Origin: a virus
DNA length: 48,600 nucleotides
Virus record (IMG/VR): IMGVR_UViG_3300036852_000356
Span: 1 to 48,600 of that record
Strand: one strand, 5' to 3'
In this document: positions 1-48,600 of the stretch, in pieces
Layout of the letters: every line of letters starts with the position of its first letter
Numbering within the stretch: the first letter of the stretch is position 1
Notes under the pieces: generated by a model
Told to the model about the DNA's origin: nothing
The model's input: only the letters and a program-made list of their open reading frames with translations
Database searches by the model: none
Translations under genes and position numbers: made by a program

Positions 1-127
1 CTAGATTTGCCCTCTGACCAGGGCTTTCCGGTCAGTGACCCCCCCAGAAACTAGATCGCGAGCTGAGGGGGGGAACTTCGAACCTCATCCTTCCCAGGTT
101 GACACCGGGGGTCGATCGCCCTCCCCC
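1..127. repeat. Direct terminal repeat, left copy (contig overlap)
   Basis: Identical to 48474-48600. The two copies are exact, and the sequence continues naturally across the join, so the molecule is circular or circularly permuted with a 48,473-bp unit. A length of exactly 127 bp equals a common assembler k-mer size, so an assembly overlap is more likely than a real long terminal repeat. The repeat contains the inverted repeat at 14-35 and a TTGACA at 99-104 with no good -10 partner. Confidence 0.95.
14..35. repeat. Inverted repeat CTGACC/GGTCAG
   Basis: CTGACC at 14-19 pairs with GGTCAG at 30-35 around a 10-base loop. It lies in the 523-bp divergent gap (48401-48473 joined to 1-450), next to two TCTAGA palindromes at 48462-48467 and 48473-48478 on the circle. 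It could be a hairpin, an operator or part of a packaging/origin region; nothing decides between these. Confidence 0.4.
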
Positions 128-394
128 ACCCCTCCCACCCCTCTGCCCGCCTACGTGAGCGTTTGTGCAGGTCAGAGCGGGTTTTGTGCTGATGAATGTG
201 GGAATTGGCGCGCATGCATGGGGGACCGAGGTAGTTGCGCGCTCAACTACCCGCTTGTCCGATCCCCCCGGCCCAGCCTGGTTGCTGCTTGTTGTGGGTG
301 GTGGTGGGGGTTGGTGTGCTGGTGGGGCTGGTGGTTCGGGGGTGACCAGGGATGTTGGGGCAGTCTCGACCTGTCACGTGGTGGTGACTGAGTG

Positions 395-423
395 TTGACA
401 GGAGGGGACACGAGGTTCATGAT
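395..423 (+). promoter_or_regulatory. Promoter TTGACA-N17-CATGAT for the first rightward genes
   Basis: TTGACA at 395-400 and CATGAT at 418-423 are 17 bp apart. A GTGACT at 384-389 lies 11 bp upstream of the -35. The predicted start of transcription near 430 falls inside the CGTGTACACG palindrome at 427-436, so a protein bound there would occlude the start site. The first gene's Shine-Dalgarno follows at 441-448. Confidence 0.55.
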
Positions 424-426
424 GCT

Positions 427-436
427 CGTGTACACG
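427..436. promoter_or_regulatory. CGTGTACACG palindrome, candidate operator
   Basis: Perfect 10-bp palindrome overlapping the predicted transcription start of the promoter at 395-423 and lying 4 bp before the ribosome site of the gene at 451. One of 29 exact GTGTACAC copies in the genome. Confidence 0.6.
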
Positions 437-450
437 AGAAGGGAGGAGAC

Positions 451-630
451 ATGCAGCAGCACTGGTGGATCGTGCTTGCCGAGGTGGCAGGCGAACGTGT
501 CGAGCATCACGTGCCCGGCACCGACCAGGCAGACGTGCGCCGGTACTTCTTGACCACCAACCCACATTGGCAGGGTGTCGTAATCCTGTCGATCACCCGT
601 TTCGGCCCGCTTGTCGGGCCGGCGTTCTAG
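451..630 (+). CDS. Small hypothetical protein, 59 aa
   Basis: First gene of the rightward arm. It starts at ATG 451, seven bases after a strong GGGAGGAG, and ends at TAG 628-630. The product begins MQQHWWIVLAEVAG and is a compact soluble protein of mixed character with no signal peptide, Cys pair or membrane span. I do not recognise the family. It is the first gene behind a promoter and palindrome pair, so it is probably expressed early. Function unknown. Confidence 0.7.
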   Translation: MQQHWWIVLAEVAGERVEHHVPGTDQADVRRYFLTTNPHWQGVVILSITRFGPLVGPAF

Positions 631-664
631 CCGCACACCTCGTCTCCACCTGGGAGGGGACCAT

Positions 665-808
665 ATGAGCAGATGGTTCTACGGCGACCAGCACGGGATT
701 CGCTGCTGGGGACCAACAGCACTGACCCGGCGCGGCACGCTGATTCACGAGCTGGGCTTGGCCGTGGTTGAGGCCATGAACGTAGAGAACGCGAAGCGGA
801 CGACCTGA
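665..808 (+). CDS. Small hypothetical protein, 47 aa
   Basis: ATG 665 follows the conserved start cassette CCACCTGGGAGGGGACCAT, which decides this start over in-frame codons upstream (from 611). The product begins MSRWFYGDQHG and ends in an acidic/basic helix. No known domain is visible. It belongs to the run of very small rightward genes that share the cassette; function unknown. Confidence 0.65.
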   Translation: MSRWFYGDQHGIRCWGPTALTRRGTLIHELGLAVVEAMNVENAKRTT

Positions 809-837
809 CCCATCAAGCTCGCCACCTGGGAGGCGAC

Positions 838-1035
838 ATGGATCCAACAGCAGCGCTCGTCCGCTACATCCAAGCGGCGATGGACTCAGACCTTGACGCG
901 ATGGACGACGCGCACGGCGACCTGAGCGATTGGCTGGGCAAACACGGGTACGCGCCAGTTCCGTCCGCGGTCATGGCCGAGCTTGCGAAGTCCTACCCGG
1001 CCAGCTTCGCCAAGGCCGCAGAGTCTGCCCGCTAG
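838..1035 (+). CDS. Small acidic helical hypothetical protein, 65 aa
   Basis: ATG 838 lies just after the start cassette CCACCTGGGAGGCGAC (822-837). The product begins MDPTAALVRYIQAAMD, is rich in Ala, Asp and Leu, and should be mostly helical. It is soluble, with no Cys and no membrane span. The GTGTACAC site at 1046-1053 follows its stop. No family recognised; a small host-interaction protein is possible but is only a guess. Confidence 0.7.
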   Translation: MDPTAALVRYIQAAMDSDLDAMDDAHGDLSDWLGKHGYAPVPSAVMAELAKSYPASFAKAAESAR

Positions 1036-1045
1036 CACTGCACAT

Positions 1046-1053
1046 GTGTACAC
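1046..1053. promoter_or_regulatory. GTGTACAC palindrome (intergenic)
   Basis: Exact 8-bp core, here flanked by T on the left, between the stop at 1035 and the gene at 1149. No clear -35/-10 pair adjoins it. Confidence 0.5.
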
Positions 1054-1148
1054 GCCGTAACGGGCTGAGCGGGGCAAGCCTGCCATCCGGAGCGAGACCG
1101 GACAGCCCACGACCTAGCAAGGCTCATCCTACCTGGGAGGGGAGAGCG

Positions 1149-1307
1149 ATGGAGCTGCTGCAGGCGGTCAGTCATCTCGGCTGGCCGTACCTGGACGCGT
1201 GGCAGGTGTGCGTGATCGCCGCGGTCGGCTGGCCGCTGGTGGTTGACCCGTTCATCGACGGCGTCGGCACCATTGCCCGCGCGCTCGTGGCCTGGCGGCG
1301 GTCCTGA
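1149..1307 (+). CDS. Small membrane protein, 52 aa
   Basis: ATG 1149 follows the cassette CTACCTGGGAGGGGAGAGCG. The product begins MELLQAVSHLGWPYLD. Residues about 16-48 are strongly hydrophobic (VCVIAAVGWPLVV and onward), which suits one membrane segment with a basic WRRS tail facing the cytoplasm. Its TGA overlaps the ATG of the metalloprotease gene (TGATG), so the two are translationally coupled. Function unknown. Confidence 0.65.
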   Translation: MELLQAVSHLGWPYLDAWQVCVIAAVGWPLVVDPFIDGVGTIARALVAWRRS

Positions 1308-2299
1308 TGGCTGTCGCGGCCGAGGAGCGTCCGCGCTGTTGCGCGTGCGGCGCGTGGCTGCGCCGGCGGCCGGACTGGCACGGCGCCCTGAGCGAGACGG
1401 AAGTGCTGGACGACACCTATCAGGACCACGACTGCTCGGTACAGGGCGGCTACGTGGTTCCTGGGGGAGGAGACATCGACGTGACCGACCAGGCCCACGA
1501 CGACACTGAGGTGGTGCGCGTGCCCGTGCCGTCGAAGGTGGCTCGCGTGTACACGCTTGAGCGGCGGCGCAGGTGGCAGCCGTCCTACACGAGCCCCCCG
1601 CTAGTGCCGGCCCTGCCACCCGCGTACGCGGCCAGGGAGGACTGGCTGCGCGCGGCCAGGGACATCATGGTTGCCGAGCTGTTCCCCGAGGCCGGGCTGA
1701 GCTTGAACGGGACCAGGACCAGGGTTGCGTGCGGCTGGCCGGCCACCTCGGATCGGAGCGTGCTGGGCGCGACGTTCACGGAGACCGTGTCAGGCGACGG
1801 GACGCGGGAGATCTTCGTCTCGCCCGTGGTCGCCAAGCCGGCGCGCCTGTTCCAGGGTGTGCTGTTCGTCCTGCTGCACGAGCTCGTCCACGCGGCCCTG
1901 GGGGCCAAGGAAGGCCACGGCCCAGCGTTTGACGCGGCGATGAAGCAGATGGGCGCCAAGGGCGACCCGTCGTGCAACGGTGCCGACACTGACCTTGACG
2001 ACTGGTTCGCCTGGTCGCTGCTGCCACGGTTGGGCCCGTACCCGCACGCGGAGATGAACCTGGGCAACCTGCCCGCGCCCACGGCACCACCAGGGTTCGG
2101 CGGTCCTGGCTTCAAGTTCGCGCCGCCGCATAGGAAGGTCGCCCCACGGCAGCGCAACCGCCACAAGCTGTACGAGTGCGACGCTTGCGGCCAGAAGATC
2201 CGTGCGGGCACTGACGACCTGGACGCGGTCCACGCGTCCAGGGCGGTCGCTGGCTCGGAGGACCGGGAGGAGTGCGGCGGACGCTTCCTGCTTGCCTGA
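1307..2299 (+). CDS. SprT-like zinc metalloprotease, 330 aa
   Basis: HELVH at residues 191-195, preceded by a hydrophobic helix and followed by GHGPAF (His204), matches the HExxH...H zinc site of the SprT/Spartan-like family, which cleaves DNA-bound proteins in cellular homologues. A Cys/His cluster near the N-terminus (CCACG, H25, H41, C43) and a C-terminal CDACG...C set could form zinc ribbons; the C-terminal ribbon is usual in SprT proteins. ATG 1307 is coupled to the upstream stop. An in-frame GTG at 1481 has a better Shine-Dalgarno (GGGGGAGGAG) and would drop the N-terminal Cys cluster. A GTGTACAC copy lies inside at 1547-1554. The protease call is firm; the target is unknown. Confidence 0.85.
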   Translation: MAVAAEERPRCCACGAWLRRRPDWHGALSETEVLDDTYQDHDCSVQGGYVVPGGGDIDVTDQAHDDTEVVRVPVPSKVARVYTLERRRRWQPSYTSPPLVPALPPAYAAREDWLRAARDIMVAELFPEAGLSLNGTRTRVACGWPATSDRSVLGATFTETVSGDGTREIFVSPVVAKPARLFQGVLFVLLHELVHAALGAKEGHGPAFDAAMKQMGAKGDPSCNGADTDLDDWFAWSLLPRLGPYPHAEMNLGNLPAPTAPPGFGGPGFKFAPPHRKVAPRQRNRHKLYECDACGQKIRAGTDDLDAVHASRAVAGSEDREECGGRFLLA

Positions 2300-2313
2300 G
2301 GAGTCACCAGGTG

Positions 2314-2342
2314 TTGACACGATAGTGACAGGATGGGACAAT
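2314..2342 (+). promoter_or_regulatory. Promoter TTGACA-N17-GACAAT
   Basis: TTGACA at 2314-2319 and GACAAT at 2337-2342, 17 bp apart, just after the metalloprotease gene. A GTGACA at 2325-2330 repeats the -35 motif 11 bp downstream, and TCACCA at 2304-2309 precedes it. The leader to the next gene (about 2349-2508) has no supported gene. It probably drives the genes from 2509 onward. Confidence 0.65.
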
Positions 2343-2508
2343 GCCCGGGTGAGCCTACCGGGAGCGCGATCAGGGAGGAGGTGATCAAACCGGCCTGACA
2401 TGCAGTGCCGTACAGCGAGGTAGCCCGCCTAGGAGCGCCACGGTTCCGCCGGTTCGTGACCGGGGGCGGGCACGAAAGAAGCAAGGTCCCTACCTGGGAG
2501 GGGAAACC

Positions 2509-2763
2509 ATGGGGACAAAGCAGGACCAGGCCACCATCACGATCTCGATTGGCGGCTACCCGCACACGTTCAAGCCGTACACGGCCGGCAAGTGGGGTTG
2601 TGACCCGTGCTGGGGATGCGGCCAGTACCCCACCGTGGGCGCGCGCGTGTGGATGGACAGCTACGGCGACCTGTACTGCGACCCGTGCGCCCAAGCATGC
2701 GTCTACGCCTACCTGAACCGGCCGGAGAACTCGCCGGAGACCGTTCCCATGGAGGTGAGCTGA
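2509..2763 (+). CDS. Small Cys-rich zinc-finger-like protein, 84 aa
   Basis: ATG 2509 follows the start cassette CTACCTGGGAGGGGAAACC. The protein has CDPCWGCG at about residues 31-38 and CDPCAQAC near 57-64. This paired Cys pattern suggests one or two structural zinc sites. The N-terminal 25 residues look like a beta hairpin. It ends one base before the next ATG. No named family recognised. Confidence 0.75.
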   Translation: MGTKQDQATITISIGGYPHTFKPYTAGKWGCDPCWGCGQYPTVGARVWMDSYGDLYCDPCAQACVYAYLNRPENSPETVPMEVS

Positions 2764-2764
2764 G

Positions 2765-3235
2765 ATGGCAAAGCTGCGCCTGTACTACGAATCCGACCGG
2801 ACCCTTCTGCACGCGATCACCGGCTACAGCTACGTGCGCGCCGCAGCCCGCTGGACTGACGGGCTCACGTTCGAGCTGCGCGTGGAGGAGAACGGCGCCG
2901 TCGCACTGCACGCCTACGACGCGGCCAAGGGCGGCGAGACCGTGACCCTGTTCGAGGCCACAGCCGCCCAGACCAGGGCCGCGCTCCGCGAGGACCCGCG
3001 CGCCGAGACGCTCCGCGAGGCGATCAAGGCGGGCGAGGGCGGGGACTTCACCGAGATCCGCAAGGAGCCACCTGACGTCAAGCAGCGGCAGTGCGACGAC
3101 TGCCGCTACTCCGTCGGATGGCTCCCGCCGCGCGGCAAGCGGCCCGGCGAGTGGGCCCACCAGGTTCCAGCACCGCTAGCAGGCAGGCTGGCGTACGAGC
3201 AACCGGACGGCACGATCCGCCACCAGCCCAAGTAG
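2765..3235 (+). CDS. Hypothetical protein, 156 aa
   Basis: Starts at ATG 2765 one base after the previous stop; GAGGTGAG upstream serves as ribosome site. The N-terminal 90 residues alternate beta strands and helices (MAKLRLYYESDRTLLH onward), and the C-terminal part carries a CDDC pair near residue 110 and ends in a polar tail. No catalytic motif is seen and no family is recognised. The CGTGTACACG palindrome at 3237-3246 begins one base after its stop. Confidence 0.75.
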   Translation: MAKLRLYYESDRTLLHAITGYSYVRAAARWTDGLTFELRVEENGAVALHAYDAAKGGETVTLFEATAAQTRAALREDPRAETLREAIKAGEGGDFTEIRKEPPDVKQRQCDDCRYSVGWLPPRGKRPGEWAHQVPAPLAGRLAYEQPDGTIRHQPK

Positions 3236-3236
3236 G

Positions 3237-3246
3237 CGTGTACACG
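3237..3246. promoter_or_regulatory. CGTGTACACG palindrome (intergenic)
   Basis: Perfect palindrome directly after the stop of the upstream gene. A small inverted repeat, GCCCGG (3269-3274) with CCGGGC (3282-3287), follows before the gene at 3331. Confidence 0.55.
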
Positions 3247-3330
3247 CCCTGTCCCATGCGAGACGGGCGCCCGGTTTGCGGCCGGGCAGGGCGCGGCCTG
3301 TAGGAACCGCTTCCACCTGGGAGGGAGCAC

Positions 3331-3555
3331 ATGCAACAGACAGCAGGAGGGAGGCTCGTTGTGAACGGCGAGTCAAGAGTGCTGCCCAAAGGCAGCAGGG
3401 CCGCACGGCTGGCACGGCAGCAGCAAGTCACGACACGCCGGCGCCTGGCCGCGCTCGCCGCGGGGCTCGGCCTCGCCGCAGGGCTCGGCCTGGGCTTCAT
3501 CGGCGGGCAGGCGATCGACCGGCCGGCGGCAACAAGCACGACGAGGGGGCGGTAG
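3331..3555 (+). CDS. Single-span membrane protein, 74 aa
   Basis: ATG 3331 follows the start cassette TCCACCTGGGAGGGAGCAC. A basic N-terminal half is followed by a hydrophobic Ala/Gly/Leu segment at about residues 40-60 (LAALAAGLGLAAG) and a short polar tail. This suggests a type II membrane anchor with a cytoplasmic basic region. Function unknown; it lies in the accessory arm with other tiny membrane proteins. Confidence 0.7.
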   Translation: MQQTAGGRLVVNGESRVLPKGSRAARLARQQQVTTRRRLAALAAGLGLAAGLGLGFIGGQAIDRPAATSTTRGR

Positions 3556-3557
3556 GC

Positions 3558-3953
3558 GTGAGCCGGATCACCGAGTACGTCGGCCCTGATGGGATCGAGT
3601 CTTCCGAGATGAGCGCTCGGCGGATGGGCAGGCCCCGGCCAGGCGACCTGGTCGAATGGCCGGACGGCACACTCGGCATGGTCTCCGAGGTCGAGAAGGG
3701 CCTGGTCGGGCCGGGTGAGGTGATGGTGGTAAACACGCTCGGGTCGGCGTTCCTGCGCCGCAGCACCGTGGATGGCGTCATGGTGTCGATCTCGGGCGGG
3801 CCATTCACCGTCCTGAAGTTCACCGACCTGCTCACGGCCACCCGGCTTGAGAAGGCCCGCTTCTGGAACTGGGGCGACAACGGCAGCGGCGCGGACAAGG
3901 GCGTCGACTACTGGCTGGCCCGGCCCGTGTTCAAGGTCACCCGCGCGCCCTAG
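3558..3953 (+). CDS. Hypothetical protein, 131 aa
   Basis: The start chosen is GTG 3558, two bases after the previous stop and behind GGGGGCGG, rather than far upstream codons that would overlap the membrane gene. The N-terminal segment has PGDLVEWPDGTLG, which looks like a small SH3-like or beta-barrel fold. The C-terminal half holds FWNWGDNGSG. No cysteine or membrane signature and no known family. Cytoplasmic and probably soluble. Confidence 0.65.
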   Translation: MSRITEYVGPDGIESSEMSARRMGRPRPGDLVEWPDGTLGMVSEVEKGLVGPGEVMVVNTLGSAFLRRSTVDGVMVSISGGPFTVLKFTDLLTATRLEKARFWNWGDNGSGADKGVDYWLARPVFKVTRAP

Positions 3954-3981
3954 GGCGCGCGGCGGAAGGGAGCACCCGGAG

Positions 3982-4302
3982 ATGGATGACCAGCTTTTGC
4001 AGCTCGCCCGTGTCAAGACCGCCAACCACATGGAGGATGACAGGACCCATCGTCGGCGCAACGTCCCGCCGGGCGCCAGCCTCGGCCCGTTGGCCGCCGA
4101 GCACGCCGACTCGCACGCCCTGGACCGGCCCGGCCACGTCCACCCGCCACTGGGCAGTGACGAGCTGGGCCTGATCGTGGACGCGCTGCATGTGCTCGCC
4201 GCGACCAACCAAGGCTTGCCCATCCAACACGAGATCGACGAGCTGGGCACCCGGATGCACTTGGAACACCAGGCGCTCCGGGAGGACCGCAGGAGGCTGT
4301 AG
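3982..4302 (+). CDS. Histidine-rich hypothetical protein, 106 aa
   Basis: ATG 3982 sits behind GGAAGGGAG. The protein begins MDDQLLQLARVKTANHM and is rich in His and acidic residues, with many spaced His in residues 15-60, followed by a helical C-terminus. Metal binding is possible but no defined motif is present. It is followed by the strong hairpin at 4310-4364, which suggests the end of a transcript. Confidence 0.6.
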   Translation: MDDQLLQLARVKTANHMEDDRTHRRRNVPPGASLGPLAAEHADSHALDRPGHVHPPLGSDELGLIVDALHVLAATNQGLPIQHEIDELGTRMHLEHQALREDRRRL

Positions 4303-4309
4303 CCAAGCG

Positions 4310-4364
4310 GCCGGGCCTGGTCGGTTACGAGGGGATCCCCTCCCACCTCCCGACCAGGCCCGGC
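4310..4364 (+). terminator. Strong 15-bp inverted repeat, probable terminator
   Basis: The arm at 4310-4324 is perfectly complementary to 4350-4364. The 25-base loop itself contains the palindrome GAGGGGATCCCCTC. No long T run follows, as is common for terminators in high-GC actinobacteria. It lies between the stop at 4302 and the palindrome at 4373. Confidence 0.65.
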
Positions 4365-4372
4365 TTCCACCA

Positions 4373-4382
4373 CGTGTACACG
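4373..4382. promoter_or_regulatory. CGTGTACACG palindrome before gene start
   Basis: Perfect palindrome 18 bp before the GTG at 4401 and 6 bp before its GGAAGGAG. It lies between a probable terminator and a gene start, the position expected of a control site. Confidence 0.55.
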
Positions 4383-4400
4383 CGCAGGAAGGAGACAGCA

Positions 4401-4748
4401 GTGAGCTTCAACGAGGAGCTTGTCCGCAAGGCGCTCGACGCGATCAAGGCCAGCCCGCAGGAATGGGACCAGGCGGCATGGCGGTGTGAGACCGGCATGT
4501 GCTTCGCCGGCTTCGTCGCCATCGCTGCGGGCGCCCGGTGGAAGGACCCGGAAGACCTGCACGGCCTGGAAGTGATCCCGCCAGGCCACAAGGCCGGCGA
4601 GCGCCTGCCGGACGTGGCCGAGTTCGCCGCCGAAGCGCTCGGCCTAGACCTGGACGAGGGACTCCCACTGTTCGACGCGAACAACACCATCGACGACCTC
4701 GAACGATTGATCGACGACTACGCCAAGCACGAAGGAGCGGCATCGTGA
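4401..4748 (+). CDS. Hypothetical protein, 115 aa
   Basis: GTG 4401 is chosen because GGAAGGAG lies 8 bases upstream; an in-frame GTG at 4374 would lie inside the palindrome with no ribosome site. The protein starts MSFNEELVRKALDAI, has a CETGMCFAG element near residues 31-39, and ends with an acidic helix. It resembles small cytoplasmic proteins that bind a partner, but no family is named. It overlaps the next start (GTGA). Confidence 0.7.
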   Translation: MSFNEELVRKALDAIKASPQEWDQAAWRCETGMCFAGFVAIAAGARWKDPEDLHGLEVIPPGHKAGERLPDVAEFAAEALGLDLDEGLPLFDANNTIDDLERLIDDYAKHEGAAS

Positions 4749-4837
4749 GGCGGCTGTGGGACTGGGCGACCGGGCTGTGGTGGCTGGCCAGGGAGCTCCA
4801 CCCGTGGCGGACGGTGCGCGACTGGTGGGGCCGATGA
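4745..4837 (+). CDS. Tryptophan-rich micro-protein, 30 aa
   Basis: GTG 4745 overlaps the TGA of the previous gene, and its own TGA overlaps the next ATG (ATGA). Six of 30 residues are Trp and six are Arg, as in MRRLWDWATGLWWLAREL. This suggests an amphipathic membrane-active peptide. The tight coupling on both sides supports a real gene despite its size. Function unknown. Confidence 0.5.
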   Translation: MRRLWDWATGLWWLARELHPWRTVRDWWGR

Positions 4838-4965
4838 CCGAGGCGCTGTTCTGGCTGATGTTCGTGCTGGCCGCCACGTTCGGGCCGGTGTCGCTGGCGG
4901 TCAACGTGTGCCTGCTCGTCGACCGCCACCGGCGCACCAAGCCGACAGGGCGGTGGGGCTCGTGA
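4834..4965 (+). CDS. Single-span membrane micro-protein, 43 aa
   Basis: ATG 4834 overlaps the preceding TGA. Residues 5-30 are hydrophobic (LFWLMFVLAATFGPV), followed by a basic tail with DRHRR. Likely a one-pass inner-membrane peptide with a cytoplasmic C-terminus. It forms a three-gene coupled unit with the genes at 4401 and 4745. Holin-like or superinfection-exclusion roles are possible but unproven. Confidence 0.55.
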   Translation: MTEALFWLMFVLAATFGPVSLAVNVCLLVDRHRRTKPTGRWGS

Positions 4966-4973
4966 GCGGCCAG

Positions 4974-5153
4974 CTAGACGTGCTCGCGGGAGCGCCGGCG
5001 GACGGGGACGACCAGCGGGTAGCCCAGGCCAGTGAAGGCCAGGTGGGCGGCGACGAAGACCCAGCCGAGCTGGTTCATCGACCAGGGGCCGGGCGCGTGC
5101 CAGAAGGGGGCGAGAAGGAAGCAGACGAAGGCGATCACGGCGAGTAGCGGCAC
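4974..5153 (-). CDS. Small two-span membrane protein, 59 aa
   Basis: The leftward start GTG 5153 is preferred because GGGAGG lies six bases upstream; an in-frame GTG at 5171 would add six residues but has no ribosome site. The product has two hydrophobic stretches, PLLAVIAFVCFLLAPFW and a second around WVFVAAHLAFTGLG, with a basic RRRSREHV end. It is the last gene of the leftward run and meets the rightward arm tail to tail. Confidence 0.6.
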   Translation of the reverse strand: MPLLAVIAFVCFLLAPFWHAPGPWSMNQLGWVFVAAHLAFTGLGYPLVVPVRRRSREHV

Positions 5154-5158
5154 AAGGA

Positions 5159-5191
5159 GCCTCCCGATCACAGGTTCAACGGTCGGGAGGC
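5159..5191. terminator. Inverted repeat GCCTCCCGA/TCGGGAGGC
   Basis: Nine-base arms at 5159-5167 and 5183-5191 with a 15-base loop. The left arm contains the ribosome site of the leftward gene at 5153, so in RNA it could hide that site. It could equally be a terminator for leftward transcripts coming from 5565. Confidence 0.45.
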
Positions 5192-5211
5192 TTCCCCGTT
5201 CCCACCGGCCC

Positions 5212-5241
5212 TAACCCGGCGGCGGGCCCGGAGCCGGGTTA
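5212..5241. terminator. Inverted repeat TAACCCGG/CCGGGTTA
   Basis: Eight-base arms at 5212-5219 and 5234-5241 around a GC-rich 14-base loop, in the gap 5172-5313. A 24-codon leftward frame (ATG 5285 to TAG 5211) with a hydrophobic centre lies across it but has no ribosome site and is not called. GTGTACAC occurs at 5337-5344 nearby. Confidence 0.45.
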
Positions 5242-5313
5242 ACCGCCCACACCGTTGCCGCGGCGAGGACGACCAGGGCGGCCATGAACCCGACGGCGAC
5301 AGCGACACCGGGC

Positions 5314-5565
5314 TCACCCGGTCGCCCAGCCGGAGCGTGTACACGGACCCCGGCGCCTGGGCACGGCGGCGCCGGGGCCCGCGGGTCCCCCCGGGCAAGC
5401 CTCGAGCGGGTTCCTGTTGGCCCGCACGTTCGACCTGGAATCGGTGACGACGAACTCGTGGCACCAGTGTTTGCAGGTGAGCGCGATCTTGTCTTCCTCG
5501 ACCCACCAGAAGCGCGGGCAGGCCAGGCAGCTCACGGCGTTGCCCTCCTGGCATTTCGGACTCAC
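5314..5565 (-). CDS. Small Cys/His zinc-binding-like protein, 83 aa
   Basis: GTG 5565 is taken because GGAG lies six bases upstream; GTG 5577 in frame is an alternative. The N-terminal half contains CQEG, CLAC, C and CHEF elements in a pattern suited to one or two zinc ions. The C-terminal third is Gly/Pro/Arg-rich and contains a GTGTACAC site (5337-5344). It shares an upstream gap with the excisionase-like gene, with TGTTGACAG on the leftward strand at 5591-5599. Confidence 0.6.
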   Translation of the reverse strand: MSPKCQEGNAVSCLACPRFWWVEEDKIALTCKHWCHEFVVTDSRSNVRANRNPLEACPGGPAGPGAAVPRRRGPCTRSGWATG

Positions 5566-5687
5566 CTGCTCCAGCACTGCACGCCCCCACCTGTCAACAC
5601 TTTGTCCTGTTTGAGTCTGCACTATGTGGTCATTCACGGTCAAGTCGGCACCAGACGCAGCAGGTGAGCGCATTGCGGTCACCCTGA

Positions 5688-5716
5688 GTGACAGGGCGGC
5701 CACGTACGGCCACAAT
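5688..5716 (+). promoter_or_regulatory. Leaderless promoter GTGACA-N17-CACAAT
   Basis: GTGACA at 5688-5693 and CACAAT at 5711-5716, 17 bp apart. The expected transcription start, about seven bases after the -10, falls on the ATG at 5723, which has no Shine-Dalgarno. Leaderless transcripts are common in actinobacteria. Confidence 0.6.
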
Positions 5717-5722
5717 CGTTTG

Positions 5723-5932
5723 ATGGGCACCAGCGACGACGAGCCGTTCCTGACCGAGACGGAGGCCGCCGAGGTGCTCCGCATCTCCCCGCGGACGCTG
5801 CGCCGCTGGCGGCAGAAACGCTCCGCCGGCAAGGGCATCCCCGCCCCGCCGGTGGCCGGCTACTCCGGCCGGCACGCCCTGTACCGCCGCAGCGAGCTGC
5901 TCGCCTGGATCCGCCGCCCCACCGGCCGCTAG
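5723..5932 (+). CDS. Excisionase-like / HTH_17 DNA-binding protein, 69 aa
   Basis: The core LTETEAAEVLRISPRTLRRWRQK (about residues 10-32) followed by HALYRRSELLAWI is the typical winged MerR-like helix-turn-helix of the HTH_17/excisionase family: the first helices bind DNA and the end carries the small wing. The length (69 aa) fits a phage Xis. The start is ATG 5723, with no ribosome site but a promoter placed for leaderless transcription; an upstream in-frame ATG at 5624 is unlikely. It is far from the integrase, so it may be a regulator rather than Xis. The palindrome at 5933-5942 directly follows the stop. Confidence 0.75.
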   Translation: MGTSDDEPFLTETEAAEVLRISPRTLRRWRQKRSAGKGIPAPPVAGYSGRHALYRRSELLAWIRRPTGR

Positions 5933-5942
5933 CGTGTACACG
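5933..5942. promoter_or_regulatory. CGTGTACACG palindrome between convergent genes
   Basis: It sits in the 12-bp gap between the stop of the HTH gene (5932) and the stop of the leftward gene (5945). Nearby CTAG on both sides gives it a wider imperfect dyad. It is not at a promoter, so an operator role at initiation is unlikely here; a roadblock (stoperator-like) role would fit better. Confidence 0.55.
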
Positions 5943-5944
5943 CG

Positions 5945-6151
5945 CTAGTGACGCCACCGGCTCAGGTCCGGCTCACGGAAGAAGGCTCCCCCGCTCGGCG
6001 GGATGCGCTCGAACACGGGGCGGAGCGCGTCCCAGACCGCGTTGCCTTCCAGCGCCGCGCGAGCCTGGGACTTCCACGCGGCCAGCTCCGCCTCCCCCGG
6101 CGTGTACACGGGCGGGCAGCCGTCGGCGTTCGTGCCAAGCCAATTACTCAC
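5945..6151 (-). CDS. Hypothetical protein, 68 aa
   Basis: GTG 6151 overlaps the TAA of the upstream gene. The product begins MSNWLGTNADGCPPVYTPGEAELAAWK; the VYT is encoded by an internal GTGTACAC at 6102-6109. Soluble and helical in the middle, with no known domain. It is the last gene of the leftward operon containing the methyltransferase. Confidence 0.7.
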   Translation of the reverse strand: MSNWLGTNADGCPPVYTPGEAELAAWKSQARAALEGNAVWDALRPVFERIPPSGGAFFREPDLSRWRH

Positions 6152-6590
6152 TGGAGAGGAACTCCTTCCAATCCTCGTGCAGCGCAGCCTGGCAGCCCTG
6201 GCACCAGGGGCGGGCCTGCTGCAGCCGATGGGGCGCGGTCAACTCGATCGACCGCAGGTAGCCCTCCTTGCCGGTGAGCGCCTGGCCGTCCACACGGACC
6301 CGGCCGGCGGCCAGCTCGGCCTGGATCCGCTGGCGTTCCGCCTCGACCTGCTCGGCCTGCACCCAGGTGGCCACCGCGCTGTTCGGCTCGCCGCAACGCT
6401 CGCAGTCGACCAGCGGACGGGCCTTCCGCTCGCGCTCCTCCGCTTCGAGCAGGGCCGTGCGCTCCGCGTGGAGGCCGGCGTGCTTGGCGGCCCGCTCGGC
6501 GTCCCTGGCGGCCTTGCACGCGCCACGCCACAGACTGTGCGCGTCGGCGGGCTGGCCGCAGCCGCAGAAGCACAGCGGCCGGGTGCCCAT
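6144..6590 (-). CDS. Coiled-coil Cys-rich hypothetical protein, 148 aa
   Basis: ATG 6590 overlaps the methyltransferase stop (ATGA). The N-terminus has CFCGCGQ. A long charged helix follows, with repeated Glu/Arg (AERTALLEAEERERKAR). CERCG and CQGC pairs come later, so zinc binding is likely. No named family; frame choice is firm because of the stop/start overlap and the Cys pairs. Confidence 0.75.
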   Translation of the reverse strand: MGTRPLCFCGCGQPADAHSLWRGACKAARDAERAAKHAGLHAERTALLEAEERERKARPLVDCERCGEPNSAVATWVQAEQVEAERQRIQAELAAGRVRVDGQALTGKEGYLRSIELTAPHRLQQARPWCQGCQAALHEDWKEFLSSE

Positions 6591-7576
6591 CAGGGCGCGT
6601 CCAGCTCGAGGGCGAGCCGGCCGACCCACTCCGCCCAGGCGGGCACCACCGCGTTGCCGAGCGCTCTCACCCGATGGGTGCGGTTGGAGACGGCGTTGCG
6701 GCCACGGACCGTCCGCGGCGCCTCCCAGCCGTGCTGCGCCTCGCCCGGGGGAGCGGGCCACCGATGTCTGTCCAGCCACGCGGCAGCCCCATCAGCTGCT
6801 CCACCCACTCCGGGTTCAGGGTGCCCGTCTCCTGCTCCGCCGCCACCCGGTCGTCCAGGTTCCAGCCGCCGTGCCGGGACGGGTCGCCCCAGCGTTGCGC
6901 CTGCGGCGAGCGGCCCTGCCCGTCCCGGGCCTGCGGGGTCGGCCACATCCTGACCACCGCTTGCAGGTCGCCCCGATGATCCGCCCTGGGCCGGCCCGCC
7001 TTGTCCCCGTCGCTCGCCTTCGGCGTCGGCCACAGCACCCGCTCGAGGAGCTGACTGCGGCGCTGTCCCGGCTGGGAAACACCCTTGTAGTCGCTGGCCG
7101 ACGGGGAAGGCCACCACGAAGACCCGGTAGCGCTTGTGGGTGGCGCCCAGGGCGGAAGCCGGTAGGCCGCCCCACACGCAGTCGTACCCGAGGGCGGCCA
7201 GGTCGCCGACAACGATCGAGAGCCCTCGGCGGACGAGTCCACGGACGTTCTCCACGATGACGAGGCGGGGTCGTAGAACGCGAACGGCGTCGGCCATGTG
7301 GGGCCAGAGCCAGCGCTCGTCCGCCTGCGCGAGCCGTTTCCCCGCCTGGGAGACGGGCTGGCAGGGGAACCCTCCTGCAACAGCGTCAACTGGCCGGAGC
7401 CGGGCCGGGTCGAGCGTGGTGGCATCGTCGTACCTCGGGGTGTCGGGCCAGTGCTTTGCGAGGACGCGCTGGCAGAACGGGTCGTTCTCGACCTGCCAGG
7501 CAACCTGGAAGCCGGCGCGCTCGAGGCCGAGGTCGAGCGCGCCGACCCCAGAGAAGTACGACCCGAGCGTGTACAC
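6590..7576 (-). pseudogene. Cytosine-C5 DNA methyltransferase, coding frame shifted twice
   Basis: The N-terminal part carries the C5-MTase motifs in order: FSGVGALDLGLERAGF (SAM binding), GGFPCQPVSQ (catalytic Cys loop), ENVRGL, and KRYRVFVVA. The end has RVRALGNAVVPAW. Between about 7100 and 6750 this frame turns into low-complexity sequence. The frame one base over holds the expected target-recognition part, with WPTPKASDG, WPTPQARDG and NPEWVEQLMGLPRGW. A complete enzyme therefore needs a +1 shift near the CCCC run at about 7097 and a compensating -1 near the CCCCC run at about 6747. The start is GTG 7576, which is itself part of GTGTACAC at 7569-7576. As written the frame stays open to 6590, but the enzyme is probably broken unless the shifts are sequencing errors or recoding. 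Confidence 0.8.
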
Positions 7577-7577
7577 G

Positions 7578-7838
7578 TCACCCGTGGTCGGCGAGCAGCT
7601 CGTCGCCGACCGCGCGCAGGTTGTCGTTCTTCGATGCCTGGAACGCCCTGGCCAGGTGAGCGAGCACCTTGCGAGCGGTGTCACCGGCGTACTCGTCGGT
7701 GAGCTCCTGGTGATCGTGCGCAACCGCGTCCTGGATGTCACCGAGCAAGCTCTCCTCAAGCTCGATTACGCCCCGGACTTCGGCGCGGAGCTGGTCGAAG
7801 GCAAGCTCGAGCGCGGTGAACCGGGCCTCGTCACACAC
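7578..7838 (-). CDS. Acidic helical hypothetical protein, 86 aa
   Basis: GTG 7838 overlaps the upstream TGA. The product begins MCDEARFTALELAFDQL and is almost entirely alpha-helical, with heptad-like hydrophobics suggesting a short coiled coil. It ends one base before the methyltransferase GTG. No known family. Its stop codon adjoins the palindrome that forms the methyltransferase start. Confidence 0.7.
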   Translation of the reverse strand: MCDEARFTALELAFDQLRAEVRGVIELEESLLGDIQDAVAHDHQELTDEYAGDTARKVLAHLARAFQASKNDNLRAVGDELLADHG

Positions 7839-8232
7839 GGCTGCCCCAGCTTTCCCGCTCGGCCTTCTTCGCCTCCCGGGACTTCACCGCCGGGTCTTCC
7901 GGGTCGCCGCGCCACTTGAGCTGCCCGGCCATGCCGCTGTCCTCGGCCCGCTGCACCTGCCGCTCGTGCTCGGCGCACACGTGCCTGCCGGACCAGCGGC
8001 CCTTCCAGACCTTGACGGTGGCGGGCTCCCCGCACGCCTTGTAGGAGGCCATCTGCCCGGCCAGGTACAGGGCCTCGCAGCGCGGACCCTTCAACACGGC
8101 CATGCACTGCCGCGCCAGCGTGTACACGACCAGCAGGGGCAGGAGCAGAAGCACCAGCAGCAGGTCGCCGCCGACGCAGCCGTCCAGCGGGCTGCCGCCC
8201 TCGTCCTGCGGGTTGTCGTCCCAGGTTCGCAT
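7831..8232 (-). CDS. Membrane-anchored Cys/His protein, 133 aa
   Basis: ATG 8232 follows GAGGTGAGG. A Leu/Val membrane segment (residues about 23-37, LLLVLLLLPLLVVYT) is followed by a domain with spaced Cys and His (C...C...HVCAEHE), resembling a small zinc site, and a basic tail. The VYT comes from an internal GTGTACAC at 8120-8127. Likely an inner-membrane protein with a cytoplasmic domain; function unknown. Confidence 0.7.
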   Translation of the reverse strand: MRTWDDNPQDEGGSPLDGCVGGDLLLVLLLLPLLVVYTLARQCMAVLKGPRCEALYLAGQMASYKACGEPATVKVWKGRWSGRHVCAEHERQVQRAEDSGMAGQLKWRGDPEDPAVKSREAKKAERESWGSRV

Positions 8233-8236
8233 TGCC

Positions 8237-8836
8237 TCACCTCGTCTGCTTGACGCGGAGCTTCCGGCCGGCCAGGTCGGCCGGCAGGACCGCGTGGATG
8301 TGAACGGTTCGGGACTCGTTGTCAACGCTTCGGGACAACCCGGGCACGCCAGTGGCCAGGACCCTGACGACACGGCCCTCCCGAAGCTGGATGTGGAGCT
8401 CGGCCGCCTTCGCGTCCCAGGAGATCACGATGTCGTCGGCGTGGTCGGGGTCCAGGCCGATCATGGCCTCGCGGAGCTGGCGGACACTCATCTGCTCGTC
8501 GATCGCCTTGCGAATCCACGCCTGCGCCGCCGCGGCGTCCACCGAGGCGTGCCAGGCGGCCCGGTGATGGGACCAGCCGACCGGCGGCGGCGGCCCGTCG
8601 GCACCCCACAGCTCGGCACGCACCCCGGGCGGGAAGAACTCCGAGACGCCGTGGCGCTGGCGCACCCACGACAGCGAATGGCCAAGATCAGAGGCGAGCT
8701 GCTTCAGCAGCGCCCAGTGGCCGCGGCGCTCCCCGCACAAGGCCACGATGACATCGCCGACGAGGAACGGGCTGAGCTTGTCGTGCTCGTCAAGCTCCTG
8801 TAGCGCGCTCAGGGCCTCGTTGTACCCGGCGCTCAT
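8237..8836 (-). CDS. ParB/KorB-like helix-turn-helix protein, 199 aa
   Basis: ATG 8836 overlaps the HNH stop (ATGA). The middle contains GHWALLKQLASDLGHSLSWV, then FFPPGVR, then GWSHHRAAW, then MSVRQLREAM. This arrangement of helices resembles HTH proteins common in actinophages that are related to the DNA-binding core of ParB/KorB. The C-terminal 60 residues look like a beta-rich domain. It is the best candidate in this genome for a protein that binds a dispersed palindrome, but this is inference only. Confidence 0.55.
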   Translation of the reverse strand: MSAGYNEALSALQELDEHDKLSPFLVGDVIVALCGERRGHWALLKQLASDLGHSLSWVRQRHGVSEFFPPGVRAELWGADGPPPPVGWSHHRAAWHASVDAAAAQAWIRKAIDEQMSVRQLREAMIGLDPDHADDIVISWDAKAAELHIQLREGRVVRVLATGVPGLSRSVDNESRTVHIHAVLPADLAGRKLRVKQTR

Positions 8837-9039
8837 CTGAGCCTCGCCTGATAGTCGATCGCCTCGTCGAACGTGAGCTCCCCGGTGTGCCGGCGGGAGT
8901 GGCAGTCGTTCGTGCCCGGCCCACGGCACAGCGGCCGGACGTTGCCCTCGGCGTCGCCGCCGCCGGCGCCCCTGGTCTTCACGTGGTCGGGGTCACTCAG
9001 CGGGTCGCCGCACGACAGGCACATGCGCGCGGCGGTCAC
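8833..9039 (-). CDS. HNH endonuclease, 68 aa
   Basis: GTG 9039 overlaps the RusA stop (GTGA). The short protein has CLSCG near the N-terminus, the DHVKTRGAGG motif with the catalytic His, then NVRPLC and CHSRRHTGE with the second zinc pair. This is the compact HNH fold common in phages, where it nicks DNA and often works with terminase in packaging. Here it lies with recombination genes, away from the terminase. The frame continues open upstream through the RusA gene, which is discussed with the gene at 9520-9726. Confidence 0.8.
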   Translation of the reverse strand: MTAARMCLSCGDPLSDPDHVKTRGAGGGDAEGNVRPLCRGPGTNDCHSRRHTGELTFDEAIDYQARLR

Positions 9040-9518
9040 GTCGAGCTGGCCACGGTCCCTGACCCGAACTGGCTTCGGAACAGCTCCTCCGCCGCCCCGA
9101 GGTCCGCCAGGAGCAGCTCCACCCCCACCGGATGCTCCGGGCTCGCCCACAGCTTCCGGACCCGCTGATCCACGATCTGCGCGTCGTCGGTGTACACGGC
9201 CAGCTTGCAGCCGTCCCACAGGGTCTTCAGCAGGTTGTCCAGGTCCGGCGGCGCCGTCGGCAGGGGCAGCGTCCGGTGCAGGCCCGACTTCGGACGGGGC
9301 AGCCGGAACGTCACCACCGCGAACACCGGGCCCTCCGGGATCGCCGGCTTGCGAATCCTCAGCCGGTTCAGCTCCGAGCGGACCAGCAGCCTGACCTCCG
9401 ACTGGAACCGGTGGGCGCGCCCGCTCGTCGCCATCCTCCGCTTGCCCGAGGCCGGGTCCTTGACGAGCTCGTGGCTCTTGGGGACCGGCCGGGCCGGGAT
9501 CGTGATCCTGAGCAGCAT
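9036..9518 (-). CDS. rusA: RusA-family Holliday-junction resolvase, 160 aa
   Basis: ATG 9518 sits behind GAGGAGGGG. The N-terminus MLLRITIPARPVPKSH matches the RusA start. PDLDNLLKTLWDG and VYTDDAQIVDQRVRK carry the conserved Asp residues that bind the catalytic metal in RusA enzymes. The length is close to the family. It would resolve branched DNA during phage replication and before packaging. The GTGTACAC at 9190-9197 lies within the VYTDD codons. It overlaps the HNH gene by four bases. Confidence 0.88.
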   Translation of the reverse strand: MLLRITIPARPVPKSHELVKDPASGKRRMATSGRAHRFQSEVRLLVRSELNRLRIRKPAIPEGPVFAVVTFRLPRPKSGLHRTLPLPTAPPDLDNLLKTLWDGCKLAVYTDDAQIVDQRVRKLWASPEHPVGVELLLADLGAAEELFRSQFGSGTVASST

Positions 9519-9519
9519 C

Positions 9520-9726
9520 GCCCCTCCTCATCGTCGCCGCGCACGGCCGCGGCTTGCCGGGTGCCAGGTAGGTGATCCAGGTCTTGCGCGGGTCGACGGC
9601 GCCCAGCTCGAGCACGTCGCCGCAGTCCAGGCAGCAGCCCTGCCACTCGATCTGGCGCTGGTGGCCGGGGTGGTCGTCCCAGTGGAACGCCACCCGCCGG
9701 TGTGTACACGCCTGCTGGGCGGTCAC
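9520..9726 (-). CDS. Zinc-ribbon-like protein lacking its own stop (3' end undefined)
   Basis: GTG 9726 overlaps the upstream TGA. The product begins MTAQQACTHRRVAFHW and has H..H, CCLDCGD and a final C, a small treble-clef or ribbon pattern. After residue ~69 the frame has no stop; it runs open through the whole RusA gene in another phase and joins the HNH frame, ending at 8833 (297 residues in total). The central part of that frame is low-complexity shadow, so I give only the part with protein-like sequence. A lost stop by indel is the simplest explanation. GTGTACAC lies at 9702-9709. Confidence 0.5.
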
Positions 9727-9989
9727 CGGCACGCCTCGCACAGCACACGCCGCTGTGAGGTGAAGCCGATCGGGTCGCCCTCCTCGATCCGAGCCCGGCA
9801 CACCGAGCACTGGCCGGCGTAGCGGGCGAACGGCCCGTACGAGGTGTCGCCGGCGCGCGGGTGCGGCTCCACCGTGGCCGGCGCCCCGATGGGGATGGTC
9901 AGCTCCCGGCCGTTCGGCTGGCAGTACACGCAGCCGGTCACCCAGTGCATCTCGCACGGGCCAGTGATCGGTGCGGCACGAACGGTCAT
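9723..9989 (-). CDS. Small double zinc-ribbon protein, 88 aa
   Basis: ATG 9989 overlaps the previous TGA (ATGA). Two Cys pairs, CVYCQ at residues 20-24 and CSVCR near 62-66, together with a final CEAC, suit a two-site zinc-binding protein. DPIGFTSQRRVLC resembles the end of small PARP/phage treble-clef proteins. No firm family. It belongs to the leftward run with RusA and HNH. Confidence 0.72.
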   Translation of the reverse strand: MTVRAAPITGPCEMHWVTGCVYCQPNGRELTIPIGAPATVEPHPRAGDTSYGPFARYAGQCSVCRARIEEGDPIGFTSQRRVLCEACR

Positions 9990-10345
9990 TGCGCACCGCC
10001 GGGCAGCAGCAGCTCAGCTGGCGGGGCAATCTCGGAGACGGGCACGCCGGCAACCTCGGCCGCCTGCTCCGGGGTCAAGCCCCACCGGTCGACGAGCTCG
10101 CGGGCGCGCTCCGGCCGGGCCTCGATCGCCAGGAGCTCGCCGGGCTCCCAGCCGCGATGGGAGAGCTCCGGCTCGCCCGGCTCGCCGGGCTCCCAACCAC
10201 GCTGGACGACCTCGTCGGGCTCGGCGAGCCCCCCGAGCGCTTCGAGGACCATCGCCCAGAAGACCAGCACCACCGACGCCACAGTCAGGCCGATCACGAT
10301 CAGCGTTGCGACTCGTCCTGCGGTCCACACGTTGTCCACCTCCAT
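9986..10345 (-). CDS. Single-span membrane protein with WEPGE repeats, 119 aa
   Basis: The chosen start is ATG 10345 (MEVDNVWTAGRV), giving one membrane segment at residues 10-32 (ATLIVIGLTVASVVLVFW). An upstream ATG at 10447 is possible; neither has a clear ribosome site. Two copies of RGWEPGE separate the span from a C-terminal helix with LTPEQAAEVAGVP, which looks like a small HTH or helical hairpin. Likely membrane-tethered with a cytoplasmic tail. Function unknown. Confidence 0.6.
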   Translation of the reverse strand: MEVDNVWTAGRVATLIVIGLTVASVVLVFWAMVLEALGGLAEPDEVVQRGWEPGEPGEPELSHRGWEPGELLAIEARPERARELVDRWGLTPEQAAEVAGVPVSEIAPPAELLLPGGAQ

Positions 10346-10559
10346 GCACTCGAACGCCACGTTCAAATGTGCGTCCCAGCCGGAGGTGGGGGGCCACGGC
10401 CAGCCTGCAAGGTGACGCCGTGGTGGACCGGGAAGCGACAGCGACATGCACTGTTCACGGCGCAGCAACCGTTCAGAGCGATACGGGCAGGCCGAGAAGA
10501 AGAGGGCTTCTGCGCACCTGCGAGGTCTGCCCAGTTCCGGCCACTTGCGGCCATCACGG

Positions 10560-10937
10560 TCACTTCGCATCCTCCGGCATCCGGCCGATCCGCTCCCGAA
10601 GCTCGCGGAACTCGGCCGGCGCCGGCACGCCGCGCCCCTCGCCGCGCCACGGCAGGGCCGCCTGGTGCTCGCGACGCTCCTGCTGCCGCTCGAGCGCGCC
10701 CTGGTACAGGTCCGCCAGCTCCGGCCGGCGTGTACACCCGACCGCGTGCGCCCACACCGCGGCCTGCACGTCGCGGAACTCGAACCGCTCGAGGCCGGGG
10801 TGCCCGTCGAAGCCGGTGAACCACAGCTCAAGCGTCGCCGTCGGGAGCGGCTGGCTGGGGTAGGCCCCGGTGATGACCGCCGCCAGCTTCGCCCACTCCG
10901 TCGGCGTCATCGTCGCCCCGATCGCCCTGATCGTCAT
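10560..10937 (-). CDS. G39P-like replicative helicase loader/inhibitor, 125 aa
   Basis: ATG 10937. The N-terminal 75 residues (TPTEWAKLAAVITGAYP, then LWFTGFDG, then FEFRDVQAAVWAHAV) resemble the helicase-loader domain of phage SPP1 G39P relatives, which bind and load host or phage DnaB-type helicase at the origin. The charged C-terminus would contact the helicase. It follows the DnaD-like initiator, the order expected for a phage loading pair. No phage helicase is seen, so the host DnaB would be recruited. It overlaps the initiator by 110 bp. GTGTACAC occurs at 10730-10737. Confidence 0.65.
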   Translation of the reverse strand: MTIRAIGATMTPTEWAKLAAVITGAYPSQPLPTATLELWFTGFDGHPGLERFEFRDVQAAVWAHAVGCTRRPELADLYQGALERQQERREHQAALPWRGEGRGVPAPAEFRELRERIGRMPEDAK

Positions 10938-11823
10938 GGCGTTGCCTCCTCTCCTGCTCCTCGGCCCAAGCGATGAGCTCCCTGGGGTTCGCGCCGTACT
11001 CGCCGTTGGCGGCCTGCTTGCGGTTGCCAGTCGGCGCCAGCGGGCCGTGGCCGTCCCGGTGCCAGGTGGCGAACTTCTCCACGTTGGTGAGCTTCAAGAT
11101 CTGCTCGATCTCGCACTGCCCGGCCCGGCCGTCCCACGGGTCATGCACCCAGCCATGAGCGGCCTGGGCCACGGTCTGCAGCCCGAACGTCTTGATGCGG
11201 CGGCGGATCAGCTCCGCGCGTCCAGGGGTGAGCGTCCGCTCGCCGGTGACGCCGGCCTGCTTCCTGGCCCAGGTGTAGGTCATCCAGACGCCATGGGCCG
11301 GATCGTTCTCCGCCTGCCGTCGCCGCTTGTCGGCGACAAGAGGGTTTAGATCCCTCTCCTCTTCGTGCTCGTACTCGTGCTCGTACTCCTGTGCGCGCGC
11401 GCGAGGGTCAACTTCTTGCGAGGATTCGCCAGGACTCGCAACTTCTGGCAAGTCCTCGTGAGGATGCTCACGTCCTCCATGAAGCTGGCGAGGACACGCC
11501 GGAAATCGCCACTTCGCGGGACTGTCGACCTTCTGCCACTCATCCCAGCCGACGACGTGCAGGTGCGCCTGGCCGTCGACCCAGTACCAGCACAGCAGCC
11601 TGGCCGAGACCAGCTCCTCGACCATGCCCACGATGTCGAGCTGGCCGACGGTGTCATGCATCGAGAACACATCGGCCTTGACCAGGCGCCAGTCGTAGGC
11701 ATAGCCGCCGTAGTCGTCGCAGTGCGGCATCAGGCCGAGCAGCAGGCCGGTCGCACCAGCCGAGATCTGCGCGAACTTGGGCGAGCGCAGAAGCTCGGGC
11801 TTGATGCTGCGGATCCTCGGCAC
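10828..11823 (-). CDS. DnaD-like replisome organizer / replication initiator, 331 aa
   Basis: GTG 11823 is chosen because AAGGAG lies six bases upstream and the protein then opens MPRIRSIKPELLRSPK, the standard start of phage replisome-organizer proteins. Residues 1-110 are the winged-helix domain. A repeated EYEHEYEHEEE linker follows near residue 150, then a DnaB/DnaC-type C-terminal helical domain including PGRAELIRRRIKTFG. It should bind the phage origin and recruit the helicase loader encoded next. The last 37 codons overlap the loader gene in another phase and look like frameshifted tail sequence (GDRGDDDADG), so the natural end may be near 10937. Confidence 0.75.
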   Translation of the reverse strand: MPRIRSIKPELLRSPKFAQISAGATGLLLGLMPHCDDYGGYAYDWRLVKADVFSMHDTVGQLDIVGMVEELVSARLLCWYWVDGQAHLHVVGWDEWQKVDSPAKWRFPACPRQLHGGREHPHEDLPEVASPGESSQEVDPRARAQEYEHEYEHEEERDLNPLVADKRRRQAENDPAHGVWMTYTWARKQAGVTGERTLTPGRAELIRRRIKTFGLQTVAQAAHGWVHDPWDGRAGQCEIEQILKLTNVEKFATWHRDGHGPLAPTGNRKQAANGEYGANPRELIAWAEEQERRQRHDDQGDRGDDDADGVGEAGGGHHRGLPQPAAPDGDA

Positions 11824-12117
11824 GCAGGCTCCTTGCACTCGGAGCCCAACCATCCGGGTATGCTTCCCGGGATGGACAGGGCCTATCTGTCCAGCCGAGG
11901 GTCGGCGCTTCTTCCCGGGGGCGCCGGCCCTCGACCATGTCTGGGCTCGGAGTGTCACCGACCGGTGACCGGTCTGTCAACAACCGGCGACACGGTGTCC
12001 ACGCTGGTGCAGTTAGGTGAGGAAAGGGCCGGACGGGGGCGGAAGGGGTGGGCTCGGAAGGGTCCGGGCGGGGACGGACGGGGGCGGGGCGGCAAGGGCT
12101 GGCCCGGTCTGGATCGG
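11824..12117. promoter_or_regulatory. Regulatory gap with leftward TTGACA promoter
   Basis: No gene is seen. On the leftward strand TTGACA (11980-11975) and GACACT (11956-11951), 18 bp apart, could drive the replication initiator. The spacer holds the dyad ACCGGTGACCGGT, a candidate operator. A small hairpin, GGACAG/CTGTCC near 11875-11893, lies in the leader. The 12000-12117 part is G-rich on the plus strand. Confidence 0.5.
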
Positions 12118-12642
12118 TCAGGAGGCTTCCTGGACGTCGTCGGGGCCAAGGTCGATCGGCTCTGACACGCCGACACGCTGCTCGAGCTCCTTCAGACGCC
12201 GCTCAGCGTCGTCGCGCCACTGCTCCTGGGAGCGCAACCGAAGCTCGTTGTCCATCAGGGTCATCGTGACCCGGTGCGCCCACTCCCGCTGGCCGCTTGT
12301 CATGTCGGTGAGCGGGGCTGCGCGCATCAGATCGACCGCGGTGGTCATCCTCCGTCGAGCCTTCTTCTGCATGCCGATCGCGGCCGGCGTGTACTCGCTG
12401 GGCTTGAGCACCCGGTAGCCTTTCCCACGAACATTGCCGAGCACCCTTGGCTTGCTCTCCTGCGTGAACTGCTTGTTGCAACGAGCCACCGCCCGGTAGG
12501 CCACCTCGCGGTCCTCGGTGTCCAGCCATTTGGCGATGTCGGTGTACTCCACCTCGGCGCCATATGACAGGCCGATAACCTCGTCGTAAATCACCTTCCA
12601 TTCGGCGCGGCCGTCAGGGCGTTTCGGTGAGAACAAATCCAC
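12118..12642 (-). CDS. Hypothetical winged-helix-like protein, 174 aa
   Basis: GTG 12642 has AGGAG seven bases upstream. The product begins MDLFSPKRPDGRAEWK. YTDIAKWLDTEDREVAYRAV followed by GNVRGKGYRVLKP looks like a winged helix with a wing of the VRGKGYR type, suggesting DNA binding. The C-terminal third is a long charged coiled coil (QEQWRDDAERRLKELEQRV). Proteins of this shape occur near replication and immunity genes of actinophages, but I cannot name the family. Confidence 0.65.
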   Translation of the reverse strand: MDLFSPKRPDGRAEWKVIYDEVIGLSYGAEVEYTDIAKWLDTEDREVAYRAVARCNKQFTQESKPRVLGNVRGKGYRVLKPSEYTPAAIGMQKKARRRMTTAVDLMRAAPLTDMTSGQREWAHRVTMTLMDNELRLRSQEQWRDDAERRLKELEQRVGVSEPIDLGPDDVQEAS

Positions 12643-12950
12643 GGCAGACTCCTAAAGGTCAGGTGCGGCAGGGCGAGGCATGGCGCATACAGGCGAGAGC
12701 CGGTGCGACCAGGTAGAAGCTAGGCTGGGCTGGTGAGGTCAGGACGGGCTTGGCACGGTGCATGGCGGAGACAGGCGAGAACTGGCGGGACCAGGTCTGT
12801 TGCGGCATGGGCAGGTCAGGTAAAAAAGGACCAGAAGAGGGGTATTCAGGCTTGGCGAGTCATGGGCCGCAATGGAGTGACAAGGTCAGGGCTGGGTGGA
12901 GCCGAAGAGGCTTGGCGAGCACGGGCTAGGCGAGGCCTGAGCGGGCGTGG
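12643..12950. repeat. 308-bp gap with degenerate direct repeats
   Basis: No gene is seen. On the plus strand it is G-rich. A unit of about 39 bp beginning GCATGGCG at 12678 recurs at 12760 with a few changes (cores 12678-12698 and 12760-12780, 82-bp period), both ending GACCAGGT. CTTGGCGAG recurs near 12853 and 12909. The leftward strand is therefore a C/T-rich leader for the gene at 12642. Origin iterons, a recombination leader or a translational control element are all possible. Confidence 0.6.
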
Positions 12951-13535
12951 TCAGGGCGTTCTGAGCAGGGCGGTGAACCGGCCGAAGCCCTGCTTCCGGG
13001 ACGCGCCAAGCCGTTCGCTGCGGCCGGCACGCTCGGCGATCTCTTTCAGGTCGCGCACGTTCAGCAGCGACTCGTCGAGCTCGAACACGACACGCACCGC
13101 CCACTCGTCGAACTTCGGGTAGGTGGTCGGGCTGGCGCCGCTGGTGCCGCGGATCATCCTGGTGAGGTGGAACCGGCCCGTCTTCCATAGCTCCTCCGGG
13201 GTGCGGGGGCCGTCGTAGATGATCGCCATGGCCGGGTCGATGATCGCCAGCGCCCGTTCGACTGTGGCGCCGAGCCGCTGCGCCTTTGCCGCGCCAATGA
13301 TCGACCGGCGCAGGTTCTCGCACGGCATGGCCACACCGCTGATCTCCGGAATGTCGTAGAAGGCGCCCATGAAGTTGCAGTAGGCCATCTCCTCGTGCCA
13401 TTTCTCGGTGCGGCGCTTGCTCGGCGTACCACGCAGGTCCGCCATCTTCTTCGCCCATTCGTTGAGCGGGTTGGCCAGGTCGACGTTGTGGAGCAGCAGG
13501 GGCTTGACGCCGACGGCTTCGATTGTGATTTCCAT
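12951..13535 (-). CDS. Phage recombination-region protein with RAMP-like GFGRF end, 194 aa
   Basis: ATG 13535 follows CCCTGGGAGGTCACC, a copy of the start cassette. The sequence pattern is that of a family I have seen in many phages but cannot name: opening with LLLHNVDLANPLNEWAKK, then PCENLRRSIIGAAKA, IIYDGPRTPEELW, and ending RKQGFGRFTALL. The glycine-rich GFGRF end and mixed alpha/beta layout recall the RAMP/Cas7 fold, which would suggest single-strand nucleic-acid binding; this is inference. Length is typical for the family. It is probably the annealing or ssDNA-coating component of the recombination block. Confidence 0.65.
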   Translation of the reverse strand: MEITIEAVGVKPLLLHNVDLANPLNEWAKKMADLRGTPSKRRTEKWHEEMAYCNFMGAFYDIPEISGVAMPCENLRRSIIGAAKAQRLGATVERALAIIDPAMAIIYDGPRTPEELWKTGRFHLTRMIRGTSGASPTTYPKFDEWAVRVVFELDESLLNVRDLKEIAERAGRSERLGASRKQGFGRFTALLRTP

Positions 13536-13707
13536 GGTGACCTCCCAGGGGGTCAGGTAGGGAGAAAGCAGGCGGGGAAAGGCGCGGGGTGGCTAGGCGG
13601 GGAGAGGCGTGGCGAGAAAAGGCGAGATGGGAATTGGCGAGGCATGACCTGGCGGGGCTAGGCATGACGCGGCAGGGCTAGGCGAAGATCGGCGAGGGCA
13701 GGACGTG
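13536..13707. repeat. Leader with tandem 20-bp repeats
   Basis: GGCATGACCTGGCGGGGCTA (13641-13660) is followed directly by GGCATGACGCGGCAGGGCTA (13661-13680), 17 of 20 bases alike. Further GGCGAG and GGCGGGGA copies extend from 13575 to 13705. It is G-rich on the plus strand and thus C/T-rich in the leftward transcript. No gene is seen. It resembles the gap at 12643-12950. Confidence 0.6.
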
Positions 13708-13806
13708 TCAAGAGCTTTCGCTGTCACGCTGACGAAGGCGCTCCTCGACGGCGAGCAGCCGCCGCTGGAATTCCCGCATCCGGCGGCGTCTACGCCACCG
13801 GCGCAT
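13708..13806 (-). CDS. Arginine-rich micro-protein, 32 aa (tentative)
   Basis: ATG 13806 lies 17 bases before the end of the upstream gene (stop at 13790) in another frame. The product begins MRRWRRRRRMREF and continues as a basic amphipathic helix. A GAGG touches the start codon, so the ribosome site is poorly spaced. Nucleic-acid binding would fit the charge. It may be only a shadow of the overlap. Confidence 0.35.
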   Translation of the reverse strand: MRRWRRRRRMREFQRRLLAVEERLRQRDSESS

Positions 13807-14680
13807 CCTCGTCGGAAAGCTCAGGCGCATCCTCGTCCACCTCCCCGTGAATTGGCCGGCCGTGCTCATCCACGCCGACGACGTTCTCGGCCGCGGCGTC
13901 CATCGTGGTCGCCGCCATCGCCGCCGCCAGCTCGCGCTTCAGGGCGAAAATCCTGCGGAGGTCGGCGGGGGAGACCGGCTCGCCAGCGTCCAAGGCGAGC
14001 ACGCCGTACTCCTGGCCGCCGGCGGACACCCGCTCCACCCTGAGCTCCACGTAGGAGCGGATCAGCGGCCGGGAGTGGAACGCAGACTCGCTCAGGTAGG
14101 TCTCGAACGGCTTCAACGACGAGGGGGGCAGGAACAGCAGCGCGGGCAGGTCGTGGCCTTCCACCAGGACGCCGAGGAGCCGCTGCTCCTTGCACGCCTT
14201 GCCGGCGCCGGCGCCCGGCTGGTCCGACCACACCCCGTCGGATCCCCAGGCGTTCATGCGGCAGGTCGCGCACGCCGGCCCGGTGGAAAAGCCCAGCCCG
14301 AAACGGCCCAGGTCGACCTCGGCCACGGGCACCTGGCCGTCCTGGGAAGAGCAGACCGGCACCTTCCCGGCGTCCTCGCCCCTGGCCCACAGCGCCCGCC
14401 GCTTCTGGTGGTCCAAAATGACCACCTTGAACGTGCGGTAGGTCTGGCCGGCGAGCTCGATGCCGGGCCGGTCGCCCTGATGCTGGATGCGGGCGATCGG
14501 GAACCGGGTGACCGCCGCGGAGTCCTTCACCTGCTCCAACGCGATCAGCGTGGCCAGGTCGTCGTCGCCGAGCTCCTCGACGTTGCCGAGCAGCTCGGCG
14601 TACAGCTCGGCCCTGGCAGCCGCGGTCATGGCGCGCACCTCGACCGCGGCCCGCCGGCTCACCTCCAAGTCAGTGCCCAC
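13790..14680 (-). CDS. Phage Cys-rich recombination/ssDNA-associated protein, 296 aa
   Basis: The pattern VCSSQDGQVP, then CATCRMNAWGS, then GKACKEQRLLG, then FLPPSSLKPFETYL belongs to a phage family I recognise by pattern; four Cys probably bind one zinc. In other phages it commonly lies beside the GFGRF family, as here. A role coating or binding single-stranded DNA is inferred from that company. The chosen start is GTG 14680, behind AGGAAAGG at 14691-14698. The palindrome CGTGTACACG (14680-14689) fills the space between ribosome site and start codon. ATG 14734 is a weaker alternative. The C-terminal 60 residues are acidic. Confidence 0.7.
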   Translation of the reverse strand: MGTDLEVSRRAAVEVRAMTAAARAELYAELLGNVEELGDDDLATLIALEQVKDSAAVTRFPIARIQHQGDRPGIELAGQTYRTFKVVILDHQKRRALWARGEDAGKVPVCSSQDGQVPVAEVDLGRFGLGFSTGPACATCRMNAWGSDGVWSDQPGAGAGKACKEQRLLGVLVEGHDLPALLFLPPSSLKPFETYLSESAFHSRPLIRSYVELRVERVSAGGQEYGVLALDAGEPVSPADLRRIFALKRELAAAMAATTMDAAAENVVGVDEHGRPIHGEVDEDAPELSDEDAPVA

Positions 14681-14689
14681 GTGTACACG
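14680..14689. promoter_or_regulatory. CGTGTACACG palindrome between ribosome site and start codon
   Basis: It separates AGGAAAGG (leftward, 14698-14691) from GTG 14680 and overlaps the first base of that codon. It is the only copy between 10738 and 16768. Upstream, the small hairpin CCGGGT/ACCCGG (14743-14757) lies in the same leader. Confidence 0.55.
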
Positions 14690-14858
14690 TCCTTTCCTGT
14701 CAGTTTCCCCATCCGCCGCAATCTCCGCTTTCAACGGTGGGGCCGGGTGCGACCCGGAAGCAAGGCGACGTTGGCTGGTGCCCTTCCGCAGGGCAGGGTG
14801 GCCTTCCCCTAGAAGCGTTTGCAGCTCCCACCAGTCGGAGCCCCCACTCCTATAGGCA

Positions 14859-15368
14859 CTAGCCGGCGACCGTGAGCATGGCCGCGCGGAAGCGCAGCTC
14901 GTCCTGCTTGGCCCGGCAGAGGAACTCCATGGCCCGGACGGTCTCGGCGGCGCGGGCCTGCTCGAAGTCCAGGTGCTCCTCCTGGTCGTCGAGCGCGTCA
15001 GCGGCGGCCTTGGCGCGCTGGTAGCCTTCGTGGGTGGCCAGCCACCGCTCCACCTGCTGCTTGCGGGCGGCCTCGTTCTTCCCAGGCAGGTAGTCGAGCT
15101 GCTGCTCCATCTCGGCGAGGGCGTCGAGCTTGGCCAAGGTCACCGCGTTCTCAGCCTGCCGGATCTCTGCGGCCAGGAGCGCCTGGCGGCGGCGGGCGCT
15201 GAGCACCTCCTCGGCGGCCTGGGAGCGCCGCTCGAGGATGCCGACGAGGTCGTAGTCGGCCAGGATGTTGCCGGCCTCAGCAGCCGCGCGCTTCTGCAGC
15301 TCGTTGACCTCGTTGAGGTGGCGGGCGAGCTTGTGGGCCTGGTCGATCATCGCGGTCATGTCGCTCAT
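14859..15368 (-). CDS. Coiled-coil recombination-region protein, 169 aa
   Basis: ATG 15368 overlaps the regulator stop (ATGA). It is almost wholly helical with heptads. LPGKNEAARKQQVERWL near residues 93-109 is a motif I associate with phage proteins located next to the recombination/ssDNA genes. It begins MSDMTAMIDQAHKLARHLN. It probably forms a dimeric coiled coil and works with the Cys-rich and GFGRF proteins downstream. No enzymatic motif. Confidence 0.7.
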   Translation of the reverse strand: MSDMTAMIDQAHKLARHLNEVNELQKRAAAEAGNILADYDLVGILERRSQAAEEVLSARRRQALLAAEIRQAENAVTLAKLDALAEMEQQLDYLPGKNEAARKQQVERWLATHEGYQRAKAAADALDDQEEHLDFEQARAAETVRAMEFLCRAKQDELRFRAAMLTVAG

Positions 15369-15703
15369 GCGGGCTGGGCCTCCTCAGAGTCGGTGCCGGT
15401 GAGCTGGCGGTAGGTGGCGCGCACCCTGGCCGGGTCGTCGGCGTTGGGGGTGAGCGCCATGGCGAACTTGCTAGCGGTGCCAGGCAGGACGAAGGCGTAC
15501 TTGCCGCGCTCGTAGTCCGAGATGCGCTTGCGGTGCATGCCGACCAGGACGGAGAGCTCCCGCTGGGTGATACCGACCTCGCCGCGCTTGCCGGGGTAGT
15601 TGACCCGCAGGCGACGCAACGCCCGGTGGTTGAACGGAACGAGCCCGTCGTACCGGGCCCGCCCGATCCTGTCCTTTGACCGGCTGGGACCCTTCGGACT
15701 CAT
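15365..15703 (-). CDS. Xre-family HTH regulator (Cro-like candidate), 112 aa
   Basis: ITQRELSVLVGMHRKRISDYERGKY (about residues 44-68) is a clear Xre/Cro-CI helix-turn-helix, with the recognition helix in MHRKRISDYE. A basic N-terminal extension precedes it, and a short helical tail follows. ATG 15703 has GGAGGT upstream. It opens the leftward lytic operon and faces the gene at 15863 across a shared control region, the arrangement of a phage genetic switch, where it would play Cro or the immunity repressor. Confidence 0.82.
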   Translation of the reverse strand: MSPKGPSRSKDRIGRARYDGLVPFNHRALRRLRVNYPGKRGEVGITQRELSVLVGMHRKRISDYERGKYAFVLPGTASKFAMALTPNADDPARVRATYRQLTGTDSEEAQPA

Positions 15704-15862
15704 TGGCTACCTCCGCGGTTGTTGACGGTTCGGGTACCACTGGATTACCGTCGCCTCAGTGTGGACAGATCATTGACACGACGGTGACTGTAGCCAAGTG
15801 GTGACTTGCTTGTCAACAGCTGTTCACAAGCCGCCCGGGGGGGCCTGGGCCGGGAGGAGAAC
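15704..15862. promoter_or_regulatory. Divergent switch region
   Basis: Leftward promoter: TTGACA (15816-15811), 18 bp, TACAGT (15792-15787), start near 15780. Plus-strand TTGACA at 15774-15779 is followed by GTGACT 11 bp on. Further TGGTGACT at about 15799-15806 and GTGAACAGCTGTTGACA on the leftward strand form a dense cluster of TGAC half-sites, suitable for operator binding. No GTGTACAC occurs here, so the switch operators seem to differ from the dispersed palindrome. Confidence 0.6.
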
Positions 15863-16291
15863 GTGGCAAGGAAGAGGGTCCGCTACGACCAGCAGTCCAA
15901 GGTCGTGGAGCGCATCAAGCACCAGATGACCGTGCTGGACTGGAACGCCTACCGGCTCGCCGCGGAGCTCGCCAAGCTCGGCGGGCCGACGACCGCGCAA
16001 GGGGTCTATCGGTGGTTGCACCTTGAGCGATTCCCCGACGCGGAGACGCTGCGCCTGGTCGAGCAGGCGCTCAGCCTCATGCCGGGGGAGCTGCTCGGCC
16101 CGGCCGGCTACATCTTCATGCCTGACACCGGGGGGCTGCCGCCGTTCGCCGCAGTCGTCCTCAAGGACCCGAAGCTCGACCCGGACGAGGCGCGGCTCCT
16201 GATCGACATGTACGAGCGCCTGACCGCGGGCAAGGACGGCCAGGAACAGCTACCTGGTGACAAACAGACCTCGCAGGACCGCAGGTCATAA
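15863..16291 (+). CDS. HTH regulator / candidate immunity repressor, 142 aa
   Basis: GTG 15863 sits behind GGGAGGAGAAC. Basic residues open the protein (MARKRVRYDQQSK), then LDWNAYRLAAELAKLG and TTAQGVYRWLHLERFP give a helix-turn-helix with the recognition helix around QGVYRWL. The C-terminal half (DEARLLIDMYERLTAG) would dimerise. It is divergent from the Xre regulator and directly upstream of the integrase, which suits a lysogeny-promoting repressor. Which of the two regulators keeps lysogeny is not decided by sequence. Confidence 0.72.
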   Translation: MARKRVRYDQQSKVVERIKHQMTVLDWNAYRLAAELAKLGGPTTAQGVYRWLHLERFPDAETLRLVEQALSLMPGELLGPAGYIFMPDTGGLPPFAAVVLKDPKLDPDEARLLIDMYERLTAGKDGQEQLPGDKQTSQDRRS

Positions 16292-16309
16292 GGCCATGAA
16301 CCAGATCAA

Positions 16310-16339
16310 TTGCTCGATTGTGTCGTCAGGTGGTACCTT
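16310..16339 (+). promoter_or_regulatory. Possible integrase promoter TTGCTC-N18-TACCTT
   Basis: TTGCTC at 16310-16315 and TACCTT at 16334-16339. It is followed at once by the dyad TCACCA-GA-TGGTGA (16345-16358) and another TCACCA at 16374, candidate operators at and after the transcription start. Confidence 0.4.
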
Positions 16340-16408
16340 GTCAGTCACCAGATGGTGATGAGTCCTGACCAGGTCACCATTGGACTACCCGCCACCTGGG
16401 AGGTGGGC

Positions 16409-17425
16409 ATGAGCGCTGAAGTAGTCCCTGCCGACAACGACGACGAACTCATCGACCGGTTCATCCGAGGCGAGCTGCGGGCACTCGGCCGCAAGCCTGG
16501 CACCGTCGAACACTACCGAAGAGACCTTACGAGGTTACGTAGGGAGCTCGGCCGGCCGCTCAGTACCGCCACCGACGCCGACCTGATCCGCCTGTTCCAG
16601 ATGTCCGGGTGGGCGCACGGGCTGACGCCGTACATCCGCAAGCTCACCTGGGGCCGCCTGGCCACCTTCTACGAGTGGCTCGAGGACGAGGAGGAGATCG
16701 GCCGGGCGCCGACGGGGAAGCTGCGCCGCAAGCTCAAGCGGATGACCCCACCCGCCCGCCAGCTCCCCGTGTACACGACCGTCCCGCAGTTCGAGGCGAT
16801 GGTGGCCGCGACCCGTGGCACCCTGCACGGCGTCCGCGACGAGGCGATCATGCGGGTCATGTTCCAGGCCGGCGGCCGGCTCACCGAGACCCTCTCCCTG
16901 CATCTGGACGGCGTCGACCTGGCCGAGCGGATGATCCACTACCGGCGGCAGACCAAGGGCGGCAAACACCGGTCGGTGCCGATGATCCCCGACCTGCGCG
17001 GCGCGCTCGAAGCGTGGCTGCGGGTCCGCGACGACCAGACCGAGGCGCTGTTCACCGCTGGCATGCGCGGCGGGTTCGCCCATCCGCGCTCCTGGCAGGA
17101 GCTCCTCCACCGCCGTGCCTGCGAGGCCCGCGACCCGGAGGACCCTTCCCGGCCGCTGCAGCGGTGGATCTGCGCCGCCCACGACAACGCCTGCTCCCAC
17201 CCGACCTGCCGGCTGGGAAGCTACCTGATTCACCCGCACGCGTTCCGGCACGGCTACGCCGTCGAAATGCTCCGCTCCAAGGCCTGCACGGTCGAGGAGC
17301 TCCGCGATTTGATGGGACACGCCTCGATTGCCACAACCAACATTTACGTGCATATTGTCGGGTCGCAGGCGAGCGCGGAGCGGATCCGCCGCCGGTTCGG
17401 CAAGCGTGAGCGGGGCCGCCAATAA
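16409..17425 (+). CDS. int: Tyrosine recombinase / phage integrase, 338 aa
   Basis: ATG 16409 follows CCACCTGGGAGGTGGGC, the start cassette. Residues about 10-100 form the SAM-like core-binding domain. The catalytic domain has Arg157 (AGGRLTETLSL), Lys186, His277-x-x-Arg280 (HAFRHG), His304 (LMGHAS) and the nucleophile Tyr313 (NIYVHI), a complete active-site set. It recombines attP and attB to make the prophage. An insert with CAAHDNACSHPTC at residues 255-267, just before the HxxR box, could bind zinc and is unusual. GTGTACAC lies at 16769-16776 (PVYTT). No attP core is identifiable. Confidence 0.93.
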   Translation: MSAEVVPADNDDELIDRFIRGELRALGRKPGTVEHYRRDLTRLRRELGRPLSTATDADLIRLFQMSGWAHGLTPYIRKLTWGRLATFYEWLEDEEEIGRAPTGKLRRKLKRMTPPARQLPVYTTVPQFEAMVAATRGTLHGVRDEAIMRVMFQAGGRLTETLSLHLDGVDLAERMIHYRRQTKGGKHRSVPMIPDLRGALEAWLRVRDDQTEALFTAGMRGGFAHPRSWQELLHRRACEARDPEDPSRPLQRWICAAHDNACSHPTCRLGSYLIHPHAFRHGYAVEMLRSKACTVEELRDLMGHASIATTNIYVHIVGSQASAERIRRRFGKRERGRQ

Positions 17426-17442
17426 CGCCCCGGGAGGGCGCG

Positions 17443-17715
17443 ATGGAGCACAGAGCATTCCCGACGGTCCCGGACCGTTCGTATCCTTGGAAACTGGCCG
17501 CGGTCCTGCTGGCCATCCTGGCCGCCTACTGGTGGTGGGCGGCGGTCCACCCGCAACCACGGGTGGAGTATGTCGTCCCCGGCTTCATCGCCGGCGTGCC
17601 GCCGTGCCCGTCCCAGGCCGAGGCGGTCGCCGCGGAGGCCAGGCTGCGCAGCATGAGCGGCCAGGCGCCGTTCTGGTACCAGGAGCTCGTCAAGGACTGC
17701 AAGGTCGCCTCGTAG
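17443..17715 (+). CDS. Membrane-anchored small protein, 90 aa
   Basis: ATG 17443 behind CGGGAGGGCGCG, 17 bp after the integrase stop, so probably co-transcribed with it. One membrane span at residues 17-35 (LAAVLLAILAAYWWWAAV) is followed by an extracytoplasmic domain with two Cys (PPCPSQ and DCK) that may form a disulfide. Expression with the integrase suggests a lysogenic-conversion or superinfection-exclusion protein; this is inference. Confidence 0.68.
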   Translation: MEHRAFPTVPDRSYPWKLAAVLLAILAAYWWWAAVHPQPRVEYVVPGFIAGVPPCPSQAEAVAAEARLRSMSGQAPFWYQELVKDCKVAS

Positions 17716-17782
17716 GCAGACGAGAGGACCCGCCAGGGGGAGCCGGAACACTAAGCCTGGGAAAGCTCAACAGCCGCGCGTC

Positions 17783-17805
17783 CCTGACGGGTCCTGCCTG
17801 TCAGG
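17783..17805. terminator. Small hairpin between convergent genes
   Basis: CCTGAC (17783-17788) pairs with GTCAGG (17800-17805) in the 95-bp gap between the rightward lysogeny genes and the leftward late genes. Its position suits a bidirectional terminator, but the stem is only 6 bp. Confidence 0.4.
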
Positions 17806-17810
17806 ATAGC

Positions 17811-18122
17811 TCAGGCCGCCTCGGCGCCGTCCCCGGGCAGCTCCCCGTCGTCCCACACCGGAACCAGCTTCACCGTGGGCGACAGCCTCGGGTCGTACAG
17901 GGACGTGGTCGTGTCCCGGGACCACAGCTGGGAGAGCACGGTGAACAGGACCGTGGAGATGCCGGCGACGAGCTCCGGCTCGACACCGCCGGGCAGGTTG
18001 ACGCCGGCGCGGGCCAGCAGCCACGAGACGACGAAGCCGACGCCGCCGACGAGGTAGCCGCGGACGACGCCGGGGTTGCGGCGCGCCCATTCTCTCAGCC
18101 GATCGAGCAGTGCTGTGTACAC
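17811..18122 (-). CDS. Holin-like membrane protein, 103 aa
   Basis: Two membrane segments, about residues 19-38 (VVRGYLVGGVGFVVSWLLA) and 49-66 (LVAGISTVLFTVLSQLW), follow a short basic N-terminus; the tail is acidic. Size, topology and position at the end of the late operon after the endolysin suit a phage holin. Its start codon is GTG 18122 in GTGTACAC (18115-18122), giving Met-Tyr-Thr, with AGGAGG correctly placed upstream. Confidence 0.65.
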   Translation of the reverse strand: MYTALLDRLREWARRNPGVVRGYLVGGVGFVVSWLLARAGVNLPGGVEPELVAGISTVLFTVLSQLWSRDTTTSLYDPRLSPTVKLVPVWDDGELPGDGAEAA

Positions 18123-18131
18123 GCTTGCCTC

Positions 18132-18455
18132 CTAGTGAGGGCGGAAGAAGACCAGGATGAGGGGGTAGAGGGGGACGACGAGGGCGACGACGATGCCGAT
18201 CATCCAGCGGCGACTGGTGGTCTGCTCAGCGGCGGCCCTCTCGTGGGCTTTCTCGTGGGCCTCGAAGTCGCGGCCGAGCTGGCCGAGCTGGCCGCGGAGC
18301 GCTTCCACGCCGCGGCTACCGTGCTCGTCGAGCTGGCCCACCCGGCGGTCCACTTGGGTGATGCGGCCGTCCAACCGGTCCACCTCCCGCCACAGGAAGA
18401 ACTCCGGGTGCCCGAGCGCCGGCCGGCCGACCGGCTCCGCTTGGTCGTTGCCCAT
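18132..18455 (-). CDS. Coiled-coil, C-terminally anchored lysis-associated protein, 107 aa
   Basis: ATG 18455 overlaps the endolysin stop (TGATG). Residues 20-75 form a coiled coil (REVDRLDGRITQVDRRV onward), and residues 83-103 one membrane span (RWMIGIVVALVVPLYPLIL) near the end. This layout resembles XhlA/hemolysin-type proteins that assist the holin. It lies between endolysin and holin genes. Confidence 0.65.
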   Translation of the reverse strand: MGNDQAEPVGRPALGHPEFFLWREVDRLDGRITQVDRRVGQLDEHGSRGVEALRGQLGQLGRDFEAHEKAHERAAAEQTTSRRWMIGIVVALVVPLYPLILVFFRPH

Positions 18456-19519
18456 CAGCCGGTCGGGGCGAGCGGATGGGTGCGCAACGCCTCGAGGACG
18501 GCGTTGGTGATCGGGGTCGCGTCGATCGAGACCGTCACACCGAGCTCCTTGAGCTCCGCAGCGATCATCTCGGCGAGCTGGGCCGGGCTGCCGAGCAGGT
18601 CGACGCCCTGGCGGATCCCTTCGAGTATGAGACCGTGGCGCTGCATCGTAGCCTCGACGCGGGCGAGCGCGGCCACGGTGCCGCGCTGCCGCGTGGCGAA
18701 GTCCTCCACGGTCCGCTCAAGCCCGGTGGTGCCCTGCACGGTCAAGTCCTGGCGAAGCCGCTTGAGCTCGTCGAGGACGGTCTGAGCGTCTGCCATGGTG
18801 AACTCCTCAGGTCGGGGCCACTGGCCGAAGTCGTCGGCCAGTGAACGGTCCAGGTCGACGGTGCCGCCGCACAGCGACAGGCCGTTGCGGTACTGCTGCA
18901 GCTTCGCCTTGGCGCTCCATCGGCCGCCCGACCAGGCGTAGGTCTGGTAGCCGAGCTCGCAGTGCGCGCCGACCTCCCGCTCGACCGCGGTGAAACCGCC
19001 GTAGATGCCGGTGCGGTCGCCGGCGGGGCGCAGCACCGCGGCGGCCGCGTCGAGGGCCGCGTCGAGGGCCGCCCACTGGCCGCTGGTCAGGCTGACCGGG
19101 GAACTCCCGCCGTGCGGCCAGCGCACGACGGCGTCGAACCGCTGGTCGGCTGCTACCAGCAGGTCGCCGATCGCATGGGCCTCGGCGACCTGGCGCTGCG
19201 CCGGCGTGAGCTGGTTCGGGTCCACGTCCAGGGCGAAGTAGTGACCGATGCCGGGTGGGGCACCGGCGGCGCGGGCCATCTCAAGCGACGCCTGGGCGAG
19301 CGCCCGGCCCGCAGGGGCGCCGCCGAGCATGTGCCCGGCGGACTCTTCAGCGACGACCGCGACCTGCAAGCCGGCGGCCAGGTAGGCGTCCGCCTTCGCC
19401 CTGGTGATGTTCTTCGCGCTCGGCCCGATCGACGTGTACATGATCACGAAGCGCTTGCCGGCGGCGTACAGGCAGTTGGGGCCGGGCGGGTCGAACGAGA
19501 AATCGACGCCTTCGCTCAT
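18455..19519 (-). CDS. Endolysin with DUF1906 glycoside-hydrolase-like domain, 354 aa
   Basis: The N-terminal 230 residues match the DUF1906/Rv2525c-like TIM-barrel family: GVDFSFDPPG opening, FVIMYTSIGP, ADAYLAAGLQVAVVAEE, and HYFALDVD with acidic residues at the likely active site. Such domains are widespread in actinophage lysins and are thought to act on the cell wall. The C-terminal part (about 240-354) is helical and may bind the wall or oligomerise. ATG 19519 follows GCCTGGGAGCGTCGG, a start-cassette copy. Holin-like genes follow, forming the lysis cassette. Confidence 0.8.
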   Translation of the reverse strand: MSEGVDFSFDPPGPNCLYAAGKRFVIMYTSIGPSAKNITRAKADAYLAAGLQVAVVAEESAGHMLGGAPAGRALAQASLEMARAAGAPPGIGHYFALDVDPNQLTPAQRQVAEAHAIGDLLVAADQRFDAVVRWPHGGSSPVSLTSGQWAALDAALDAAAAVLRPAGDRTGIYGGFTAVEREVGAHCELGYQTYAWSGGRWSAKAKLQQYRNGLSLCGGTVDLDRSLADDFGQWPRPEEFTMADAQTVLDELKRLRQDLTVQGTTGLERTVEDFATRQRGTVAALARVEATMQRHGLILEGIRQGVDLLGSPAQLAEMIAAELKELGVTVSIDATPITNAVLEALRTHPLAPTG

Positions 19520-19560
19520 CCGACGCTCCCAGGCAGCGCTGTCACCATCTGTCCACAGCA

Positions 19561-19568
19561 GTGTACAC
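19561..19568. promoter_or_regulatory. GTGTACAC palindrome in the lysis-cassette leader
   Basis: Exact core in the 60-bp gap between the 840-aa tail gene and the endolysin start. It could control lysis gene transcription separately. A near-match, GTGTACAT, lies inside the endolysin gene at 19434-19441. Confidence 0.5.
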
Positions 19569-19579
19569 AGGTGGGGACA

Positions 19580-22102
19580 TCAGAACTGACTCGGCGGGGG
19601 CGACCAGGCGGTGAGCAGCCTGGCCTGCTGCATCTGCCAGGCGTCCACCCCGAACGCCGCGGCCGAACCCGCGGTCTGCAGCACCTTCAAGGTCGGGTAC
19701 ACCGTGGCGGTCAGGCCGTCGAAGGTGATGTTCTCCACGGCGATCAGGAACCACTTGCCCGCGGTGCCGGCGCCGAAGGCGACCTGGGCGCCCGCGTTGG
19801 TCTGCACCACACTGTCGGCCGCGTTGAAGCCTTCCACGGTCGGCGTGAACGACATGTTGTCGGCTGAGGGGCGCACCAGCACCCCGAACGAGAACGGCAG
19901 GCCCTTGTAGCGGACCGGGTCGATGCCTTTCGTCGTGTGCGGGAAGGGCGCCCGGACGCCGTTGGAAAGCTGGGAGGGGGTGACGATCAGGTAGGAGGGC
20001 GCCGTCCAGCCGCCCGAGGTGCCGGTGGAGAACACGGTGGTGCCGCCAGCCACGATCGCCTCGAACACGCTGCCGGCGGCCAGGTTGACCGGCAGGCTGT
20101 ACAGGCTGGCGACGGCGAGCGGCCACAGGTTGATCCGGTCGGCTTCCACGTTGGTGAGCTCGAGCGCGAGCACCCCGCCGAAGCCGTCCGCCGGGTTGTT
20201 CAGGGCCTTGCGGACCACCTTGTTGACCTTCACCCAGTCAGCGTGGCCGGTGAAGCGGCTCATCGGCGCCTGGAACCACACCGGCCGGCCGGAGGTGCGC
20301 AGCGCGTCGAACCGGTCGGCGAGCTCGGCGAAGTACTCGGCGTTGGCCTCGGGGTGCTCGCGACCGTCGAGCCGCTGCATCCGCGGGTAGGCGTTCACCT
20401 TCAGCGAATGGGTGGTCCGGGGCAGCCGGGCCATCTGCGCGCTCACGCCGAGCTTGGTCACCTTCGGCGTGGTCGTGGTGGTGCCGTACAGGACGACGCG
20501 CAGGTGGACCTTGATCGAGGTGACGCCGAGCGGGAAGGAGGCGGCCTGCTGGCCGGGGGTGGACATCACCCCGGCCAGGCGCCAGTCCCCCACCTCGAAA
20601 TCGTCGTAGGTCGTGTACACCTCGATTTTCTGGCCGACGGCGAGCGGCCTGGTGGCCACCTCCACCTCAAGCCACGTTTTCGGCGCGTCCACGTTCAGGT
20701 CGATCGCGCTCGAGTCGAGGTTGCCGCTGGTCACGTAGTCGGTCGCCGACTCGGTGATCACCTTCACGGTGCCGGCCTGGTCGTGGAACCAGACCAGCCG
20801 GCCATTGAAGCCGGTGACCCCCAGGTAGTGATCGGTGTCGTTGGTCGGCGACTGCAGGTGGTGGGCGATGGAGCCTTCGACGATGTTGTAGGCGTCCAGC
20901 GGCCGGACCGCCCCGCCGGTGATCACGGAGCCGGCGAAGAACACGTGCTGGCCGTACACGAAGGTTTCGTAGCAGCCGGGGAAGGCGTAATCGTCGGGGT
21001 ATTCGAAGGCGAGCTGCAGGTTGGAGATCTCCGTGCCGGAGACCTGGGCGGTGTACAGGATCATCCGGGTGCTCGTCGAGGTGATGAACCGGACGGTGGC
21101 GATAAGCACAACCGACCCGCCGAACATCGGCGTGATCCACAGCACGTCCTCGCCCTTGTTGAACACGATCGCCCGGTACGGGGCGTTCACCCCGTCGTAG
21201 GCGTAGATCGCGCCAGGGCCGTTCTGGGTGGGGGTGGTGACGGCGGCCAGCAGCAGCGCGCCGGCCTCTTTGATGTCGGCGGTGTTGCAGCCGGGCGGCA
21301 GGCGCAGCTTCAGGATCGGCGCGACCGCGCCGGCGGTCCCCTCCGTCGGGATCTCGTACAGGGCGGGGCCGGTCGAGTCGTTGCCGTGGGCGAACAGGCG
21401 CTGCTTCGCCGCGCGGATGACGAGGAACTGGATGCCGGTCCCGGAGGTCCACTTCGTGACCGCGCCGGCCAGGTTGACCCGGTAGATCGAGTCGTCGGCG
21501 GCGATGTAGCAGTAGTCGTCCGGGGAGATGGTGAGGTCCCGGAACGCCGGCCCGGCCGCCAGCGTCTTGGAGGTGAAGGTGGTCAGGTCGTAGTGGGTGA
21601 CCGACTGGTTGCCGGGCGCTGCGTTGCGCTGGGAGATGAACCAGACGCCGTCGGAGGCCGCCTCGGAGGCGAGGCCGCCGCCGGTGTTGAACGTGCCCGG
21701 CGCGCTCGCCACGGCCTTGCGGACCAGCTTCAGCTCACCGGCGGTGCGGGTGTCGATGCCGTAGCCGTCCCGGAACGCGCTGCGCAGCGATACCTTGTCC
21801 ACGTCGAAGCGGCGCTGCCCGAAACCGCCGCGGAAGTCGCGCATCGACCGCCAGAACGTGCGCGCGTCCAGCTTGTTCTCGGCGATGTCGTCGGTCGTGG
21901 AGGTCTGCGGGATGCCGATGTCCTCCGCCTCGGCGGAGTAGCCGGCCGCGTCGCCGGCGCCCAAGGAGTTGAACAGCCCGGCCGAGCCGGTCCAGTCGAC
22001 GATCAGGGGCTCGCCGTCCAGGGCCGCGTCGAACTCCGTGCCGACCCTGCCCGGAGCGACGATGGTTGGCCGGGCGGTCTGGTTCGGCTGCCACCGTGGC
22101 AT
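19580..22102 (-). CDS. Large tail protein (tail nozzle or receptor-binding candidate), 840 aa
   Basis: ATG 22102 follows the upstream stop directly. It is a beta-rich protein with many repeated strands in residues 100-480 (ISPDDYCYIAADDSIYRV, FNGRLVWFHDQAG), suggesting a beta-propeller-like body, then jelly-roll-like segments and a C-terminal carbohydrate-binding-like part. Size and place, directly after the adaptor-like protein, match the nozzle of short-tailed phages (about 800 aa in T7). A minor tail or fibre protein is the alternative. GTGTACAC at 20613-20620 (EVYTT). Confidence 0.6.
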   Translation of the reverse strand: MPRWQPNQTARPTIVAPGRVGTEFDAALDGEPLIVDWTGSAGLFNSLGAGDAAGYSAEAEDIGIPQTSTTDDIAENKLDARTFWRSMRDFRGGFGQRRFDVDKVSLRSAFRDGYGIDTRTAGELKLVRKAVASAPGTFNTGGGLASEAASDGVWFISQRNAAPGNQSVTHYDLTTFTSKTLAAGPAFRDLTISPDDYCYIAADDSIYRVNLAGAVTKWTSGTGIQFLVIRAAKQRLFAHGNDSTGPALYEIPTEGTAGAVAPILKLRLPPGCNTADIKEAGALLLAAVTTPTQNGPGAIYAYDGVNAPYRAIVFNKGEDVLWITPMFGGSVVLIATVRFITSTSTRMILYTAQVSGTEISNLQLAFEYPDDYAFPGCYETFVYGQHVFFAGSVITGGAVRPLDAYNIVEGSIAHHLQSPTNDTDHYLGVTGFNGRLVWFHDQAGTVKVITESATDYVTSGNLDSSAIDLNVDAPKTWLEVEVATRPLAVGQKIEVYTTYDDFEVGDWRLAGVMSTPGQQAASFPLGVTSIKVHLRVVLYGTTTTTPKVTKLGVSAQMARLPRTTHSLKVNAYPRMQRLDGREHPEANAEYFAELADRFDALRTSGRPVWFQAPMSRFTGHADWVKVNKVVRKALNNPADGFGGVLALELTNVEADRINLWPLAVASLYSLPVNLAAGSVFEAIVAGGTTVFSTGTSGGWTAPSYLIVTPSQLSNGVRAPFPHTTKGIDPVRYKGLPFSFGVLVRPSADNMSFTPTVEGFNAADSVVQTNAGAQVAFGAGTAGKWFLIAVENITFDGLTATVYPTLKVLQTAGSAAAFGVDAWQMQQARLLTAWSPPPSQF

Positions 22103-22993
22103 CTACGGCTCCCGGTAGCGGACCGGCTGGGAGCCTTCCCACGTGCCTACGTACTGATCGAGGAGCCGGGCGAACTCCTCCATGTGGTAGTCGCGCATCG
22201 CCTTGGTCAAGCCCTGCTGCTGGCCGGCCTTGTCCTCGTCCCGCTGCGCGTGCGCCGAATCGAACGTGGCGCGCTTGCCGAATTTCGCGCCGGCGAGCTC
22301 GGCCGCGGCGCCATGGGCGAGCATGCTCACACCGAACAGCCAGGAGGCCGGCAGAGCGTCAGCGTCGGCCAGCGTGGTGAACAGGTCCCAGTTGCGGGTG
22401 TACCGCAGGTACACGTCGTAGCCGGCAGGCGGCCAGTTCACCAGGGGCACGCCCCTGCCGGTCGACACGAGCGCGGTCGGGTACGGCCGCGGGTAGCCGT
22501 GGTCGAGCGGCTGCAGCGCCACGTAGCCGGGGACCTTGTAGGCGACCTCGAGCACGTCGAGCGCGCCCGCCGGGACGGCGATGACCTGGGCGGTGGAGGT
22601 GAAGTCGAACGAGGTCGCGTCGGTGACGACCTCCGGGCATTTCACGCTCACCCACTCGTTGCCGACCGTCTGCAACGCCCGCTTGCGGCGGAACCGCGGG
22701 TACTTCGGGTTGACGGCGACCAGGGCGGGCGCGTTGTGGGTGGCCGCCACAGAGCCGTTGACGCCGCGCACGACGGTGTAGGTGTCGTTCGGTGAGCCCG
22801 AGGCGAACCCGGTGACCCGCAGCAGCTCGTCCTCGATCTCGACCACGGTGCCGATCTGGATCGGGTCGTCGGAGTGGGCGGCGGTGAACGTGGTTGCCGT
22901 GGTCGTGGTGATGTTGGCGGCCAAGGCGGCGACCTGCTCGGCCGGTTCCACGTAGTCGGCGAGCTTGGCCAGAGCGTCGGCGAGGGTGGTCAC
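22103..22993 (-). CDS. Head-tail adaptor-like protein, 296 aa
   Basis: GTG 22993 overlaps the upstream stop (GTGA). The N-terminus (MTTLADALAKLADYVEP) and the middle beta region with TVVRGVNGSVAATHNAP resemble the small beta module found in phage connector and tail proteins. The helical C-terminal region LPASWLFGVSMLAHGAAAELAG through MEEFARLL suits a portal-binding adaptor. With the 840-aa protein it would form the short tail. Family assignment is by size, order and fold impression. Confidence 0.55.
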   Translation of the reverse strand: MTTLADALAKLADYVEPAEQVAALAANITTTTATTFTAAHSDDPIQIGTVVEIEDELLRVTGFASGSPNDTYTVVRGVNGSVAATHNAPALVAVNPKYPRFRRKRALQTVGNEWVSVKCPEVVTDATSFDFTSTAQVIAVPAGALDVLEVAYKVPGYVALQPLDHGYPRPYPTALVSTGRGVPLVNWPPAGYDVYLRYTRNWDLFTTLADADALPASWLFGVSMLAHGAAAELAGAKFGKRATFDSAHAQRDEDKAGQQQGLTKAMRDYHMEEFARLLDQYVGTWEGSQPVRYREP

Positions 22994-23370
22994 GAGGAGC
23001 CTCCGATCGTGACCGTCTCCGAGCGTGGCGCGGGGCCGACGGGGCTCTCGTCGCGCTCGTAGTCGCCGTCGCCGTCGCCCCAGTCCTTCATGCCGTCGTC
23101 GGCCGCCGCATCGTACGGCTCGTCCCGGAACCGGCTCTTGGCGATGGCCTCCTGGATCTGCGGCCACTGGGAGCCTTCGGGGAGGATCCCCTGCGCGCGG
23201 GCGTCCTTGTACGCGGTGACCTCCTTCTCGATCTGCCAGCGGCGAAACAGCTCCCGCCGGCCGTCCGGGCTGGTGGTCTGGTTGCCGATGCGAACCGTCC
23301 GGGCGTGGCAGCCGAAGCAGCCCTCCACCGGCTCCGGGTGGCGGACCCGATGGTCGCCGCGCGTGTACAC
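22990..23370 (-). CDS. Virion-associated protein with CFGCH motif, 126 aa
   Basis: The start is GTG 23370 inside GTGTACAC (23363-23370), giving Met-Tyr-Thr, with GAGGAG upstream. EGCFGCHARTVRIG near residues 16-29 is a motif often seen in small actinophage structural proteins; Cys-x-x-Cys-His may bind a metal. Residues 40-85 are helical, and the rest is acidic and Gly-rich. It lies between tail genes, so a virion role is likely. Confidence 0.65.
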   Translation of the reverse strand: MYTRGDHRVRHPEPVEGCFGCHARTVRIGNQTTSPDGRRELFRRWQIEKEVTAYKDARAQGILPEGSQWPQIQEAIAKSRFRDEPYDAAADDGMKDWGDGDGDYERDESPVGPAPRSETVTIGGSS

Positions 23371-23380
23371 GTCGGTCTCC

Positions 23381-24277
23381 TCAGCTCGCGATGCAGTAGC
23401 ACAGGAACGAGAACGGGCTCAGGGTGATCGGCCCGGCCGGTGCCGCGGCGCCCAGCCCGGCACCGTTGGACGCGCCCAGCATCGGCACCCCGGCCGGCCA
23501 ACCGGCCGAGTCGATCACCTGGGTGGTGGACGCCGGCCAGCCGCGCACGTCGGGGGCGGCCGGGGCGCCGCCGGTGCCCGCGTTGACCATCACACCGACG
23601 TAGTACAGGCCCGTGGCCGGGATCACCTGCGGCGTGGTCAGCGGCAGGGTCAGCTTCGTGTTCGCCGGCCACGGCGTGCCCACGCCCTGATCGGCGGTCT
23701 GGGCGATCAGGACCCGGTCGGGGCCGTACAGGGCGAACCACAGGTGCCCGTCGTTGTTGGAGCCGAACACGGCGCCGTTGGAGCCGGACAGGTAGGTCAG
23801 GCTGGTGATCACGTCGCCGGCGTACAAGGGCAGGCCGACCAGGATCATCTGGCCGCTGAACGCGGTTCCCAGGTTCGAGCCGCCGAGGCCGCGGAAGTAC
23901 GGCTCCCGGCGGACCCCGGAGCCCAGCATCACCGCGGCACGCTCCGCGCCCTGCCGGTAGCGGGCGAGGAGCTGCGCGAGCTCGGAGGCGGTGATGCTCA
24001 AGACCACGGCCTCGTCGGCTGGGTGGGCGGCCGGGATGGTGCCGAGCTGGCCGCGGAGCACGGTGAGCACGACCGGGCTGGACCCGGCGGCGCCGGTGAC
24101 CATGACCGTCTCGGCACGGCCAGTGTCCTCGCCGAGCGTGACGTAGTACGGGTACTCGGCGGGTAGGACCGCGGCCAGCGGCCCAGAGTCGGGCACCACC
24201 GACAGGGTGAGCGCGCCAGAGGTGACCTCGGTGCGGAGATGGCCGACAACGGCATGCAAGAGCGACTGACGGCCCAT
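23381..24277 (-). CDS. Tail/decoration protein with C-terminal paralogous module, 298 aa
   Basis: ATG 24277 overlaps the upstream stop (TGATG), ruling out the longer frame. Residues 1-100 hold a beta module (LTLSVVPDSGPLAAVLP onward) with VLRGQLGT, like the adaptor's. Residues 140-298 resemble the proteins at 24277 and 25171 (MILVGLPLYAGDVITS, LWFALYGPDRVLIAQTADQG, GLYYVGVMVN). It is probably a fibre or receptor-binding subunit built from this jelly-roll-like module. Confidence 0.6.
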   Translation of the reverse strand: MGRQSLLHAVVGHLRTEVTSGALTLSVVPDSGPLAAVLPAEYPYYVTLGEDTGRAETVMVTGAAGSSPVVLTVLRGQLGTIPAAHPADEAVVLSITASELAQLLARYRQGAERAAVMLGSGVRREPYFRGLGGSNLGTAFSGQMILVGLPLYAGDVITSLTYLSGSNGAVFGSNNDGHLWFALYGPDRVLIAQTADQGVGTPWPANTKLTLPLTTPQVIPATGLYYVGVMVNAGTGGAPAAPDVRGWPASTTQVIDSAGWPAGVPMLGASNGAGLGAAAPAGPITLSPFSFLCYCIAS

Positions 24278-24825
24278 CAGGTCACCCCCGTGAAGAACGC
24301 CACGGACAGGGCCGCCACCGACGGCAGGGAGATCGCCGCGGGCAGGTCGGCCAGGCCCGAGCCGACCGTGCCGAACCGGAACGGCGCCTGCTGGCCGATG
24401 TTGACGCCGAGCACGGCGCCGCCGCGCAGCAGCGACGGCGGGGTGGTCCCCGCGGCCAGGTGAGCGACGTAGTAGAACCGCTCCCCTTGCAAGCTCCGGC
24501 CCGGCGTGAGAGCCACGTCGGCGAGCGGGCTCGACTTCTCCCCGGTGCCGCCGTAGGTGGCGGAGATGTCGGCGGTCTTGGCGACCAGCAGGCCCGTGTC
24601 GTCGTAGACGCCGGCGAACGCGCTCGTGAGCCCGGAAGCGGCGCCGGTGACCCGGTAGACCAGGTTCGAGGCGAGGATGTTGCGGGGCACCCACACGCGG
24701 ATCAGGTGGACGACGCCGCCGGTCAACGCCGTGCCGGAGCCGGAGTGGACGGCCGGGTCGAACGCCTGGGCGAGCAGGCCCGACTCCTGCGCGGCGGCGA
24801 ACAGCTCACCCCGGCTCGAAGTCAC
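24277..24825 (-). CDS. Jelly-roll-like virion protein, 182 aa (paralogue)
   Basis: GTG 24825 overlaps the upstream TGA. The core IRVWVPRNILASNLVYRV, then FAGVYDDTGLLVAKTADIS, RFYYVAHLAAGTTPP and PFRFGTV repeats, with changes, in the protein at 25171-25716, so the two are paralogues of nearly equal length. Beta-rich; probably a minor fibre, decoration or receptor-binding subunit. Confidence 0.65.
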   Translation of the reverse strand: MTSSRGELFAAAQESGLLAQAFDPAVHSGSGTALTGGVVHLIRVWVPRNILASNLVYRVTGAASGLTSAFAGVYDDTGLLVAKTADISATYGGTGEKSSPLADVALTPGRSLQGERFYYVAHLAAGTTPPSLLRGGAVLGVNIGQQAPFRFGTVGSGLADLPAAISLPSVAALSVAFFTGVT

Positions 24826-25169
24826 AGCTCGGCCAGCTCCCGGCCGATCGCGTTCACCCGGCCGAGCTTGAGCAGCGCGTCCGCGCGCGCCTGGGACTCC
24901 TCGGCCAGGGCGGCGCGGAACCGGCTGGCGTCGGCGCGGGCCTCCGAGGTTGCCCGCTCGGCGATCTGCGCCCGGTTCGCCTCATCGACAGCGGCCCGCT
25001 TGGCCAGGCCGAGCTCCTCCCTGAGCGACGCCGAACGGCCGGCCTCGTTCTCGACCAGGAGCTTTGCCCTGGCAAGCTCCCGCTCGAGCGTGTCGATGCG
25101 GCTGTCGCGGGCTTCGAACAGCTCCCGGATCTGGTCGGGCGAGAGGTCGGCCAGGCTCACGGTGCTCAC
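24822..25169 (-). CDS. Coiled-coil virion-region protein, 115 aa
   Basis: GTG 25169; its stop overlaps the next start. The protein is one long charged coiled coil (LFEARDSRIDTLERELARAK onward) with no globular domain. It lies between two paralogous beta proteins, so it could be the trimeric stalk that carries them. This is inference from position and shape. Confidence 0.65.
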   Translation of the reverse strand: MSTVSLADLSPDQIRELFEARDSRIDTLERELARAKLLVENEAGRSASLREELGLAKRAAVDEANRAQIAERATSEARADASRFRAALAEESQARADALLKLGRVNAIGRELAEL

Positions 25170-25170
25170 G

Positions 25171-25716
25171 TCAGCTCAGCCCAACCCAGGTCGCGTGGGT
25201 GGCGGCGGCCACGGCCGATGGGGTGATCGTGGCCGGCAGGCTGGTCTGACCGGTCAGGACGGTGCCGAACCGGAACGGGGCGGCCTGGCCGGCGGTGATC
25301 GCCGCGACGTTCGCCCCTCTGAGGAAGGTGGGCTGGGTGGTGCCGTTGGACACGAACGCGACGTAGTAGTACCGGCCGCCCTGCAGGTTCACCGGCGCCG
25401 TCAGGGCCATCACCTTCACACCGGTGGAGACCCACGGGGTCGACTGGTCGGCGGTCACGCCGACGCGGGCGCCGGTGTCGTCGTAGATGCCGGCGAAGCA
25501 CTGGCCGGCGGTCAGGGTCGCGCCGGCGGTGGTGACCTGGGCGATGATGTTGGTCACCAGCATGTTGCGCGGGACGTAGATCCGGGAGACGGTCAGGACC
25601 CCGGCGGCCAGGATCGTGCCGCCGCCGTTGGAGACGGCCGCGTCGAACACCTCGGCCAGCAGGTCGTGGTCCTCGTCGACGACCTCGCCGCGGAACGTGG
25701 TGGGAACTGGGGACAT
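25171..25716 (-). CDS. Jelly-roll-like virion protein, 181 aa (paralogue)
   Basis: ATG 25716 has AAAGGAG upstream; the longer open frame to 25968 overlaps the next gene and is rejected. The core VSRIYVPRNMLVTNIIAQV, FAGIYDDTGARVGVTADQS, RYYYVAFVSNGTTQP and PFRFGTV matches the protein at 24277-24825. Probable exterior virion or fibre subunit. Confidence 0.65.
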   Translation of the reverse strand: MSPVPTTFRGEVVDEDHDLLAEVFDAAVSNGGGTILAAGVLTVSRIYVPRNMLVTNIIAQVTTAGATLTAGQCFAGIYDDTGARVGVTADQSTPWVSTGVKVMALTAPVNLQGGRYYYVAFVSNGTTQPTFLRGANVAAITAGQAAPFRFGTVLTGQTSLPATITPSAVAAATHATWVGLS

Positions 25717-25727
25717 CACATGCTCCT

Positions 25728-26033
25728 TTAGGGCGGCGTGGTGGAAATGAAGGACCCATAACCGGCGGCGGTCAGGTCCGTGACTTCTTGGCTGGTGAGC
25801 TCGTAGATGTGGCCGCCCAGGTAGGCCCGGCCACCCGCGGCCTCGGTCGTCTCGATCTGGGCTTGGGTGACCTCCGCCAACCCCGGCGTCTCCGGCGTGT
25901 ACACCGGCGTGACCGTGGCGCCGACGCGCAGGACCGTGTTGCCGCGCGGGAAGAACACCCGCGACCACAGCTGGTCCTGCCCCGGGGCCGCGAACGGCTC
26001 CTGGTGGGTCGGCGGGCGCAGAAAGCTGGCCAT
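25728..26033 (-). CDS. Small virion-region protein, 101 aa
   Basis: ATG 26033, four bases after the stop of the gene upstream. It has short beta strands in the first half (LWSRVFFPRGNTVLRVG), then a helix and GGHIYELTSQEVTDLTAAGYG, which suits a head-closure or connector protein. GTGTACAC at 25897-25904 encodes VYT. The exact role is unknown. Confidence 0.6.
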   Translation of the reverse strand: MASFLRPPTHQEPFAAPGQDQLWSRVFFPRGNTVLRVGATVTPVYTPETPGLAEVTQAQIETTEAAGGRAYLGGHIYELTSQEVTDLTAAGYGSFISTTPP

Positions 26034-26037
26034 GAGC

Positions 26038-26637
26038 CTAGGCGTGGACGCCGGCGAGCAGGCCCGTCTCGGCGTGGTCGCCGGGCTGGTTGCCGGGCAG
26101 CAGCGCCTCCGCCTCCCGCTCGGTCCTGGGCACGGTCAGATCGATCGTGGACACCTGGTCGGACCGGTAGGTGCGGATGTGCTCCCGGCCTTCGAGCACC
26201 TCGAGGTACCCGGAGGCTTCGAGGAGCTCGGCGTGCGGCGCCGGCATCCACTCCTCCGTGCCGCCCTGGACGATCACGCTGGTGGTGCGGTCCCGCAGGG
26301 GGCCGTGGCGGACCTGCCGGCCGGCCGCGTCCGCCGGGCCGTAGGCGGTGTTGCCGATCTGGCAGGAGTGGATCTGCGGCGTCTTCGACCAGCGGACCCT
26401 GCACTTCGGCGAGGAGCGGATCATCTGCTGTTCGAGCTGCCGCTGCCGCACGTGCCGGGGCACCGTGGCGCCCTTGACGGCCGGCCGTTCGTCGAGCTGC
26501 CGCTGCATCGAGTCCAGGCGGTCGTTGAAGCCGATGAGGAGCTTGACCACGTCGGCCATCGACACCTCCTCGACCTCGACAGCCTCCTCGACGGCCGGGG
26601 TCTCCGCCGTGGCGTCCGGCGCCGGGGTGTTCGCCAT
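26038..26637 (-). CDS. Virion-region protein, 199 aa
   Basis: ATG 26637 behind GAGAGGAGC. An acidic N-terminus (MANTPAPDATAETPAV), a coiled-coil helix (LIGFNDRLDSMQRQLDERP), a middle with C and H pairs (SSPKCRVR, HSCQIG) and a helical end. It follows the major capsid protein gene; probably a head or head-completion component. No family named. Confidence 0.6.
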   Translation of the reverse strand: MANTPAPDATAETPAVEEAVEVEEVSMADVVKLLIGFNDRLDSMQRQLDERPAVKGATVPRHVRQRQLEQQMIRSSPKCRVRWSKTPQIHSCQIGNTAYGPADAAGRQVRHGPLRDRTTSVIVQGGTEEWMPAPHAELLEASGYLEVLEGREHIRTYRSDQVSTIDLTVPRTEREAEALLPGNQPGDHAETGLLAGVHA

Positions 26638-26709
26638 CTGAAAGCTCCTCTCAGGTTGGGGGCCGGGCCCCCGGACCAGCCATGGCGTGCGACCGGGGGC
26701 CCGGACCTT

Positions 26710-27651
26710 CTAGGCGGTGATCGAGCTGGCGCTCTCCACCCGGTGAATCGCGCCCTCCCGGAACCGCCCGTAGCCGAGCATCGCCTTCCAGCCGACACCG
26801 GCGAACCGGCGCAGCAGGTCGGTGATCGGGGTCAGGACGATCTCGGGCATGTAGCCGACCGCCTTCGCGAACGCCTCCCACCCGCAGAACACGGTGGCGA
26901 ACACGTCCTGGGAGGCGGTGCCGGCGTCGACGAACTGCGGGGCCCGGGGGCTTTCGATGAAGCGGGCGCCCTCGTAGGTGCCGACCTCGCCGTTCATGAT
27001 GTTCTGCCAGCGCTGATACTCGTGCGGTGGCCGCCAGCCGCCGGAGGTCGCGCCGGCCTCGCCGCGCAGGTCCACGCTCACGTCGCCGTGCATGATCGCG
27101 GCGTAGTTGACGCCGTCGATCGGCATGGCGCCGGCGGCGCGCAGCCTGGCGACGGCCTTGCGGACGTTGACGGAGGCGAACAGGTCGGCGGAGTCGACGT
27201 TGGCGCGGGCGGTCGCGTTGCCGCCGAACGACACGTTGGTGCCGGCCTGCGCCACCGCCTTCGCGATGCCGTCGATCTGGCCGCGCATCTGCCGGTTGAT
27301 CCGCTCCGCCGCGATCGGGGAGACGGGGAACAGGCCGACCGCGTTGAGCCGCTGGGTGACGACCACGGCGCCGCCGTACTCCTGGGCGGTCACCGAGATC
27401 TGCGTGTCGCTCATCGACTGCGCGGTCACGTCGGTCGACTCCGAGATGGTCGCCGGGGTCTCGGACAAGTCGTTGATGAAGGTGAAGGTGACCGTCGAGC
27501 CGGGTTGCGGGTCGGAGCCGCTGGTCCACTGCACCAGGCCGGGGGTGACGAACTGCTCCCACACAAGCTGGGTGCGGAGGGCCTGGTAGGCGCGGAGCTG
27601 GTAGGCCGTCCGCAGCAGGTCTGCCAGGACGGTGGTGTCGGTGGTTGCCAC
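26710..27651 (-). CDS. Major capsid protein, N4-gp56 family, 313 aa
   Basis: The stretch LRAYQALRTQLVWEQFV, then GSTVTFTFINDLSETPATISE, then VTAQEYGGAVVVTQRLN and ERINRQMRGQIDGIAKAV matches the N4-gp56-type major capsid family, an HK97-fold group typical of short-tailed and some other phages. The rest (IMHGDVSVDLRGE, EGARFIESPRAPQFVD) fits the same family. GTG 27651 behind GCGAGGA is chosen over codons to 27693. The scaffold gene lies directly upstream, as expected. Confidence 0.88.
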   Translation of the reverse strand: MATTDTTVLADLLRTAYQLRAYQALRTQLVWEQFVTPGLVQWTSGSDPQPGSTVTFTFINDLSETPATISESTDVTAQSMSDTQISVTAQEYGGAVVVTQRLNAVGLFPVSPIAAERINRQMRGQIDGIAKAVAQAGTNVSFGGNATARANVDSADLFASVNVRKAVARLRAAGAMPIDGVNYAAIMHGDVSVDLRGEAGATSGGWRPPHEYQRWQNIMNGEVGTYEGARFIESPRAPQFVDAGTASQDVFATVFCGWEAFAKAVGYMPEIVLTPITDLLRRFAGVGWKAMLGYGRFREGAIHRVESASSITA

Positions 27652-27679
27652 GTGGTTCCTCGCGGGGTGCGGGGTGCGG

Positions 27680-28339
27680 CTATCCCATGACACCCGCGCC
27701 GGGCCGCTGGCCAGCCGCGTGGACGGCCGCGTTGAGCTGCTGCTCGAACGAGGCCACGTCGTTTGCGTCCTTCAGCGCGCCAGCGCCGCCTTGGGCGACA
27801 CGGGAGAGCACGTCACCGGCCTGTCCCGGCACGCCCGCGGCCTGCGCCTGCTGGAACGCGCTCACGATCAGGCCCGGGTCGGCCGGTGCGCCGGGGGCCT
27901 GCCCGTACGGCTGCACACCGTACGGCTGGGCCTGGGCCGACTGCTGCTGCTGGCCGGGCTGGGCTGCCGGAGACTGCTCCTGCGGGTTGGGCTGCTGCTG
28001 TGCCTGGGCGGCGGGCTGGCCGACCTTCAGGCCAAGGTCCGCGAGGGACTTGACCTGTGTGGCGACCGCCGCCGAGTCGGAGAGGTCGACGCCGGTGAAC
28101 ATCGGCTCGAGGGCCTTGGGGATCCCGAACTGCTCGAACACCTTCGCGCGCTCGGCCTGGGCCTTCACTTCGGCCTGGGCCTCTGCCTTGCCACGCTCGA
28201 AGGCGGTCTTCTCACGCTTGGCGACGCCACTGAGCTGCTTGCGCAGCTTGTCGATCAGCGGCTTCGCCTCGGAGTCGCCTGAGTTGTAGAGGAAGGCGTT
28301 GGCCTCCTCTTCGAGCTGCTCGTACGGGTCCTCGGCCAC
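27680..28339 (-). CDS. Capsid scaffolding protein, 219 aa
   Basis: GTG 28339 behind GAGGAGG. Acidic N-terminus (MAEDPYEQLEEEANAFLY), long coiled-coil region, then Gln/Pro/Ala-rich disordered stretch (QQQPNPQEQSPAAQP) and a short C-terminal helix: the usual scaffold architecture. It is directly upstream of the capsid gene. It is the first leftward gene after the control region at 28340-28521. Confidence 0.8.
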   Translation of the reverse strand: MAEDPYEQLEEEANAFLYNSGDSEAKPLIDKLRKQLSGVAKREKTAFERGKAEAQAEVKAQAERAKVFEQFGIPKALEPMFTGVDLSDSAAVATQVKSLADLGLKVGQPAAQAQQQPNPQEQSPAAQPGQQQQSAQAQPYGVQPYGQAPGAPADPGLIVSAFQQAQAAGVPGQAGDVLSRVAQGGAGALKDANDVASFEQQLNAAVHAAGQRPGAGVMG

Positions 28340-28521
28340 TCGGCCTCCTCACCCCTTCACCCGTGTACACCGGCCCACTCGGGGGGTGGGTGGGCCAGGA
28401 CGGGCGGGCTCACGCCCGCTGCGTGTACACGATGCCCGAGGTGTCCCAACCTGTCAACAAGCGTGTCACCAGGAGGGTACGATCGCCGGGTCAGAAGCTC
28501 TTCTGCCTGGGAAGGAGACCC
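28340..28521. promoter_or_regulatory. Divergent control region with two GTGTACAC sites
   Basis: GTGTACAC at 28363-28370 and CGTGTACACG at 28422-28431. Leftward: TTGACA (28457-28452), 17 bp, CATCGT (28434-28429), so the second palindrome overlaps the -10; this would drive scaffold and capsid. Rightward: TCAACA (28454-28459), 18 bp, TACGAT (28478-28483), toward the secreted gene. The -10 matches are modest. Confidence 0.5.
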
Positions 28522-29175
28522 ATGCGCAGATTCGTCCTCGCCGTGCTCACCGTCGCGGCCTCACTCGCCCTGGCCGTCCCGGCCACGGCCGCCGGCGCCC
28601 AGCCGGCCAGCGCCTCCGAGCGCGCCGTCCAGCGCGCCGTCAGCTCCGCGTACGCCTCCGGTCACGGCACCGTCAGCCGTGCCACGATCGAGCGGCACGT
28701 CCGCGCCTCCGTGGCCCTGTTCAACCGGCAGTCCGCGGCGCTCGGCCGCGAGCCGGGCCGCCGGGTCCTGTCCACCTGGGGCTACAACAACTACTGCCCG
28801 GCGGCCTCGTGGGTGAACAACGGCAACACCGTGGTGGCGTGCTTCGCCTACGTGGTCGAGTCCCTGACCGGCGGCTGCCGCGCCGGCGTGTTCACCACGG
28901 GCACCCTGAACGGCAATCCGTGGTCGCTCGACTACCGGCTGCACACCCCGCAGCTCAAGTACGCGGGCGGGTCGTTGGCCGATGAGAAGGCTAAGGACTA
29001 CGACCGCTACGGCGACGGCTACGTGGCCTGGGCGGTCGCGGACGGGCTGTTCACCAACGGCTCGGCGCAGGCGATCTACGGCGACAACGTGTGGATGGGC
29101 GCCAAGGGTGCCTCAGAGGGCACCTACCACACCCACACGGGGACCTCGCACAACGCGACCCTGTGGTGCCACTAG
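28522..29175 (+). CDS. Secreted protein with signal peptide, 217 aa (moron candidate)
   Basis: ATG 28522 behind CTGCCTGGGAAGGAG. A textbook Sec signal opens it (MRRFVLAVLTVAASLALAVP), with cleavage likely after ATAAGA. The mature part has four or more Cys (NNYCPAASW, VACFAY, GGCRAG, final WCH), suggesting disulfides outside the cell, and aromatic-rich motifs. It is a lone rightward gene inside the leftward virion region with its own promoter, so it is probably expressed from the prophage. Function unknown; a surface-exclusion or effector role is possible. Confidence 0.75.
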   Translation: MRRFVLAVLTVAASLALAVPATAAGAQPASASERAVQRAVSSAYASGHGTVSRATIERHVRASVALFNRQSAALGREPGRRVLSTWGYNNYCPAASWVNNGNTVVACFAYVVESLTGGCRAGVFTTGTLNGNPWSLDYRLHTPQLKYAGGSLADEKAKDYDRYGDGYVAWAVADGLFTNGSAQAIYGDNVWMGAKGASEGTYHTHTGTSHNATLWCH

Positions 29176-29182
29176 CGCCCCG

Positions 29183-29503
29183 GTGAGCTTCCAGTACGCC
29201 TGGAAGGTGTTCACCGCCACCGGGTCGTTCTCGGCCGCGGTCACGGCGAACAAGGTCGGCCGTCTGACGGGTGCGCACGCCTGGACCTACTCCACCGAAG
29301 AGTTCGAGTGGGGCCATCGGCCCAACAAGGCGAAAAGCCGGGTGATGATCGCGACCCACCCGGGCACGGACAACCATGACGTGAACGACCTGATCCATCA
29401 GGTCTACCGGGAGAACATCGCCCGGTACGAGCGGGCCACGGACCTGCGGGATGTGCCCGACCCGTACGGCGGAGCGTGGGGCAACCAGCGGGGTATCATC
29501 TGA
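29183..29503 (+). CDS. Hypothetical protein, 106 aa
   Basis: GTG 29183 follows the secreted gene by 7 bp, with only a weak ribosome site, so it is likely coupled. The product begins MSFQYAWKVFTATGSF and has a small beta-rich start and a helical end with NDLIHQVYRENIARYERA. It has no signal peptide and so is probably cytoplasmic. It shares the secreted gene's promoter and ends at the double hairpin. No family recognised. Confidence 0.6.
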   Translation: MSFQYAWKVFTATGSFSAAVTANKVGRLTGAHAWTYSTEEFEWGHRPNKAKSRVMIATHPGTDNHDVNDLIHQVYRENIARYERATDLRDVPDPYGGAWGNQRGII

Positions 29504-29519
29504 GCAGAACCATCTAGAA

Positions 29520-29590
29520 GGGGGCGCTGAGGCTCTTAGCCCCCGCCCCGTGCAGTACAGCGGCCCTGCCAGCCCAGCGGCGGGGCCGCT
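29520..29590. terminator. Double hairpin between convergent genes
   Basis: GGGGGC/GCCCCC (29520-29525 with 29539-29544) and AGCGGCCC/GGGCCGCT (29559-29566 with 29583-29590), in the 89-bp gap between the rightward gene ending 29503 and the leftward gene ending 29593. A bidirectional terminator is likely. Confidence 0.65.
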
Positions 29591-29592
29591 GC

Positions 29593-30462
29593 TTATGCGT
29601 AAGCGAGATCAGCGGCCTCGGAGGTCTTGAACTGGCCGAGGCCGCGGCCCTGCTGCTGGGTGACCGCGCTGGTGCCGCGGAACTCGGCGGCCTCCCGCTT
29701 CATCAGGAAGTCGCGCAGGCCGGCGATGGCCGGGTCCGGGTGGAACAGCGCGCCCGCGATCTGCTTGTCTGAGAGCGTCCCGGCGTGATACCGGGCGGCC
29801 AACGTCTGCAAGGTGGCCCGTTCGACGCCGGCCTGGGCGAACGCCTGCTGGGCGGCCTCGGCGGTGACACCCTGCGACTGCAGCTGCTCGAGGAACGTCT
29901 TGTCCAGGCCCGTGAAGCCGGCCTGCTTGGCGGCCACGCCGATCCGGGCGGCGGTCAGCGCCCGCTCGTAATACTGGGCGCCATTTCTCGGATCCAACAT
30001 AAATGCGAGCAGGCCCTTCTCATTCGAAATGCCCTTCAGGCCGTACATGCCTTGCAGCTGCTTCACGATCTCCGGGTTCTTGCGCAGCAGGCCGGTGGCC
30101 ACGTCCAGGCGCCGCGAGATCTCCTCGGCGCCGATGCCCATCGCGATGAACTTGCCGAAGTCCGACGGCTTGTCGTAGTAACCGGGGTGGAGCTTGTAGC
30201 GCTTCATCACCTGGCGGATCTGCTCCTCCTGCTGCAAGTACTGCCCGGGGGTCATGCGCAGGGTGCCGTCGCCGGCGCGCAGCCCCGGGAAGCGGGCTTT
30301 GAACTGGGGGCTCGCGTAGATCTTCAGCATCAGGGTCGCCTGGTCCCAATTGCCAATGATCGCCTTGTGGATGAGGATGTCCAGCCCGCTCTTGTGCAGG
30401 TCGAGGCCGGGGATGGCGAGCTGGACCTGGGCGAGGGCGGCGAGCGCCTGCGGGGTCGGCAT
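29593..30462 (-). CDS. Virion-region helical protein, 289 aa
   Basis: ATG 30462 overlaps the upstream TAA (TAATG). It is all-helical, with repeated short helices (DILIHKAIIGNWDQATLML, QYLQQEEQIRQVMKRYK), like internal or ejection proteins. It lies between the NlpC/P60 protein and scaffold. It resembles parts of the phage structural or lysozyme-associated proteins but has no catalytic motif that I can see. A virion internal protein is the best guess. Confidence 0.65.
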   Translation of the reverse strand: MPTPQALAALAQVQLAIPGLDLHKSGLDILIHKAIIGNWDQATLMLKIYASPQFKARFPGLRAGDGTLRMTPGQYLQQEEQIRQVMKRYKLHPGYYDKPSDFGKFIAMGIGAEEISRRLDVATGLLRKNPEIVKQLQGMYGLKGISNEKGLLAFMLDPRNGAQYYERALTAARIGVAAKQAGFTGLDKTFLEQLQSQGVTAEAAQQAFAQAGVERATLQTLAARYHAGTLSDKQIAGALFHPDPAIAGLRDFLMKREAAEFRGTSAVTQQQGRGLGQFKTSEAADLAYA

Positions 30463-30578
30463 TACCGCTTCTCCTTCGCGAACGCCCGGTACTCAGGCGT
30501 CTTGTGGATGGCGCGGAACAGCTCGTCCATCGTCCAGCCCTCTGCGCAGGCAAGCCGGACGATCGTCAGGAGAAGCAC
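30462..30578 (-). CDS. Micro-protein, 38 aa
   Basis: GTG 30578 shares its first base with the upstream TAG (TAGTG), with AGGAGG eight bases before. The product begins MLLLTIVRLACAEGW and continues MDELFRAIHKTPEYRAF. The end matches its place in a tightly coupled chain: TAATG with the next gene. A small virion assembly factor is possible. Confidence 0.55.
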   Translation of the reverse strand: MLLLTIVRLACAEGWTMDELFRAIHKTPEYRAFAKEKR

Positions 30579-32005
30579 TACATCACCCTCCTGATCGTGG
30601 TCGGCCGGCGGGAGATCCGGGACAGCCGGACCACGTCCCCGGTGTGGGGGGCGTTGTAGAACCAGCCGTTGCCGGCGTAGATGCCGATGTGGCCACGGCC
30701 TGAGCCGTGGTCCCAGAACACCAGGTCGCCCGGCCGGGCGTCGGCGAGGGAGCGCACGGCCTGGCCGACCCGGGCCTGCGCGAACGACGTGCGGGGCAGG
30801 TTGACGCCGAGCTGCCGGTAGACGAGCTGGGTGTACCCGGAGCAGTCCAGGCCGGTGCGCGGGTCGGAGCCGCCCCATCGGTACGGGATGCCGAGGTAGC
30901 GGCGGGCGAGCGAGATGGCCTTCAGGTTCCCGCCACCGCCCGCGTCGGCGAACACGGTGGAAGAGCCGTATTGGTCCATCGTGCGCGGGATCGTCGACTC
31001 CCCGGACAGGGTGGCGGTCTCGCCCGGCTTGGCGGTGGAGTCCTGGCCGAGGGCGGCGCGGAGCTCCGAGTACGGGTCGGCGCCCGGTTCCGCGTCGGCG
31101 TGCTCCCCGTCGATCAGCGCCCGGGTCACCTGGTCGGCTTTCAGCGCGTACAGGGCTTGCGCGCGGGGGGTCTGCTGCCAGGCGGGCAGGCGGCGCAGCT
31201 GGGAGCGGAACAGCCCCGGCTGGCCGAGCGACTGCGCCATCAGCTCCCCGAACCGGGTGTCATCCGGGTCCGGCTCCGCTCCCAGCTCTTGCGTGTACAC
31301 GTCCCGGAGGACGCCGGCGTGCTGGTTGTAGGTCATACCTTGGGCGAGCCACGGGTACAGGCCGCGGGAGATCCCTTCCAGCTGGGCGTTCGCCGTCGGC
31401 TCGTCCAAGCTTGTCCACTGCTCGGCGGTCTGCCGGGTCATGGGGACGCCGTGCTCGGCGGCCAACTGCTCGACCCGCTGCGAGGAGAGGCCGACAGCCA
31501 TCGGCGCGACCAGCGAGGTGATGCCGGCCATGGTGGCGGTGCCGGCGGCCAGCCGGCCCACGTAGTCGGTGACGGCCGGGTCGTCCGGAGGGGTGCCGGC
31601 CAGGGCGGCGATCTGCGACTGCAGCTCCGCCCGGTAGGCTTCCCCGCTCACCGGGTCGGCGAGGCGTGCCCGGCGGTCGGTGACCTCCGCGAACGCGCCC
31701 GAAGAGCGGACCTCGGCCTCGAACTGGTCGGGCTCCATGCCGTGGTGGACGGCACGGTGCAGCAGCGTGGAGATCTCCGGGTCGAACTCCAACCACGAGT
31801 CGTCCTCGGCGAGGTTCCCGCCGATCGCGGCGGCCTGCGGCTCCGTCTGGGCCACATCGGCGACACCCGCGTCCGCCGAGGTCAAAGGTAGGTCCGCCTC
31901 GGAGCCTGGCGGCAGCGGCACCTCATGCTCAAGAAGGCCCGGCCCAACGAGCACGCGATGCATGTCAGCGCCACTCGTGTTCTCATCGAGGAGGGGCTTG
32001 GGCAT
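30578..32005 (-). CDS. Virion-associated NlpC/P60 peptidoglycan hydrolase, 475 aa
   Basis: The C-terminal 115 residues are an NlpC/P60 cysteine peptidase: GIPYRWGGSDPRTGLDCSGY with the catalytic Cys388, GRGHIGIY with His439, and the third-position His454 (APHTGD). Such enzymes cut peptide stems of the cell wall. Residues 1-350 are helical and disordered and would tie it to the virion. ATG 32005 behind GGGAGGG is chosen over the longer frame to 32470, which is a shadow of the next gene. Its place between giant protein and scaffold suggests wall penetration during DNA entry rather than lysis. GTGTACAC at 31293-31300. Confidence 0.85.
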   Translation of the reverse strand: MPKPLLDENTSGADMHRVLVGPGLLEHEVPLPPGSEADLPLTSADAGVADVAQTEPQAAAIGGNLAEDDSWLEFDPEISTLLHRAVHHGMEPDQFEAEVRSSGAFAEVTDRRARLADPVSGEAYRAELQSQIAALAGTPPDDPAVTDYVGRLAAGTATMAGITSLVAPMAVGLSSQRVEQLAAEHGVPMTRQTAEQWTSLDEPTANAQLEGISRGLYPWLAQGMTYNQHAGVLRDVYTQELGAEPDPDDTRFGELMAQSLGQPGLFRSQLRRLPAWQQTPRAQALYALKADQVTRALIDGEHADAEPGADPYSELRAALGQDSTAKPGETATLSGESTIPRTMDQYGSSTVFADAGGGGNLKAISLARRYLGIPYRWGGSDPRTGLDCSGYTQLVYRQLGVNLPRTSFAQARVGQAVRSLADARPGDLVFWDHGSGRGHIGIYAGNGWFYNAPHTGDVVRLSRISRRPTTIRRVM

Positions 32006-32006
32006 G

Positions 32007-32465
32007 TCAGACCCTCCCGAAGATCTGGGCGATGGCGAGCATGTACTGGGCGCGCATCTCCCGGGCCTTGTCGGTGGAGGCGAACTCGGGGCGGGCGCGC
32101 AACCAGCGGCCGAACGCGGCCTCCGACATGCGGCTGCGCATCGCCATCTCCGACCACCGCTCCGCCTTCGGGTAGTTCTCCCCGTACCAGGCGCGCACCT
32201 GGCCCGCGTAGCCGCCCAGGATCGACTCGGGCGTGAACGGGCCGACCAGGTTCGCGCCCAACTGCTTGCCCTGGTTGCCGACCAGGACACGGATGTCCGC
32301 GGGGGACAACGGCTGCGGACCGCTCGGCCCTGCGGCGCCGCCGGCGGCCAGGGCGGCGCCGATGTTGAACGCGGGGACGCCGCCGGGCAGGCCGCCGCCC
32401 GGTGTCGGCGCGGGCGGCTTCGGCTTGACCGGGGTGCCGCGCTGCTCGTCGATGGGGATCGGCAT
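32007..32465 (-). CDS. Virion-region protein, 152 aa
   Basis: ATG 32465. A Pro/Gly-rich disordered N-terminal half (KPKPPAPTPGGGLPGG) is followed by a helical C-terminal part (LVGNQGKQLGANLVG, YGENYPKAERWSEMAM). No known domain. It lies between the giant protein and the NlpC/P60 protein and is probably a small internal virion component. Confidence 0.65.
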   Translation of the reverse strand: MPIPIDEQRGTPVKPKPPAPTPGGGLPGGVPAFNIGAALAAGGAAGPSGPQPLSPADIRVLVGNQGKQLGANLVGPFTPESILGGYAGQVRAWYGENYPKAERWSEMAMRSRMSEAAFGRWLRARPEFASTDKAREMRAQYMLAIAQIFGRV

Positions 32466-32471
32466 GTCACA

Positions 32472-35400
32472 TCACCTGAACGATCCGAAGATGAAGCGCC
32501 GGTAGAGGTCTTCGCCGATCAACGGCTCGTCGGCGGTGCCGATGATCCTGCCCCAGTCGTCCAGGGCCTCGTCGAAGCTGGGGGACTGCTGGCGGTAGAG
32601 GTCCAGCCAGGACACGAAGGCGTCGAAGATGGGCCTGCCCGCACGCGAGTCGATCCCCGCCGGCCTGCCGTCCTTGTTGGTGGAGACCGCGGCGAGGGCC
32701 TGCTGGACCTGCTGGTAGGCATGGGCGACGTTGGCCCAGTCGTCGCCGGGGAGCTGCTGCTGCGCGTACGCGCGCGCGAACGGCGCCCACTCGTTCTCCC
32801 GCTGCCACTCCTGATCGAGGCCGTTGGCCTTGGCGAGCTGCCACGTCCACTGCTGGAAGCCCTCACGAATCGCCGTGGCCTCCCGGCTGCTGGGGGCGAG
32901 GTGGTGCTCGCGGATGTACGCGCGCACCTGGTCGTCGTTGGCGTTGACAATGTCCCAGTAGTCCCGGGTGCGCCCGTCGGTCTGCAACCCGGCCTTCTGC
33001 CGCTGGAAGTCGGTCAGCCACGAGGGCGGGTTGGAAGCCCACTTCTTCACCTGGCGGTCCTGCTGCTCCCGGTCGCCCATGCCGAACAGCACCGCTTCCG
33101 GGCCCGGCATGCCCTCCGGTGCGGCGAACTCGTTCTTCAGCTTCCGGGCGGCCTCGTACAAGGGGCCACGCTCCGCCTTCGGCACGCTGTGCGCCTGCGC
33201 GTAGATGCCATCCAGCTTGTCCAGGTACGGGTTGAGCACCGTGTCGAAGTAGTCGCGCACCTCGGCGTCCACGCCGGATCCGGTCGTGCTGAAAAACCGG
33301 GTGCCGTACTTGTCGAACAGGGTGCGGCGGACCTCCCGCAGGGCGGCGAAGTCGATCTCGTCCTCCAAGGGCGAGTCGTTCACCAGGTCGGAGATGACCT
33401 TCACGTTGTTGGCGAAGTCGGCGGCGACGCTCTGCTCGAACGTCTCCCGGCCCTCGCCTTTCGCCCTGGCCGAGTCGCCCAGCTGCAGGTCGAACTGGAC
33501 CGCCCAGGTCGGGTTGGCCTGGCGCAGCCGGCCGATCTGCGCCGCGCGGGCGTTGCCGGCCTCGATGACCGCGCCGTAGTTGGCCAGCCGCTCCGCCGCC
33601 GTCGACCCCGCCTCGGCGACTCCCACCCGGTAGTCATGCTGGATCTGCTGGTAGTCGACCGCGCCGGCGGCGAACGTCTCCCACTGCTCCGGGGTGAGCC
33701 GCTCCCTGGCGCCCGAGCGGACCTGCTCCCAGTACACCTTCAGGCTGAAGCCGCCCTTCGGGTCGGTCGGCCGGGGCACCTCCGGGTCGGTGGTCGACTT
33801 GCCGACGAGGTAGGAGCTGAGCTCCGGGTGGGCTTCGATGAAGTCGTCGTAGGCCTGCTTGCGCTCCGGGGAGTCCTTCGGGATCGCGTTCAACCGCTCG
33901 AAGAAGCCCGCCGCCTCCTTCGCATTCGGCCAGTAGTAGCTTGGTTGCGCGGGCAACAACACGCCGGTGCCGGCGCGGAGCAGGTAAAAGTGGCGGCCCA
34001 TCGACTCCGCCTCGCGCAGGAACGCCGAGAACGCGGCGGTCTTCTCCGGGCCCTCCTGCATCCGGCCGATCCGGGCGAGGGTGCCGGTGCCAGAGTCCTT
34101 CGCCTCCTTCGCGTCGATCACCCGCATCCCGTCGATGATCGCGCCGTCCCAGAGGGTCTGCTGGTAGCGGGAGGAGAACAGCTCCCACGGGGGCGCCTGC
34201 TTCGTCAGCCCCCACCAGGCGCGGCCCATCCACGCCGGACCCAACTGCACCTCCGGGCCGAACGGGGTCAACCAGTCGAACGTGGCCTTGAGCGGGCCGG
34301 GCTTGGAGAACTGCTCCCGGATCGTGGGCAGCTGGGTGAGCGCGGCCAGGGTGATCGGGGACAGGCCGGGGGCGCCGTTGCCGAAGATGTTGAAGTTCCG
34401 CAAGGCCACGTCGGTGCGCATCGGTACGCCGAGCACGTGCGAGGCAAGGGCGTCCAGGCCGGGGAAGCGCGTAGCCCACTCGCCCCGGTCGTTCTTGAAG
34501 ATCAGCCCGCTCTCTTCGGCGGCGTCAAACATCAGCTGGCCGCGGCGGGCGAGGGCGGCCTGGCCGAGACCGAAGCCGCCGTGCTTGGCGGGCAAGTCGA
34601 CCAGCCACCGCTGCGCGACCTCCTGCCACGCGTTCACGAACGGCATCATGCCCCTGAGCTGCTGGGCGAGGCTTGAGCGTTCGCCGAGCTCGTACAGCAG
34701 CATCTTCGTCTGCCGCACGGCCCACTCCGATGCCAGCGACTCGGCGCGCTCGGCGGGCACGCCGAGGCCGCGCAACCGGCGGAACTCGCCGGCGGCGAAC
34801 TGCCGGTACGCCGGCGCCCGCGAGAGGTAGGAGGTCGGCTTGCCGCCCAAGTAGTCGAACATCGTGTTGATGACGCCGCCGGTCGGGGTGGGCATGCCGT
34901 GCCAGGCGAACCCGCGGCCCTTCACAAAATTCGGCTTGGCCGCGTCGGGCAGGGCGTCGAGGTAGCGGGGCAGCTCCTCGTCGCTCAAGCCGACGCGGAC
35001 GCCCAAGCCCTTCCCACCGCGGCGCGTGTACACGTTGACGTTGAGGGCGCCTTCGAGTTCGAGGCGCAGCTCGTGGGGGATCCGCTTGCCCGCGGAGGCG
35101 AGGCTCCTGGCCTGCTCGACGAGCAGCTGGGTGCGCTGGGGCAGATCGCCGCCGTAGCGGGCGGCCAGGTAGTCGTCGAGGGGCTGGCGGAGCTCCCCCT
35201 CCCGGATCATGCCCAGGAGGGTCTGGTCGCCGCGGGTCTTGTCGCGGAGCCGGTCGGCGAAGGTGCGCACCCACTCCTGCCGGTAGCGGTCCAGCTCCTC
35301 CGCCGTCGCCGCCTCGCGGGCGAGGCGCTTGGACTCCGGGTGCAGGACCGCCTCCACCGACAGCTGCATGTGCTTCCAGGCTTCCTGGCCGTCGGGGTGG

Positions 35401-38400
35401 CCGCGCAGCCATCGGACCGTGGCCGCCACCGCCTCCTCACCCTCGCCGTGGGCGGCCATCGCCTCGGCGTAGAAGCGGATCTCCGGCGCGCCGGCGAGCT
35501 GGCGCAGCTCCCCCCGCCACGCCTGCGTGTACCCGGGCATGCCCTTGCGGACCTTCATCGGCTTCGGCGCCCGGTCGAACAGGTGCCTCGTGTAGGCGAC
35601 CATGACCTCGTCGGGCACGTCGGCGAACCTGGCGAAGTCGCCTTCCGACGCCATCGCGCGCATCCACTCGCCCGGGTGGAACACGCTTGAGGCAAGGCCG
35701 GCGGCGGCCATGCGGACCTGCTCCTCGCCGACCACGCGCATCGGCCAGCCGCCCCGCAGGAGCACCGCCGGGGTCCACACGTTCGTCATCAGCAGGTTGA
35801 CCGCCCTGGTCGTGGCCAGCCACGTCTTCGGCACCACGGCGACACCGCCGGCGCCTAAACGCGCAACCTTGGCCAAGTGTCCGGGGCGCACACCGAACCG
35901 CTCGGCCACGGCGGCGACCGTGGAGTCCTCAAGATCACCCTTGGCCACGTCCTGCAACCGGTTGCGGGCGCGCACGGGCAGGCGGCGCAGGTCCCGGGCG
36001 GCGCGCCAGTCGGGCAGCGGGATCTCGTTGACCAGCTCCGAGGTGATGTGGGCCTGGCCGAACGGCACCTGGTCGCCCATCCACGGCTTGCGCGACATCC
36101 ACCGCTCAGCGCCGTCGAAGTCACCCGCCCAGTACAAGCTCTCCGAGTTGTCGCCCCACATGCGCAGGATCTCGTTGGAGTACTCCGGGTGCAGGGTCTT
36201 CGCCCGCTTCACCACCAGCGCGACAGCGGCTTTCGTGTCGGTCGGGCCGGTCGCACGCAGGTAGTGGTCGATCGCGGCGTCGAGGGTCTTGCGGTCCACG
36301 TCGAGGGCCTGGCCGAGCCGCTCCAACACGGTCACACCCTGGGTCTTGTCCGTGATCGAGATCGCGTCGCCGGAGCGGGGCAGCATCTCGAACGCGGCGC
36401 GCATCCCCGCCTTGCGGTTGTACGCCCAGGACAGGGTGCGCATCAGCGGGTTGCGGGCGCCGAACTGGTCGCGGGCCTGCCACAGGGCGTGCTGGCGGGA
36501 CAGGCCGTTGCGTTCGAGCAGGCCGGCCCGCTCGCCTTCGAGCGTGGACAGGTTGCGCTCGAGGTCGCCGATCTGCTGGTCGAACACGCCCGGCCTGGCC
36601 GTGCGCTCACCGTACAGCTCACCCAGGCGGGTCCTTGTCCGCTCGAGGTGGCCGTCCACGGTCGCCAGCGCCGCCTTCGCGTCGTCGGGCAGCTTGCCGA
36701 GCACGCGGGCCTGGGCACCCTCCCCGCTTCGGAACAGCACGTCGGCCAGGGTCGTGCCCTCCGTGCGCGTGTAGCGAACCGGGAGCAGGGCGCCCTCCCG
36801 GGGGGTGGCGATGCGGCGGGCCGGCTCGGGGACAGCACGCTTCACCTCCTGCCGCCACTTGCCGAGCAGGGTGAGCTCCGGGACGGTGCGGACTTCGAAT
36901 CCGGTCGGCGCGGCGTCCCGGTCGCGAAGCAGGTCGCCCTGCTGGCGGGTCAGCGCCGACACCTTGTCGCGAACCTCCGGGGTCTGGTCGACGCCTTTGA
37001 GCCGCTCGATCTCGTCGGTGTTGTGGGCAAGCCGCGCGTCGATCTCGTACAGTTCGAAACCGGGCACGCTGCCGCGGAAGCCGGCGACGAACAGGTCCCG
37101 GATCCGCTCCGGGTCGCGCTCATCGGCGATGCGGGCGGCCATCGGGCCGGGCAGCCGGAACCGGTCGGCCAGGACCGCCGCGGAGGTCTCCTCCGCCATC
37201 GCCCGGAACGCTTTGAGCGCGCCCGGGGTGGAGGCCAGCGACTCCGGGGTTTGCGCCATCACCTGATAGGTGAGCTGCGCCACCCTGCTCTTGGGCAGGT
37301 CGGGCGGGCCGGCGTCCAGGATGCGCGTGGCCCGGGAGGGCAGGCTCGCGCCGGTGACGGCCTCCCCGGCGGGGATCCTGCGGGCCGCCCTCGCGCCGGC
37401 GCCCACCCGGGAGCCGACGAGGATCGGGTCGGCGTACCAGGCGGCGCCGAGCTCGAACAGCGCCGACGCCTGGCCGAAGTGCGGGTCGGCCGGGTCGACG
37501 CCGGCGATCTCGGCCAACGTGCCGCCGAGGCCGCGGACCTGCGCCCGATGCCAGGCGTCGGAGATCGACGGGAAGCCGCGCCACGGCGCCCCTTCCACGG
37601 TGACCGCGCCCTGCGGGCCGCCGCGGACCAGGGGGCCGCGGGCGCCCGGCGGGTTCACCTTCACCGAGTTCAGCACCTCGGCGAGGGGGACGAGGTACTG
37701 GCCGGCGAAGCCGAGCGGCCGGGAGACGACATGCTGCCACGCCCAGTCCAGCGGCGTGAACAGCTTGCCCGGGTGGAAGCCGCCCTGGGAGAGACCGTGG
37801 GTGTGGGAGACGGCCAGGCGGTCGGCTTCGAGCTCGTCGCGGGGGGCGAAGCCGAGCAGGTCTTGGTGGGCGCGGCCGGCGACACCACCGGTCGCCTTGC
37901 CCAGCAACCCCGGGTCCTGGTTCTCCGCGATCCGGGCCATGACCTCGTCCAGGGACGGGATGCCGCGCTGGTGGAGCTCCTCGCCGTCGAACGCCTCGTA
38001 GGCGGTGAACCAGCCGGCGATGTCCAGCGGGTGCAGGTGGTCGTCGAGCATCGCGGTGAGCGCGCCCCGCTCCTGCTCGCTCAAGCTCGGCGAGGTACGC
38101 GCGAACGTGCGCAACTGCTTGCGCGCGGCGTCCTCGCCGAGGTCGTCGGCCGGGGCGGTGGTGAGGTAGTTGGCCAGCCACGTGCCGTGACGCAGCCGGC
38201 CGCGGCGGTCCCGGAACGCCTCCTCCACCACGGCTGAGGCGGTCGGGAACGCCTCCGCCGCCTGCGGGCCGGCCAGCTCGCCTAGAGCCGCCGCCCGGTT
38301 CATCGTCATCAGCCGGTTCTGCTCGCCAGCGGTCTGGTCGTCGACCTGACCGAACTTCAGGCTCCCCGGCGGCGGGCCAGCCGTGGAAGCACGACGGGAC

Positions 38401-38888
38401 TCGTAGCCGGACAGGCTCCGATCCGGCTCCACCGGCGTGGGCGGCAGGGGGGCGCGCTCCCCCGCCCGGTAGGCGCCCAGCGCCCGCTGCTCCGCCAGCC
38501 GCCGAGTGACCTCCTCCTGCAGCGGCGCCGTCCGCTCCAACAGCAGGCCGAGGCGGCGCTCATCCAAGGACGCGGTGGCGAGGTCGTGGATGAGGGAGAA
38601 CGGGGCGCGGTCCAGCGACCAGGAGCCCATCGCGGTCTCGTAGCGGCGAGCCAGCCAATCCGCCATGGTCTCCCCGGTCGGGGTCGGCCGGGCCAGCCAG
38701 GGCAGCGGCTCCGCCTGGGTGCGCGCCGCCTGATAGCCGGCCAGGCCCGGCGGGGTGTTCCAGCTCGCCCGCTCCCCCGCCCGGAACGAGGCCATCGCCT
38801 CGTCGCCGGCGACACGCCGTTTCTTGCGGGGCACGCCCGGCCGGGGCGGCGTGTACACGCCGCCGCCGGTGTCGGGCTGGAAGGGCAC
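32472..38888 (-). CDS. Giant virion protein, 2138 aa (ejection/internal protein candidate)
   Basis: GTG 38888, directly after the previous stop. Disordered N-terminal 170 residues carry two FRAGERA/YRAGERA-type repeats (about 35-41 and 140-146). The remainder is long and mainly helical, with amphipathic stretches in the middle and the last 500 residues coiled. I see no polymerase, hydrolase or tape-measure signature: no long hydrophobic tape-measure repeat, and no T7/N4 RNA polymerase motifs such as K...YG. Its position after portal, its size and the apparent lack of a long tail suggest an internal protein ejected with the DNA, as the large internal proteins of short-tailed phages are. GTGTACAC at 35026-35033 and 38852-38859. 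Confidence 0.7.
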   Translation of the reverse strand: MPFQPDTGGGVYTPPRPGVPRKKRRVAGDEAMASFRAGERASWNTPPGLAGYQAARTQAEPLPWLARPTPTGETMADWLARRYETAMGSWSLDRAPFSLIHDLATASLDERRLGLLLERTAPLQEEVTRRLAEQRALGAYRAGERAPLPPTPVEPDRSLSGYESRRASTAGPPPGSLKFGQVDDQTAGEQNRLMTMNRAAALGELAGPQAAEAFPTASAVVEEAFRDRRGRLRHGTWLANYLTTAPADDLGEDAARKQLRTFARTSPSLSEQERGALTAMLDDHLHPLDIAGWFTAYEAFDGEELHQRGIPSLDEVMARIAENQDPGLLGKATGGVAGRAHQDLLGFAPRDELEADRLAVSHTHGLSQGGFHPGKLFTPLDWAWQHVVSRPLGFAGQYLVPLAEVLNSVKVNPPGARGPLVRGGPQGAVTVEGAPWRGFPSISDAWHRAQVRGLGGTLAEIAGVDPADPHFGQASALFELGAAWYADPILVGSRVGAGARAARRIPAGEAVTGASLPSRATRILDAGPPDLPKSRVAQLTYQVMAQTPESLASTPGALKAFRAMAEETSAAVLADRFRLPGPMAARIADERDPERIRDLFVAGFRGSVPGFELYEIDARLAHNTDEIERLKGVDQTPEVRDKVSALTRQQGDLLRDRDAAPTGFEVRTVPELTLLGKWRQEVKRAVPEPARRIATPREGALLPVRYTRTEGTTLADVLFRSGEGAQARVLGKLPDDAKAALATVDGHLERTRTRLGELYGERTARPGVFDQQIGDLERNLSTLEGERAGLLERNGLSRQHALWQARDQFGARNPLMRTLSWAYNRKAGMRAAFEMLPRSGDAISITDKTQGVTVLERLGQALDVDRKTLDAAIDHYLRATGPTDTKAAVALVVKRAKTLHPEYSNEILRMWGDNSESLYWAGDFDGAERWMSRKPWMGDQVPFGQAHITSELVNEIPLPDWRAARDLRRLPVRARNRLQDVAKGDLEDSTVAAVAERFGVRPGHLAKVARLGAGGVAVVPKTWLATTRAVNLLMTNVWTPAVLLRGGWPMRVVGEEQVRMAAAGLASSVFHPGEWMRAMASEGDFARFADVPDEVMVAYTRHLFDRAPKPMKVRKGMPGYTQAWRGELRQLAGAPEIRFYAEAMAAHGEGEEAVAATVRWLRGHPDGQEAWKHMQLSVEAVLHPESKRLAREAATAEELDRYRQEWVRTFADRLRDKTRGDQTLLGMIREGELRQPLDDYLAARYGGDLPQRTQLLVEQARSLASAGKRIPHELRLELEGALNVNVYTRRGGKGLGVRVGLSDEELPRYLDALPDAAKPNFVKGRGFAWHGMPTPTGGVINTMFDYLGGKPTSYLSRAPAYRQFAAGEFRRLRGLGVPAERAESLASEWAVRQTKMLLYELGERSSLAQQLRGMMPFVNAWQEVAQRWLVDLPAKHGGFGLGQAALARRGQLMFDAAEESGLIFKNDRGEWATRFPGLDALASHVLGVPMRTDVALRNFNIFGNGAPGLSPITLAALTQLPTIREQFSKPGPLKATFDWLTPFGPEVQLGPAWMGRAWWGLTKQAPPWELFSSRYQQTLWDGAIIDGMRVIDAKEAKDSGTGTLARIGRMQEGPEKTAAFSAFLREAESMGRHFYLLRAGTGVLLPAQPSYYWPNAKEAAGFFERLNAIPKDSPERKQAYDDFIEAHPELSSYLVGKSTTDPEVPRPTDPKGGFSLKVYWEQVRSGARERLTPEQWETFAAGAVDYQQIQHDYRVGVAEAGSTAAERLANYGAVIEAGNARAAQIGRLRQANPTWAVQFDLQLGDSARAKGEGRETFEQSVAADFANNVKVISDLVNDSPLEDEIDFAALREVRRTLFDKYGTRFFSTTGSGVDAEVRDYFDTVLNPYLDKLDGIYAQAHSVPKAERGPLYEAARKLKNEFAAPEGMPGPEAVLFGMGDREQQDRQVKKWASNPPSWLTDFQRQKAGLQTDGRTRDYWDIVNANDDQVRAYIREHHLAPSSREATAIREGFQQWTWQLAKANGLDQEWQRENEWAPFARAYAQQQLPGDDWANVAHAYQQVQQALAAVSTNKDGRPAGIDSRAGRPIFDAFVSWLDLYRQQSPSFDEALDDWGRIIGTADEPLIGEDLYRRFIFGSFR

Positions 38889-39404
38889 CTACTCCACCGG
38901 CCTCGGACCCATGTACGCGGCGGGCGGCACCTCGCGGCTGTGCAGGTGCAAGGCGATCTCGCTCATCACCTCGGCGAGGGTGCGGATCCCCTCGGTCGCG
39001 TCGGGGAGGCTGGCGAGCTCGTGCAGGTCCGGCAGCCACTCCATCACCGCGTCCATGTCGGCGGCGCCGTAGGCGTCCAGCACGCTGGGCTGGATGGGCG
39101 GCAGCGGCGGCAGCACCGGCTCCTCGTTCCCAGCCTCGATGGTGGGCAGCTGGGAGGGGGACACCGTGCCGCCCGCGCGCGGGGGCGCGCCGCCACGGGA
39201 CAGGGGCGCGCCCTGCTGCAAGCCGAGAAGCTCACTTCGCTGCCCGTACGGTGCTTCCACGCCGGTGGTCGGCGCGCCCGTGATCGGGGTCGACTTCGGG
39301 CCGAGACCGGACCCGGTCGTCATGTCGGTGCGGGTGGACGCCGCGCCGATGCCGGGCACCCGGGGCCGGTAGTCCGGCTGCTGCGCGCCACCCCTACCCG
39401 CCAT
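38889..39404 (-). CDS. Virion-region protein, 171 aa
   Basis: ATG 39404; it overlaps the small gene upstream by 11 bases and ends adjacent to the giant gene. The first 110 residues are disordered and rich in Gly, Pro and Ser; the last 60 are an acidic helical domain (DMDAVMEWLPDLHELASL). A small head component linking portal and the giant protein is possible. No named family. Confidence 0.65.
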   Translation of the reverse strand: MAGRGGAQQPDYRPRVPGIGAASTRTDMTTGSGLGPKSTPITGAPTTGVEAPYGQRSELLGLQQGAPLSRGGAPPRAGGTVSPSQLPTIEAGNEEPVLPPLPPIQPSVLDAYGAADMDAVMEWLPDLHELASLPDATEGIRTLAEVMSEIALHLHSREVPPAAYMGPRPVE

Positions 39405-39552
39405 CGGGCCAGCCGATCTCTTGGAGCGCGCACACCTCGGCGTCGGTCAGGCCGTCGTCGCGCATCAGCACCATGGCCATGTGGAAGGCACGCTCGTCCA
39501 ACATCGGATAGCCGTCCGGGCCGACAGCGAGCGGGACGCGGTAGCCGCTCAT
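39394..39552 (-). CDS. Small protein after portal, 52 aa
   Basis: ATG 39552 overlaps the portal stop (ATGA). The product begins MSGYRVPLAVGPDGYPMLDE and ends in a short helix with MAMVLMRDDGLTDAEV. The coupling and clean start/stop support it. Function unknown. Confidence 0.6.
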   Translation of the reverse strand: MSGYRVPLAVGPDGYPMLDERAFHMAMVLMRDDGLTDAEVCALQEIGWPDGG

Positions 39553-41309
39553 GCGACCTGTCCCATCTGCTGCGCGAGCGGGCCCATGAGCGTGTTCAAC
39601 GCGCGCAGGTCGGTGGCGCCCTGCCCGATCGCCTGCGTCGCATCCTCCACGGCCGCGGCCGGCTCGCCACCGGCCGCCGGGGCGCCGGGCTGGCCGATCG
39701 CGCCCGCCTGCGCCTGCGCCTGGGCGGCCTGCGCCTGCGCCTCGGCTTCGGCCTGCTGCAGCCGCTCGTTCACCAGCCGGGCGATCTCGGAGTTGGGGGC
39801 CATGGCGATCGCAAGGTCCAGCCCGGTGCGGTCGCCGGCGCCGGCCGCCGCGGCCACGTAGGCCATGATCGCCTGCTCGCCCTGCTCGCCTCGCAGCCGC
39901 TCCTTCTCCCGGCCGAGCTCGGCCAGGTTGGGCAGCTGCTCCATCGCGGTCTCCCGGGAGATCAGCCCGGCGGCGATCAGCTGGGAGACCATGACGGTGA
40001 AGTAGGAGGGGTTGACGCCCAGCAGGATCCCGTAGGTGGCTTCCAGCCAGTAGCGGCCGGCGAGGTCGTCGACCGGCACGTAGGTCTCGTCGAGCTCGCC
40101 GATCGGCTTGCGCTCGTTCGGGTAGAACGCCTCGTCCACGCACATGCCGGAGGCGAGGGTCTCGGTGTTCAGCCACGACCAGATCGTCTGGTAGGTGGAA
40201 AGCTGGGTGTCGACGGTGGCGCCGCCCAACGCGTCGATGCCCTTCCCGGTGGCGTAGCTCACGGGGCTCTGACCGTCGCGGGTGGCCGGGCGCCGGCTGC
40301 CCTTGTACAAGTGCTGCTCGAAGATGTCGAGCTCCCGCCACACGTCAGCGGGCATCTGCAAGCCGACCTTCTGGGCGGGGGCGGCGCCGCGGGGGCGGCG
40401 CATGATCGCCTTCGGACCTTCCTGCCAGCGCACGTCCTCGTCGATCTCGATCGGCGCCATCACCTGCTCCTCGCCGTACATCAGCAGCAGCGCGGTCATG
40501 CGGGCCTGGCCGAGGAGGACGCCGAGGAGCTGGTCGAACTGGCCTTCCATCGCCTCAAGCTTCACACCGGGCCGGGCGGCGCACAACAGCGTCGGCCGGG
40601 CGAGCTTGGCAGGCATAGGCCACTGGTAGAGCATCTCCCGCTCCCGCGGGAGGAACATGGTGATCTCGTCGCGGCCGTGATACCTGGCGACGGGCACCTT
40701 GTCCTGGTCCTCCAGGGGGACGCGCATCCCCGACCACGGGTTGACCTTGGTGAGCCGGGAGCGCACCTCCGGCCAGAGCAGGCCGATGTGGGCGCATGGC
40801 AGCTCGAAGGTGACGAAGCCGTCGACCGGCTGGGCGCCGTAGTGCTCGACCGGACCCGGGTAGTAGCCGGCCGGGTCGGCGAACTCGGCCAGGGGCGAGC
40901 GGAGCTGCTTGGGCGTGTTGTACGGCCAGATGCACACCGGCACGTAGCCGTACATGAGGAACCACAGCGCGCCCTGCAACGCCTGGACGGGCCAGTTCCA
41001 GTCGGCCCAGTAGCCGCGCACCGCGATCCTGCCGCGCTTGTCCGCCTGACGCTGCTCGCGCTTGGTGTCCTTCTCCTTGGGCGCGGAGATGGTGGGCAGC
41101 TTGGCGAGCATCTGCGAGTAGTCCTCAGCGGCCACGCGCAGGGCGTTGGAGACCAGGGGCCGGTCTGAGGGGGAGCGGAAGAAGTTGGGAAACGCCTCGT
41201 GGAAGCGGCCTTCCATGACCGCGGCGATGTCCCGGTTGCGCTCGTCCCGGGAGGCGAACAGCGCCACGCGGGCGTCGTAGATGGCGCACAGCTCGTACAG
41301 GGTCTTCAC
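39549..41309 (-). CDS. Portal protein, 586 aa
   Basis: ATG 41309 overlaps the HAD gene stop. It matches the expected portal size and place next to terminase. The crown-like N-terminal part (MKTLYELCAIYDARVALF onward) contains ANALRV-type interface stretches, a middle with FGWADWNW-like Trp motifs (GYWADWNWPVQALQGA), and a long helical wing/stem. The C-terminal 60 residues are Ala/Gln-rich (AQAQAAQAQAQAGA), the barrel-tail feature of some short-tailed phage portals. Assignment rests on size, order and pattern. Confidence 0.78.
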   Translation of the reverse strand: MKTLYELCAIYDARVALFASRDERNRDIAAVMEGRFHEAFPNFFRSPSDRPLVSNALRVAAEDYSQMLAKLPTISAPKEKDTKREQRQADKRGRIAVRGYWADWNWPVQALQGALWFLMYGYVPVCIWPYNTPKQLRSPLAEFADPAGYYPGPVEHYGAQPVDGFVTFELPCAHIGLLWPEVRSRLTKVNPWSGMRVPLEDQDKVPVARYHGRDEITMFLPREREMLYQWPMPAKLARPTLLCAARPGVKLEAMEGQFDQLLGVLLGQARMTALLLMYGEEQVMAPIEIDEDVRWQEGPKAIMRRPRGAAPAQKVGLQMPADVWRELDIFEQHLYKGSRRPATRDGQSPVSYATGKGIDALGGATVDTQLSTYQTIWSWLNTETLASGMCVDEAFYPNERKPIGELDETYVPVDDLAGRYWLEATYGILLGVNPSYFTVMVSQLIAAGLISRETAMEQLPNLAELGREKERLRGEQGEQAIMAYVAAAAGAGDRTGLDLAIAMAPNSEIARLVNERLQQAEAEAQAQAAQAQAQAGAIGQPGAPAAGGEPAAAVEDATQAIGQGATDLRALNTLMGPLAQQMGQVA

Positions 41310-41734
41310 GACAGGCTCCCGTGGTAGATCAGGTCACCAACGTCGTTGAGGGCCTGGTCCCAGTCAGTGAAGTGGACCGCCCGGTCGTCCAAGTAGGCGA
41401 CGGCGGGCAGCTTGCACTGGGTGACGAGGAGCTGCCCGCGGACGTTCCAGAAGGTAAGTCGACCGCTACCGTGGCAGGCTTCGCAGGAGTCCTCGGTATG
41501 GCCGAGGCAGCGACCGCAGCGGTCGTCGATCGTCACGTCGAAGCCGTGGCCTTCCAGCCAGGGCATGACCTGTTCCGGCTCGCGGCTGGTGAACACGAAC
41601 ACCGCGTGGTGGCGCATGAGCTGGCGAAGCGCGTCGAACGCACCTTCCACCGGCTCGTCGTAGATCGACCCGTCCTGCCACCCCTTGCTGTAGGCGTGGA
41701 TGACGCCGTCGAAGTCCACGGCCACTGTTCTCAC
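41306..41734 (-). CDS. HAD-family phosphatase with DnaJ-like zinc insertion, 142 aa
   Basis: GTG 41734 overlaps the terminase stop (GTGA) behind GGAGG; ATG 41746 is the alternative. The HAD core is clear: VAVDFDGVIH with the nucleophile Asp6, FTSREP as the threonine-loop, and YLDDRAVHF as the acidic motif IV. Between the last two lies CGRCLGHTEDSCEACHGSG, the CxxCxG pattern of DnaJ zinc fingers. HAD proteins act on phosphate esters such as nucleotides or nucleic-acid ends. Its place between terminase and portal is unusual. Confidence 0.75.
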   Translation of the reverse strand: MRTVAVDFDGVIHAYSKGWQDGSIYDEPVEGAFDALRQLMRHHAVFVFTSREPEQVMPWLEGHGFDVTIDDRCGRCLGHTEDSCEACHGSGRLTFWNVRGQLLVTQCKLPAVAYLDDRAVHFTDWDQALNDVGDLIYHGSLS

Positions 41735-43716
41735 GTACGCCTCCATCCGGCGGCCAGGGGGCTGGTCGCGTACGCGGTGTTCTGGAAGCCGGCCGCCCAC
41801 GGCAGCTCGCCTTTCTGCTGGCGGGCGTGGATCGGTGCCAGGTCGCGCGGGTTGCCGTAGTGGGTGGGGCCGTCGTCGGCGAAGGTGAGCCGGTCCCGGT
41901 TGAAATGGAAGAACCACTCGGCCATGAGGCAGTCGTCGGTGGCGCCCTCCGGGTAGGTGAGCGCCTCGCGGACGAGCGGCTCGCACCGGGCCTTGGAGGT
42001 GGTCGTCTTGCCGGGCAGGCGCACCTGGCCGTACATCCAGCGGGCGCCGACCGTCTCGATGCCGCGCTCCGGGTCGGCCTTGTTGATGCCGGTCGTGTGG
42101 GAGCGCAGGATCATGCCACGGGAGCGCAACCAGTGCTTGAAGAAGGCGTACTGGGACATGAACCGCTGCGCGGAGTTGTCCTCCAACACCAGGTAGCGGA
42201 TCTTGACGCCGAGCTCCCGGACTTTCACCACCGTCTCCTCGAGCACGCCGGTGTACACGACCGAGCCGGGTTCGAGGTCGAGGAGGTCGGAGGCGAGCAT
42301 GCGCCGGTGGTGCATGCCGATCAGGTAGTCGAGGTTGTTGGCCTTGTCCCACAGCCACGCCTCGATCGCCCACCAGCGGGTCGGCGACGGGTCGACGGTG
42401 ATCGCGCAGGCGTAGCGGCCAAGGGCCGCCTCCGGCAGGGGCTCCCACATGCCGCGGGTGTAGTCCCAGCAGCCGACGAAGCTGTTGCCCGCCTCGTCGG
42501 CCCCGCCCTCCACCCATTCGCGCTGGACGAGGGTGAGGCCGCGGGCAGCGTCGTGCTGCTGGTAGGTGAGCTCGAAGTCGGGGCCGAGCTGCACCTGCAA
42601 GGTGAGCACGCGCGACCAGGAGAACCGGCCCGGGTCGGCGAGGCAGCCGCCCGCGTGGGCACCAGGCTCCCGGCTCGACGGGTCGGCGCAGCGGCTCTTG
42701 TCGTGGATCGGGTAGACGATGTGCCGGTAGATGGGCCGCTGGTCGTTCTCGTCGTCGGAGTGCTGCACCTTCATGTCGAGCAGCCGGCGGAACAGGTCGT
42801 CGGGGCCGGCCCGGGTGCCGACGAGCACGACGAACCCGCGCGGCTCGACACGGCTCTCCGCCTCCGCGTGCCACCAGGAGGCGAGCTGCTCGCGGCCCTC
42901 CGGGGTGCGCTGGTTCTTCTTGGTGATCAGGTCGTCCCACACGACCACGTGGCCGCGGAAACCCAGGAAGGAGCTCTCCCTGCTCACCGCGAACACCGTC
43001 GGCTCCTTCTCGTCGAACCACACCCCGGGCAGGGTCTCCACCCGGAACGCCGTGCTCGACCAGAACACCGGGTTGAGCGGCCGGAAACGGCCGTACGCCG
43101 AGATCAGCTTGCGGTTGTTCTCCAACGTCTGCCGGATCCGCTCCGAGTAGGAGCGGGACTGGACCTGGGCGTCGGCGCCGAGCTGCACCCTGCGCTCCCG
43201 GCCCAGCGCCCGGTAGCGGACGATCAGCCACACGACCCAGTCATGAATGAACGTCGACTTGCCCGCGCCCGGGTAGACGTTGACGATCAGGTAGGTCGGG
43301 TCAGGCTCGACGGCCTGCTGGACGGCTTCCTCGGCGGCGGTGAGGTCCACCCCGGCCTCGTCCGACCAGGGCTGCTTGGACCTGCGGCCGAGGAAGTGCC
43401 AGCGGAAGAACAGGAAGTCGTCGACCCCGCGGCGGGCCTGCTCGTCGAGCTCCTCGTAGGGAACCGGCGGCAGGTCCAGGGTCTCCATGGAGTTCGTGTG
43501 CGCGCCACGCTTCGTGCCGGTGGTGAGCTCCCGGCCCTTGTTCACACCCCACGAGTAGGAGAAGCCGCACTCCTGCCCGGCCTTCCCAGGAGAGAAGCCT
43601 TTGGCGAGCAGCGCGCGGAACTTGGCCAGGTCCGCCTCGGTCGCGTTGCGGCGCCGCGCCGGCCGGCCGCCCGCGTGCTTGCGCTTGCGCGCCTCGTCGA
43701 TCTGCCGGACGGTCAC
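41731..43716 (-). CDS. terL: Terminase large subunit, 661 aa
   Basis: GTG 43716 just after the upstream stop. ATPase: Walker A YPGAGKST at residues 148-155 and the Walker B-like VVVWDDL at 257-263. The C-terminal nuclease part has ITVDPSPTRW and LEDNSAQRF acidic stretches that suit the RNase-H-like fold. A small HTH-like N-terminal part (FSPGKAGQECGFSYSWGVNK) may act as a built-in small-subunit function, as no separate small subunit is obvious. It packages DNA into the head through the portal. GTGTACAC at 42251-42258. Confidence 0.88.
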   Translation of the reverse strand: MTVRQIDEARKRKHAGGRPARRRNATEADLAKFRALLAKGFSPGKAGQECGFSYSWGVNKGRELTTGTKRGAHTNSMETLDLPPVPYEELDEQARRGVDDFLFFRWHFLGRRSKQPWSDEAGVDLTAAEEAVQQAVEPDPTYLIVNVYPGAGKSTFIHDWVVWLIVRYRALGRERRVQLGADAQVQSRSYSERIRQTLENNRKLISAYGRFRPLNPVFWSSTAFRVETLPGVWFDEKEPTVFAVSRESSFLGFRGHVVVWDDLITKKNQRTPEGREQLASWWHAEAESRVEPRGFVVLVGTRAGPDDLFRRLLDMKVQHSDDENDQRPIYRHIVYPIHDKSRCADPSSREPGAHAGGCLADPGRFSWSRVLTLQVQLGPDFELTYQQHDAARGLTLVQREWVEGGADEAGNSFVGCWDYTRGMWEPLPEAALGRYACAITVDPSPTRWWAIEAWLWDKANNLDYLIGMHHRRMLASDLLDLEPGSVVYTGVLEETVVKVRELGVKIRYLVLEDNSAQRFMSQYAFFKHWLRSRGMILRSHTTGINKADPERGIETVGARWMYGQVRLPGKTTTSKARCEPLVREALTYPEGATDDCLMAEWFFHFNRDRLTFADDGPTHYGNPRDLAPIHARQQKGELPWAAGFQNTAYATSPLAAGWRRT

Positions 43717-43718
43717 CG

Positions 43719-44369
43719 CTACAGCTCCGCCATGAACCGGATGTCGTCCAGGCGCACCCCGCCACCAGGCGAGGCCTGGGGAAGGACATTGCCGGAGACG
43801 CCCACGTTCACCTGCGTCATCGCCGCGGCACCCGACGGGCAGGCGAACTGCAGGCTGTTGGCGTCGCCGGGGCGGTAGCCGACGGGCAGGTTGAACGCGG
43901 CCAGGGCCGCGGTGCCGGAGACCACGCCGCCGCGGAGCAGGACCAGGCCCTCCGGGGTGCGCATGAACGCGACCGTGGCCACGCCGCCCTGCTGCACCCA
44001 GCTGTTCAGGAACGGCGGCTCGCCGGCGGCGCCGACCTCGTGCCAGAACTCCGGGTAGGCGCCCGCGCGGGTGCCCAGCCTGACCGGGGTGCCCTGCTTG
44101 TGGGCCTTGGCGGCGGGCGGTGGCGCCACCATCGGCGATTGCAGGTAGCCGCGTGTACACGTGGCGACGCCGGCGACGGAGAGGGCGGTCACCAGCACCT
44201 CTTCCCGGTCGGCGGGGTTGTCCGGGTTGATGGTCAGCCAGAACGGGGTGAGCGGGTAGCGGTCGTTGGTCCCGGCCGGGTTGTCGTGGCCGAGCTGCAA
44301 CGTGCCGTCGGCCGCCTCGGCCTTCGCGGCGAGGTGGTCGTCAGCGGCGTACAGGCTCCACTCGGGCAC
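43719..44369 (-). CDS. Virion-region beta-rich protein, 216 aa
   Basis: GTG 44369 behind CTAGGAGCGTGC. It begins MPEWSLYAADDHLAAK and is beta-rich through the middle, with Gly/Ala turns typical of decoration or fibre proteins, and ends GGGVRLDDIRFMAEL. GTGTACAC at 44153-44160 (read as CTR). It is upstream of terminase; a head-decoration or tail-tip role is possible. Confidence 0.6.
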   Translation of the reverse strand: MPEWSLYAADDHLAAKAEAADGTLQLGHDNPAGTNDRYPLTPFWLTINPDNPADREEVLVTALSVAGVATCTRGYLQSPMVAPPPAAKAHKQGTPVRLGTRAGAYPEFWHEVGAAGEPPFLNSWVQQGGVATVAFMRTPEGLVLLRGGVVSGTAALAAFNLPVGYRPGDANSLQFACPSGAAAMTQVNVGVSGNVLPQASPGGGVRLDDIRFMAEL

Positions 44370-44377
44370 GCACGCTC

Positions 44378-44617
44378 CTAGAAGGGACGCCTGCCGGGGG
44401 ACCGTCCAGGCCGGACCGGCCTAGACGCCGGCGCGCCGGGGACGGTGCGGTTGCCGCCGCGGCCGAACGCCGGGCCGACCTTGCGCGGGGTGCCCGGGGT
44501 CGGGTTGGGTCCAACCCGACGGCCACCGCCGCGGCCTGGGAAGGGCGTCGGCGACGGCTTGGCGGGCTTTGCGGGCTGGGCGGGCCGCGGCCGGCGGCCG
44601 GGCAGGGGTGCGGCCAT
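44378..44617 (-). CDS. Basic Pro/Gly/Arg-rich protein, 79 aa
   Basis: ATG 44617 behind AAAGGACC. It is nearly all Pro, Arg, Gly and Ala (MAAPLPGRRPRPAQPA onward), disordered and strongly basic, suiting nucleic-acid or capsid-interior binding. The low complexity makes the gene less certain, but the start signal and spacing are good. Confidence 0.55.
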   Translation of the reverse strand: MAAPLPGRRPRPAQPAKPAKPSPTPFPGRGGGRRVGPNPTPGTPRKVGPAFGRGGNRTVPGAPASRPVRPGRSPGRRPF

Positions 44618-44618
44618 G

Positions 44619-44942
44619 TCAGGTCCTTTCGGCTGGCACCTGGCCGACCGGCTGCATCCCGCCGGCCGGGTACACCTTGGACAGCCCGGTCCCGTCCGCG
44701 TCGAGGCGGGGCCCGTCGCGGGAAACGATCGCCTGCCGGACGAAGGCGTCCTTCGCGTCGAGCAGATGGCGCAGGCCGACGGTGAGCTCCGGGCCGTCGG
44801 GCAGGGCGATCACCATCCTGCGGGCCAGGTCACCGCACGCCTCGGAGGTGGCCCGCAGCGGCTCGGGGAGGTGGTCCGCGTCGAACCAGCGGAGGATCTG
44901 CCGGGTGGCCTGGTGGCGGCCTTCCAGGTCGATGTCGGTCAC
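44619..44942 (-). CDS. acb2: Acb2/Tad1-hairpin-like cyclic-nucleotide sponge candidate, 107 aa
   Basis: GTG 44942 overlaps the upstream stop. Residues 8-80 show the paired-helix pattern of the Acb2 family: EPLRATSEACGDLARRMVIA, then LPDGPELTVGLRHLLDAKDAFVRQAIV, where the family typically has a Pro-Ser/Asp loop followed by a Leu-rich helix ending in a Trp/Phe-x-x-x-Ala-Ile. Acb2 proteins form hexamers that sequester cyclic oligonucleotides and so block CBASS and related defences. Position in the late operon beside head genes is common for it. Family by pattern; nucleotide-binding residues cannot be checked here. Confidence 0.65.
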   Translation of the reverse strand: MTDIDLEGRHQATRQILRWFDADHLPEPLRATSEACGDLARRMVIALPDGPELTVGLRHLLDAKDAFVRQAIVSRDGPRLDADGTGLSKVYPAGGMQPVGQVPAERT

Positions 44943-45418
44943 GGCCTGGTCTCCGGGTTGCGGCCGGCGCCCTCACCATCGACAAGGAGGGCCGGGTCGC
45001 GCGCGGGCGGGATGCCGGGCGAGCCGATGTCGGGAGTGACGTGCTCGGGGGCGACATGCTCGGCACCCTGGCGCAGCTCCGGGTCGCCGCCGACCGCGCC
45101 CGGCTTGCGTTCCGCGGTCGGCACGCCGCCGGGCAGGGGGCCTTGCGCCTCGGCGAAGTACGCCTCCCCCGTGTACACCTTCACCTGGCCGACCTTCGAG
45201 GGTTCGCCGTCGTCGTTCAAGAGCTGCACGACGGTGTGCTCGTCGGTGACCGCGCCATCCGAGGACGAGGTCGTGGAATGCTCGAGCACCGCGACGGGGC
45301 AGTCCCAGCCGGCGAAGATCGAACCGGGGTCGCCGATCATACGGGCGCGCACCCCGGGCGCGTCCACGCGCGCGGCGGCGGCCACCTTGTTGCGCGCGGG
45401 GACTTTCAAGCCGGCCAT
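44939..45418 (-). CDS. Virion-region protein, 159 aa
   Basis: ATG 45418 behind AGGAGGCGCC. The first leftward gene after the promoter near 45453. The N-terminal half contains beta strands (AVLEHSTTSSSDG, HTVVQLLNDDGEPSKV); the last 60 residues are disordered. VYT from GTGTACAC at 45172-45179. No known family. Confidence 0.65.
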   Translation of the reverse strand: MAGLKVPARNKVAAAARVDAPGVRARMIGDPGSIFAGWDCPVAVLEHSTTSSSDGAVTDEHTVVQLLNDDGEPSKVGQVKVYTGEAYFAEAQGPLPGGVPTAERKPGAVGGDPELRQGAEHVAPEHVTPDIGSPGIPPARDPALLVDGEGAGRNPETRP

Positions 45419-45459
45419 CGGCGCCTCCTGGGCTCCAAATGCTGCTTCGAGTGCTTCAG

Positions 45460-45489
45460 AGGGTACCTGACTGGTGACAAGGTTGTGAA
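45460..45489 (-). promoter_or_regulatory. Possible late promoter TTCACA-N18-TACCCT
   Basis: Leftward TTCACA (45489-45484) and TACCCT (45465-45460), start near 45453, 35 bp before the gene at 45418. Paired TGAC elements, GTGACA and GTGAAC, are 11 bp apart here too. It would drive terminase, portal and the rest of the late genes. Confidence 0.45.
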
Positions 45490-45504
45490 CAGGCGTGGAC
45501 GTGG

Positions 45505-45551
45505 GGCGGCCCGCCGGCGCCCGGGTGGGGCGGAAGCGCCGGCGGGCCGCC
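45505..45551 (-). terminator. 16-bp perfect inverted repeat, probable terminator
   Basis: Arms 45505-45520 and 45536-45551, perfectly complementary, loop of 15. It lies after the leftward early gene ending 45593 and before the late promoter, separating early and late units. Confidence 0.75.
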
Positions 45552-45592
45552 TGTCCGGGGCAGAGCCGGTCATTCCCCGCCCCGGGGCCTGT

Positions 45593-45865
45593 CTATTCGC
45601 CGAACGGGTCGTGGCCGGCCTTGTGCGGCCAGTGCCAGCAGCCGTCGTCGTAGCCGGGAGGGACACCCTTGACCAGGACCGAGCCGTCGGTGCTGGTGTT
45701 GAGCACCTGCAAGTTCACGGTGCCGGGCTCCTCCGAGCCGACGACGACGGCGGCCATCTCCGAAACGTCGGTGTACACGACGGTGGAGCCGAGCGTGGGG
45801 TCGGGCCAGGTCTCGGGCTGCTCCATGTCCAGGGCGGTCGGGCCGGCGGTGGTGAACACCATCAT
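45593..45865 (-). CDS. Small hypothetical protein, 90 aa
   Basis: ATG 45865 behind AGGAGTGGCCC (a second ATG at 45862). It begins MMVFTTAGPTALDMEQP; residues 28-60 alternate beta strands (STVVYTDVSEMAAVVVG), and it ends GCWHWPHKAGHDPFGE with Cys and His. VYT comes from GTGTACAC at 45771-45778. Small beta barrel likely; function unknown. Confidence 0.65.
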   Translation of the reverse strand: MMVFTTAGPTALDMEQPETWPDPTLGSTVVYTDVSEMAAVVVGSEEPGTVNLQVLNTSTDGSVLVKGVPPGYDDGCWHWPHKAGHDPFGE

Positions 45866-45877
45866 GGGCCACTCCTC

Positions 45878-45979
45878 TTATAGGGGCGGATAGTAGGTGC
45901 CGCGCCGGGCGCGGCGGCGCAGCCACCGGTAGGCGAGGCTGGCACCGAACGCGACGGCGAACGCGGCCAGGTCGGTCAT
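45878..45979 (-). CDS. Membrane micro-protein, 33 aa
   Basis: ATG 45979 overlaps the upstream stop (ATGA). MTDLAAFAVAFGASLAY is one short membrane-like helix, followed by WLRRRARRG and an aromatic tail. Too short for the usual gene cut-offs, but well coupled. Function unknown. Confidence 0.5.
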   Translation of the reverse strand: MTDLAAFAVAFGASLAYRWLRRRARRGTYYPPL

Positions 45980-46284
45980 GGGACGACGTGCAGGCCGCCG
46001 GGCCCGTTGTGCGGCGGGCCGCTGGTGATCCCGGCGGCGCGGACGAGGGCGGCGGCGAGCTGGTCGCCGGTCGCGCCGGGGGCACCGAGCGCGCTGAACG
46101 CCATGGACACCTGCGCGCAGTCGTGCGCGGCGTCGAACAGCTCCGCGGCGGCCTCCGGGTTCGACTCGCGCGTCTCGAGCGCCTCGGCGCCGAACTCGTG
46201 GGCGAGGTGCGCCCAGTGGGAGGCGACCTTCAGGCAGTCGTTGACGCTCATGCCGGGCGGGTCGCCGACCTCGATCTTCTTCAC
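45976..46284 (-). CDS. Helical hypothetical protein, 102 aa
   Basis: GTG 46284 has CTAGGAG upstream. The protein has two or more helices (NDCLKVASHWAHLAHEFG, AAAELFDAAHDCAQVSMAF), reminiscent of a small helical bundle, and ends in a disordered Gly/Pro tail. It is a different family from the Acb2-like protein, though similar in size. Unknown function. Confidence 0.65.
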   Translation of the reverse strand: MKKIEVGDPPGMSVNDCLKVASHWAHLAHEFGAEALETRESNPEAAAELFDAAHDCAQVSMAFSALGAPGATGDQLAAALVRAAGITSGPPHNGPGGLHVVP

Positions 46285-46294
46285 AGCATGGCTC

Positions 46295-46669
46295 CTAGAA
46301 GGACGGCTCGGACTGGCCGGCGTCGGCGGGCGGATCGTACTGCCCCGGGCCGAGGTCCGGGTCTCCGCCGGGGGAGCGGACGGTCTTGAACGCGCCGTCG
46401 ATCTCATCGGCAAGCCGCTTCGCCTGGTCGTGGATCCGGCGGAGCTCAGCGATCCACGGCGCGGTGACGCGAACGAGCTCTTTGACGACCTCGAGCGAGG
46501 CGAGGCCGGAGACGTGGAAGGTGCCGAGGTAGCTGGCGCGCAGCGTCCAGGTCTCGTAGTCGAGCTGAGCGGTGAACTCCTCGCCCGCGCAGGTGAGCTT
46601 GACGTTTCTCGGCTCGACGGCGACCTCGTCCGGGGGGGAGGCGAGCTCGGTGGTTTCGGTGGTGGCCAT
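46295..46669 (-). CDS. Hypothetical protein, 124 aa
   Basis: ATG 46669 follows ACCTGGGAGTCACCGTTC, a copy of the start cassette. A beta sheet (NVKLTCAGEEFTAQLDYE) is followed by a helix of heptad type (LEVVKELVRVTAPWIAELRR) and a disordered C-terminal tail. First gene behind the leftward promoter near 47021. Unknown function. Confidence 0.68.
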   Translation of the reverse strand: MATTETTELASPPDEVAVEPRNVKLTCAGEEFTAQLDYETWTLRASYLGTFHVSGLASLEVVKELVRVTAPWIAELRRIHDQAKRLADEIDGAFKTVRSPGGDPDLGPGQYDPPADAGQSEPSF

Positions 46670-47068
46670 GAACGGTGACTCCCAGGTGGTCGGTGTGCTC
46701 CTGGCCAGGAGCGGAACACGCAACAGGCTCCCCAGCGTGGCGGCGCCTTGGTGGTGCGGGGTCTGGTGGGCGGCTCGCGTGCCCCCGGCCGGCGGGCGCG
46801 CAACTGGGCGAAGGTGCCGGGGGGAGGTGGACTCCTGGTTAGGCTCCCCCCGGCCGGCGGTGGTCCCCGGGCCTGCTAGCCACCCTGCCGGGCGGCATCG
46901 GGATACCGGGGGCCTGACAGGTCCACACTGGCTGCCAGGCTCGTGCGCCACAGCGGCTTCACCGTGCTCCGGAGGCTGGTGTTGCCGCAGTGGAGAACGC
47001 TACCCGGCCCTGTCCCCTGGTGTCAACACTGTGTCAACGACTGGTGATGGCGGCCAGGGCCGCTCGGC
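46670..47068. other. Regulatory gap with hairpin and direct repeats
   Basis: No gene is supported. Leftward promoter: TTGACA (47026-47021), 18 bp, TAGCGT (47002-46997); a second TTGACA at 47037-47032 lies 11 bp upstream. The leader holds a 10-bp hairpin, CCGGGGGGAG/CTCCCCCCGG (46817-46826 with 46844-46853), and two copies of CCCCCGGCCGGCGG near 46785 and 46848. Some of this could be a leader that controls translation of the gene at 46669. Confidence 0.5.
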
Positions 47069-47170
47069 CTACCACAGACAGGCGGCGCAGAACAGCCGGC
47101 CGGACAGCAGCCCGGAGCGGAACTCCCGGCCGCCGCAGCGGAGGCACGTCACCGGGTTCCCCGCTGCCAT
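47069..47170 (-). CDS. Zinc-ribbon micro-protein, 33 aa
   Basis: ATG 47170, overlapping the upstream gene by 22 bases. CLRCGGREF and FCAACLW make a compact Cys4 ribbon typical of tiny phage zinc proteins. The Cys pairs support a real gene despite the size. Function unknown. Confidence 0.55.
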   Translation of the reverse strand: MAAGNPVTCLRCGGREFRSGLLSGRLFCAACLW

Positions 47171-47385
47171 CGGACCTTCGGAATGCCCCAGCCGCCACAG
47201 GACCGGCAGCGCCACCAGTCGCAGTAGCGTCCCGTGCAGTGCGCCTCCAACGCCTCGACCGCGGCGGACCCCTTGCACCACGGGTCGGGGCAGCGGCGCG
47301 GCCGGGCACGGCGGCGGCCGAGGGCAGCGCGCAGCCGCTCCGGCAGCGGCCTCGGGTACGGCTGGTCGTCCAAACGGTCGCTCAT
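47149..47385 (-). CDS. Arg-rich Cys protein, 78 aa
   Basis: ATG 47385 overlaps the exonuclease stop (ATGA). A basic N-terminus (PLPERLRAALGRRRARPR) is followed by CPDPWCKG, C, YC and CRSCGGW: paired Cys for a zinc site. It probably binds nucleic acid. No family named. Confidence 0.65.
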   Translation of the reverse strand: MSDRLDDQPYPRPLPERLRAALGRRRARPRRCPDPWCKGSAAVEALEAHCTGRYCDWWRCRSCGGWGIPKVRWQRGTR

Positions 47386-48017
47386 GAGCCCAGCACCTTG
47401 TCGTAGATCGCCCTGGCCCAGCGGGCGTCCCCCAGGGCGGTGTGCCGGTCGTGCTCGTCCGGGTCGACGCCGACCGCCTTGGACAGGGCGCTACTCGACC
47501 ACGGCGGCTTCGGCCCTTCGGCCACCGGCGAGCTGGAGGCCACGTCAAAGCCGGCCAGGTAGCCGGCCGCCAGGGCTTCCACGTCGACCAGGTGGTAGTG
47601 CCAGGCGGGGCAGCAACCGTTCGCGCGCAACAGCCTGGACAGGAACGCCGCGTCGAACGAGGGCACGGCGCCGACGAGATGGGCGCCGGCGGTCAGCCGC
47701 ATCAGCGCCCGCGCCGCCTCCGGGATGCTGGTCGGCTGTGGGCTGAGCGCGGAGCCCGACTCCACCAGCACGCCGGTATCACGGTCCGGGAACCACCGCC
47801 TCGACAGGCGAAGGTTGTACAAGTCCGGGTGCCGCTCGAAGAACCGGCCCACCTTCAGGGCGTTCGGGTCGGCCTTGGCCAGCTCGACGGGCAGCCACCA
47901 GCGGTGCTCCTGGTCCGGCTTCTCAGGCTCCCGGACGATCAGGCCGACCTCGTAGATCTCATGCCGGTCCGGCTCAAGGCCCGTCGTTTCGGTGTCCAGG
48001 ATGGCAAGGCGGGTCAC
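47382..48017 (-). CDS. DnaQ-like 3'-5' exonuclease, 211 aa
   Basis: GTG 48017 overlaps the upstream stop. ExoI is LAILDTETTGL with Asp8 and Glu10; ExoII is VGAVPSFDAAFL; ExoIII is HTALGDARWA with the His and Asp: a full DEDDh set. The rest fits a small stand-alone exonuclease of the DnaQ/RNase T group. It could help in phage DNA processing or act in nucleotide recycling; there is no polymerase in this genome for it to proofread. Confidence 0.82.
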   Translation of the reverse strand: MTRLAILDTETTGLEPDRHEIYEVGLIVREPEKPDQEHRWWLPVELAKADPNALKVGRFFERHPDLYNLRLSRRWFPDRDTGVLVESGSALSPQPTSIPEAARALMRLTAGAHLVGAVPSFDAAFLSRLLRANGCCPAWHYHLVDVEALAAGYLAGFDVASSSPVAEGPKPPWSSSALSKAVGVDPDEHDRHTALGDARWARAIYDKVLGS

Positions 48018-48400
48018 CGGACCACCTGCTTGCACAGCCGGCAGCGGAACAACCCATCCCCAAGCGCCTGCTTCAACAGGTGCGGGCAGTCCGCAATCGA
48101 CACCGTCTCCGTGAACGACCCACCCGCCGTCGCCCCCGAACGCGCCCGCTGCTTCACCCGCTCAGTCGGCGCCCCCTGCAGCACCCTCGCTGCCGCCGCA
48201 TCTGACCTCGACGCGTCCGGACGAGGTCTAGACGCCGTGGCCGCCTTGACCGCTTCGTCCACCGCCCCGCTAGACACCCCAGCCGTCACCGCCTCCCGGT
48301 CCAGCAGCCTCCGAACCAGCCCCGACAGCCCCTCCGAACCCGCCGCCGCCTTCCATCTGCGCAGCTCAGCGTCCGAACAGCGCACCGTCACCATCGCCAT
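48014..48400 (-). CDS. Ribbon-helix-helix-like / Cys-ended small protein, 128 aa
   Basis: ATG 48400 is chosen because MAMVTVRCSDAELRRWK is a natural start; upstream codons (to 48457) have no ribosome site. The first 40 residues (VTVRCSDAELRRWKAAAGSEGLSGLVRRLLDREA) have the strand-helix-helix pattern of RHH DNA-binding proteins. The middle is disordered, and the C-terminus has CPHLLK...FRCRLC, a Cys/His zinc site. Possibly a regulator of the leftward operon that it begins. Confidence 0.65.
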   Translation of the reverse strand: MAMVTVRCSDAELRRWKAAAGSEGLSGLVRRLLDREAVTAGVSSGAVDEAVKAATASRPRPDASRSDAAAARVLQGAPTERVKQRARSGATAGGSFTETVSIADCPHLLKQALGDGLFRCRLCKQVVR

Positions 48401-48473
48401 CAGCAACCACCCCCGGTAGTGACAAGCCGGTGACAAGCATGCCACCACCCCGGCCACACTGTCTAGACAACGT
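48401..48473. promoter_or_regulatory. Divergent gap with TGAC pair and TCTAGA dyads
   Basis: Plus-strand GTGACA at 48419-48424 and 48430-48435 are 11 bp apart, the same TGAC pair as elsewhere. TCTAGA occurs at 48462-48467 and 48473-48478, also 11 bp apart. No gene is seen. A promoter for the leftward gene at 48400 is expected here, but no clear -10 is visible. Confidence 0.4.
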
Positions 48474-48600
48474 CTAGATTTGCCCTCTGACCAGGGCTTT
48501 CCGGTCAGTGACCCCCCCAGAAACTAGATCGCGAGCTGAGGGGGGGAACTTCGAACCTCATCCTTCCCAGGTTGACACCGGGGGTCGATCGCCCTCCCCC
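48474..48600. repeat. Direct terminal repeat, right copy (contig overlap)
   Basis: Identical to 1-127. Counting it once gives the 48,473-bp circle. See the left copy. Confidence 0.95.

Follow-up and report, generated by a model that had tools for sequence, protein, structure and literature searches.

Does the short gene at positions 44619-44942 encode a counter-defence protein of the Acb2 type, and how close is it to Acb2 if the two are related? The question arises from a sequence-only reading that labelled the gene an Acb2-like anti-CBASS candidate in a late operon. The window, by which we mean the whole stretch of DNA analysed, is an entire virus record of 48.6 kb; its matches at the DNA level are to Gordonia phages, at the protein level both Gordonia and Mycobacterium phages are among them, and the virus carrying the gene is an actinobacterial phage. 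The open reading frame, with its ARRM..LPDGPELTVGLRHLLDAKDAF segment and a tail ending in VPAERT, is as that reading described it, and lies on the minus strand, which the reading had left unstated. The 107-aa ORF is a genuine gene, having tblastn homologues and matches to PHROG families, and it sits among the following features.

44619-44942, minus strand: coding sequence of 107 aa, with a GTG start at 44942 and a stop at 44619-44621
44951-44954, minus strand: GGAG Shine-Dalgarno-like motif, 8 nt before the GTG, identified by reading the sequence
44939-45418, minus strand: upstream ORF of 159 aa without a family match, whose TGA overlaps the GTG of the 107-aa gene
43719-44369, minus strand: downstream ORF of 216 aa with weak minor-tail similarity (phrog_3285, 3e-5), where the structural module starts
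41731-44160, minus strand: terminase large subunit ORF (phrog_38, 3e-40, residues 228-747)

From the GTGA overlap, the 107-aa gene is predicted to be translationally coupled to the 159-aa ORF. The true start of the terminase is probably further downstream than the start of its ORF. With a tail-like gene and the large terminase subunit downstream, it is fair to place the gene in a late operon, immediately ahead of the structural genes. The minus-strand ORFs upstream of the gene at 44939-45418 and 45593-45865 are orphans, with no Pfam or significant PHROG match. Elsewhere in the window, a minus-strand ORF at 41306-41800 encodes a phosphatase-like protein with a VDFDGVIHAY motif and a CxxC...CxxC insertion (phrog_1238, 2e-13), homologues of which directly adjoin relatives of the 107-aa gene at two loci (L022 and L027); apart from this protein at those two loci, no neighbours common to the window and the relatives were found.

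AlphaFold2 models the 107-residue protein with a mean pLDDT of 87 overall and 96 in the core, where blocks reach about 97-98, and places helices at residues 11-20, 29-46 and 51-76. The parts of the protein map onto the DNA as follows.

44883-44912, minus strand: short N-terminal helix, residues 11-20 (AlphaFold2)
44805-44858, minus strand: hairpin helix A, residues 29-46, LRATSEACGDLARRMVIA (AlphaFold2)
44787-44804, minus strand: turn LPDGPE, residues 47-52, which aligns with the PDSRE turn of a bridge family described below
44715-44792, minus strand: hairpin helix B, residues 51-76 (AlphaFold2)
44622-44714, minus strand: C-terminal tail, residues 77-107, with pLDDT mostly about 60 and absent from relatives

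The helical hairpin on which the sequence-only reading had staked its assignment is thus present in the model, confidently predicted and preceded by the short helix. Acb2 is built from a short helix at the N-terminus and, after it, an antiparallel hairpin of two helices (PMC10419184, PMC12043709), and the window protein is predicted to have the same arrangement of one short and two long antiparallel helices. Acb2 (T4 Vs.4; p26 of Pseudomonas phage PaMx33/PaP2; PDB 7uq2, 8h2j, 8ixz) is likewise a small phage protein, but the window protein carries an extra C-terminal tail of low confidence. This tail had been described as a fusion that ordinary Acb2 proteins lack; it is real, but it is a lineage-specific local addition outside the domain, and most relatives stop before it, at about residue 70-80. 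We considered an origin of the tail by read-through into the neighbouring gene's frame and rejected it, as the downstream frames of relatives are unlike the tail.

The models were also compared with known structures, as the earlier reading had proposed. In BFVD, the Foldseek neighbours are the protein's own family first and then proteins named Acb2/Tad1 hairpin, at ranks 8, 14, 19, 25 and 36. The 50 listed Foldseek matches in the PDB contain no Acb2 or Tad1 entry with either model, in a search run without a positive control. PDB fold matches to complex I subunits and similar proteins had E > 0.3 and low TM-scores and were discarded. The core of the model is all-helical, and the N-terminal beta domain typical of Tad1 is predicted to be absent from it.

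The window protein belongs to a large family that is without an assigned function in the PHROG library. It matches phrog_5120 (1.2e-23) and phrog_1761 (2.9e-20), both of which are also matched by all 78 aligned members, and its conserved core spans residues ~9-76. It differs from both profiles in having the additional tail, and from phrog_1761 in lacking an N-terminal extension of about 75 positions that this profile models. With the window protein as tblastn query (E<=1e-3), homologues are found in 339 GenBank phage records, and a proteobacterial member used as query finds 359; the family occurs in about 0.7% of phage records. There are at least 491 confirmed stretches with the family in IMG/VR and 194 in a collection of bacterial species, and the family is scarce on plasmids (25 of 72,556 records). 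Its carriers are phages or prophages of many phyla, with many mycobacterial, Gordonia, Vibrio and Acinetobacter phages among them; named examples are Gordonia phage DelRio (gene 12), mycobacteriophage BigNuz (gene 77) and Acinetobacter phage B1251. The position of the gene in the genome differs between phages, as it does for accessory genes. The 78-sequence alignment has no variation at E52, R58, D65 and R69, which is partly a selection effect, since many relatives were retrieved with the patterns R[KH]LL[ED][AS]KD and L[PG]DG[PA]E.

Some relatives carry the hairpin in longer proteins. It is found with an N-terminal zinc-ribbon or anti-TRAP-like segment in Ochrobactrum phage OH (L314:765-1133) and at L151:4803-5177, with a P-loop-like N-terminus (GDVGSGKS), also modelled by phrog_1761, in gp026 of Erwinia phage pEa_SNUABM_32 (L317:2261-2695), and with a long C-terminal extension, its C-terminal part without a PHROG match, in a protein of 155 aa in total (L073:3947-4411).

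That the window protein is an ordinary, recognisable Acb2, as the first label implied, is not supported. It has no match to PF24729, the Acb2_Tad1_hairpin family (cut-off 27 bits), nor does it match phrog_1454, a PHROG family that is itself matched by T4 Vs.4 (7e-4), and direct Pfam, NCBIfam and PDB-sequence searches with it returned nothing useful. PDB sequence searches, whether with the window protein or with the family profile, gave no Acb2. PF24729 touches 4 of the 78 members, those seen all being below the cut-off and the best relative reaching 17.6 bits; in one relative, L142, it matches exactly at the family gene (0.023 per genome, 0.0045 by Pfam scan). Hhalign of the family against Acb2 proper (Vs.4, p26) gave E 0.15-0.49, and against a large Acb2 alignment it scored equal to decoys, a result that we exclude as evidence. 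The family's scores with the Acb2 HMM also showed a shift (Mann-Whitney), which we set aside because family members are not independent of one another. Two sets of apparent matches fell away on inspection: a few members match the Pfam families Occludin_ELL, HEAT and DUF weakly, which is scattered helical noise, and the PF24729 matches in Gemmobacter, Acinetobacter and a planctomycete, which seemed to lie near family members, are actually on other contigs.

The residues that mark Acb2 are changed as well. The Acb2 proteins we fetched carry an N-terminal segment of the form IKGY..LS..EI..MN..K, a turn of the DQRW type and a QP end, none of which occurs in the window protein or its family. P51-E52 of the window protein stand where Acb2 has the arginine-tryptophan of DQRW. 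The turn arginine of SRE/DQRW, which is R67 (chain numbering) of PaMx33 Acb2 and a contact of cyclic trinucleotides, is replaced by P51 in the window protein and by P or A in the aligned relatives.

The relation to Acb2 becomes visible through intermediates. Of the 78 members, 43 weakly match phrog_1454 (E<1, best 4.2e-5), making it the third family after the members' own two, the next family being matched by only 9 members. Four phrog_1454 members from genomes match PF24729 at 69-72 bits, against its cut-off of 27. The bridge family that we assembled consists of the phrog_1454 members found in genomes together with related viral sequences, and is of the type F.YHPPKPGQ...IR..A..LA..I....PdSREkS.A.TKLEEAVMWaNAAIAR. 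The window family, with ...DLA..M...LPDGPEKS.GLRKLLEAKDC.VRAAL, can be aligned to it over the hairpin with no gap. By hhalign, the two families match with E 2e-5, a probability of 76-77% and a score of 29.9, which was reached by none of 200 column-permuted decoys (maximum 23.2, match columns only), by the reversed profile (11.6) or by any of 26 other locus-derived families (best 17.5). The bridge HMM gives 19.7 bits to its best family member, compared with a background maximum of 7.0 over 4,003 ORFs; the window copy is weak at 0.6 bits. On the far side, the best matches of the bridge profile in the PDB are 9ptq, 'Acb2 homolog 43' (4e-8), Tad1 (1.7e-4) and Vs.4 (0.027), the Tad1 match covering about 21 residues of its C-terminal hairpin only.

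The two families share a P-D-x-x-E-[KL]-[ST] turn and a K-L-x-E/D-A helix, common to most relatives, and differ in the SRE-turn arginine, which becomes proline or alanine in the window family, and in the MWxNAAIAR end, which becomes DCxVRAAL. R79 of T4 Vs.4 and R59 of relative L142 share one phrog_1454 column and, mapped through L142, R69 in helix B of the window protein falls in it too. Homology of the family to PF24729 through these intermediates is statistically supported at the level of sequence profiles, the window copy alone scoring weakly, and the window protein is, by this comparison, a divergent branch of the Acb2/Tad1-hairpin superfamily with a distant relation to its named members. 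The claim that the protein fits the Acb2/Tad1-hairpin family therefore survives as distant kinship through phrog_1454 and PF24729, and fails as direct membership.

Some relatives have telling neighbours. The hairpin of Vibrio phage 1.205.O makes up the C-terminal half of a 141-aa protein. The N-terminal half of this protein matches positions 13-86 of phrog_872, and the gene directly upstream encodes a crAss001_48-Tad2-like protein, whose Tad2-like part is matched by positions 87-172 of the same profile; this split match indicates that the same N-terminal (beta) module carries either a Tad2-like domain or the family hairpin. A Novosphingobium locus (L172) has three overlapping genes that encode, in order, a beta domain-Tad2-like protein, the family protein and crAss001_48, and in the related Novosphingobium clariflavum locus (L151) crAss001_48 is just upstream of the family gene. 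Alteromonas phage AD45-P3 has a Tad2-like gene about 1 kb upstream. Altogether, a Tad2-like match was seen in 6 of 88 records searched, and in 3 of these it is next to the family gene or about 1 kb away; this linkage is confined to three lineages, none of them actinobacterial, and Tad2-like PF11195 (DUF2829) was not found in the window genome. The partners, PF11195 and crAss001_48 (PF21825), are domains distinct from the family hairpin.

Beta domain (the phrog_872 N-terminus), Tad2-like, crAss001_48 and family hairpin occur variously ordered at L316:2186-3177 (phage 1.205.O) and L172:4309-5410, and it is possible that these modular clusters are a nucleotide-sponge cassette. Two further IMG/VR records (3300004463_000232 and 3300022750_000059, our L214 and L231) hold a classical IKGY-type Acb2 (PF24729) fused at its C-terminus to crAss001_48 (PF21825). 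The partner associations, present in a minority of relatives, make a common counter-defence role plausible. That much of the proposed counter-defence function holds up; the label 'Acb2-like anti-CBASS' goes beyond the evidence.

We consider the window protein most likely to be a divergent member of the Acb2/Tad1-hairpin superfamily that acts as a nucleotide-signal sponge, with a probability of about 0.5. Acb2 itself is a homohexamer that binds cyclic di- and trinucleotides and inhibits CBASS. As a sponge, the window protein would oligomerise through its hairpins, and the oligomer would bind, without cutting it, a small nucleotide-type signal of the host's defence. With the signal sequestered, CBASS, Thoeris or a similar system would not have its effector switched on during infection. 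Because the signature residues of Acb2 are missing, the protein could bind something other than the ligand of Acb2 and, if it is a sponge, a ligand or pocket different from Acb2's is likely, judging by those substitutions. Tentatively, phrog_5120/phrog_1761 may be a new large class of sponges, descended from the Acb2/Tad1 hairpin but with a different pocket, for a signal outside the range of Acb2 and Tad1. The further suggestion of cyclic-nucleotide signalling in the host lineage cannot be drawn from a single gene of predicted function.

The most durable alternative accepts the descent and gives the protein another job, in which it would bind some other sort of ligand or a protein of host or phage, perhaps as an inhibitor of a conserved host enzyme. 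The altered signatures would suit such a job, with P51-E52 in place of the DQRW arginine-tryptophan and the IKGY segment and QP end gone, as would the fusion of the domain to zinc-ribbon or P-loop-like N-termini in some phages. Identity to a Methylomonas member is often 75-88% for members from Erwinia, Vibrio, Alteromonas and Acinetobacter phages, and such closeness across phages of unrelated hosts suggests a well-conserved target. However, some relatives share their Tad2-like and crAss001_48 partners with known or candidate sponges, and we regard a different job as possible but doubtful. It is improbable that the protein is an unrelated short helical hairpin whose likeness to Acb2 and Tad1 arose by convergence of helical sequences: direct comparison with Acb2 is no better than decoys and the listed PDB fold matches hold no Acb2, but the bridge comparison stands above its permuted, reversed and other-family controls, the PDGxEKSxxxxKLxEA motif is collinear and the alignment gap-free from helix A through helix B, and genomic partners are shared. 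Least probable is a minor role in structure, assembly or the lysis module. The location might point that way, the gene being just upstream of the structural genes of the window and, in several phages, adjoining capsid, connector or tail genes; but the neighbours vary by phage, some regions are far from structural genes, fewer than 1% of phage records contain the gene and it has no good match to any structural family.

If the assignment of the window protein as a sponge is true, a widespread and nameless family, present in hundreds of GenBank phages, some of them in culture and open to testing, would become a set of candidate counter-defence sponges. The changed residues of the turn and helix would then predict another ligand or specificity, and could point to a host signal that has so far gone unrecognised.
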